The translations under genes and the position numbers were made by a program. DNA of 37,767 bases, from positions 1-37,767 of the forward strand of contig DAIDIH010000106.1 in assembly GCA_027459465.1 (NCBI GenBank), given 5' to 3'. The DNA comes from Bryobacterales bacterium. Its GTDB lineage: Bacteria > Acidobacteriota > Terriglobia > Bryobacterales > Bryobacteraceae. Positions 1-37,767 of the stretch are shown here, piece by piece. A model generated the notes under the pieces. That model was not told the origin of the DNA. It ran no database searches and was given only the letters and a program-made list of their open reading frames with translations. The stretch's first letter is position 1. Each line of letters begins with the position of its first letter.

Positions 1-13
1 AGTGTGGTGGCAT

Positions 14-1762
14 ATGCGCAACGAGGAGATCGCACAGATTTTCGAAAAGATGGCGCGGCTGTTGGCGTTTCGCGGTAAGGACCGTTTCCGGATCATGGCC
101 TATGAACGCGCCGCCGTCTCGCTCCGCGACCTCGAGGAAGACCTGGCGGAGATCGCAGCCCGAGGCGAACTCGAAGAGATCCCCGGAATTGGCAAGGACC
201 TCTCCGGGATGATCGAGGAGTATATCCAAACCGGCCATATTGCACGCTACGAAAACGAAGCCAAAGGAATCTCCCCGGGCTTGATCGAGTTGATGACGAT
301 CCCTGGCCTCGGCCCCAAGACGCTCGCGCTGCTCGACGCGAAGTGCCACATCCGCTCGCCCGACGACCTGAGGACCTGTCTCGACAAGATCCCCTCGATG
401 AAGCTAAAGGGATTCGGGGCGAAGAAAGCGGAGAATATCCGCCGGGGGATGGAACTGTGGGCAGCCAGCCGGCAGCGCATGTTGATCGGCGTGGCGCTCC
501 CTCTGGCGGAGAACTTGCTCGCTGAGCTGCGCGATATGGCACTAATTGAGCGCGCTGAGGCAGCAGGATCGCTCCGGCGGAGGAAGGAAACGATCGGAGA
601 CTTGGACGTGCTAGTCATCTCGAAGAACGCTCCGCGCGCGCTCGAGCAGGCGACGAAGCTTCCGCTGGTAAGGCAGGTACTCGCCCTCGGCCCGACGAAG
701 GCCACGCTGATCATCGAAGGCGGCATTCAGGTGGATGTTCGCGCCGTCGAGCGGAAATCCTACGGGGCGGCGCTGCAGTATTTCACCGGCTCCAAGCAGC
801 ACAACATCCATTTGCGAACGCTGGCGCGGGAGCAGGGACTGAAGTGTAACGAGTATGGCGTGTTCCGGGGTGAACGGCGGTTAGCCGGCGAGGAAGAGGC
901 TGAGGTTTACTCGCTGCTTGGTATGCCGGTGATTCCGCCAGAGCTTCGGGAAGACCGCGGGGAGATTGAAGCGGCCCTGGAAGGCCGCTTGCCGAAACTC
1001 GTCGAAGTGAAAAACCTGCGCGGCGATTTACATGCGCACACCACTTACTCCGACGGAAAGGCAACGGTGGAGGAGATGGTGGAACACGCCGCTGAGCTTG
1101 GCTATGAATATATCGGGTTGAGCGATCACTCCCCCTCGCAGCGAATTGCGCGAGGGCTCGACGCGGCAAGGCTCGAAGAAAAAATCGACGAAATAGAGGC
1201 GTTACGCAAGAAGCGTGGCAGCCGGGGCCCGAGGATCCTGATCGGTGCCGAAGTGGACATTCTCGCCGGCGGGAAACTCGACTATCCGGACGCGATACTG
1301 GCGAAGCTCGACGTGGTCGTAGCGGCGGTGCACTCACTGTTCCGGCAAAGCAAGGACATCATGACCGGGCGCATTCTGGATGCGCTGGCCAACCCTCATG
1401 TGGATGTTCTCGCCCATCCGAGCGGACGGCTGCTCGGCGCGCGGGAACCTGTAGCGCTGGATTTCGAACGCGTGGTGGATGCGGCCCATAGGAACCAGGT
1501 GGCGCTCGAAGTGAACGCATCGATGTACCGGCTCGATCTCAACGACGCGATGGCGAAAGCGGCGTGCGACGCGGGCGTCTTGTTCGCCATCGGCTCGGAT
1601 GCACATACGACCGCCCAGCTCGACCTCATCCGTTATGGTGTGTTTCAGGCACGGCGGGGCTGGGTGGCTGCCAAGTCGGTGATCAACACCTGGACGTATG
1701 CACGGCTGGAACGCTGGCTGCGGCAGAGACGAAGCGAGCATGCGAGGCGCCGGAGCGCGTAG
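14..1762 (+). CDS. polX: DNA polymerase X family protein with C-terminal PHP domain
   Basis: Family X DNA polymerase/3'-5' exonuclease of about 582 residues, the usual length of bacterial PolX, a gap-filling repair enzyme. Order seen: N-terminal helical 8-kDa-like region with helix-hairpin-helix motifs (EIPGIG near residue 55, IPGLGP near 96); nucleotidyltransferase core with GSLRRRKETIGDLDVLV (residues 185-201), giving catalytic D196 and D198, and a third Asp in QVDVRAV near 241; then a PHP phosphoesterase domain with GDLHAHTTYSDG (H340, H342), HSLF, HPSGR and GSDAHT. All expected metal ligands appear intact. I chose the ATG at 14 because MRNEEIAQIFEKMARLL matches the family start; an in-frame GTG at 2 lies at the window edge. 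It converges on the antiporter gene. The family assignment is firm; the repair role is known for the family, not shown here. Confidence 0.95.
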   Translation: MRNEEIAQIFEKMARLLAFRGKDRFRIMAYERAAVSLRDLEEDLAEIAARGELEEIPGIGKDLSGMIEEYIQTGHIARYENEAKGISPGLIELMTIPGLGPKTLALLDAKCHIRSPDDLRTCLDKIPSMKLKGFGAKKAENIRRGMELWAASRQRMLIGVALPLAENLLAELRDMALIERAEAAGSLRRRKETIGDLDVLVISKNAPRALEQATKLPLVRQVLALGPTKATLIIEGGIQVDVRAVERKSYGAALQYFTGSKQHNIHLRTLAREQGLKCNEYGVFRGERRLAGEEEAEVYSLLGMPVIPPELREDRGEIEAALEGRLPKLVEVKNLRGDLHAHTTYSDGKATVEEMVEHAAELGYEYIGLSDHSPSQRIARGLDAARLEEKIDEIEALRKKRGSRGPRILIGAEVDILAGGKLDYPDAILAKLDVVVAAVHSLFRQSKDIMTGRILDALANPHVDVLAHPSGRLLGAREPVALDFERVVDAAHRNQVALEVNASMYRLDLNDAMAKAACDAGVLFAIGSDAHTTAQLDLIRYGVFQARRGWVAAKSVINTWTYARLERWLRQRRSEHARRRSA

Positions 1763-1763
1763 A

Positions 1764-1824
1764 CTCCCTACCGCACCCTGGCGAATTCCGGTGGCGACCG
1801 CTACGGCGCCGCTGGGGTGGGGAG
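1764..1824. other. possible stem between convergent genes
   Basis: CTCCCTACC (1764-1772) can pair with GGTGGGGAG (1816-1824), nine pairs with one G-U, across a 43-nt GC-rich loop. It sits between the ends of polX and the antiporter and could slow transcription from either side. There is no T-tract, so this is not a classical intrinsic terminator. Nothing else is apparent in the 92-bp gap. Confidence 0.2.
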
Positions 1825-1854
1825 GACCCGGAATAACGGCTGGGGCGAAGACGC

Positions 1855-3087
1855 TCAACCGAGTGTGTATTCTCTCTCCCTCTTCTCCCGTGGTGGAACC
1901 GAACGATAGGTGAGCTTGAGCAGGGGCGGGGCGATGAGCGTGGTGGCCACGGACATAAAAACCACCACCCCATAGGCGCGATCGGAAACCACGCCGAGGC
2001 TCAGTCCGATTTGTGCGACCACCATCCCGACCTCGCCCCGCGGCGCCATGCCAACGCCGACGCGCATTGCGTCGGCCCAGCCCATGCCTGCCGCGCCAAG
2101 TCCGCAGCCGACAACCTTCGAAACGACGGCGGCCACGAAGATCACCAGCACGAGCAGGAGCGCATCCGTGGAGTTGAACACCGCGAGATCGACATTCAGG
2201 CCGATACCGGCAAGGAAAAACGGGACGAGGAGTTCGGAGACGCCGTGGGCGAAGTCGTGGACGCGATGTTCGAGCGACTCCGACAATGCGACGCCGGCCA
2301 GGAACGCGCCGATGATTGCCGCAACGCCGGCGTACATGGCCAGGACTCCAAGGCCGAACAGAACCACCATGGCGAGATTGAATTGCACTTCGCCGGCGTG
2401 CAGGCGCTGCTTGAGCGAGGGGACGACTCGGCCCATGGCGCGGGTGCCCCAGGTGGCGACGATCAGCGTGAAGGCGATGGCGGCCACCGCCGTGAGCGCC
2501 AACTCCGCGATGTTCAGCGAGCCGCGCGCCATACTGCTTACGACCGCGAGCAAGATGAGGCCCAGCACGTCGTCGATGACCGCGGCGGCGAGGATGATCC
2601 GGCTCGCGCGGTGCTGCAGCAGGCCCATCGCGGCCAGCACCTGCGCTGTGATGCCGACGCTTGTCGCGACCATCGCCGCGCCAACGAAGCGGGACTCGAG
2701 GCGCGGCTCACCCCAGAGTCTCATGATCGCCCAGCCGGTGACGAACGGGACGGCGACGCCGAGGATCGCAACGAGGGAAGCGGTGCGCCCGATACGCACA
2801 AGTTCGCTGGCCCGTACTTCGAGTCCGACCCGGAAGAGCAAGAACATGACACCGAGTTCCGCCAGAGCCGTCAGCACCTGATTCGGATGAATCCAGCCAA
2901 GGACACCGGGACCGATGAGCACGCCCGCCAGAATTTCACCCACGATGCCGGGCTGTTTCAGCCGCTCGAAGATTTCCGCGAATAACTTCGCGCTGCCGAA
3001 CACCGCCAGCATGGCGAGGGGAATGTTCTCCGCGTGTGGCGCGGAACCGAGCACGATCGCGGGCGCGAGCGGAGCCAGCATGGCCAT
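1855..3087 (-). CDS. CPA2-family cation/proton antiporter (KefB/NapA-like)
   Basis: Integral membrane antiporter of 410 residues with about 12 hydrophobic segments and no C-terminal TrkA-N domain. Seen: start of the exchanger domain with LAVFGSAKLFAEIFERLKQP, GEILAGVLIGPGVLGW near residue 50, the unwound-helix region ATSVGITAQVL near 141, the ion-binding IDDVLGL with the Asp pair at D172-D173, and MAPRGEVGMVVAQIG near 355. The DD pair is typical of electrogenic Na+/H+ exchangers such as NapA; KefB/C use QD, so Na+(K+)/H+ exchange is the better guess. The reading frame stays open far upstream on this strand, but similarity begins at the ATG at 3087 (a second ATG lies at 3081), and the longer frame would run antisense through the kinase gene. 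It is divergent from the cytidylate-kinase-like gene across a 96-bp gap. The C-terminus ends in a short charged tail. Confidence 0.9.
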   Translation of the reverse strand: MAMLAPLAPAIVLGSAPHAENIPLAMLAVFGSAKLFAEIFERLKQPGIVGEILAGVLIGPGVLGWIHPNQVLTALAELGVMFLLFRVGLEVRASELVRIGRTASLVAILGVAVPFVTGWAIMRLWGEPRLESRFVGAAMVATSVGITAQVLAAMGLLQHRASRIILAAAVIDDVLGLILLAVVSSMARGSLNIAELALTAVAAIAFTLIVATWGTRAMGRVVPSLKQRLHAGEVQFNLAMVVLFGLGVLAMYAGVAAIIGAFLAGVALSESLEHRVHDFAHGVSELLVPFFLAGIGLNVDLAVFNSTDALLLVLVIFVAAVVSKVVGCGLGAAGMGWADAMRVGVGMAPRGEVGMVVAQIGLSLGVVSDRAYGVVVFMSVATTLIAPPLLKLTYRSVPPREKREREYTLG

Positions 3088-3142
3088 CGTTGAGCGGGTC
3101 CGGTCCGCCCCGACCTTCACCTTCGCACATCCGCGCCGCGTT

Positions 3143-3158
3143 TGGCACCTGTCGTGCA
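3143..3158 (+). promoter_or_regulatory. candidate sigma-54 (-24/-12) promoter for the kinase-ttcA pair
   Basis: TGGCACCTGTCGTGCA matches the RpoN consensus TGGCACG-N4-TTGCA at all positions but two in the conserved parts, with GG (3144-3145) and GC (3156-3157) at the required spacing. Transcription would begin near 3169, about 15 nt before the ATG at 3184, leaving AGGTGG (3171-3176) as ribosome site. A second, perfect match precedes the next transcription unit (4650-4665), which raises confidence in this one. Confidence 0.55.
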
Positions 3159-3183
3159 CACTGCCGGGGTAGGTGGCATCGCG

Positions 3184-3840
3184 ATGAAATACCGGATTCT
3201 TACCGTGTCCCGGGAGTACGGCAGCGGAGGCGCCCAGATCGCGCAAAGGATCGCCGGCCAACTTGGCTGGACGCTGCTCGACTCCCGGATCCTCACTGAG
3301 GTGGCGCGATCGGCGCAGGTGGACATTCGCACGGCGGGCGAGAACGACGAGCGTGTGGATTCGTGGTTTCACTGGCTGAACAAAAACGCCATGCGCGCGG
3401 CGGCGGTGTCGGCGGGGCTGAAGCTTGAAGACGCGGAATTGTTCGACGCAGAGACAATGGCGGCGTTCACACGCGAAGCGATCGAACAGGCATACACGAA
3501 GGGCGATTGCGTGATCGTCGGCCGGGGCTCGCAGTGCATCCTTGCCGGACGCACGGAAGCGTTTCATGTGTTCATTTATGGTTCCCCGGAGAACCGCCGG
3601 CGCCGCGTCGCGAGCCGGATTAAGGAAGGCGAGGACGGCGAAGCCTACATGCGCTCGATGGACGAACAGCGCGAGCAATATATCGCGCGGTTCTACGAAA
3701 AGTACTGGCGCGAGCCTCACCTTTACAACCTCATGATTTCCTCCGACCCGGGCGAAGACTACACAGCATCGACGATCCTGTACGCGATGGGGGCGAGTGT
3801 CGCCGCTACCCCGGCCGTCGCGCCGCTCAAAGCCCGATAA
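3184..3840 (+). CDS. cytidylate kinase-like family protein
   Basis: A 218-residue P-loop protein of the cytidylate-kinase-like family (AAK/Cytidylate_kin2), which differs from genuine Cmk. Seen: beta strand plus variant P-loop in ILTVSREYGSGGAQIAQRIA (residues 5-24), LLDSRILTEVA, a central VIVGRGSQCIL strand, and a lid-like segment rich in Arg (ENRRRRVASRIKEGEDG). In this family substrates are mostly unknown; members are often found in stress or antiporter neighbourhoods. The start at 3184 is chosen because MKYRILTVSREYGSGG fits the family; an in-frame ATG at 3142 would include the putative promoter. The next gene starts 9 nt after its stop, so they are probably co-transcribed. True CMP kinase activity is doubtful without a search. 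Confidence 0.8.
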   Translation: MKYRILTVSREYGSGGAQIAQRIAGQLGWTLLDSRILTEVARSAQVDIRTAGENDERVDSWFHWLNKNAMRAAAVSAGLKLEDAELFDAETMAAFTREAIEQAYTKGDCVIVGRGSQCILAGRTEAFHVFIYGSPENRRRRVASRIKEGEDGEAYMRSMDEQREQYIARFYEKYWREPHLYNLMISSDPGEDYTASTILYAMGASVAATPAVAPLKAR

Positions 3841-3849
3841 GCTGAAGGG

Positions 3850-4629
3850 ATGGAAATCGAACGCGCCCTGCTGCATAAAGTGGGCGAGGCGGTGCACCGC
3901 TTTCAGATGATCGGCGAGGGGGACCGGATCGCCGTGGCGCTTTCCGGTGGCAAGGACTCGCTGACCATGCTGGAAGTGTTGCGTCTGCTGGCCGCGCGGG
4001 CGCCCGTGCAGTTCACCGTTTGCGCGTTCACCATCGAGCAGGGTAAGTTCCTGCGGCCGATCCAGCCGCTGGGGGAGTGGTTGAAGCAGCGTGCCGTTGA
4101 CTGGACGTATTTTCACGACCGGCCCTCGCATCGCCTGCTGGCGGAGCAGCCCGGCCATGGCTGCGACTTGTGCAGCCGGTATCGCCGCAGGGCCGTCTAC
4201 GAAGTGGCCCGCTCACTCGGGGCGAACGTCATCGCCTTCGGGCATACAGCCGACGACATGTGTGAGTCGTTGCTGCGCAATGCCATGTTTACCGGACGGC
4301 TGAGCGCCCTGCCGCCGGTGACCTGGTCGCGGCAGAAGGATTTCCGCCTGATCCGCCCGCTGGTGTACGTGGGGGAGGATCTGACCGCGAAGTACGCCGA
4401 ATCGCTCGGCGCGCCGGTGATTCCCTGCGGCTGCTCCCAGCGCCCGGCCACCGTGAGGCGGTCGTTGCGCAGCATCCTCGCCGAACTCGAAGCCGAGCAT
4501 CCGCGGCTGCGGGAGACCCTGCTCGCCGCGATGGGCAATATCCATCCGGACCGGCTGCTGGACCCGCGGTTTTTCGAGGGGCAGAAGCCGGCGCCCGCGC
4601 CGGATTTGCTGCCCGTACTGGAAGACTGA
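3850..4629 (+). CDS. ttcA: TtcA-family PP-loop tRNA thiolation enzyme
   Basis: A 259-residue adenine-nucleotide alpha-hydrolase of the TtcA/TilS superfamily. TtcA thiolates cytidine 32 of some tRNAs using ATP and an iron-sulphur cluster. Seen: PP-loop SGGKDS (residues 32-37), the CxxC motif GCDLCSRYRRR with C105 and C108, GHTADDMCESLL near 131 followed by FTGRLSALPP, and PCGCSQ with C193 and C195, one of which can be the third cluster ligand. The order matches TtcA rather than TilS, and there is no TilS C-terminal domain. The family also contains paralogues of unknown target, so the exact tRNA position is inferred. It follows the kinase-like gene by 9 nt. Start ATG at 3850. Confidence 0.82.
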   Translation: MEIERALLHKVGEAVHRFQMIGEGDRIAVALSGGKDSLTMLEVLRLLAARAPVQFTVCAFTIEQGKFLRPIQPLGEWLKQRAVDWTYFHDRPSHRLLAEQPGHGCDLCSRYRRRAVYEVARSLGANVIAFGHTADDMCESLLRNAMFTGRLSALPPVTWSRQKDFRLIRPLVYVGEDLTAKYAESLGAPVIPCGCSQRPATVRRSLRSILAELEAEHPRLRETLLAAMGNIHPDRLLDPRFFEGQKPAPAPDLLPVLED

Positions 4630-4649
4630 GCGACCGCCCCCTGTTACTT

Positions 4650-4665
4650 TGGCACGGATCTTGCA
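4650..4665 (+). promoter_or_regulatory. sigma-54 (-24/-12) promoter of the usp-DUF302 operon
   Basis: TGGCACGGATCTTGCA is a perfect match to the RpoN consensus TGGCACG-N4-TTGCA, lying in the 60-bp gap between ttcA and usp. The expected start is near 4676, 14 nt before the ATG at 4690, and GGAGG at 4677-4681 gives a ribosome site with an 8-nt spacer. Promoters of this kind need a bacterial enhancer-binding protein; none is encoded in the window, and I did not identify its binding sites. Confidence 0.75.
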
Positions 4666-4689
4666 TCTGCTGCAGCGGAGGCGGAGTAG

Positions 4690-5526
4690 ATGGCGGAAAC
4701 GCTCGTGAAGGAAATTCTTTGCCCGGTGGATGGCTCGGAGCGGTCGGCGGCGGGATTGAAGGTGGCAGCGGGACTCGCCGCAGTGTGCGGCGCCCGGCTC
4801 ACGGTTCTGAAAACGCATCAGCCGGACGTGCCGCCGTATCTGACCCGAGGCGCAGCGGAGCGCGTCGAGTCCGAAATGGCGGCTAACCGTGCCGCCGAGC
4901 ACAGCGCTTTACGCGAATTTGTCAACAAGACGATCCCGGCCCAGGAAGCCGAAGTTCGGGTGGAAGACGGCGACCCGCGTGATGTCATACCGCGGGTCGC
5001 CGAGGCCCTCAACGCGAGCCTGATTGTGATGGGGACACATGCGCGAACGGGCATCGAGCGTCTGGCCGCCGGTTCGATCACCGAAGACGTGCTGCATGCG
5101 GGATCCATACCGGTGCTCACGACGGGTCCTCAGGCCCGGTTTCACGATGTATCGCCGATTGTCTGCGCCGTGAACGATTCCGAAGCAGCCCGGCGCGCGT
5201 TGAGCTACTCGGTCCGCCTGGCAGGTTGCCTCAATGCCCGCCTGGTGGTTTTGCACGTCGTGGAGGACAAGCCGCGCCGGGCGATCGCCGACCTTTGCGC
5301 GTGGGCCGGCCAGCAGGCGCCGGCAGGTTGCCAGATGCAAGAGGTGACCCGAACCGGAAATGCGGGGGAGGAAATCCTACGCGCTGCAAGCGAGATGCAC
5401 GCCGGCCTTCTGGTGATCGGCGCGGAGCACCGGAGGTTCTCCGACCATGTCATGCTCGGGTTGACGGCCGAGCAGGTGCTGCGCCATGCCGATTGCCCGG
5501 TGTTGACTGTGATAGGAGGAGAGTAA
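4690..5526 (+). CDS. universal stress protein, tandem UspA domains
   Basis: Cytoplasmic protein of 278 residues made of two UspA folds, about 1-145 and 152-278. Seen: ILCPVDGSERSAAGLKVA at the start of domain 1 and IVCAVNDSEAARRALSYS at the start of domain 2, each typical of the first Usp strand and helix. The ATP-binding pattern G-x2-G-x9-G-[ST] is imperfect: domain 1 reads GTHARTGIERLAAGS, with Ala where the second Gly is expected, and domain 2 reads GAEHRRFSDHVMLGLT. ATP binding may therefore be weak or lost in domain 2. The gene has its own sigma-54-like promoter and a GGAGG ribosome site, and its TAA is followed immediately by the DUF302 start, so the two are translated from one message. 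Tandem Usp proteins are commonly linked to hypoxia or redox stress; the role here is inferred. Confidence 0.9.
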   Translation: MAETLVKEILCPVDGSERSAAGLKVAAGLAAVCGARLTVLKTHQPDVPPYLTRGAAERVESEMAANRAAEHSALREFVNKTIPAQEAEVRVEDGDPRDVIPRVAEALNASLIVMGTHARTGIERLAAGSITEDVLHAGSIPVLTTGPQARFHDVSPIVCAVNDSEAARRALSYSVRLAGCLNARLVVLHVVEDKPRRAIADLCAWAGQQAPAGCQMQEVTRTGNAGEEILRAASEMHAGLLVIGAEHRRFSDHVMLGLTAEQVLRHADCPVLTVIGGE

Positions 5527-5910
5527 ATGTTGATTCGCGTTCCATCGTCCAGGCCGCTCGACGAAATCGGACGAGCGATTGAAGAAGCCGCCACCAAGCG
5601 GCGTTTCGGCGTTATCGCCACGCACGATCTGCAGGAAACCATGAAGCGCAAGGGCGTCGAGATGGACATGGAGTGCCGGATCTACGAGGTGTGCAACCCG
5701 GCGCAGGCCAAGCGCGTGCTCGAAGCGGACGGTTCGATTTCGACCGCGCTGCCCTGCCGCATCTCTGTCTACGGCAAACCCGGCGCGTACACGATCGCCT
5801 CAATGCTTCCCACCGAGATGATGAAGGCGTTTCCCATGCCAGAGATCGAGCCGGTGGCGCGCGAAGTGGAAGAAGTCATTAAGGGCATCGTCACCGAGGC
5901 TGCGGGCTGA
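5527..5910 (+). CDS. DUF302 domain protein
   Basis: A 127-residue soluble protein consisting of a single DUF302 domain (residues about 1-120), with no signal peptide. Seen: amphipathic N-terminal helix LDEIGRAIEEAATKRRFGVIATHDL, the segment CRIYEVCNPAQAKRVLEADG, and ALPCRISVYGKPGAYTIASMLP, all in the family order. The biochemical function of DUF302 is unknown; members recur in bacteria and archaea next to sulphur, heavy-metal or stress genes. Its ATG abuts the usp stop with no gap (TAA then ATG), so it should be translationally coupled to usp and share the sigma-54 promoter. Two Cys residues flank the centre but are not a CxxC pair. The family call is firm and the role open. Confidence 0.85.
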   Translation: MLIRVPSSRPLDEIGRAIEEAATKRRFGVIATHDLQETMKRKGVEMDMECRIYEVCNPAQAKRVLEADGSISTALPCRISVYGKPGAYTIASMLPTEMMKAFPMPEIEPVAREVEEVIKGIVTEAAG

Positions 5911-5911
5911 G

Positions 5912-5946
5912 CTATCGCATACAGCGAAATTTCCGATAGACTGTAT
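5912..5946. other. interleaved inverted repeats after the DUF302 gene
   Basis: Four perfect 6-nt arms lie in the order A-B-A'-B': CTATCG (5912-5917), ATACAG (5919-5924), CGATAG (5934-5939), CTGTAT (5941-5946). A pairs with A' and B with B', but the two hairpins overlap, so an RNA could form one or the other, or a strained pseudoknot. The element begins 1 nt after the DUF302 stop. No T-tract follows. This could also be paired operator half-sites in DNA. Confidence 0.4.
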
Positions 5947-5949
5947 CGA

Positions 5950-6022
5950 ACTGCCCCGCGCTGTGGGCCCCGCAGGCGCAGTAGTCTACCAGGGGATCGT
6001 CTGCGCCCGTAGCGCGGGCAGT
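5950..6022. other. 73-nt near-continuous hairpin before the beta-propeller gene
   Basis: The arm 5950-5968 pairs with 6005-6022 over 18 base pairs (two wobble pairs) with one bulged C at 5957. After a 3-nt bulge the stem continues with 5972-5978 against 5998-6004, seven more pairs, leaving a 19-nt loop. The right arm ends 1 nt before AGGAG (6024-6028), the ribosome site of the gene at 6033. There is no T-run on either side, so a plain intrinsic terminator is unlikely. A structured 5' leader or a REP/MITE-like palindrome are the main alternatives. Not recognised as a known RNA family. Confidence 0.55.
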
Positions 6023-6032
6023 CAGGAGTCTT

Positions 6033-7022
6033 ATGCGCCGTCTCATCGCCGCTCTCGTTTTTCTTTGCTGCTCGGCAACTGCCTTCGCGGCGTCGAGCCT
6101 GCTTCTCGTCCTTGCCAAGCAGGACAACACGCTCGAAATCGTCGACCCCGCTTCCGGCAAAATCCTCTCCCGCATCCCCGTCGGCAACGATCCGCACGAG
6201 GTCGTCGCCTCGGCTGACGGCACGCGCGCCTACGCCTCCAACTACGGCGGCCCGCGTAGCAGCTACCACACCATTGCCCAAGTCGATCTTACGGCACGCA
6301 AAGCGCTCCCGCCCATTGACATCGCGCCGCTGCACGGCTCCCACGGCCTCGCCTGGGCCGGCGGCGAACTGTACTTCACCGCCGAAGTGAACAAAGTTTT
6401 CGGCCGCTGGAACCCGGCCACCGGCCGCATTGACTGGATCATGGGCACCGGCCAGGACCGCACCCACATGATCGAGCTGAGCGCCGATCTCAACCACATC
6501 TACACCGGCAACATCAACTCGAACACCGTCAGCCTCTTCCACCGCGTGCCGGGCAATCAGCCCTTCGCCGACCTCTGGACCCAAACCCTCGTCCCTGTCG
6601 GCGCCGGCCCCGAGGGCTTTGACGTCTCGCCCGACGGAAAGGAGCTCTGGGCCGCCAACTCCCACGGCGCCTCCGTCTCCATCGTCGACCTCGCCACCGC
6701 CAAGGTCACCGCAACGATCCCGGTCGCGACCGGCCAGTCCAACCGCCTCCGCTTCACCCCCGACGGCAAACACGCCTTCATCTCGGACCTCCGCACCGGC
6801 GACCTCGTCATCCTCGATACGGCCTCGCACCAGATCGTAAAACGCCTCAAACTCGGCCGCAGCGCCGCCGGCATCCTCATGGTCCCCGAACGCAACGCCG
6901 CCTACGTCGCCTTGAGCGCCGACAACCGCGTCGACATCATCGACCTCTCGACTCTCCAGGTCAAAGGCCACATCGCCACCGGCCGCGGCCCCGACGGCAT
7001 GGCCTGGGTCCACGTGCCGTAG
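6033..7022 (+). CDS. exported YVTN/YncE-like beta-propeller protein
   Basis: A 329-residue protein with a signal peptide (MRRLIAALVFLCCSATAFA, cleavage after about residue 19) followed by beta-propeller repeats. Seen: repeats of the type VDPASGKILSRIPVGNDPHEVVASADGTRAYASN, DVSPDGKELWAANSHGASVSIVDLATAKVTATIPVATG, FTPDGKHAFISDLRTGDLVILDT, and IIDLSTLQVKGHIATGRGPDGMAW, the YVTN/YncE signature with conserved PDG turns. Such proteins are periplasmic or surface binding modules with no fixed enzyme activity. The ribosome site AGGAG at 6024-6028 supports the ATG at 6033. A strong hairpin occupies the leader. Third codon positions are mostly C, like the genes from 10740 on but unlike the ABC pair between them. 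The ligand is unknown. Confidence 0.85.
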   Translation: MRRLIAALVFLCCSATAFAASSLLLVLAKQDNTLEIVDPASGKILSRIPVGNDPHEVVASADGTRAYASNYGGPRSSYHTIAQVDLTARKALPPIDIAPLHGSHGLAWAGGELYFTAEVNKVFGRWNPATGRIDWIMGTGQDRTHMIELSADLNHIYTGNINSNTVSLFHRVPGNQPFADLWTQTLVPVGAGPEGFDVSPDGKELWAANSHGASVSIVDLATAKVTATIPVATGQSNRLRFTPDGKHAFISDLRTGDLVILDTASHQIVKRLKLGRSAAGILMVPERNAAYVALSADNRVDIIDLSTLQVKGHIATGRGPDGMAWVHVP

Positions 7023-7037
7023 CGCAAGGGCCGCGTC

Positions 7038-8834
7038 GTGCGCATGGCGATTAAAGGGCGGAAGGAATGGAAGTTCTTCGCCGTGCTGCCGAAGGCCAGC
7101 CCGGGCCTCGCGGCATCGTGGTGGGTAGGTCTCATACTCCTCGGGCTGCTCCCCGCGGCCTTTGCGGTCGCGATGGGCACTCTTATCGGCGCGGTGCGCA
7201 GCGGCCAGTCGCTCGTGCTCCCGCTCGCATTCGTCGGCGGCAGCTTCTTCATTCTCCAGGTCCTGAATCCAATCCACCACGCCATCAGCACGAATCTGGG
7301 CGACTGTACCGCCGCCTGGCTCTACGACCGGCTCACAGAAGCCTGTGTGCGGCCGCCCGGCATCGGGCATCTGGAAGACCCGACGCTGACCACGGACTTA
7401 ACCGTAGCCCGCGATTTCGATCTGGGAATGACCGGCCCGCCACTCTCGGTCGCCCTGGATTTCATTGCCAGCGGCATGATCACGCTCGTCACGGGATTCG
7501 CCTCAGCCATCGTTGTCGCGGCCTACCATTGGTGGGCGGGGATCGTTCTCGCGGGCGCCTGGCTCGCCACACACTACCTTCTACGTGAGAGCGGAGTTTG
7601 GTTCGACCGCAACACGCCGGAGGTGCGGGCGGCGCAACGCGACGCCGATTACGCCTACCGGCTGGCGGTGGATCCGCCCGCCAGCAAGGAGCTCCGTTTA
7701 TTCGGGCTGGCCGGCTGGACGCTCGAACGCTTCGTGCGGCAGCGCACGCGATTGCACGAGTTGCAGTACATTGCGACTCGCATGAGAGAACGCCCGTTGG
7801 CGGGCAGCGTGTTGCTTGTGATCGCCGCCAATGTGGCCGTTTTCTGGTCCATTTCTAACGCCGCGCTCATCCATCAAATCAGTCTTGGCGCGGCTGTCGC
7901 GTTTCTGCAAAGTGCGGTGGGCGTTTCGGCGATCGCGTTCGGAGGCCTGAATTGGGCTCTGGATGGAGCAGCCGCACCGGTCGCGGCCGTGCTTCGCCTG
8001 CGAGAAACCGCGGAGCGAACGGGCAAACTCCCCTTGGGGGACCGGGACGCAAGCGGCACACCGGCGCGTGAGATTCGTCTTCGCGATGTGAGCTTCGCTT
8101 ATCCGGGCACCGCTCCGGTCCTGGAGCACTTCGATTTGACCATCCCCGCCGGCACGTCGCTCGCGATCGTCGGCCGGAACGGGGCAGGAAAAACGACCCT
8201 CGCGAAGCTGCTATGCCGCCTTTATGATCCGACCGAAGGCACGATTGAAATCGACGGCGTGGATCTGCGCAGCCTCGATCTCGCCTCGTGGCGTTCGCGG
8301 ATCACGGCCGTTTTCCAGGACTTCATTCGGTTCGAATGGCCACTGCGAGACAATGTCGCGCCGAACGGCGCGCCGGACAGCCTGATCCAGGAAGCGATCG
8401 AGGCCGCCGGCGCGAGAAACTTTGCTCCTTTAGATACCGTGCTCGCCAAAGGTTACGCGGGCGGAACGGATCTTTCCGGCGGCCAGTGGCAGCGCGTGGC
8501 GCTGGCCAGAGCTCTGCTGGCGGTAAGACTGGGCGCCGGTGTCGTGTTGCTCGACGAACCGACGGCTCAGCTCGACGCGCGCGGCGAGGCGGAGATTTTC
8601 GAGCGCCTGCTGGCGGCCACGCGGCGCTGTACAACCATTCTGATCTCGCACCGGTTCTCCACCGTTCGCCATGCGGATCGCATCTGCGTTTTGGAGCATG
8701 GGCGCGTGGCCGAACTCGGCACACACGACGAATTGATGGCCTTGGGCGGCCGGTATCGGACGATGTTCGACCTGCAGGCGCAGCGATTCCAGGAAGCGAA
8801 TGAGGAAGGCGATGCCTACGAAATCCTCTCCTGA
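7038..8834 (+). CDS. ABC exporter half-transporter (membrane domain plus ATPase), first of pair
   Basis: A 598-residue fused half-transporter: membrane domain about 1-320 with roughly six helices, nucleotide-binding domain about 350-590. Seen in the ATPase: Walker A GRNGAGKTT, Q-loop FQDFIRFEWPLRDNV, signature LSGGQWQRVALARALL, Walker B VVLLDEPTAQLD with catalytic Glu, and H-loop ISHRFSTVRHAD. The ATPase is complete. The start could be GTG at 7038, which has AAGGG at 7026-7030 seven nt upstream, or ATG at 7044; I keep 7038. The next ABC gene overlaps its end by 35 nt, so the two probably form a heterodimer. The substrate cannot be told; such pairs in soil bacteria export lipids, peptides or drugs. 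Codon use is more balanced than in the genes on both sides. Confidence 0.9.
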   Translation: MRMAIKGRKEWKFFAVLPKASPGLAASWWVGLILLGLLPAAFAVAMGTLIGAVRSGQSLVLPLAFVGGSFFILQVLNPIHHAISTNLGDCTAAWLYDRLTEACVRPPGIGHLEDPTLTTDLTVARDFDLGMTGPPLSVALDFIASGMITLVTGFASAIVVAAYHWWAGIVLAGAWLATHYLLRESGVWFDRNTPEVRAAQRDADYAYRLAVDPPASKELRLFGLAGWTLERFVRQRTRLHELQYIATRMRERPLAGSVLLVIAANVAVFWSISNAALIHQISLGAAVAFLQSAVGVSAIAFGGLNWALDGAAAPVAAVLRLRETAERTGKLPLGDRDASGTPAREIRLRDVSFAYPGTAPVLEHFDLTIPAGTSLAIVGRNGAGKTTLAKLLCRLYDPTEGTIEIDGVDLRSLDLASWRSRITAVFQDFIRFEWPLRDNVAPNGAPDSLIQEAIEAAGARNFAPLDTVLAKGYAGGTDLSGGQWQRVALARALLAVRLGAGVVLLDEPTAQLDARGEAEIFERLLAATRRCTTILISHRFSTVRHADRICVLEHGRVAELGTHDELMALGGRYRTMFDLQAQRFQEANEEGDAYEILS

Positions 8835-10647
8835 GGGCGTAATTGGCGGCACCGGAGCCGGGATCGAACCGATGCCCCCGGCGCTCACTTCCATGTGGCG
8901 GCTGTGCAAGCTGGGGTACCGGCACGAGCGCCGCCTGATGATCGTTTCTCTCGTCCTATCGCAATTGGCGGCGTTGCCAGGCGCTCTCTTGGCGCTCTGG
9001 CTGGCCTGGCTGGGCGAAGGCGTCATTGAGCACAGGACCCCGCTGGTGTTGGGCTCCGCTTTGGGGCTCGCCGTGAGTACCGCCGCCACATGGATCCTGG
9101 TCACCGCCAGCACACGCCTCCAGCGGCGATTCCGCGACAAGGTGACGATCGCACTCGAAGCCCACGTGGCGAAATTGCAAGCGTCGATCGTGTCGGTGGC
9201 GCATCAGGAGCGGCCGGAATACCTCGATCGCCTCTCGATGCTGCGGAACCAGATCTTCGTGCTCGATCACATGTATGCGTCCGTGTTCACCACACTTGGC
9301 TGGCTGTTACGCCTCGCGGTCACGATGGCGCTACTGGCCTGGGTCCATCCGGCATTGCTTCTTCTGGGCGTATTCGCGCTGCCGACGGCGGTCGCGTCAT
9401 TCTGGAGACCGGACGTCGAGCGCAAGGCGCAGGAGGGCGGCGCGCAAGCGGAGCGGCTCTGGCGGCATCTGTTCCAACTGGCGACGACAGCGGCTCCCGG
9501 TAAAGACCTCCGAGTGCTCGGGATAGGGGATCAGGTCCTGCACGACCGCCGGGCAGCCTGGGAGCGCTGGTACAGGCCGATCGCCAGGGCGCGGTGGGGA
9601 ACCTCGGTGTGGAATGCACTTGCGTGGGCGATCCTCGGCGCCGCCTATACGGGAGCGGTCGTCTTTGTCGCTTGGGGGATTCACGCGCCCGCGGCACAGA
9701 TTCTCCTCGTGCTGGCGGCGGGGGCGAGCCTGGCCGCTTATGTGCGCGCTGCCGTGGGTGAAATCGGATTCCTTCGCGGATTCTGGGCCGATGGCGCACG
9801 GCGTCTTGCCTGGCTCGAAGACTACGCGGCAAAGGAGGCCGCTGCCGGTGGACTTGCGGCTCCGGCACTTTTGCGGGAAGGGATTCGCTTCGATCACGTT
9901 TCGTTCGCTTACCCCGGCGCCACGCGCCGGGTGCTCGAGGACATCTCCCTGACTCTGCCGGCCGGCGCCGTAGTGGCGATCGTAGGCGAGAACGGCGCGG
10001 GAAAGACGACGCTCGTAAAGTTGCTGGCTAGGATGTACGAGCCAACGTCCGGCGCGATACTCGTCGACGGAGTTCCGCTTTCAGCCATATTTGCCGGCGA
10101 TTGGCGCGGGTGCATGTCCGGCGCGTTCCAGGATTTCTTCCGCTTCGAATTTCGCGCGCGGGACACAATCGGCCTGGGCGATCTTAACCGCCTCGAACAG
10201 GAGCCCGCGGTTCTAACTGCGGTGGACCGCGCCGGCGCCGGTGACGTTGTTGCTCGCCTCGACGCCGGCCTCGATACGCAATTGGGGCCGACCTGGCCCA
10301 ATGGCGTCGAGTTGTCCTTCGGACAGTGGCAAAAACTCGCGCTCGCCCGCGGATTCATGCGCGACGTCCCGCTGGTGCTCGTCCTCGATGAACCCACCGC
10401 GGCAATCGACGCGGAAACCGAACATGCGTTGTTCGAGCGCTACGCCGCCGCTACGCGCAGCGAGCAGAACCGCAACGGCCGAATCACCATTCTCGTGTCG
10501 CATCGGTTCTCCACCGTTCGAATGGCGGACCTGATCATTGTTTTGGACGGAGCGCGCTTGGTCGAATCGGGCAGTCACGAACAGCTCATGGCCAACCGCG
10601 GCCGCTACGCCGAGCTGTACACAATCCAGGCCGCCGGCTACCGATAA
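8800..10647 (+). CDS. ABC exporter half-transporter, second of pair
   Basis: A 615-residue half-transporter with a membrane domain (about residues 20-340) and ATPase domain (about 365-610). Seen: Walker A GENGAGKTTLVKLL, Q-loop FQDFFRFEFRARDTI, Walker B LVLVLDEPTAAID with Glu, H-loop VSHRFSTVRMAD, and a signature reading LSFGQWQKLALARGF, where Phe replaces the second conserved Gly position of LSGGQ. It overlaps the first ABC gene by 35 nt in another frame, so expression should be coupled. In a heterodimer the altered signature would face the partner's Walker A, giving one normal and one weakened ATP site, as known for several heterodimeric exporters. The start ATG at 8800 has AGGAAG just upstream; ATG at 8812 is possible. 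Substrate unknown. Confidence 0.9.
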   Translation: MRKAMPTKSSPEGVIGGTGAGIEPMPPALTSMWRLCKLGYRHERRLMIVSLVLSQLAALPGALLALWLAWLGEGVIEHRTPLVLGSALGLAVSTAATWILVTASTRLQRRFRDKVTIALEAHVAKLQASIVSVAHQERPEYLDRLSMLRNQIFVLDHMYASVFTTLGWLLRLAVTMALLAWVHPALLLLGVFALPTAVASFWRPDVERKAQEGGAQAERLWRHLFQLATTAAPGKDLRVLGIGDQVLHDRRAAWERWYRPIARARWGTSVWNALAWAILGAAYTGAVVFVAWGIHAPAAQILLVLAAGASLAAYVRAAVGEIGFLRGFWADGARRLAWLEDYAAKEAAAGGLAAPALLREGIRFDHVSFAYPGATRRVLEDISLTLPAGAVVAIVGENGAGKTTLVKLLARMYEPTSGAILVDGVPLSAIFAGDWRGCMSGAFQDFFRFEFRARDTIGLGDLNRLEQEPAVLTAVDRAGAGDVVARLDAGLDTQLGPTWPNGVELSFGQWQKLALARGFMRDVPLVLVLDEPTAAIDAETEHALFERYAAATRSEQNRNGRITILVSHRFSTVRMADLIIVLDGARLVESGSHEQLMANRGRYAELYTIQAAGYR

Positions 10648-10739
10648 CCTTTTCCCCCGCTTGCCGCCTCGCTGGCATCTAACCAACTGTGCTCCCCCAA
10701 CCCACGAGCCTCGCCGAGCCGTCCCAGTATGCTGAAACT

Positions 10740-11417
10740 GTGGCTCTGCTTCGGCTCGAAAGCGTCAGCAAACACTACGCCACCGACGGCGCCCGCGTCG
10801 ACGCCCTCCGGGACGTAACCCTCTCTTTCAACCCCGGCGAATTCGTGTCGCTAGTCGGTCCCAGCGGCTGCGGCAAATCCACTCTCCTCAACCTCGCCGG
10901 CGCCATGGACTTCCCTTCTTCCGGCACCGTATCGATCGACGGCGTCTCGACCACCGCCCTCAACGACACCGCCCTCACCCGCCTCCGCCGCGACAAAACC
11001 GGCTTCGTCTTCCAGTCCTTCCAGCTTCTTCAGAACCTCTCCGTCGTCGAAAACATCGAGCTTCCCCTGCTGCTCGCCGGGGCGCCGCACGCCCGCAAGC
11101 GCGCCCTCGAACGTCTCGAATGGGTCGAACTCTCCGGCCTTGCCGATCGCATCCCCTACCAACTCTCCGGCGGCCAGATGCAGCGCGCCGCCATCGCGCG
11201 CGCCCTTGTCAACGATCCCCGCATCCTCCTCGCCGACGAACCCACCGGCAACCTCGACACCGCCACCGGCGCCGTCATCCTCGCCCTGCTCCGCCGCGTT
11301 GTCGACGAACACGGCACGCTGCTCCTCATGGCCACCCACAGCGCTGAAGCCGCCGCCGCCAGCGACCGCATCGTCCACCTCCGCGACGGCCGCCTCGAAT
11401 CCCCGCCCGCGCTCTGA
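10740..11417 (+). CDS. ABC transporter ATPase of the LolD/MacB/AttE type
   Basis: A stand-alone nucleotide-binding protein of 225 residues, the normal LolD size. Seen: Walker A GPSGCGKST (residues 40-48), Q-loop FVFQSFQLLQNLSVVENIELP, signature YQLSGGQMQRAAIARAL, Walker B ILLADEPTGNLD, and H-loop MATHSAEAA. The DEPTGNLD motif and the ENIELPLLLAG segment are typical of the MacB/LolD subfamily, which uses mechanical energy to move substrates in the periplasm instead of carrying them across the inner membrane. I prefer the GTG at 10740 (MALLRLESVSKHY) because family proteins start there; an in-frame GTG at 10689 would add 17 residues without similarity. No clear ribosome site is visible. The permease starts 1 nt after the stop, so the two form one operon. 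Confidence 0.88.
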   Translation: MALLRLESVSKHYATDGARVDALRDVTLSFNPGEFVSLVGPSGCGKSTLLNLAGAMDFPSSGTVSIDGVSTTALNDTALTRLRRDKTGFVFQSFQLLQNLSVVENIELPLLLAGAPHARKRALERLEWVELSGLADRIPYQLSGGQMQRAAIARALVNDPRILLADEPTGNLDTATGAVILALLRRVVDEHGTLLLMATHSAEAAAASDRIVHLRDGRLESPPAL

Positions 11418-11418
11418 C

Positions 11419-13932
11419 ATGCCATCCGCACTGCTCCTCTCCCGCCTCATGCTCCGCCCGCTTCGCCGCGAGCCGTCCCGCACCGCGCTCACTCTCCTGG
11501 CCATCGCTCTCGGCGTCGCAGTCGTCCTCGCCATCGATCTCGCGGGCGATGCCGCCGCCGGCTCCTTCCGCTCCTCGGTCGAGACCCTGGCAGGCGACGC
11601 CGACTTCGAAGTCTCTGCCCCCGGCGGCCTACCCGCCTCTGTCGCCGCCACCCTCGCCACGCTCCCCTACCCGCTCAACCTCCGCCCGCGCATCGAAGAC
11701 TCGGCGGAAATCGTCTCCACTCGCCACGTCGTGCCCCTGATCGGCGTCGACATGGTCGCCGACGCTTCCGCCAACGAATCCGGCTCGCCGCAAGACCTCG
11801 GCAACCTCTCCACCACCCCGCAAGTCTGGATCGGCCGCGACTTCCCCCACCCCGCCTCCGGCACCCTTGACCTCCGCATCAACGACCGCGTTGTCTCCCT
11901 CGCCATCCGCGGCCGTCTGAAAGGCAGCACCGGCGAAGCCGCCGTCATTGACCTCGCCCTCGCCGACCGCCTCCTTCGCCGCTTCGGCGCCCTCGATCGC
12001 ATCCTCGTCCGCATCCCGCCAGGCGAATCGAATCCCGACGCCTGGGAGCGCCGCCTCCGCGCCACCCTTCCCTCCGGCGTCACGCTCGAACGAGGCGGCG
12101 CGCACACCCGCGAGAACCGCAAAATGCTCGAAGCCTTCCGCTGGAATCTCCGCGTCTTGAGCTACATCGCTCTCCTGGTCGGAGCCTTCCTCATCTACAA
12201 CACGATCTCGGTTTCCGTGGTCCGCCGCCGCGCCGAAGTCGGCATCCTCCGCGCCCTCGGAGCCCGCCGCGCCGCCATCGCAGCCGCCTTCCTCGCCGAA
12301 TCCGCCGCCTTCGGCCTAGCCGGCTCTCTACTTGGCGTCCTACTGGGCCGCTTGCTCGCCTTGGGCGCCGTCTCGCTCGTCGCCTCCACCGTCGAATCGC
12401 TTTACGTCAGCAGCACGCCCGCGCCCATCACGCTCACTCTGCCCGCCGCGCTCGCCGCCCTCGTCCTCGGCACTAGCGTCTCCGTTGTCTCCGGCCTCGC
12501 TCCCGCGCTCGAAGCCTCCACCGTTCCGCCCACCGAAGCCATGGCGCGTGGCCGGGTCGATTACCAGGCCCGCGTCCACAAAACGCGCGATCTCGTCCTC
12601 GCCGCGCTCCTCGCGCTCGCCGCCCTCATCGCCTCGCGCATGCCTCCCGTCGAAGGCAAGCCGCTGTTCGGCTACCTCGCCGCGCTGCTGCTGGTCGCCG
12701 CCGGTTCGCTCGCCATTCCCTTCCTTGTCTCCGCCTTCTGCAACTCGGCCGCAGCCCCGCTTCGCCGCTTGCTCGGTGTCGAAGCGATGCTCGCCGGCCG
12801 CGGGCTCGCCGCCTCGCTCCGCCGCACCTCGGTCCTCACCGCCGCCCTCGCCGTCGCAGTCGCCATGATGGCCGCCGTCGGCATCATGGTCGGTAGTTTT
12901 CGCGAAACCGTCTCCCTCTGGATGCAAAACCAGCTCAAAGCGGACCTCTATCTCCGTCCCGCGGGCTCGGAATCCGCCGACCGCCATCCTGTCATGGCCG
13001 CCTCCGTCCCCGACAAAATCGAGCAACTTCCCGAAGTGCTCGCCGTCAACCGCTTCCGCGCCTACGCGATCAGCTACAGCGGTCTCCCCGCCACCCTCGC
13101 CTCCACCGACACCGCCCTCGAGCACCGCTTCGGCCGCGTGAAATTCCTTGGCGCCGTAAACCGCGAAGCCATCTTCCACCAGCTCCCCCTCGGCAACTTC
13201 GCGGTCGTCAGCGAACCCTTCGCCAATAAACATCACGTAGCGGCCGGCTCGACCCTCACACTCTCCCTCGGCGGCCATCCCGTCCCGCTCCGCATCCTCG
13301 GCGTCTACTACGACTACGCCAGCGAACGCGGATACATTCTGCTGGACCGCCATGTCCTCCTCCGCTATCTCCCCGACCCCGCCCCCTCGAACGTCGCCGT
13401 CTATCTGAAGCCCGGCGTCTCGCTCGATGACGGCCGCGCCGCCGTCGAACGCGCGATCGGCTCCCACAGCATCCTCGTCATCGCCAACCGCAGCCTCCGC
13501 GACGAAGCCATGCGCATCTTCGACCGCACCTTCGCCATCACCTACGCCCTCGAGGCCGTCGCCATCCTCGTCGCCGTCATGGGCATGGCCGGAGCCCTCC
13601 TCGCGCTCATCATCGACCGCCGCCGTGAACTTGGCCTCCTCCGCTTCCTCGGCTCCTCCGCCTCGCAGATCCGCCGCCTCATCCTCTTCGAAGCCGGACT
13701 CCTCGGCCTGCTGGCCAACGCCATCGGTCTCGCCCTCGGTGTCCTTCTCTCGCTCATCCTCATCTACGTCATCAACAAACAATCCTTCGGCTGGACCATC
13801 CAGTTTCACTGGCCCGTAGCCGTTCTGCTCGGCTCGCTCACCACCGTCTTCCTCGCCGCCGTCCTCTCCGGCCTCTATCCCGCGCGCGTCGCCATGCGCC
13901 TGAACCCCATCGAGGTCGTCCATGAAGAGTAG
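11419..13932 (+). CDS. FtsX/MacB-type ABC permease, double domain
   Basis: An 837-residue inner-membrane permease with two FtsX domains, apparently a fusion of what are separate AttF and AttG subunits elsewhere. Seen: N-terminal helix TALTLLAIALGVAVVLAI (about residues 23-40), a periplasmic region of about 200 residues, first FtsX block SYIALLVGAFLIYNTISVSV followed by RRRAEVGILRALGARR, central helices near AALLALAALIASR and AALLLVAAGSLAIPF, another helix in ALAVAVAMMAAVGIMVGSF, a second periplasmic region, and a final block LEAVAILVAVMGMAGALLAL with RRRELGLLRFLGSS. The coupling-helix motif (R-x-E-[LV]-G-[IL]-L-R) occurs twice. The ATG at 11419 follows the ATPase stop by 1 nt; its own stop lies inside the next gene, 11 nt overlap. 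Coding sequence is strongly C-biased at third positions, which creates long antisense open frames with no support. Confidence 0.9.
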   Translation: MPSALLLSRLMLRPLRREPSRTALTLLAIALGVAVVLAIDLAGDAAAGSFRSSVETLAGDADFEVSAPGGLPASVAATLATLPYPLNLRPRIEDSAEIVSTRHVVPLIGVDMVADASANESGSPQDLGNLSTTPQVWIGRDFPHPASGTLDLRINDRVVSLAIRGRLKGSTGEAAVIDLALADRLLRRFGALDRILVRIPPGESNPDAWERRLRATLPSGVTLERGGAHTRENRKMLEAFRWNLRVLSYIALLVGAFLIYNTISVSVVRRRAEVGILRALGARRAAIAAAFLAESAAFGLAGSLLGVLLGRLLALGAVSLVASTVESLYVSSTPAPITLTLPAALAALVLGTSVSVVSGLAPALEASTVPPTEAMARGRVDYQARVHKTRDLVLAALLALAALIASRMPPVEGKPLFGYLAALLLVAAGSLAIPFLVSAFCNSAAAPLRRLLGVEAMLAGRGLAASLRRTSVLTAALAVAVAMMAAVGIMVGSFRETVSLWMQNQLKADLYLRPAGSESADRHPVMAASVPDKIEQLPEVLAVNRFRAYAISYSGLPATLASTDTALEHRFGRVKFLGAVNREAIFHQLPLGNFAVVSEPFANKHHVAAGSTLTLSLGGHPVPLRILGVYYDYASERGYILLDRHVLLRYLPDPAPSNVAVYLKPGVSLDDGRAAVERAIGSHSILVIANRSLRDEAMRIFDRTFAITYALEAVAILVAVMGMAGALLALIIDRRRELGLLRFLGSSASQIRRLILFEAGLLGLLANAIGLALGVLLSLILIYVINKQSFGWTIQFHWPVAVLLGSLTTVFLAAVLSGLYPARVAMRLNPIEVVHEE

Positions 13933-14968
13933 CCTGCTGCTGGCCACGCTCCTTGCCGCCTACCGCCTAGCGCTGCCCGGCTATCACTACGAATTCCCCC
14001 GCGATCACTTCAACCACCCCGATTTTCAAACCGAGTGGTGGTACTACACCGGCAACGTCGTCTCGCCCGAAGGCCGCCACTTCGGCTTCGAACTCACCTT
14101 CTTCCGCGAGGGCGTTTCGCAAGAGCCGCAACCCAAGCCCTGGGGCGTCAACGACGTCTATCTCGCCCACCTCGCCTTGAGCGACCTCGACGGCAGCCGG
14201 TTCTATCACACCGAGCGCCTCAACCGCTCCGGCCCAGGTTTCGCCGGCGCCGACCTCGCCAGCGGCCGCATCTGGAACGGCAACTGGCAATCCACCTGGC
14301 GCCTCGCCTCGCTTCCCAACGGAGTCTTCACCGACCAGCAGCTCCAGGCCGTCACGGAGACTTTTTCCCTCGACCTCCACGTCGTCTCCCACAAGCCGCC
14401 CGTCATCCACGGCGTCCACGGAGTGAGCCAGAAAGCCCAAGGCCCCGGCCGCGCCTCCTACTACATCTCGTTCACGCGCCTCAAAACCAACGGAAACATC
14501 ACCCTCAACGGCAAGCCCTTCGAAGTCACCGGTACGTCCTGGATGGACCACGAGTTTTTCACCCACCAACTCGAACCGGACCAGACAGGCTGGGACTGGT
14601 TCAGCATCCAACTCGACAACGGTAGCGACCTGATGCTCTACCGCATCCGCCGGCGCGACGGCGCCGCCGACCCCTACTCCTCCGGCACCTACGTCGAGCC
14701 CAATGGAACCACCCATCACCTCACGCGCAACGATTTCACGTTAACGCCCGCGCCCACCACCGGATCCCGCTATCCCCTCACCTGGACCATCGCAGTCCCC
14801 TCGCTCCACCTCACCCTGCAGGCCACCACCCCTCTCCCGTCGCAAGAACTCACAGCTACAACCTCCTCGATCCCCACCTACTGGGAAGGAGCCATCCGCC
14901 TCAGCGGAACCCAAACCGGAGTCGGCTACCTGGAGATGACGGGCTACAAGAAAGCTCTCCGCTTTTAG
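13922..14968 (+). CDS. AttH/CrtC-like lipocalin-fold protein
   Basis: A 348-residue protein of the AttH / carotenoid 1,2-hydratase-like (CrtC) lipocalin family. Seen: short hydrophobic N-terminus (MKSSLLLATLLAAYRLALPG), probably a signal or anchor; the hallmark FPRDHFNHPDFQTEWWYYTG near residue 25; GRHFGFELTFFRE; YYISFTRLKTNGNITLNGK and TGTSWMDHEFF in the second lipocalin domain. The EWWY and WMDHEF motifs define the family. In AttEFGH systems this protein is the secreted partner of a MacB/Lol-like transporter, and here it overlaps the permease by 11 nt, consistent with that. CrtC hydratases of carotenoid pathways share the fold, but no carotenoid gene is present, so a transporter-linked role is more likely. 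The substrate is unknown, perhaps a lipid or lipoprotein. Confidence 0.85.
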   Translation: MKSSLLLATLLAAYRLALPGYHYEFPRDHFNHPDFQTEWWYYTGNVVSPEGRHFGFELTFFREGVSQEPQPKPWGVNDVYLAHLALSDLDGSRFYHTERLNRSGPGFAGADLASGRIWNGNWQSTWRLASLPNGVFTDQQLQAVTETFSLDLHVVSHKPPVIHGVHGVSQKAQGPGRASYYISFTRLKTNGNITLNGKPFEVTGTSWMDHEFFTHQLEPDQTGWDWFSIQLDNGSDLMLYRIRRRDGAADPYSSGTYVEPNGTTHHLTRNDFTLTPAPTTGSRYPLTWTIAVPSLHLTLQATTPLPSQELTATTSSIPTYWEGAIRLSGTQTGVGYLEMTGYKKALRF

Positions 14969-14971
14969 CCC

Positions 14972-15018
14972 TCGGCTCTCAGCTTCCGAATCAGGGATGG
15001 CTGATGGCTGAGAGCTGA
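14972..15018. other. hairpin after the attH-like gene
   Basis: The arm 14972-14984 (core GCTCTCAGC, 14975-14983) pairs with 15006-15018 (core GCTGAGAGC, 15007-15015) over 13 base pairs with two wobble pairs, around a 21-nt loop. It starts 3 nt after the stop at 14968. It may end the transport operon transcript, but no T-run follows. Its right arm is made of the heptamer repeats listed next. Confidence 0.4.
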
Positions 15019-15026
15019 TAGCTTAT
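14999..15026 (+). repeat. four degenerate heptamer repeats
   Basis: Consecutive 7-nt units GGCTGAT, GGCTGAG, AGCTGAT, AGCTTAT share the consensus RGCTGAT. They lie in the intergenic gap before the S41-like gene and end in TATACT (15024-15029), which could serve as its -10 box, though no good -35 is seen. Intergenic heptamer arrays of this kind usually vary in copy number between strains. Confidence 0.5.
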
Positions 15027-15064
15027 ACTCAGAAAAGGGGTATCGTCCCCGTACGGAGTGGTAA

Positions 15065-16297
15065 ATGAATCGGCGTTTTAAGCTCGTTGTTGTGACGTCC
15101 TCGACGTTGCTGGTTATCCTCTTGCTCGCCGGAGCGCGTTACGGCAAAAGCGCGTCTCCCGACGATACTTATAAACACATCGCGGTCTATACCGAAGTTC
15201 TTTCCCGCATTAAAAGCGACTACGTCGAAGAGCCGGACATGAAAATCGTGACGCTCGGCGCCGTGAATGGCCTGCTCGAGTCGATCGATCCCTACGCCAG
15301 CTACCTCAACGCCGACCAGTATCGCGAGTACCTGAAAGCCAAGGACCAGAAGAAAGCCAGCATCGGCCTGTTGGTCAGCAAGCGCTTCGGCTATGTCAAC
15401 ATCGTCGACGCAATTCCCGGTTCACCCGCCGCCAAAGCGGGTCTGTCCACCGGCGACGTGATCGAATCCATCAACAGCGTCTCTACGCGCGACATGCCGC
15501 TCGCCTTCGCCGAAATCCTGATGCAGGGCGACCCCGGAAGCACGCTGGAACTCGGCATCCTCCGGCTCCGCAAACTCGAGCCGCAGAAGGTCACGCTGAC
15601 CCGCGCCAACATCGTCTATCCGGGCGTCACTTCAAAGATGGCCGCCGACGGCATTGGCCTCATCACCGTCCAAAGCCTGGCCACCGACCAGGCGCAGGAA
15701 GTCGCCAACCAGGTCCGGGACCTCGAAAAGAAGGGCGCCAAGAAGCTCATCCTCGACCTCCGCGACTGCGCCAGCGGCGACCCCGCCAAGGGCATTCAAC
15801 TCGCCAGCGTGTTCCTGCCGAGCGGCCTCGTCACCTACACCGAGGGCCAAAAATCTCCCCGGCATGATTTCACCGCCTCGGGCAGCCCTGTGGAAGCCAA
15901 GCTTCCGCTCGTGGTGCTGACCAACCGCGGCACCGCCGACGGCGCCGAAATCGCCGCCGCCGCTCTCCAGGACGACAAACGCGCCAAGGTCGTCGGCGAG
16001 CGCACCTATGGCGAAGCGGCCGTGCAAAGCGCCATCACCATGGACGATGGCGCCGCCGTCATCCTGTCCACCGCGAAATACTATTCGCCCGGCGGCAAAG
16101 CCATCCAGGACACCGGCGTGACCCCCGAGGTCCCCGTGCTTGACTCTCAGGCCGCCGTCGAATCCCCCGACGACGACTCCCTGCCTCCGACCCCCGAGCC
16201 CCAAAAATCCGGCGAGGACACGATTCTCAAAAAGGCGATCGACATGCTAACGTCCGGCGCCGCTCCCGCGACCAGCACGTCGGCCAGCCTGAGGTAA
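15065..16297 (+). CDS. S41/CtpA-like PDZ protein lacking catalytic Ser and Lys (pseudoprotease)
   Basis: A 410-residue membrane-anchored protein with the architecture of C-terminal processing proteases. Seen: N-terminal membrane helix LVVVTSSTLLVILLLAGARY (about 7-26), helical region with IKSDYVEEPD and ESIDPYASYLN, a PDZ domain (about 100-185) with GYVNIVDAIPGSPAAKAGL and GDVIESINSV, then the S41 core. In active CtpA/CtpB the core reads GSASASEI, catalytic Ser being the second one, and a Lys 25 residues later in GKGTVQ. Here the sequence is GTADGAEI with Asp292 in place of Ser, and GEAAVQ with Glu317 in place of Lys; the spacing is exactly 25, and Gln321 is kept. The protein should fold but not cleave. 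GGAG at 15055-15058 supports the start. FmdB follows 2 nt after the stop. The low-complexity C-terminus is rich in Ser, Pro and Asp. Confidence 0.88.
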   Translation: MNRRFKLVVVTSSTLLVILLLAGARYGKSASPDDTYKHIAVYTEVLSRIKSDYVEEPDMKIVTLGAVNGLLESIDPYASYLNADQYREYLKAKDQKKASIGLLVSKRFGYVNIVDAIPGSPAAKAGLSTGDVIESINSVSTRDMPLAFAEILMQGDPGSTLELGILRLRKLEPQKVTLTRANIVYPGVTSKMAADGIGLITVQSLATDQAQEVANQVRDLEKKGAKKLILDLRDCASGDPAKGIQLASVFLPSGLVTYTEGQKSPRHDFTASGSPVEAKLPLVVLTNRGTADGAEIAAAALQDDKRAKVVGERTYGEAAVQSAITMDDGAAVILSTAKYYSPGGKAIQDTGVTPEVPVLDSQAAVESPDDDSLPPTPEPQKSGEDTILKKAIDMLTSGAAPATSTSASLR

Positions 16298-16299
16298 CA

Positions 16300-16569
16300 A
16301 TGCCCGTTTACGAATATCTGTGCGACACCTGCGGCCAGACCTTTGAAGTCATCCAGAAATTCGCCGACGAACCCTTGACCGTCCACGAAGGCTGCGGCGG
16401 CCCCGTCCACCGTCTCCTTTCCGCCCCTGCCCTCCAGTTCAAGGGCAGTGGCTGGTACGTCACCGACTACGCCAAAGGCAAATCCAGCGCTTCGTCGACG
16501 CCCCCGACAAAAGAAACCCCGAAAGCCGACACCCCGGCCAAACCCTCCACTTCCACCGACACCAAGTAG
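16300..16569 (+). CDS. FmdB-family zinc ribbon protein
   Basis: An 89-residue small protein with an N-terminal zinc ribbon of the FmdB/CxxC_CxxC_SSSS family. Seen: MPVYEYLCDTCGQTFEVIQK with C8 and C11, then VHEGCGGPVHRLLS, where the second metal pair is H29 and C32 instead of two Cys, then the conserved FKGSGWYVTDYA segment (about residues 47-58) and a disordered Thr/Pro/Lys tail. The function is only loosely defined (putative transcriptional regulator). GAGG at 16291-16294 gives a good ribosome site and the gene starts 2 nt after the S41-like stop, so the two are co-translated. A 51-bp gap without visible signals separates its end from the converging DUF167 gene. Confidence 0.85.
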   Translation: MPVYEYLCDTCGQTFEVIQKFADEPLTVHEGCGGPVHRLLSAPALQFKGSGWYVTDYAKGKSSASSTPPTKETPKADTPAKPSTSTDTK

Positions 16570-16620
16570 CAGCCGGCGTCTCCACCCCGCGCCCCGGACA
16601 AAACGAATCCATCGGAGCCC

Positions 16621-16845
16621 TCATTTTCCAATGTGTACCCGCTTTCGGGTCGCGGTGGCTCCAGAGAGGATTCTGACGGCGGAGCGGGGGACTTGGAAGT
16701 GGGCGGCGAGGAAGGCGCAGAGGGCTTCGTTTGCCTGGTTGTTTTCGGGGACGGCGGCGACGCGGATTTTCCAGGCGCCGTCGGCCATTTGTCCGGCGAG
16801 TTCGGTATTGCGGCTGCGGGGGACGACCTTAACCAACAGTTCCAT
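16621..16845 (-). CDS. DUF167 (YggU-like) protein
   Basis: A 74-residue protein of the DUF167/YggU family. Seen: LVKVVPRSRNTELAGQMADG, then WKIRVAAVPENNQANEALCAFLAAHFQVPRSAVRILSG, the typical KV.P.S......G...KI.V.APPV.GKAN pattern, with the usual G-K-A-N replaced by NQAN. Function unknown. The ATG at 16845 is chosen because similarity starts there; the frame is open further upstream but runs antisense to nothing conserved. It overlaps the end of the receiver gene by 17 nt, so it is the last gene of the minus-strand rpmI operon-like run. It converges with fmdB. Confidence 0.75.
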   Translation of the reverse strand: MELLVKVVPRSRNTELAGQMADGAWKIRVAAVPENNQANEALCAFLAAHFQVPRSAVRILSGATATRKRVHIGK

Positions 16846-17185
16846 GTTTGGCGGCGGCTTCGGCGATGGCGCCGGTGAGTACGCGCGAGGGGCAGGGCTT
16901 TTCGAGGACCCGGAAGACGGGGAGATCGCGGTGGCGGGCGGTGGCGTCGCCGGTGAGGACGATGATTCGCGACGGCAGGGGAAGGCGCTCGATGAGAGCG
17001 TAGCCTTCGGCGGCGGTGGGAAGGCGGAGGTCCATGACGACGACATGCGGCGGCCATGCGGAGGCGAGCGAAAGAGCGGCCTGCGTGGTAGTTGCGGTAC
17101 GGACTTCGTGGCCGAGGGCCTGAAGGACCATTTCGCGGACGGCGAGTTGATCTTCGTCGTCGTCGACGAGAAGAATCCGTGGCAT
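16829..17185 (-). CDS. stand-alone response regulator receiver domain
   Basis: A 118-residue protein that is only a CheY-like receiver, with no output domain. Seen: ILLVDDDEDQ with acidic pocket D8-D9, VVVMDLRLP with the phospho-acceptor D52, IIVLTGDA with the conserved Thr near 76, and VLEKPC with the conserved Lys near 93. All residues for phosphorylation are present. No histidine kinase is adjacent, so the partner is unknown. The ATG at 17185 lies 5 nt after the stop of the preceding membrane-protein gene. Its placement after zapA-like genes could link it to division or cell-shape control, but this is inferred from position only. Confidence 0.88.
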   Translation of the reverse strand: MPRILLVDDDEDQLAVREMVLQALGHEVRTATTTQAALSLASAWPPHVVVMDLRLPTAAEGYALIERLPLPSRIIVLTGDATARHRDLPVFRVLEKPCPSRVLTGAIAEAAAKHGTVG

Positions 17186-17189
17186 TGGG

Positions 17190-17633
17190 TTACTCGAACG
17201 TGATCTGCGCGATGACGAGTTGGGGGAGTTGGTTATTCCAGCCCGATGGGATGTCGTCGAAGGCCAAGCGGTAGCGGCGGGTTTCGCCGGGCTGGAAGGG
17301 GTGGGCCGACTTCCGAATGACGGCAGTGCGTTCGCGAAGCACGACCTGATTGTACACGTCGTAGAAGATGCAGTAGATTTCGAGGGAGCGAATCGCGCGG
17401 TTGCCGCCGTTGGTGATGGAGCCTTCAAATTCTGTGAGGGTCTGGTTGACGTAGCTCGATGCGGCGCGCATTTCGATTGGGCCGAGCTTCAGGTTTTGGA
17501 CGTAGGCCTTGGCTTCCGGAGTGAGCGGGGCGGGGCTCGGAGGCGGTCCGGAGAAGTGGAGGTAGGCCCAGATGCCGCCGCCGAGGACGAGGACGGCGGC
17601 GAGGATGAAAACGGGCGCCTGTTTCGAGCCCAT
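17190..17633 (-). CDS. membrane-anchored protein with FxLYD/DUF2393-like domain
   Basis: A 147-residue protein with one N-terminal membrane helix (PVFILAAVLVLGGGIWAYLHF, about residues 7-27), a Pro-rich linker, and a C-terminal beta-rich domain (about 50-147). Seen: EGSITNGGNRAIRSLEIYCIFYDVYNQVV, then FQPGETRRYRLAFDDIPSGWN, a pattern like the FxLYD or DUF2393 immunoglobulin-like fold of exported proteins. The domain should face the periplasm. The specific function is unknown. It starts 12 nt after zapA and is followed 4 nt later by the receiver gene, so it belongs to the same transcript. I did not recognise a named orthologue. Confidence 0.65.
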   Translation of the reverse strand: MGSKQAPVFILAAVLVLGGGIWAYLHFSGPPPSPAPLTPEAKAYVQNLKLGPIEMRAASSYVNQTLTEFEGSITNGGNRAIRSLEIYCIFYDVYNQVVLRERTAVIRKSAHPFQPGETRRYRLAFDDIPSGWNNQLPQLVIAQITFE

Positions 17634-17645
17634 GAGTGCCCTGGT

Positions 17646-17954
17646 CTAGTCGGCCGGTCCGAAGGCTTCATCGAGGAGGACGGAGAAGCGGCGTGTCTTT
17701 TCCTCAATGCGCTGTTGAGCCATCTGTCGTTCGCGTTCGATGGCGCGGAGCCTGTCGGCGAGGTGGAGGCAGGCGAGTACGGCTACGCGGGCGCCATCGG
17801 TGGTGCCGGCGCGGTCGGCTATGGAATGCATGAGCTGGTCGATAGAGGCGGCGAGTTCCTCGACTTCGCCCGGTTCCTCGCTGGCCAGCAGGGAATACTG
17901 CTGGTTGAAGATCGTCACCCGGACCGGTTTACGTTCGGCGCCTGGGGTGCTCAT
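17646..17954 (-). CDS. zapA: cell division protein ZapA
   Basis: A 102-residue ZapA homologue, a cytoplasmic protein that bundles FtsZ filaments. Seen: N-terminal head VRVTIFNQQYSLLASEEPGEVEELAASIDQLMHSIADR (residues 11-48), then VAVLACLHLADRLRAIE and a C-terminal coiled coil with QMAQQRIEEKTRRFSVLLDEA. The length and order match ZapA. In many bacteria zapA follows pheT in an infC-rpmI-rplT-pheS-pheT run; here it follows rplT with only a coiled-coil gene between, so pheST have moved or been lost from this place. Start ATG at 17954, 6 nt after the preceding stop. Confidence 0.85.
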   Translation of the reverse strand: MSTPGAERKPVRVTIFNQQYSLLASEEPGEVEELAASIDQLMHSIADRAGTTDGARVAVLACLHLADRLRAIERERQMAQQRIEEKTRRFSVLLDEAFGPAD

Positions 17955-17960
17955 GGGGGA

Positions 17961-18254
17961 TCAGGCGTTGCTGAGCAGGTCCATCTGCCCGAGGAGTTTT
18001 TCGATGCGGGAGCGGACCTGGCGGCGTTCGGAGCGAAGGTCGTCGAGTTCCTGGGTGGAGCGTTGGGCGGCTTCGAGGGCTTTCGAGGCTTCCTGGCGCG
18101 CGGAATCGCGTTCGGCGAGCGTTTGTTCGAGGCGTTGGCGGAGCGAGGCGTTTTCCTCGCGGAGACTCATGACGGTCTCGACGGCGCGGTTGATGCGCTC
18201 TTCGAGCCTTTCGAGCGAATCTCTCTCGTCGAGTTCCTTCGAGGGTTGAGCCAT
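17961..18254 (-). CDS. small coiled-coil protein, possibly ZapB-like
   Basis: A 97-residue, very hydrophilic protein that is almost wholly coiled coil: long runs such as LERLEERINRAVETVMSLREENASL and RQRLEQTLAERDSARQEASKALEAA, followed by QELDDLRSERRQVRSRIEKLLGQMD. No membrane segment and no motif beyond heptads. Size, composition and its place 6 nt before zapA suggest a ZapB-like division factor, but coiled coils give weak family evidence. Its ATG lies 3 nt after the rplT stop, so it is translated with the ribosomal genes. Confidence is high that it is a real gene, low for its function. Confidence 0.7.
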   Translation of the reverse strand: MAQPSKELDERDSLERLEERINRAVETVMSLREENASLRQRLEQTLAERDSARQEASKALEAAQRSTQELDDLRSERRQVRSRIEKLLGQMDLLSNA

Positions 18255-18257
18255 GGA

Positions 18258-18620
18258 TTACACCTTTGCGAGCGCGCTCTTGGCCTGTTCGACCAAGGCG
18301 GTGAACTTAGCTTCGTCGCTGGCGGCGATGTCGGCGAGGACCTTGCGGTTTAGGTCGAGCCCGGCCTTTTTCAAGCCGCCGATGAACTGGCTGTAGGACA
18401 ATCCGGCGTTGCGGCAGGCGGCGCCGATGCGGACAATCCAGAGCGAGCGGAAGTCGCGCTTTTTGCGGCGGCGGCCGACGTAGCCGTAGCGGAGCGACTT
18501 CTCGACCGCTTCCTGGGCGGCTCGATAGAGCTTGCTCTTGGTAAGGAAAAAGCCGGAGGCGAGCTCCAGCGTCTTTCGCCGGCTATCGCGGCGATGAGTA
18601 CCACGTTTGACTCTTGGCAC
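18258..18620 (-). CDS. rplT: 50S ribosomal protein L20
   Basis: A 120-residue L20, normal length. Seen: [25 protein letters not shown] with the basic N-terminal extension that threads into 23S rRNA (the usual family start is MPRVKRG), [27 protein letters not shown], and [27 protein letters not shown]. It is an early assembly protein of the large subunit. The start codon is GTG at 18620, supported by GGAG (18628-18631) seven nt upstream. In other bacteria L20 represses its own operon by binding leader RNA; two hairpins in the rpmI-rplT gap are candidates. It follows rpmI by 85 nt. Confidence 0.97.
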
Positions 18621-18648
18621 GTTTTTACTCCTTTATCAGCATTGAATA

Positions 18649-18703
18649 CGGCGAAGCGGGCACGTGCGGTGGCGCCGTTCGCCGGGGCCGGATCCTGTCC
18701 GGC
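18649..18703 (-). promoter_or_regulatory. two hairpins in the rpmI-rplT spacer
   Basis: On the minus strand the first hairpin pairs TCCGGC and GCCGGA arms (18687-18692 with 18698-18703, 5-nt loop). The second pairs CGGCGAA with TTCGCCG (18678-18684 with 18649-18655), continues after an internal loop with about five more pairs, and ends 18 nt before the rplT ribosome site. No T-run. This fits a site where L20 could bind its own message, as known in Escherichia coli and Bacillus, but the sequence match to those sites was not tested. Confidence 0.35.
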
Positions 18704-18705
18704 GG

Positions 18706-18900
18706 TTAGTAGGGGATCATGCGCTGCAAAGAGGCCTGATTGGTCTCGTCCGCCAACACGGTCTTCCCCAGGCGCCGCTTGCGTGAGCGCGTCTTGGAAG
18801 TCAGGATGTGGCGAGCGAAGGCATGACGCCGAGCCACTTTACCCGTGGCCGTTTTCTTGAACCGCTTGGACGCACCCTTATGCGTCTTCAGTTTAGGCAT
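18706..18900 (-). CDS. rpmI: 50S ribosomal protein L35
   Basis: A 64-residue L35 of standard length. Seen: [20 protein letters not shown] at the start and [20 protein letters not shown] in the middle, both family hallmarks, and an end near QRMIPY. The ATG at 18900 is fixed by the family start MPKLKTHK and by AGGA (18908-18911) seven nt upstream. It is first in the minus-strand run rpmI-rplT-coiled coil-zapA. The usual upstream gene infC (IF3) is absent here: the next gene upstream is a divergent STAS protein. Confidence 0.97.
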
Positions 18901-18915
18901 TTCTGTTTCCTGATA

Positions 18916-18939
18916 CTCCTTCCAGTACAGGCAGGAAGG
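18916..18939 (-). promoter_or_regulatory. leader hairpin just upstream of rpmI
   Basis: On the minus strand CCTTCC (18934-18939) pairs with GGAAGG (18918-18923) around a 10-nt loop. The right arm contains a strong anti-16S sequence (GGAAGGAG, 18916-18923) 15 nt before the ATG, while a weaker AGGA sits at the normal distance. The hairpin could hide a ribosome standby site. A weak promoter-like pair (TTGCGG-17-TACCCT) lies further upstream, too poor to list separately. Confidence 0.3.
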
Positions 18940-19083
18940 GGAATTCGAGCACAACTCTCTTAAGGGTACCATGCGGGCGCGAGGGCCGCAAAGCGAATGG
19001 TGGCTGTCATATCGCTGAAACAATGCTGCTGTAGGTTGGAATGAACGTGCCTGGAGGAAGGTCCGGGCGCGGCATTTTTTCCA

Positions 19084-19443
19084 ATGGACAAACTCGACAT
19101 TCGTGAAGTGGAAGGCCCGGGCGGCGTAGCCGTGATTGAGCTGAGCGGGGCCTTGACGCTGAGTTCGCTGTTTGAGTTTCAGGACGCGACGCGGCGGGAA
19201 TGGAAGAATGGGCTGGTGCTGGCGCTGGGTGAGGTCTCTTATATGGACTCGGCTGGGCTGGGGGCGATTCTTGGACTTTTCGCGGCAAGCCAGCGGAAGG
19301 GGACAGGATTCGCTCTGGCTGAGGTGGGGAAACGAGTGATGACGCTGCTTGAGGTGAGCAAGGTGGATGGGCTGGTGCCGCGCTACGGGAGCGTAGCGGA
19401 GGCGGCAGCAGCCCTTAGGACGAGCGGACCGCAGCGGAATTAG
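19084..19443 (+). CDS. STAS-domain anti-sigma factor antagonist
   Basis: A 119-residue single-domain STAS protein of the SpoIIAA/RsbV type. Seen: [21 protein letters not shown] as the first strand-helix unit, [20 protein letters not shown] with the phospho-acceptor Ser56 in DSAGLG, and [28 protein letters not shown] at the end. Such proteins free a sigma factor by binding its anti-sigma kinase when not phosphorylated. No kinase or phosphatase partner is encoded nearby. It is divergent from rpmI and its stop overlaps, tail to tail, the end of the oxidase subunit IV gene by 4 nt. Codons favour G at third positions. The ATG at 19084 gives the expected domain start; no clear ribosome site is seen. 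Confidence 0.88.
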
Positions 19444-19771
19444 CCTCCGACGATCATGGCGGGGCCGGAGGGCCAGAAGTGTCCGCCGGGGAGCCAGCTA
19501 CGCGACAGGTAGTCGCACAGCAGGATGCCCAGCAAAATGATCAACCAGAGAAAGCCGGCGCCGACGTAGAGGCGCGTGAGGGAGTCGGCCTGGCGGACGT
19601 GCATAAAGATGGTGACGACGAGCAGCATTTTGACGACCGCGATGGTGATGGCGGCGATGATGTTGAACGGCCCGAGGTCGAGCAGGGCCACCTGCCAGGT
19701 GGTCATGGTTAGGATGCTGAGCGCCGCCCAGACGGCGACATAGACCTTGATGGGAACGACCTGGTGACTGG

Positions 19772-19775
<4 letters not shown>
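19440..19775 (-). CDS. ctaF: cytochrome c oxidase subunit IV
   Basis: A 111-residue membrane protein with three hydrophobic segments: [45 protein letters not shown], and [20 protein letters not shown]. The segment [12 protein letters not shown] is typical of bacterial subunit IV (prokaryotic COX4, CtaF/CyoD type), a small structural subunit of haem-copper oxidases. ATGA overlap with subunit III fixes the start at 19775. It is the last gene of the respiratory run. Its C-terminus (about 20 residues, Gly/Pro-rich) overlaps the STAS gene on the other strand by 4 nt, leaving no room for a terminator. Confidence 0.85.
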
Positions 19776-20444
<669 letters not shown>

Positions 20445-20452
<8 letters not shown>

Positions 20453-22079
20453 CGTGCACCCCCGTGTCGTCGCCGGAGTAGTTGTAAGCCTCCTCGTTCA
20501 TAACAGGAGGCGTGTCGAAATTGAAAGTGGGAGGAGGAGAAGATGTTTCCCATTCCAGGCCCTTAGCGCCCCAGGGATTCGCGGGGGCTTTCGGGCCGTA
20601 GAACAGGGACCATATCAAATAGAGCAGCGGCAGCGTGAAGCCGATGCCGAGGACGCTGGCTCCGGCGGTGGACATGACGTTGAACACCTGGAATTCGGGA
20701 GCATACGCGTGGTAGCGGCGGGGCATGCCGGCATAGCCGGCGAGGAACTGCGGGAAGAAGGTGAAGTTAAATCCGACGAAGACGATGATGGCGGAGAGCT
20801 TGCCCAGGACCTCGGGGTACATGCGGCCGGTGATTTTCGGCCACCAGAAGTGGAGCCCGCCGAGATAGGCGAGCACCATACCGCCGACCATGACGTAGTG
20901 GAAGTGGGCGACGACGAAGTAAGTGTCGGTGAGGTGGACGTCGGTGGCCAGCGTTGCCAGGAAGAGGCCGGTGAGTCCGCCGATGGTGAAGAGGCCGATG
21001 AAGCCGAAGGCGTAGAGCATCGGAGTTTCGAAGCGGATCGAGCCCTTGTACATGGTGGCGGTCCAGTTAAATACCTTGATAGCGGAGGGGACGGCGACGG
21101 CCATGGAGAGCAGCGAGAAGACGAGGCTGGCGTACATTGATTGGCCGGTAACGAACATATGGTGGCCCCAAACGAGGAAGCCGAGGACCGCGATGCCGAT
21201 GCTGGAGCCGGCGATGAACGGATAGCCGAAGGGGCGTTTCCGGGAGAAGCAGGCGATGACTTCGGTGGTGACGCCCATGCCGGGCAGGATCATGATGTAG
21301 ACGGCGGGGTGGGAGTAGAACCAGAACAGGTGCTGGAACAGAATCGGGTCGCCGCCGATGGAGGGGTCGAAGATGCCGACGTGGAAGATCCGCTCGAGGC
21401 CAAGGAGGGCGATGGTGATGGCGACGACCGGAGTGCCGAGCAACTGGATCAGGCTGGTGGCGTAATGGGCCCAGACGAAGAGGGGCAGCCGGTCAAACGT
21501 CATGCCGGGGGCGCGCATCTTGTGGATAGTGACGATGAAGTTCAGCCCGGTGAGGATGGAGGAGAAGCCGGAGATGAACACGGCGATGGCCGCGGCGGTG
21601 ACATAAGTGCGCGAGTACGAACTGGAGAAGGGGGGATAGAAAGTCCAGCCCGTGTCGACGCCGCCGTAGGCCATGGTGCCGACGGCAATCAGGCCGGCGA
21701 CGATATAGATGTACCAGCTTAGTAAGTTGATGCGGGGGAAGGCGAGGTCCTTTGCGCCGATCATCATCGGGATGAGGAAGTTGCCTAGGGTTGCGGGGAT
21801 GGACGGGATGAGGAAGAAGAAGATCATCACGATCCCGTGCATGGTGAACAACTTGTTATAGGTGTCGGAGTTGAACAGGTCGCCGGCCGGGGTCGCCAAT
21901 TCGAGGCGAACGAGCATGGCGAAGATGCCGCCCAACAGGAAGAAGAACGATATCGAGATGAGGTAGAGGATCGCTATCCGTTTGTGGTCCGTGGTGAACA
22001 GCCACGACTTCCAGCCGTACTTGGTATTGAGATAGTTCAGCTTTTCGGTGCTGCGCGGAGTTTCGATTGCAGTGCTCAT
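20445..22079 (-). CDS. ctaD: cytochrome c oxidase subunit I, A2 type
   Basis: The 544-residue catalytic subunit with about 12 membrane helices, carrying low-spin haem a and the haem a3-CuB centre that reduces oxygen. Seen: [12 protein letters not shown] (haem ligand His), [16 protein letters not shown], the CuB helix [16 protein letters not shown] with H257 and cross-linked Y261, GHHMFVTGQ with the two CuB His, [12 protein letters not shown] with the K-channel Lys, and [10 protein letters not shown]-like [11 protein letters not shown] with both haem His. In helix VI the Glu of classical A1 enzymes (HPEVY) is Ala259, while Y255-S256 precede it: the YSHPxV signature of the A2 group, which moves protons through Tyr/Ser. 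The start ATG overlaps the subunit II stop by 1 nt. Confidence 0.97.
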
Positions 22080-23101
22080 TACAGACTCCCTACTGAGGCG
22101 GCTCCTGTTGCCGGGGCTTTTGGAACTTTCGGCGCTGACTTACCGGCCGCGGCAGGCACGGCAGGCGCGTGATGCGGGCTAAGCGACTTGATATAAGCGA
22201 TCAACTGAAGGAGTTGTTCTTCGTTGACTTCGCCCTGGAAAGTCGGCATGATATCGGGCTTATAGCCGTAGACGATTTTCGCGTTGGGATTCAAGATTGA
22301 CTCGCGGACGTAGGATTCGTCGGCGATGACGGTGCTGCCGTCCGACATCTGTTGTTTGTTGCCGAAGACGTTCATGAGGTTCGGGCAGCGTCCACCGGCG
22401 GTGAACAGGTGGCAACTGGAGCAGCCAAGTTGGCTGAAGAGGCGTCCTCCCTGTTCGGCCATGGTGCCGGTGGCGCCGCCGCCGGCGAGCCAGTTTTCAT
22501 ATTCCTTTGGTTCCATGACGGTGACCCAGCCGACCATGCCGGAGTGTTCGGTACCGCAGTATTCGGCGCAGAAGATATGATAGCGGCCGGGCTTGGTGGC
22601 GATGAACCATTCGGTGTTGTAGCGGCCGGGGACGACGTCGCGCTTGAGGCGGAACGCCGGGAGGAAGAAGCTATGGATGACGTCTTCGCTGGCCAGCGTT
22701 AGTTTGACCGGGACGTTGACGGGGACGTGGAGTTCGTTGATTTCACGCTGCCCGCCGGGATACTGCACCTTCCACATCCATTGTTTGCCGACGATAAAGA
22801 CATCGAGTGCGTTCGCCGGCGCCTTGCCGTTGTCGAAGTAGATCTTGGCGCCCCAGAAGAACATGACGAGCATGACCAGGAAGGGGATGATGGACCAGGT
22901 GATTTCGAGAGCCGTGGAGCCGTGGATCATGGGCGGCTTTTCGTCGTTGGAACGTTTGCGGTACTTGACGGCAAAGATAATGATGCCGAGGAAGATGACC
23001 GCGGTCATGACGACGGTGACGAACGACTGGAAGTAATACAGTGCGTCGACCGCCGGAGCGTTCGTGGCCGCACTGGGAGGAATCAGCGTAAACTGGCCCA
23101 T
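22079..23101 (-). CDS. ctaC: cytochrome c oxidase subunit II fused to cytochrome c (caa3 type)
   Basis: A 340-residue subunit II: two membrane helices (about residues 22-45, 68-88), periplasmic cupredoxin domain with [19 protein letters not shown] and the CuA motif [13 protein letters not shown] (two Cys, Glu, His, Met all present), then a cytochrome c domain with CSSCH (near residue 232) and a probable Met ligand in PDIMPTF. The last 35 residues are Ala/Pro-rich. The fused haem makes this a caa3 enzyme that takes electrons directly from a quinol-oxidising complex, here ACIII. No lipoprotein Cys is seen at the N-terminus. It ends in a TAATG overlap with ctaD and starts 6 nt after the SCO stop. 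Confidence 0.96.
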
Positions 23102-23107
23102 AAGTTC

Positions 23108-23953
23108 CTACACAACCCTCGGATGTCCGCTTTCGGCGCCGGGACCGGTGGGTAGTCCAGATCCGCTGCGGCGGGAAAGCATGAAGATTCCGGCCACCAT
23201 GGCCACAAAAAAGAGACCACCCACGATGCGCAGGCTGTTGACGATGGCCAAGCCATACTTGCCAGTGCGTGGATCGTAGTGGTAGCAGAACAGGAGAACT
23301 TCGTCGGTCGGCGAGCCGATTTTTTCGCCGGAGGCATCGACTAAGCCGAGGCGGAGATCGCGTTCGTTGTAATGAATGCCGTAGAAGTATTTCGACAGGA
23401 CGCCATCCGGCGTGGCGACCATGATGCCGCTGGCGTGGGCGTACTGTTTCTGGGTGGGATCCCAGACATAGGAGAAGCCGGCGGCCGCGGCGGCGCGGTG
23501 AATTTCGGGGTCGGCGCCGGTGAGAAAGTGGAGGCCATCGGCCGAGCCGAGTTGTTTGGCGTAGGCGGCCCGTTTGGCGGAGGCGATGGCGGGCGTGTCG
23601 CGCGGGTCGATACTGATGGCGACGACTTCAAAGTCCTGACCGGGTTTGAGGGGGATCTTCTTGACCGAGGACATCAGGCCGTCGAGTTCGAGATTACAGA
23701 GCATCGGGCAGGTGTAATAGACGAAGGCGAGGATGACAGGCCGGCCGTGGAAATAGTCGCCCAAGCGGACGGACTTACCGGCTTCGTCGACAAAGGCCGC
23801 GTCGAGCGGCATCGGCTTGTTGAGGTTCTGCGTGATGCCGACTTTTTCGAGGACCGGAGGCCGCCCGAGATAATTCTGCGCCTGGGCCCAGGGGCCCAGG
23901 ACGGCGAGGATGCCCGCCGCGATCGCGCTGGTTGTGAATCTACTGCCCAACAT
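23108..23953 (-). CDS. SCO1/SenC family copper chaperone
   Basis: A 281-residue periplasmic thioredoxin-fold protein that helps assemble CuA in subunit II. Seen: signal peptide (about residues 1-25, ending in AQAQ), GRPVILAFVYYTCPMLCNLEL with the copper-binding CxxxC, DFEVVAISIDPRDTPAIASAKR, and HASGIMVATPDGVLSKYF with the third ligand His. A C-terminal membrane helix (VGGLFFVAMVAGIFMLSRR, near residue 250) is added beyond the usual domain, as in many SCO proteins of ACIII clusters. It overlaps the preceding anchored-protein gene by 14 nt and is followed by ctaC. All three metal ligands are present, so it should be active. Confidence 0.93.
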   Translation of the reverse strand: MLGSRFTTSAIAAGILAVLGPWAQAQNYLGRPPVLEKVGITQNLNKPMPLDAAFVDEAGKSVRLGDYFHGRPVILAFVYYTCPMLCNLELDGLMSSVKKIPLKPGQDFEVVAISIDPRDTPAIASAKRAAYAKQLGSADGLHFLTGADPEIHRAAAAAGFSYVWDPTQKQYAHASGIMVATPDGVLSKYFYGIHYNERDLRLGLVDASGEKIGSPTDEVLLFCYHYDPRTGKYGLAIVNSLRIVGGLFFVAMVAGIFMLSRRSGSGLPTGPGAESGHPRVV

Positions 23954-24422
23954 GCTCCTCTCCTACTAATGCCGCCGTGGTTGCCTGTGGCTTCGCCGCG
24001 GGAGTCATTCCCTTCGTTTTCTCTTTCGCCGCGCCGGCGGCGGATTCGACCGGAAGGCCGCGCTCGGCGATGAGATCGATGGCGCGGTCAATCGGGATAC
24101 GAACGGTTCCGTCGGCCTGATTGACCCACGCGTAACTGTTCAGGACGCGCGCCTCGTTGGCGTGAAGGACCTTGTACTCTTCCGACGGGTGCTCCTGCAC
24201 GCGCGGGGCTTTGGGCAATTCCATCGGGCGGGTGAGGTCATTGGCCCGCTCCGGCTGGGCTTGCGTGCTGCTGAGGTAATTGAAGATGCCCACGGTGACG
24301 AAACAGACGGCGAGAACGAGAATCACCATGCCGAGGGTGGAAAGGAGGATCAACTTGATGTTGACCTCGCGAGTTTCGTGTCCGCCGGCCGGGTGTGTTG
24401 GTTGTGACAGCGAGTGCTCCAT
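23940..24422 (-). CDS. conserved single-helix protein between actF and the SCO gene
   Basis: A 160-residue protein with a His/Thr-rich cytoplasmic N-terminus, one membrane helix (IKLILLSTLGMVILVLAVCFVTVGIFNYL, about residues 21-49) and a periplasmic part ending in an Ala/Lys-rich tail. Seen: HANEARVLNSYAWVNQADGTVRIPIDRAIDLIAERGLP, a block that recurs, as I recall, in membrane-anchored proteins near SCO and oxidase genes. No haem or metal motif. It overlaps the SCO gene by 14 nt and lies 10 nt after actF, so it is made with both complexes. It could be an assembly factor or an accessory subunit linking ACIII to the oxidase. I chose the ATG at 24422 (MEHSLSQPTHP); upstream in-frame residues overlap actF. 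Confidence 0.75.
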   Translation of the reverse strand: MEHSLSQPTHPAGGHETREVNIKLILLSTLGMVILVLAVCFVTVGIFNYLSSTQAQPERANDLTRPMELPKAPRVQEHPSEEYKVLHANEARVLNSYAWVNQADGTVRIPIDRAIDLIAERGLPVESAAGAAKEKTKGMTPAAKPQATTAALVGEEHVGQ

Positions 24423-24432
24423 GGCGGTTACC

Positions 24433-25629
24433 TTATGCGTGATGGTGCTGGTGGCGCATGGCGATGAGCCGCGCGTCATTCAAGGGAAGCAGCGGGCGCG
24501 ACTTGAGCTGGCCAAAGAATAGGAAGAACCACATGCCGCCGATGCCGGCAAGCGCCGTGAGGTCCATCCAGCTAACGCTCAACTCGGGACGCAGAGGCGG
24601 TTGGCTCAACCAAAAGACGTCGAGAAACCGCATGAAGAACATATAGACGCAGAGCTTGTAAAGCAAACTCGGATTCCGCTTCACGAACCGGTGCAATAGG
24701 ATGAAGAACGGCACGCAGAAGTGGAACACGGCAACGGTCCAGGCGACATAGCCCCAGCCGTGGGTGAAGCGTCGCTGATACCACTGAATCTCTTCGGGCA
24801 GGTTGCCGGCCCACGTGATGAGGAACTGGGAGAAAGAAAGATAAGCCCAAACCATGGTGAAGGCGAGCATCAGGTTGCCCAGGTCGTGGGTGACGGGCAT
24901 GTTGATGGTTTCCTGGAAGGGGCTCTGATCCGAGTAGCGGACGAGCAGAATGATGGCCAGGGCGAGCATGGCCAGCACCTGGCCGATAAGATACATGGCG
25001 CCGTAGATGGTGGAGTACCAGGTGGGCTCGAGCGACATCACCCAATCGAAGAAAGCAAAAGTGGAGGTGAGGACGAAGAGCAGGAGCATGGGCGCGGAGA
25101 ACTGGCGCATGCGGACCTGGATGGCGACGCCTTCGGCGCGGTCCTTCGTCTTGTCCTGGATGTCCGTGCGGCTGGAGAGCCGGTAGCCAATGAAGGTCCA
25201 GAAGAGTAAGTAGAAGACGAAGCGGATGGTGAAGCCCTGCGGGTTGAGATAAGCGATCTTATGGGCGACGGCGGGCTCCTTCATGAACTCCGGCCGGACC
25301 CAGGGGAACAAGGTGTGCATGGCGCCGGGCAGGTAAAAGGCGATGGCCAAGGGAATGAAGGTGTACGGCAACACCTTGGCGGAGGCTTCGAGGAAGCGCC
25401 GGATGATGGCGCCCCAGTTGCCGCCGACCACGTTGTTCAGGAGATAGAGCCCGAGGGCTCCGGCGGAAACGCCGGCCCAGAAGAGGCTGCCGTAGAACCA
25501 GGAGTACGTGAACTGGGTCTTATTTACGGCCAAGCCGGCAAAGGTGGCGGCAAGGCCTACGATGCCTACAATTAAAGACGTACGTTGGGAGCGTGAGATA
25601 CGCTCGATGAGGACATTCGGCTCGCTCAC
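24433..25629 (-). CDS. actF: alternative complex III subunit ActF (NrfD-like)
   Basis: A 398-residue membrane protein with ten predicted helices, the second NrfD/PsrC-like subunit of ACIII. Seen: WFYGSLFWAGVSAGALGLYLLNNVVGG, GAMHTLFPWVRPEFM, FFDWVMSLEPTWYSTIYGAMY, SFSQFLITWAGNLPEEIQWY and PLRPELSVSWMDLTALAGIGG, the last three being ActF hallmarks. In known ACIII structures ActF is paired with ActC in the membrane; quinol is oxidised at ActC, and ActF may have a role in proton movement. The start is a GTG at 25629 overlapping the actE stop (GTGA), with GGGAGG six nt upstream. The C-terminus ends in a His cluster. Confidence 0.94.
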   Translation of the reverse strand: MSEPNVLIERISRSQRTSLIVGIVGLAATFAGLAVNKTQFTYSWFYGSLFWAGVSAGALGLYLLNNVVGGNWGAIIRRFLEASAKVLPYTFIPLAIAFYLPGAMHTLFPWVRPEFMKEPAVAHKIAYLNPQGFTIRFVFYLLFWTFIGYRLSSRTDIQDKTKDRAEGVAIQVRMRQFSAPMLLLFVLTSTFAFFDWVMSLEPTWYSTIYGAMYLIGQVLAMLALAIILLVRYSDQSPFQETINMPVTHDLGNLMLAFTMVWAYLSFSQFLITWAGNLPEEIQWYQRRFTHGWGYVAWTVAVFHFCVPFFILLHRFVKRNPSLLYKLCVYMFFMRFLDVFWLSQPPLRPELSVSWMDLTALAGIGGMWFFLFFGQLKSRPLLPLNDARLIAMRHQHHHA

Positions 25630-26366
25630 GGTTGACCTCCCTGCGAAGCCGCCATAGTGGCGCGGTAAGATGGTGGAATTTCGCCCGAGAAAGGCGCGGG
25701 GAATTCGGGGTGGCCGGGGTTATTGGCCACGCTGCGCGGCGGCGCCCAGTTCAGGGACGCGGTCGGGGTGTCGGAGACCTGGACCAGCGCCTGCGGGCCG
25801 CCGGCTTTTAATTCGGCCTGGACATCGGCGGGAACATCGTTCAGCGTGGCCGCTTCGCTCAACTGGAGGGCGCGGATGTAGGCAATGATGCGCCAGCGAT
25901 CGTCGACGCTGACGCGGGAGGCGTAGCTCGGCATGGCGCCGAAGCCGTTCGTTACGACGTCGAAGAAGTGGCCGACGGGGGCCTTCATCAGTTTGGGACT
26001 GTGATAGTTACCGGCCTTGCGGTAGCCGCGCTGGACGATCATGCCGTTGCCGTCGCCGAGGCGGCTGTGGCACGGGCTGCAATAGATATTAAACCGGTAC
26101 TGGCCGAGACGGATGTCGGCTTTGGTAATTTTCCAAGGGAAGTAGTCAACATCCTGGCCATTTACTTTGCCGGTGTAGCGGGCTTCGTCGAGTTCCAGGT
26201 AGCCGCGGGCGACGGTGTCTTCGACCATGGGCCGCTCGGAGCGGCGGTCGCCCCAGAAGCTGGACTCGGCGAGCGCCTTGTAACGCGGCTGATTGTGCAT
26301 GTCCTGGCGGCAGCCGAGCGTGGCGAAGGCGAGGAGGGCGACGAGGGCCAGGTTAATTCTCGACAT
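25626..26366 (-). CDS. actE: alternative complex III subunit ActE, monohaem cytochrome c
   Basis: A 246-residue lipoprotein cytochrome c. Seen: N-terminal signal LALVALLAFATLGC with a lipobox Cys near residue 19, RQDMHNQPRYKALAESSFWGD, a typical ActE opening, then IYCSPCHSRLGDGNG with one CxxCH haem site near residue 97 and GFGAMPSYASRVSVDDRWRI with the likely Met ligand. ActE docks on the periplasmic face of ACIII and passes electrons out, here probably to the cytochrome c domain of oxidase subunit II. I chose the ATG at 26366, which has GAGG six nt upstream, over an in-frame TTG at 26372. It overlaps actD by 14 nt. Confidence 0.94.
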   Translation of the reverse strand: MSRINLALVALLAFATLGCRQDMHNQPRYKALAESSFWGDRRSERPMVEDTVARGYLELDEARYTGKVNGQDVDYFPWKITKADIRLGQYRFNIYCSPCHSRLGDGNGMIVQRGYRKAGNYHSPKLMKAPVGHFFDVVTNGFGAMPSYASRVSVDDRWRIIAYIRALQLSEAATLNDVPADVQAELKAGGPQALVQVSDTPTASLNWAPPRSVANNPGHPEFPAPFSGEIPPSYRATMAASQGGQP

Positions 26367-26901
26367 CGGCAACCTCGTAGGAAGTAAGTGTGGAGAGGAA
26401 TTCGCGGGTGCGTTCCTTATCGAAGAGCGGGTCGCCGGCTTCGACGCAGAGGAAGAAGCGATCCTTGGAAGCGCGGGCGAATTCGGGGACGTTGAACACG
26501 GGGTGATATGGCTGCGGGAGACCGTTCATCGCGAACATGCCGAAGACCGCGGTGAGAGCCGACAACAGCACCGTGCACTCGAATGTGATTGGAATGAAGG
26601 CCGGCCAGCTATTAAATGGGCGGCCGGCGACGTTGTGGGCGTAAGCAATTGTGGCGATCCAGTAGAGGAGGCCGAAACCGCCCACGCAGCCGGTGAGGCC
26701 GCCGGCGAGAACGGCCAGCGAAACGTAGTGCTTACGGAAGCCGATGGCGTCGGCTAGGCCTTCGACGGGCATAGGCGTGTAGGCGTCCATCTGGCGGTAG
26801 CCGGCGGCGTAGGTTTTGTTGGCCGCGTCGAGGAGTTGTTCGGGGCTGGTGAATTCCGCCATCAGCCCGTAGAGTCCGGTTCTAGGTGCGTTGTCGTTCA
26901 T
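26353..26901 (-). CDS. actD: alternative complex III subunit ActD (DUF3341)
   Basis: A 182-residue protein with two membrane helices and the DUF3341 fold. Seen: GLMAEFTSPEQLLDAANKTYAAGY at the cytoplasmic N-terminus (residues about 12-35), DAYTPMPVEGL, helices around VSLAVLAGGLTGCVGGFGLLYW and AFIPITFECTVLLSALTAVFGM, then LPQPYHPVFNVPEFARASKDRFF. These match ActD, a small structural subunit at the membrane side of ACIII. Start ATG at 26901, 4 nt after the actC stop. It overlaps actE by 14 nt at its end. Confidence 0.94.
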   Translation of the reverse strand: MNDNAPRTGLYGLMAEFTSPEQLLDAANKTYAAGYRQMDAYTPMPVEGLADAIGFRKHYVSLAVLAGGLTGCVGGFGLLYWIATIAYAHNVAGRPFNSWPAFIPITFECTVLLSALTAVFGMFAMNGLPQPYHPVFNVPEFARASKDRFFLCVEAGDPLFDKERTREFLSTLTSYEVADVEN

Positions 26902-26905
26902 CGCA

Positions 26906-28336
26906 TCAATCTCCCTGCGCCGGCAGAGGCGCGACCGGGTAGGCGCCCGTGTGTTGCATGTGGTGCAGATCCTCGCGCACCTCGAACATGGCGAGCATCG
27001 GCACGAATCGTACAAAGAGCCACATGAGGGTTGTGAACAGGCCGATGGTTCCGATGAAGGTGGCCCAATCCCAGATGGTCGGGTAGTACATGCCCCAGGA
27101 GGAGGGCAGGAAGTCGCGGTGCAAACTGGTGATGACGATGACGAAGCGCTCGAGCCACATTCCGATGTTGACAATGATGGAGATCGTGAACAGCGCCGGG
27201 ATGTTGAGCCGCACTTTCCGAATCCACAGAAGCTGCGGGATGGCGATGTTACAGGAGATGAGCATGATGTAGGACCACCAGTAGGGGCCGGTCATGCGGT
27301 TCCAGTACATGAAGCTTTCGTAGGGGTTGCCGCTGTACCAGGAGATAAAAGCCTCCATGGCGTAGCCGTAGGCGACGATGAGGCCGGTGCCTAACATGAC
27401 TTTCGCGGCGGCCTCTAGGTGGCGCATGGTGATCATGCCTTCCATGTGGAACCATTTCCGCGTCGGGATGGCGAGAGTAATGACCATGGCGAAGCCGGAG
27501 TAAATGGCGCCGGCGACGAAATAGGGCGGGAAGATGGTGGTGTGCCAGCCGGGGAGGATGGAAATGGCGAAGTCGAAGCTGACCACGGTGTGGACGCTGA
27601 CCACGAGCGGCGTGGATAGGCCGGCGAGGATGAGATAGGCCATCTGGTAACGGGACCAGTGTTTGGCGGAGCCGCGCCAGCCGAGGCTGAGCATACCGAA
27701 CAGGACACGCTGCCACTGGTGCTTGCTGGTGTCGCGCATGGTGGCGAAGTCCGGTACGAGGCCGGTAAGCCAGAACAAGAGAGAGACAGTGGCGTATGTA
27801 GAGACCGCGAAGACGTCCCAGAGCAGCGGGCTGCGAGGCTGCGGCCAGAGCCACATGGAGTTAGGGTAGGGCAGGAGCCAGTAAGCGAGCCAGGGCCGGC
27901 CGAGGTGGAGGATGGGGAACATGCCGGCGCAAGCGACGGCGAACAGAGTCATTGCTTCGGAGAAGCGGTTGATGGAGGTTCGCCAATCCTGTTTGAGCAG
28001 GAGCAAGATGGCCGAGATGAGTGTCCCGGCGTGGCCGATACCGATCCACCAGACGAAGTTGACGATGGCGAAGCCCCAGGCGATGGGGATGACGATGCCC
28101 CAGACGCCGACGCCCTTATAGAACAGCCACGTCGCGGCTATCAGCAGAAGCTGAAGTAGCGCGAAGGCCGCGGCGAAGGCGAAAAACCAGGGCTTCGGCG
28201 TTTTAGCCAGCGGCTGGTAGATGACACCGGCGATTCTGTCGGTGACGGTGGCGATATCGTGACCCGGGCCGAGGACATGATCGGGACCCGGGTCGATATC
28301 AGGCGGAATTGGTCGAACTACTTCTTCGGTCTTCAA
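26906..28336 (-). CDS. actC: alternative complex III subunit ActC (NrfD/PsrC-like, quinol site)
   Basis: A 476-residue NrfD-type membrane protein with ten predicted helices; ActC holds the quinol-oxidising site of ACIII next to ActB. Seen: [32 protein letters not shown] (a hallmark with conserved His), [53 protein letters not shown], and [25 protein letters not shown]. The start appears to be TTG at 28336, with AAGGGG overlapping the actB end eight nt upstream. The charged N-terminal 45 residues precede the first helix. Confidence 0.95.
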
Positions 28337-28341
28337 TGCCG

Positions 28342-31300
28342 TTACCCCTTCTGCAAGTCTGGATTCGGATTGCGCACGCGCGCCAGGTAAGTGGTGCGGG
28401 GACGGGTGTTCAGCTCACCGAGCAGACCGTAGTTACGGACCTGCCGCTTGAGTTTCGCAACCCGGCTGTTCGGGTCGTTGATGTCGCCGAACACAATCGC
28501 CTTGGTGGGACAAGCCTGTTCGCAGGCGGTGATGATTTCGCCATCGCGGACGCGGCGGTTTTCCTTTTCAGCGAGGATCTTGGCCGCGTTGATGCGCTGG
28601 ATGCAGTATGAGCATTTTTCCATGACGCCCCGGCTGCGGACGGTGACGTCGGGATTGCGGACACCCTTGAGGCTTTCGGTGTACCAATCCGAGTAAAGGT
28701 AGAAGTTGAAGCGCCGCACTTTATACGGGCAGTTATTGGAGCAGTAGCGGGTGCCGACGCAACGGTTATAGACCATCTGATTGAGGCCTTCGCCGCTGTG
28801 GACGGTCGCGGCGACGGGACAAACCAGTTCGCAGGGCGCGTTTTCGCAGTGCATGCAGGGCACCGGCTGGAAGTACATTTCCGGATCGTCGAGATTGGAG
28901 CCGGCGTAGTAGCGGTCGATGCGGATCCACTGTAGCTGGCGGCCCTTGGCGGTTTCTTCCTTGCCGACGACGGCGATGTTATTTTCGGCCTGGCAGGCGG
29001 CGTTACAGGCGTTGCAGCCGACGCACGAGTTGAGGTCGATGGAAAGGCCCCACTTATAGCCTTCGTAGATGTAGTCCGGATAGAGGGTGTTCTTCTGATC
29101 TGCGGCTTCTTCGAGGGCGAACTCGACCTGCGGGTTCTTGCGGTATTCCTCGAGGGTTTTCAGGCGCACCGGGTTGCGTTCGGCCATGGTCTGCTGGTGC
29201 TGGGTGGCGGCGAGCAGGTAGGTGCGGCCGGTTTTGCGGATGTCTACGCCGGCGGAGTGAAAGAGACCGGCGGAGGTGCGGATTTTATAGGCGTTGAACC
29301 CGGTTCCATCGGCGACGCGGCCGCCGTGAGTCCGGCCGTAGCCGAGGTGGACGGTGATGGAATCGGCGGCGTGGCCGGGAAGAATCCAGACCGGCGCTTC
29401 GACCATGCGGCCTTCGAAGTTCAGCGCAACGACGTCCTCGGTCTGCACATTGAGCTTTTGGGCCGTGGAAGGGGAGATCCAGACAGCGTTGTCCCAAGTG
29501 CTCTTGGTGGTGGGTTTGGGCAGTTCCTGCAGCCAGCCGTTGTTGGTGAACGAGCCGTCCCAGACGGTGGGGTCGGGGCGGAAGACGATTTCGATGCCGG
29601 AAGCCGGGGAGGCGGTGGAGGCCGGCGGCATCTTGGCGTCGACCTTGACGGGTTCGAGCGCGGTGTTGGAGACGAGGCCGTCGTGGAGGGCGATTTTCCA
29701 GTTTTGGTCGAAGTCCTTGTCGCCGAGTTTCTGCTGCCAATAGGACTTGACTAAGTCGTGGGCGGAGCGGCCCGCGTCGCCGGAGAGGGCGGCGAGCAAC
29801 TCGATCGCGGTGCGGCCGCCGTAGAGCGGGGCGATGAGGGGCTGCTGGATGGTGATGGTGCCGTCGTGGGCGCGGTTGTCGCCCCAGGATTCCAGGTAGT
29901 GGGCTTCAGGCAACTGCCACTGGCAGAGCACAGAGGTTTCGTCGTTGTAGTTCGACAGATGCGCCTTGAGCTTGACCGTGGAAAGGGCTCCGGCGAAGTC
30001 GAGGTCGGCGGGGGCGTCGTAGACGGGGTTGCCGCCGAGGATGAAGAGCGTGTCGACCTGGCCGGCACGCATGGCCGCGACGAGATCCTTGAGCGACTGG
30101 GTGGTGTCGACCGGGGAATACTCGAGCGGTTCAGTGTAATAGAGCGTTTTACCCTCGTTGCCGAGGGCGGCGTTGATGGCGTGGGCGACAGCGTGGACAG
30201 CGGGCGGCTGATAGGGTCCGGCGACGACGACGGAGCGGCCGGCGGCGGATTTGAGGTCGGCGGCGATGGCGGCGATGGCCTTGTGGGGTGAGGAACTGGC
30301 GGTGGCGCCGGAGACCCCGAGTGCGGCGGCAAGATCGCGGGCAAAGCCTTCGATTTCAGCCGATTTCAGGAGAATGTGTTCGTCCGCGGTGGCGCCGGTG
30401 GGCGAATAGTGCGGCTCGACAACGTATAGGCGGTTCACCTTGGTCTGCTCCGCGGGGATGCCTTCGGCGACTGCCTGGACGGGATTGGACGGGGCAGGGC
30501 TGGTGTCTTCCTCGACGTGGGTCGAGGCCTGATTGCGGAGCGGAGCGACAGGGCCGGTCTGGAAGCCTTCCTGGCGGTCGGCTTTGGAAGAGGGCGCCGC
30601 GGTGATGTTGGTGCGGATCTGGCGGCCGCGGATGAAGTCGCGGGCGTAGCGGACGCGGCCGTCTCCGGAAGTCAGGAAGTCGGAGTCGAGCGAAACCACG
30701 ACGTCGGCATTCTCAAACTGATAGACGGTGTTGACGGGGCGGCCGAAGGCGAGCTTGGCGCCTTCGTGTACGTTGTTGCGGCCGACCGGCTCCCACTGAT
30801 GCCACTTCAGGTTCGGCAGGACTTGCTGCGTGGAGGCGATTTGGGCGGCGAGGCTGGGCGAGGTGACCGGGCGTGTGAGGATGGCGATGCCCTTGCCGCC
30901 ACTGTTCTTTGCATCCTGTTGAATCGAGGCGAGAACACCGTCGAAGGAGCCCCAGCTTGTGATGTCGCCATAACGAAGGACGACCTGAGAACGATCGGGA
31001 TCCCAGAGGTCGAGCACGGAGGCTTGGGCGAACGCGTCGGTCGAGCCGAGGCTGCCAGGGTGGTCAGGGTTGCCTTCGACCTTGGTGGGCCGGCCGAGGT
31101 GGCTCTCGACGAGCAGGCCGATGGCGGCGCCAGGGCCGGGCAGCGCGGTGGCGAAGAAGAGCGGCTTGCCAGGGGTGAACTCGTCGGGTTGCTTGACGTA
31201 AGGGACGATCAGCTCTTTGGGCTGTTTGGTGCAGGCGCTCAAGCCAGCGAGAGCGAGGGAGGAGGCCATCACCTTGAGCGCGGTGCGGCGGTTGACCGGG

Positions 31301-31557
31301 TCTACCCAATCGGGGGCGCGGTTGGGAAATTCGTCCTCTACAAACGCTTGAAAATCTTTGGTTTCTGCGATTTCCTCAAGGCTCTTCCAGTAGGTGGGTC
31401 CGGTGGACTCGCTGAGGCGCCGGCGGAGGCGTTCGATGTCGAGCCGCTCTTTAGGCTTGGCCTCGGCCGGAGCGATCGACGTTACGTCGACCAGGGGCAT
31501 GGCTTCCGGGCCCTTCCCATCGGGGCGGTTGGGTTCGTTTTTATGACTGCCGTTCAT
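28342..31557 (-). CDS. actB: alternative complex III subunit ActB (Mo-oxidoreductase-like plus iron-sulphur domain)
   Basis: A 1071-residue periplasmic subunit. Seen: cytoplasmic lead of about 85 residues with [23 protein letters not shown], a twin-arginine stretch [21 protein letters not shown] (R90-R91, possible lipid-attached C109), a molybdopterin-oxidoreductase-like body (about 120-800), and a ferredoxin-type C-terminus from [15 protein letters not shown] (first Cys at 845) through [26 protein letters not shown] and CSYCIQ/CEQACP. These carry the iron-sulphur clusters (three 4Fe-4S and one 3Fe-4S in studied ACIII). No Mo cofactor is bound in known ActB, so it is an electron conduit, not an enzyme. 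It starts at ATG 31557 in an ATGA overlap with actA. Confidence 0.95.
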
Positions 31558-32201
31558 CGATGACACGTGTAGCAATCCGTCAGACTCTGGACATGATATT
31601 CGGCGACGAGCTTTTTACCGAGCTCGGCCTGGTTGGCGGGCGTCTGGTAGGCCGTGTTGAAAACTTCCGACCGGGGACGGATGTACTTTTCCGGATTCCG
31701 GTGGCACTCCAGACACCAGTTCATGTACAGCGTGTTCTGCTTGTACATAAAGGCGATGTTTTGGACTTCGCCGTGGCAGGTGGAACAACCGATCCCCTTG
31801 TTCAGGTGGATGCTGTGGTTGAAGTAGACGAAATCGGGCAGATCGTGGACGCGGGTCCACTCGATGGACTGCCCGGTGCGCCAGCTTTCCCGGACCGGTT
31901 CGAGGACGGCGGCGTTCGTCCAGATCTGGGAGTGGCAGCTCATGCAGATCTCCGTAGCGGGCAGGCCCGCCCTGGCGCTGGTTTCGACCGAGGTGTGGCA
32001 GTAGCGGCAGTCGATGCCATCGTCGAGGACGTGGTGTTTGTGGCTGAACGGGATAGGCTGCGTTCTGACGACTCTTACGTCGGTGATGTATGCGCCGCGA
32101 TCGATCGAGTAAGCCACAGCGATGATGCTGCCAACGAGCAGTACGCCGCCGACAATGCTTACCTTTGCGATCGAGTTCGCGCTTCGATGGAAGATCTGCA
32201 T
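31554..32201 (-). CDS. actA: alternative complex III subunit ActA, pentahaem cytochrome c
   Basis: A 215-residue multihaem cytochrome with an N-terminal membrane anchor (VSIVGGVLLVGSIIAVAYSI, about residues 14-33). Five CxxCH sites are seen: CRYCH, CMSCH, CSTCH, CLECH and CYTCH, the last at the C-terminus; distal His residues occur in FSHKHHV and FNHSIHL. Five haems and one helix match ActA of ACIII. It is the first gene of the respiratory run. AAGGA (32212-32216) is ten nt before the ATG. The 219-bp upstream gap contains two promoter candidates and a leader hairpin. Confidence 0.96.
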   Translation of the reverse strand: MQIFHRSANSIAKVSIVGGVLLVGSIIAVAYSIDRGAYITDVRVVRTQPIPFSHKHHVLDDGIDCRYCHTSVETSARAGLPATEICMSCHSQIWTNAAVLEPVRESWRTGQSIEWTRVHDLPDFVYFNHSIHLNKGIGCSTCHGEVQNIAFMYKQNTLYMNWCLECHRNPEKYIRPRSEVFNTAYQTPANQAELGKKLVAEYHVQSLTDCYTCHR

Positions 32202-32225
32202 GCGAGCTTGATCCTTAATCTTTAA

Positions 32226-32254
32226 ATACTAGACGAAATTTTGTCAAAGTGCAA
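32226..32254 (-). promoter_or_regulatory. candidate promoter close to actA
   Basis: Minus strand: TTGCAC (32249-32254), 17-nt spacer, TAGTAT (32226-32231). A start near 32219 would leave an 18-nt leader containing AAGGA. A perfect TTGACA (32242-32247) overlaps it, but its only partner at 17 nt (TAAAGA, 32219-32224) would start transcription inside the ribosome site. Confidence 0.3.
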
Positions 32255-32319
32255 AAAATCCGCTCAGACGAGCAAAGCCGGGATTGGATCCTTCGAGATC
32301 GGCAAGAACCGGTCCGGTC

Positions 32320-32351
32320 CGCTGGCGAGTCATCCATCCGTTTGGCCAGCG
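32320..32351 (-). other. 7-bp inverted repeat in the actA leader
   Basis: CGCTGGC (32320-32326) and GCCAGCG (32345-32351) are perfect inverted arms around an 18-nt loop. It lies downstream of the stronger promoter candidate, so it would be part of a leader of about 160 nt, or it could be an operator. Confidence 0.35.
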
Positions 32352-32366
32352 AACGCAAACCGAGGC

Positions 32367-32396
32367 AGTATAGCGAAGATCGGCGGGGGATTGCAA
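32367..32396 (-). promoter_or_regulatory. candidate housekeeping promoter of the act-cta operon
   Basis: Minus strand: TTGCAA (32391-32396), 18-nt spacer, TATACT (32367-32372; five of six in the -10). It would start transcription near 32360 and give a leader of about 160 nt before actA. It lies within 30 bp of the end of the glycosyltransferase gene, where no terminator with a T-run is seen. Confidence 0.45.
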
Positions 32397-32420
32397 AAAC
32401 AGAAGGAGGGTTAAATGTTT

Positions 32421-34808
32421 TTAGGAGGCGAGCGCCGGGATGCGGGCGCGGAGGGCGGAGGCGAGCGAGCGGGCGATGGCCTCCCAGCAGTATTCGCGTT
32501 CGACGACGGCGCGGGCGCGGGCGGTCATGGGGCCGAGTTGCGGGGCGGGGTTGCGGCTGAGTTGTTCGACGATGCCGGGGAACTCAATGAGGGGAGCGAC
32601 GAGGAGGTGCTCGCCGGCAACTAGGTTGAGGCCGCGGGCGCCGAAGGGTGTGCTGAGGACGGGGACGCCGGAGGCGAGGTAGTCGAGGATCTTCAGGTTG
32701 GTCCCGGAGCCCATTTCCATGGGGTTGAGGGCGAGGTGGGCGCGGGAGAGAGCGAGGTCCTTGGCGCGGTCGTCGAGGACGCCGAGGGGTGTGACGTTGG
32801 AGGGAAGCGGGAGGCGGAAGACGCGGAAGTAGTCGCAGACGCTGCCGAGCAGTTGGAAGCGGACATCGGGGAGGCGGCGTGCGATTTCGGAGACGAAGCG
32901 CGCGGCTTCGATGTTGGGTTCGTGCCAGCTTCCGAGGAAGAGGACGGTGAAAGGCGAGGTGTGGGCGTAGCGTTCGGCAAAGGGGTGGTAGGTGACGGAG
33001 GCGAGGTCGACGCCGTTGGGGGCGAGGACGATTTTTTCGGGTGGGATGGCGTATTCGGCGACGTAGGCTTCCGCATCGGCGGGCGAGCAGGCGGAGATGA
33101 GGTCGCTATGTTGGCAGGCGCGGCGCTCGGCTTCGCGGGTGAGGCGGAGGAGATAGCGGCCCATGGCGTTTTGGGGAAGCATGCGCCGCTTGAGCGAGAA
33201 CTCGGCGTTGTGACCTTCGTAGAAGACAGGCTGTGATTGGCGGACGGCTTCGATGGCGGTGATGAGGTAGGGGTGGCTCGAGACCAGGAGAGCACTCGAC
33301 GCGGCGGAGTGGCGAAGGGCGGCGAGGAAGTCCGCGGTAAGCGGGAAGAGGCGCGGCATGACGACGTCGGTGACGGGAACGCCGCCGGCGCGGCGAGAGG
33401 CACGGGCTTCGCGCTGGATGTGGGCCTGGGTTTTCGCGGTGCGGATTTCGTGGACGCCGGGCGCGATCTCCTGGTTGAGTTCGGGTTGAAAGTCGTCGGC
33501 GAAGGTAAGAAGGTCGACGCGGCAGTCCAGTTCGCGGGCGAGATGACGGTAGAGGTGATAGACGCGGCTTTTGCCTCCGCCGCGAGGCGGGTAGATGGGG
33601 AAGGTGACGCAGACCGTGATGTGGCGGCGGGGCCGGGAAATGCGGCGCGGGCTGGCGATGGGGACGCCGGTGAGGCTTTCCGCAACCGAGTCCCAGCGGA
33701 TGCCGGCGACTTTGGTGCGGCAGGCGGGGGCCATGGCGCGGGCTTCGGCGATGTGGGTGGCGAGGTAGTCGATGCGTTCGGCGAGGGCGACGGGATCGGG
33801 CGGGACGGCGAAGCCGGTGAGGCCGTTCTCGACGAACTCGTTGGGTCCGCCGGAGTCCGTGCACGTGAGCACGGGCTTGCCGCTGTTCATGGCCTCGATG
33901 GTGACGAGTCCGTAGTCTTCGTCATAGGGGACGTAGAGGGCGGCGAGGCAGTTGGCGTAGAGGTCGACGACATCGGCGTCGTTGACGAAGCCGAGGAAGT
34001 CGATGCGGGGGTCGCCGGCGGCGAGGGCGCGGAGGGTGGCTTCGTCGGGCCCGGTTCCGGCGATTTTCAGCGGGACGGTGGTTTTGGCGCTGAGCATGGC
34101 CTCGACGAGGAGACGGACGCGCTTGGCGCCGTCAAGGCGGGAGATGGTGAAGAAATATTCGGAGTTGCCGGAGCGGAAGGAAGCAAGGTCGGAAGGATGG
34201 TGGCGGACGGTGACGGAAGCGCCGGGAGGGAAATAACCCTTGCGGCGGGCGACGTTGTGGCTGATGGCTGCGTATCGGGCAATGGAGGGAGGCGCAAGGG
34301 CGGAGTCGTCGAGAAAGTGGACGATCTCGCGGATCAGCGGGCCGGGGAACTGGAACAGGTCCGGGGGCGCATCGGCGGCGCGGCGGAGATCGTCGAGGCG
34401 GGCGAAGCATTCGGGGATGTGAGCGCGGGACGGGACTTGAGAACGAAGGAAGCAGGTCAGAGAGGCGACGGCGGGATGGTTCGATTCGCAGCGCTGTGGA
34501 AGCGGCGGATAGGTGTCATAGAGGCCGCGGAGGCGATGCTGGAGGTAGAGCACGTGGCGCGGGTGGGAGATCATCCAGGCGGGATACTTCGCGCTGACGA
34601 CGAGGTCGAAGTGAGAAAGATCGAGTTGAGCGAAAGCGCGGTAGGAGTCGACGAGGTCCCAGAAGGAGAGTTCGCGGGAGGGGAGCTTGATGAGTTCGGC
34701 CTGGTGCGAGGTTTCCTGGTTGAGGTAGTTCAGGAGGCCCCAGACGAGTTTTTCCGCGCCTCCGATGGTGAAGGGGACCGGGCTTGGTGCGACGAGGGCG
34801 ATTTTCAT
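32421..34808 (-). CDS. double-domain GT4-type glycosyltransferase
   Basis: A 795-residue protein made of two complete GT-B glycosyltransferase units of the GT4 kind. Unit 1, about 1-375: IALVAPSPVPFTIGGAEKLVWGLL at the start, ISRLDGAKRVRLLVEAML, and YVPYDEDYGLVTIEAMNSGKP with the E-x7-E motif, then CTDSGGPNEFVENGLTGF. Unit 2, about 385-795: HITVCVTFPIYPPRGGGKSRVY, NAEFSLKRRML, LAPNGVDL, FLGSWHEPNIEAARF and EMGSGTNLKILDYLASGVP, where the second Glu of E-x7-E is replaced by other residues, as in that subfamily. Each unit probably adds one sugar to a polysaccharide or lipid-linked oligosaccharide. Donor and acceptor are unknown. It is last in a three-gene run, 10 nt after the next glycosyltransferase. 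There is no membrane segment. Confidence 0.85.
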   Translation of the reverse strand: MKIALVAPSPVPFTIGGAEKLVWGLLNYLNQETSHQAELIKLPSRELSFWDLVDSYRAFAQLDLSHFDLVVSAKYPAWMISHPRHVLYLQHRLRGLYDTYPPLPQRCESNHPAVASLTCFLRSQVPSRAHIPECFARLDDLRRAADAPPDLFQFPGPLIREIVHFLDDSALAPPSIARYAAISHNVARRKGYFPPGASVTVRHHPSDLASFRSGNSEYFFTISRLDGAKRVRLLVEAMLSAKTTVPLKIAGTGPDEATLRALAAGDPRIDFLGFVNDADVVDLYANCLAALYVPYDEDYGLVTIEAMNSGKPVLTCTDSGGPNEFVENGLTGFAVPPDPVALAERIDYLATHIAEARAMAPACRTKVAGIRWDSVAESLTGVPIASPRRISRPRRHITVCVTFPIYPPRGGGKSRVYHLYRHLARELDCRVDLLTFADDFQPELNQEIAPGVHEIRTAKTQAHIQREARASRRAGGVPVTDVVMPRLFPLTADFLAALRHSAASSALLVSSHPYLITAIEAVRQSQPVFYEGHNAEFSLKRRMLPQNAMGRYLLRLTREAERRACQHSDLISACSPADAEAYVAEYAIPPEKIVLAPNGVDLASVTYHPFAERYAHTSPFTVLFLGSWHEPNIEAARFVSEIARRLPDVRFQLLGSVCDYFRVFRLPLPSNVTPLGVLDDRAKDLALSRAHLALNPMEMGSGTNLKILDYLASGVPVLSTPFGARGLNLVAGEHLLVAPLIEFPGIVEQLSRNPAPQLGPMTARARAVVEREYCWEAIARSLASALRARIPALAS

Positions 34809-34818
34809 TGCGCGTCGA

Positions 34819-35847
34819 TCACTGGCTTAGCAACGCGGCGACGGTGTCCCAGGAGACGTCCATCGACTCGTAGCGCTGGTAGCCGTTGGAGCCGAGCGCG
34901 GCGCCGTGGCGGGGCATACCGTAGAGTTCGTCGATAGCCTGCGCGATGGCGCGGGGTTCGGGATCGGCGATCATGCCGGTCTCGCGGTGGCGGACGAACT
35001 CGAGCGGGCCCCCGGAGTCCTGGCAGGTGATGACGGGCTTACGCGCGAGCATGGCTTCGAGGGTGATGTAGCCCAAATCTTCGCCGCGCGGGCCGAAGAA
35101 CACGGCGAAGCAGTGGGCGTAGAAGGCGAGGAGATCGCCTTCATCGAGTTCGCCGATCAAGCGGACACGATGTTCGAGGCCGAGCGCGGCGATTTCGCTT
35201 TCATAGACGGCGCGCTGTCCGCCGGAGCCGGAGATGAGAGCGAAAACGGGGGCGGTGACGTAGCGCATGGCCTCGATGAGGAGGATCTGGCGCTTGTGGC
35301 GTTCGAGTCGGCTGGGCGCGAAAACGTAGGGCAGCGGATCCGCGGTGTAGAGTTTGCCGGCGAGCGGGGGGGGATGGTAGATGGGCGTCGAGGAGATGTT
35401 GTTGAAACTCTGGAGTCGGCTGGCTACGGTTTGCGAGATAGTGTAGCGGCGGGGGATGGCGGCCAGGTGTTCGGAGTCGAGACGGTGAATGAGGGAGCGG
35501 AGTTGCTCGGCTTCGGGCGTGTGCGGGGAGCGCGTTTCCCATTCGTCGTAGACGGAGCGGTGCTGGTGCAGCAGCCAGAGGGTTTTTTCCGGGTGTTGGA
35601 GGAAGTAAGCGGGGAAACTGAGGCAGATGACGCGGTCCGGAGGGGGCGCGCCGAAGCAGGTGAAGTCTTCGATAAACCACTGGTCGATGGCGCGGCGTAC
35701 GGCGGACTCGGGGTGGAACCGGAACGGTAGGGTGACGATGTCGGCCTCGTGACCGGTGCGCCGGAGAGCGGCGAGGAGGCCGGCGGCGAGGGCTTCGGCA
35801 CCGCCTTCGATAAAAGGGGTGCGGACGGAAGCGATGGCGATTCTCAA
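34819..35847 (-). CDS. GT4-type glycosyltransferase
   Basis: A 342-residue GT-B glycosyltransferase of the GT4 family. Seen: AIASVRTPFIEGGAEALAAGLLAAL at the N-terminus, VFAPSRLERHKRQILLIEAMRYV at the start of the C-terminal domain, and GEDLGYITLEAMLARKPVITCQDSGG with the intact E-x7-E motif. It resembles unit 1 of the neighbouring double enzyme (same IEGGAE or IGGAEK opening and DSGGP.EFV ending), so the two may have arisen by duplication. The start is a TTG at 35847 overlapping the stop of the DUF4214 gene by 4 nt (TTGA). Acceptor and sugar are unknown; a surface polysaccharide is likely. Confidence 0.87.
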   Translation of the reverse strand: MRIAIASVRTPFIEGGAEALAAGLLAALRRTGHEADIVTLPFRFHPESAVRRAIDQWFIEDFTCFGAPPPDRVICLSFPAYFLQHPEKTLWLLHQHRSVYDEWETRSPHTPEAEQLRSLIHRLDSEHLAAIPRRYTISQTVASRLQSFNNISSTPIYHPPPLAGKLYTADPLPYVFAPSRLERHKRQILLIEAMRYVTAPVFALISGSGGQRAVYESEIAALGLEHRVRLIGELDEGDLLAFYAHCFAVFFGPRGEDLGYITLEAMLARKPVITCQDSGGPLEFVRHRETGMIADPEPRAIAQAIDELYGMPRHGAALGSNGYQRYESMDVSWDTVAALLSQ

Positions 35848-36548
35848 TCGGCGCTCCGGCGCGCCGCTTCGAGGGCCTCGACTCTGCGCTCCAGTTCGAG
35901 AAGCGCCTCGCGGTTAGCCTTGTTGAAGGCGACGCGGGCGGCCTGGCGCTCGAGTTCGGCGACGGATGACTTGTCGGCCTTGGCCTCCATGGGGCCGATT
36001 AATTCGAGGCGCAAGACGCGATGGACTTCGGCGAAGCGGCGCTCGATGGAAGATTCCAGCCGGCGCAGGTTTGCTTCGAACGCGGGGAGATTGAGAACGA
36101 GGGCGGCGATGCGCAGCACGGGTCCGGCGACAGGGAGACGGAACAAACGCTCGCGGCGCAAGGCCACGTCGAGGCCGGGCACCGGGACCCCGCGCGCCCG
36201 GCCTTCGTCGGAATGACTTACAGCGGCGATGAAATCGAGCTTGGAGAGGTTACCGGAGTGGAGGCGATCCGCGTAAGAGGCCGCGGCGTGGCGTTCGGGT
36301 TCACGGCCGAGTAACTCGCGGTAAACGAGCCGCACAAGCGTTTCGTCGTGAAACGCGAGGAATCGGGAGAGCGGGAGCGGGCGGGACGCCGATTCGAGAT
36401 CCGGTGGAAGCGGCGCGAGTAAGTTGCGATGGCTTGTATCGGGGGCCGACGCGGCGCAGGCGGCGGGGGGCTTGCGCGCGGCCGCTTCGTCGCGCACGCG
36501 CTGAATCAAGGAGTCCAGATCGAGGGGTTTCGTCCCGGAAGAGTTCAT
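35844..36548 (-). CDS. DUF4214 and coiled-coil protein, first gene of the glycosyltransferase run
   Basis: A 234-residue soluble protein. Seen: an N-terminal helical stretch (LDLDSLIQRVRDEAAARKPP), a DUF4214-like segment (about residues 70-125) with LVRLVYRELLGREPERHAAASYADRL and SKLDFIAAVSHSDEGR, then a linker and a C-terminal coiled coil (about 155-232, ELERQAARVAFNKANREALLELERRVEALEAA). DUF4214 occurs in exported and glycosylation-linked proteins and its role is uncertain. I chose the ATG at 36548; an ATG at 36572 overlaps the TATAAT box. It overlaps the following glycosyltransferase by 4 nt. No signal peptide is seen. Confidence 0.72.
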   Translation of the reverse strand: MNSSGTKPLDLDSLIQRVRDEAAARKPPAACAASAPDTSHRNLLAPLPPDLESASRPLPLSRFLAFHDETLVRLVYRELLGREPERHAAASYADRLHSGNLSKLDFIAAVSHSDEGRARGVPVPGLDVALRRERLFRLPVAGPVLRIAALVLNLPAFEANLRRLESSIERRFAEVHRVLRLELIGPMEAKADKSSVAELERQAARVAFNKANREALLELERRVEALEAARRSAD

Positions 36549-36570
36549 TTGGACCAAAGAACGCCTTCTC

Positions 36571-36576
36571 ATTATA
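36571..36576 (-). promoter_or_regulatory. candidate -10 box for the glycosyltransferase run
   Basis: A perfect TATAAT on the minus strand, 22 nt before the ATG at 36548. No good -35 hexamer lies at 16-18 nt, so the promoter is weak or activator dependent. Confidence 0.3.
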
Positions 36577-36621
36577 GTGAGGCGGTTAGAGGCATGGCTG
36601 TTTTGGAGTGGCGGGGATCTT

Positions 36622-36627
36622 TATAAT
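36622..36627 (+). promoter_or_regulatory. candidate -10 box for tRNA-Arg
   Basis: A perfect TATAAT ends 8 nt before the mature tRNA 5' end at 36636, allowing a very short precursor leader. The -35 region is T-rich (36601-36606) but poorly matched. It lies back-to-back with the minus-strand TATAAT at 36571-36576. Confidence 0.4.
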
Positions 36628-36635
36628 GGAGTCAC

Positions 36636-36712
36636 GCGCCCGTAGCTCAGCCGGATAGAGCGATTGACTTCGAATCAATAGGCCGGGGGTTCGAGTCCCT
36701 CCGGGCGCGCCA
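36636..36712 (+). tRNA. tRNA-Arg (anticodon TCG)
   Basis: A 77-nt tRNA with encoded CCA. Acceptor GCGCCCG pairs fully with CGGGCGC; D stem GCTC/GAGC; anticodon stem ATTGA/TCAAT with loop CTTCGAA, anticodon TCG reading CGA and probably other CGN codons; variable loop AGGCC; T stem GGGGG/CCCTC with one wobble; T loop TTCGAGT; discriminator G then CCA. The D loop AGCCGGATA keeps the A expected at position 20 in arginine tRNAs. No second copy of its 3' end is seen in the window, so there is no sign of an integrated element. Confidence 0.97.
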
Positions 36713-36715
36713 CTT

Positions 36716-36752
36716 GACTTAGGTGGCAGACCGAACGTCCTAGGACTTAGGT
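36716..36752. repeat. direct repeat flanking a palindrome after the tRNA
   Basis: GACTTAGGT occurs at 36716-36724 and 36744-36752, 28 bp apart. Between and partly overlapping them is the perfect 10-bp palindrome GTCCTAGGAC (36737-36746). This begins 4 nt after the tRNA CCA. Could be a protein-binding site or processing signal; purpose unknown. Confidence 0.4.
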
Positions 36753-36761
36753 TCCAGTTCT

Positions 36762-36783
36762 GCGGCTGGCGCGGCTGGCGCGG
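36762..36783 (+). repeat. short tandem repeat
   Basis: Two copies of the 9-mer GCGGCTGGC followed by a partial third (GCGG). Too short to assign a role. Confidence 0.45.
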
Positions 36784-36793
36784 TTAATTCCTA

Positions 36794-36821
36794 TTGCAGC
36801 AAAGCTAAGGCAACGTATAAT
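36794..36821 (+). promoter_or_regulatory. candidate promoter of the PAS sensor gene
   Basis: TTGCAG (36794-36799), 16-nt spacer, perfect TATAAT (36816-36821). Transcription would begin near 36828, at the foot of the first leader hairpin, giving a leader of about 85 nt before the ATG at 36913. Confidence 0.5.
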
Positions 36822-36830
36822 TAGGCATGA

Positions 36831-36890
36831 CTGCGACGCCCTAAGGGTCGCAGGAACCCCCAATGGCTAGGGGTCTGTTGCAGCGCAGAC
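36831..36890 (+). ncRNA. candidate structured leader with three consecutive hairpins
   Basis: Hairpin 1: CTGCGAC (36831-36837) with GTCGCAG (36847-36853), seven pairs plus two more in the loop. Hairpin 2: ACCCC (36856-36860) with GGGGT (36870-36874). Hairpin 3: GTCTG (36873-36877) with CAGAC (36886-36890), overlapping hairpin 2 by two bases, so 2 and 3 compete at their border. The set fills the leader between a good -10 box and the sensor gene. I do not recognise a known riboswitch family; no T-run is present. Confidence 0.45.
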
Positions 36891-36897
36891 TTACTCT

Positions 36898-36911
36898 TTG
36901 AATTGATTCAA
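36898..36911 (+). promoter_or_regulatory. palindrome in place of the ribosome site
   Basis: TTGAATTGATTCAA has perfect 6-nt arms around TG and ends 1 nt before the ATG at 36913. No Shine-Dalgarno sequence is visible. It could be an operator or a translation control site. Confidence 0.35.
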
Positions 36912-36912
36912 C

Positions 36913-37767
36913 ATGGCAGGACCAGGTGAGGCCGTTTATCGGATCCTGATCGCTGCGCCGGAGTCGGAGCGGGAGCGAAAGCTTCGGGCGGCGCTTTCAG
37001 CAAGCTCGAGCTGTGCGATCGAGATCGAGGCGGCACGCACGGCTCAGCAACTCGCGGCGCTTTCCGGGCAGCGGTTTGACGCGTTAATCGTCGATCCCGC
37101 TGTTGGGAGAGAACAGGTGCTGGAAGATTTGTTCGGGGCGTCGGGAGGCGACGGCGCGCGGGTGTTTTTGCTTGCCGAGAGCGGACTGGAGGGGCGGAGA
37201 GGAGGTTCGCCGATCCGATTCGAGGACGGCGAACCGGACCTGGAACCTCTGTGGAAGGCGCTTGCGGGGAGCCCAGCCCCGGAGGGAAGCGACCCCCTGC
37301 TCGACAGCGTCGAACGGCAGATGGGCGATCTGGTGTGGCACTTTCACGACGCTCTCGTGGTGTACGACGTTGGCGCAGGGCGGGCGGTGTACGCGAGTCC
37401 CGCGTTCGAGAAGATCTGGCAGACTTCGCGGTCGGCGGTAATCGGGGATGGCGAGTTGTGGATCGGCACATTTGTTCCGGAGGAACGCGGGCGGGTGCGG
37501 GAAGCAGTCGCGGCAGCGGCGGCAGGGGATACTCAGTCGCTGGAGTGCCGGATTACGCGGCCCCGGGGAGGCGTGGGGTGGATCTCGCTTCGCCTCGTTC
37601 CGTGGCGCGAGGGCGGGCTAAAGGTAGGGCGGCTTTCGGCCGTGGCCACCGATATCACGGCGCACAAGGAGGCCGAGGCGGCGCTGCGCGCGGAGAAAGA
37701 GCGGCACCGCGAGCACGAGCGAAGGTACCGGCTGTTATTTGAGAACAGTCCGTTGCCGATGTTTCTG
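36913..37767 (+). CDS. PAS-domain sensor protein, 3' end outside the window
   Basis: The frame is open from the ATG at 36913 to the window end (285 codons, no stop). Seen: an N-terminal part (about residues 1-90) resembling a degenerate receiver (YRILIAAPESERERKLRAAL, then FDALIVDP), then a PAS domain (about 139-255) with WHFHDALVVYDVGAGRAVYASPAFEKIW, VPEERGRVREAV and the PAC-like end LSAVATDITAHKEAEAAL, a short helical linker rich in Glu and Arg, and the start of a second PAS domain, RYRLLFENSPLPMFL. This layout is typical of a hybrid sensor histidine kinase or diguanylate cyclase; the output domain is not visible. The degenerate receiver lacks the acidic pair, so it is probably not phosphorylated. 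No ribosome site is seen; the leader is structured. Confidence 0.8.
   Translation, partial: MAGPGEAVYRILIAAPESERERKLRAALSASSSCAIEIEAARTAQQLAALSGQRFDALIVDPAVGREQVLEDLFGASGGDGARVFLLAESGLEGRRGGSPIRFEDGEPDLEPLWKALAGSPAPEGSDPLLDSVERQMGDLVWHFHDALVVYDVGAGRAVYASPAFEKIWQTSRSAVIGDGELWIGTFVPEERGRVREAVAAAAAGDTQSLECRITRPRGGVGWISLRLVPWREGGLKVGRLSAVATDITAHKEAEAALRAEKERHREHERRYRLLFENSPLPMFL

Follow-up and report, generated by a model that had tools for sequence, protein, structure and literature searches.

What control brings together, in two successive intergenic gaps, a kinase-like gene paired with a ttcA-like gene and a universal stress protein (Usp) gene paired with a DUF302 gene, when each pair is preceded by a match to the sigma-54 (RpoN) promoter consensus? 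The locus lies near one end of a 37,767-nucleotide stretch of contig DNA from a Bryobacterales bacterium, and the whole of this stretch, as analyzed here, is called the window. Acidobacteriota rank among the most common bacteria of soils, and little is known of how they survive shortage of oxygen or energy. In the window, Pfam bore out the gene identities first assigned from the sequence (kinase-like, TtcA-like, Usp, DUF302 and an ion antiporter). The plus strand encodes a PolX-type DNA polymerase/PHP protein (14-1762), a cytidylate-kinase-like protein (3184-3840; PF13189, Cytidylate_kin2), a TtcA-like tRNA thiolation protein of the PP-loop type (3850-4629), a universal stress protein with two Usp domains (4690-5526) and, directly 3' of the latter gene, a DUF302 protein (5527-5910). 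The minus strand encodes a Na+/H+ exchanger (1855-3087; PF00999), divergent from the kinase-like gene and with its start inferred by comparison with the related genome G077. The TtcA-like gene starts 9 bases 3' of the kinase-like gene, and the two likely form one operon. Sequence inspection of the TtcA-like protein revealed the PP-loop SGGKDS and the CDLC and CGC cysteines, and TtcA is its best NCBIfam match, with a score (204 bits) under that model's cut-off of 272. The kinase-like protein matched the NCBIfam (d)CMP kinase model weakly (32 bits; cut-off, 102), and the Pfam "kinase-like" family alone fits it. Membership of the antiporter in the regulon is not supported, because the exchanger gene has no sigma-54 site of its own (best score, 1.0).

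The site before the Usp/DUF302 pair (TGGCACGGATCTTGCA; 4650-4665, plus strand) matches TGGCACN5TTGCW without a mismatch, as the original prediction had claimed, and places the predicted +1 at about 4676. The site before the kinase-like/ttcA pair (TGGCACCTGTCGTGCA; 3143-3158, plus strand), predicted to be near-perfect, indeed has a single mismatch and a predicted +1 at about 3169. A sequence check found the GG-N10-GC spacing kept at both sites, and the distance of about 14-15 nt from the predicted start to the ATG was recovered at both genes, whose ATGs are at 3184 and 4690. The claim that such matches are very rare by chance did not survive: the consensus is about as frequent genome-wide as a reversed control. 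With up to two mismatches, the window contains 12 matches against 13 expected; in the 6.6-Mb genome, the exact consensus occurs 10 times versus 8 for the reversed pattern, and with up to one mismatch 122 times versus 168. Counting consensus matches was rejected as uninformative, since the counts nearly equal those of the controls, and the case must therefore rest on position and conservation. What goes beyond chance is conservation in sister genomes, placement at gene starts and clustering within an island of genes.

Three of the four genomes of the genus that were examined, namely the window's own (G000), G077 and G100, carry the kinase-like gene at an identity of at least 91%. Both boxes, -24 and -12, are retained in G077 and G100, the two others that keep the locus, so that the conservation in close relatives proposed as a check was indeed found, while the spacer and leader vary. 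The kinase-like promoter of G100 (TGGCACCAGCCTTGCT) is a full consensus match; the Usp/DUF302 promoter reads TGGCAAGGATCTTGCA in G077 and is identical to the window's in G100. When six promoters are compared, 62 of the 66 motif positions do not vary, versus 66 of 90 neighboring positions (p=6e-4). The four-gene order kinase-like-TtcA-Usp-DUF302 is limited to this genus. TtcA was discarded as an anchor for the locus, since 79 further TtcA loci show no linkage to comparable kinase-like, Usp or DUF302 genes. None of the 21 kinase-like paralogues checked elsewhere in the order has a strong site at its gene start, and the kinase-like promoter is therefore specific to the genus; no site precedes the Usp-DUF302 pair of G078, which is 45-48% identical.

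The grouping of four genes that had been proposed is incomplete, as it forms one end of a larger island running into a second contig, C301. The first 141 bases of the window are exactly the last 141 of C301, and the island region is contiguous in G077 and G100. This overlap resembles an assembly-graph break, the window beginning at a contig edge. As assigned by Pfam and NCBIfam, the island encodes FtsH, a Mg P-type ATPase, a phosphoribosyltransferase, NAPRT, GroEL, an FBP aldolase/phosphatase (FBPase), a baeRF protein, an HHH protein and PolX, followed by the antiporter and the kinase-like, TtcA, Usp and DUF302 proteins. A sigma-54 site is carried by seven of the nine island transcription units. 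Scored in G000 with a weight matrix modelled on the published sigma-54 consensus, the sites reach 19.3 (Usp), 15.2 (FBPase), 15.0 (GroEL) and 12.8 (kinase-like), with lower values for HHH (12.1), phosphoribosyltransferase (11.1) and polX (10.9). They start 35-41 nt 5' of the ATG, except for HHH (~66) and phosphoribosyltransferase (~72), the last of which was located in two of three genomes. The polX -24/-12-like promoter (TGGATCGGGAGTTGCT) lies on C301, just outside the window and 35 nt before the ATG, and is present in three genomes, in weaker form in G100. GroEL and FBPase are divergent, and their sigma-54 sites lie back to back, the boxes 17 bases apart (L292:9272-9320), which leaves little room for an activator site between them. 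The island scan found no sigma-54 site at the baeRF gene. In the background, 8 of 650 genes score at least 10.9 and 5 of 650 at least 12; the chance of seven of nine units reaching at least 10.9 is 1.5e-12, with units treated as independent and the threshold set after seeing the scores, and that of five of nine reaching at least 12 is 3e-9, again with units treated as independent. Near the island in G077, a rhodanese gene has a site scoring 12.5, 47 bases upstream (L222:2908-2923), and its neighbors encode sulphur-transport, cytochrome b561 and Fe-S proteins.

Beyond the genus, the boxes at orthologues are conserved in part, FBPase being the gene examined. Of 200 genomes from the order, 12 carry an FBPase orthologue, and the nine orthologues from other genera are 75-81% identical; six of these nine have GG-N10-GC 35-48 nt before the start, and in four of them the score exceeds 11, with the site at -41 or -48. 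Genes for GroEL, HHH, NAPRT, phosphoribosyltransferase, baeRF or Usp recur beside several FBPase orthologues. Among 88 Usp genes of the order, which derive from related genomes and so are not entirely independent, 12 have a strong upstream site, compared with 7 of 523 background genes (p=9e-7). For the Usp genes, controls with the opposite strand or with the reversed or complementary pattern yielded 0-2 such sites, and shuffles a mean of 1.1 and a maximum of 3.

On these sequence comparisons, both sites of the window are very probably true sigma-54 promoters. If a short motif had instead been matched by chance and the genes were transcribed from ordinary promoters, one would understand why the consensus is not enriched genome-wide and why the second-highest matrix score in the window (14.6, at 10767-10782 on the minus strand) falls inside an ABC-ATPase coding gene, where it is itself probably a chance match. 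However, chance would have to keep the boxes while neighboring bases change in sister genomes, cluster the island sites at a nearly constant distance to the ATG, maintain the FBPase site in other genera and enrich sites at the Usp genes of the order, and we consider this highly improbable. The genome also encodes the required machinery: one complete rpoN, with activator-interacting, core-binding and DNA-binding domains, was found where the original prediction had asked for it, together with 22 strong matches to enhancer-binding proteins (EBPs). The proposal of sigma-54 promoters that drive the kinase-like/TtcA and Usp/DUF302 pairs as part of a stress regulon is thus supported by conserved sites and by the presence of rpoN and EBPs.

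Which EBP would act on these promoters is a separate matter, as no activator gene lies within the island and no shared dyad or enhancer motif at the island promoters rose above shuffles. One candidate is found on contig C356, where a Usp gene is followed by a receiver-AAA-Fis EBP with GAFTGA, a receiver and a PAS histidine kinase. The sigma-54 promoters might be real and this EBP family their direct activator in the island: its own Usp gene has a sigma-54 site at -41, likewise at -41 in G077; a Usp gene lies within 1.5 kb at 11 of 30 loci of the family versus 0 of 43 for other EBPs of the genus; and the orthologous cluster in G096 (EBP 63% identical) adjoins a kinase-like paralogue and a Usp gene. 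Moreover, 7 of 13 sigma-54 Usp promoters in the order contain the dyad TGCGC-N6-GCGCA, a candidate activator site at Usp genes, which in most cases lies 64-105 bases upstream of the sigma-54 box; shuffles reach 4 at most, and the promoters used to find the dyad were also those used to count it. Against this, a search of 400 bp with up to one mismatch allowed found the dyad at no island promoter other than that of polX, where it lies far upstream, and G096 has the EBP family but lacks the island FBPase. The C356-type EBP is therefore not assigned to the island, and we regard its direct action there as unlikely. The Usp genes with the dyad upstream are those in L293, L295, L300, L340, L298 (the same gene as L346), L349 and L326, and several of the dyad-bearing genes adjoin one EBP family.

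The reading that we prefer, and hold to be probable, is that the two sites belong to at least seven sigma-54 promoters of one stress island that would be opened together on falling energy or oxygen. The promoter sequences, their conservation, the gene content and the intact rpoN were obtained by computation; from here on, we infer co-induction, its signal, its activator and the role of each protein. RNA polymerase with sigma-54 would use these island promoters, at least seven in number, and an NtrC-type activator, triggered by falling energy or oxygen, would open them jointly. GroEL would then fold proteins and FtsH degrade damaged ones, the baeRF protein would park ribosomes, NAPRT and phosphoribosyltransferase would maintain NAD and nucleotides, and the P-type ATPase would move Mg2+. 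The FBP aldolase/phosphatase could shift metabolism to gluconeogenesis, the HHH protein and PolX could maintain DNA, and Usp may bind nucleotides; the kinase-like, TtcA and DUF302 proteins would be co-expressed as passengers, and we propose no precise role for them. By analogy with other systems, energy or oxygen limitation is our best guess for the trigger, toward which we lean slightly; a low-oxygen response would agree with work on relatives as well as with gene content. An island under sigma-54 control that answers a different stress, such as heat, magnesium or envelope stress, is a possible, less favored reading: GroEL, FtsH and the MgtA-type ATPase would suit a response to heat, membrane or magnesium stress, but Usp, NAPRT and a baeRF-type protein co-occur in a known hypoxia/dormancy regulon (PMC4428469, PMC10901736), and in another acidobacterium, Acidobacterium capsulatum, falling oxygen raises several Usp genes together with a histidine kinase (PMC11636273).

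Two described regulons invite comparison with a sigma-54 island of this content. In Myxococcus xanthus, the NmpRSTU oxygen-limitation regulon is driven by an NtrC-like regulator and sigma-54 and includes Usp and a P-type ATPase operon (PMC11841059). NtrC-type regulation, sigma-54 promoters, Usp, a P-type ATPase, a multi-component kinase/receiver system and life in soil are points of likeness. Conversely, the NmpR regulon has the cbb3 oxidase, HemN, hemerythrin, CBS proteins and the site GCGCA-N5-TGCGC, which are not features of the island, whereas the island has GroEL, FBPase, NAPRT, baeRF, TtcA and the kinase-like protein, unlike the NmpR regulon. The best match to the NmpR site at each island promoter has 2-3 mismatches, about as in shuffles and without clear enrichment. 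Among the candidate kinases, which carry PAS domains only and whose role at the island is putative, no protoglobin or heme sensor kinase was encountered. The DosR dormancy regulon of Mycobacterium tuberculosis includes Usp and NAPRT (pncB2), and Rv2629, a baeRF/Balon-type protein, is hypoxia-induced and binds ribosomes (PMC4428469, PMC10901736). In gene content, the island thus resembles the DosR regulon in Usp, NAPRT (pncB2) and the baeRF/Balon-type protein (Rv2629). The DosR regulon also has a phosphoribosyltransferase and a P-type ATPase, two further points of likeness. Hsp20 and nitroreductase, which belong to DosR-type content, were not seen in the island, and the DosR regulator and its box are unrelated to the control proposed here. 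Sigma-54 is missing from almost all Actinomycetota (PMC12316311), and the DosR regulon is therefore under another control mechanism.

Sigma-54 control of Usp genes and chaperonins has already been predicted in other phyla; in Planctomycetia, the Usp family (COG0589) and chaperonins are enriched among predicted sigma-54 targets, as both are predicted targets in the island, but the main text of that survey does not mention Acidobacteriota, and the island is not described there (PMC12316311). To date, a literature search outside which most subscription journals lay has found neither the island nor any sigma-54 Usp gene of Acidobacteriota described. We tentatively speculate that Acidobacteriota possess a dormancy or low-oxygen regulon of DosR-like content that sigma-54 controls, and that one genus has recruited a tRNA-thiolation enzyme and a kinase-like protein into it. 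If this is true, survival genes similar to those of mycobacteria would here be controlled by an unrelated mechanism, and the regulon would point to a likely condition under which the DUF302, kinase-like and baeRF proteins act. In cultured Bryobacteraceae, the proposal can be tested through its defined sigma-54 promoters, a family of candidate activators and a putative binding site.

Sigma-54 matches were also observed elsewhere in these genomes. A full match, TGGCACGCGAGTTGCW, lies near the start of a Clp-type AAA ATPase gene and is kept in all four genomes of the genus (L006, L207, L213, L202). Near-identical matches (TGGCACGCGGYTTGCA) precede large proteins that start like outer-membrane, TonB-type proteins (L003, L010, L206), and a match upstream of a small, apparently secreted protein is conserved in two genomes (L009, L200).
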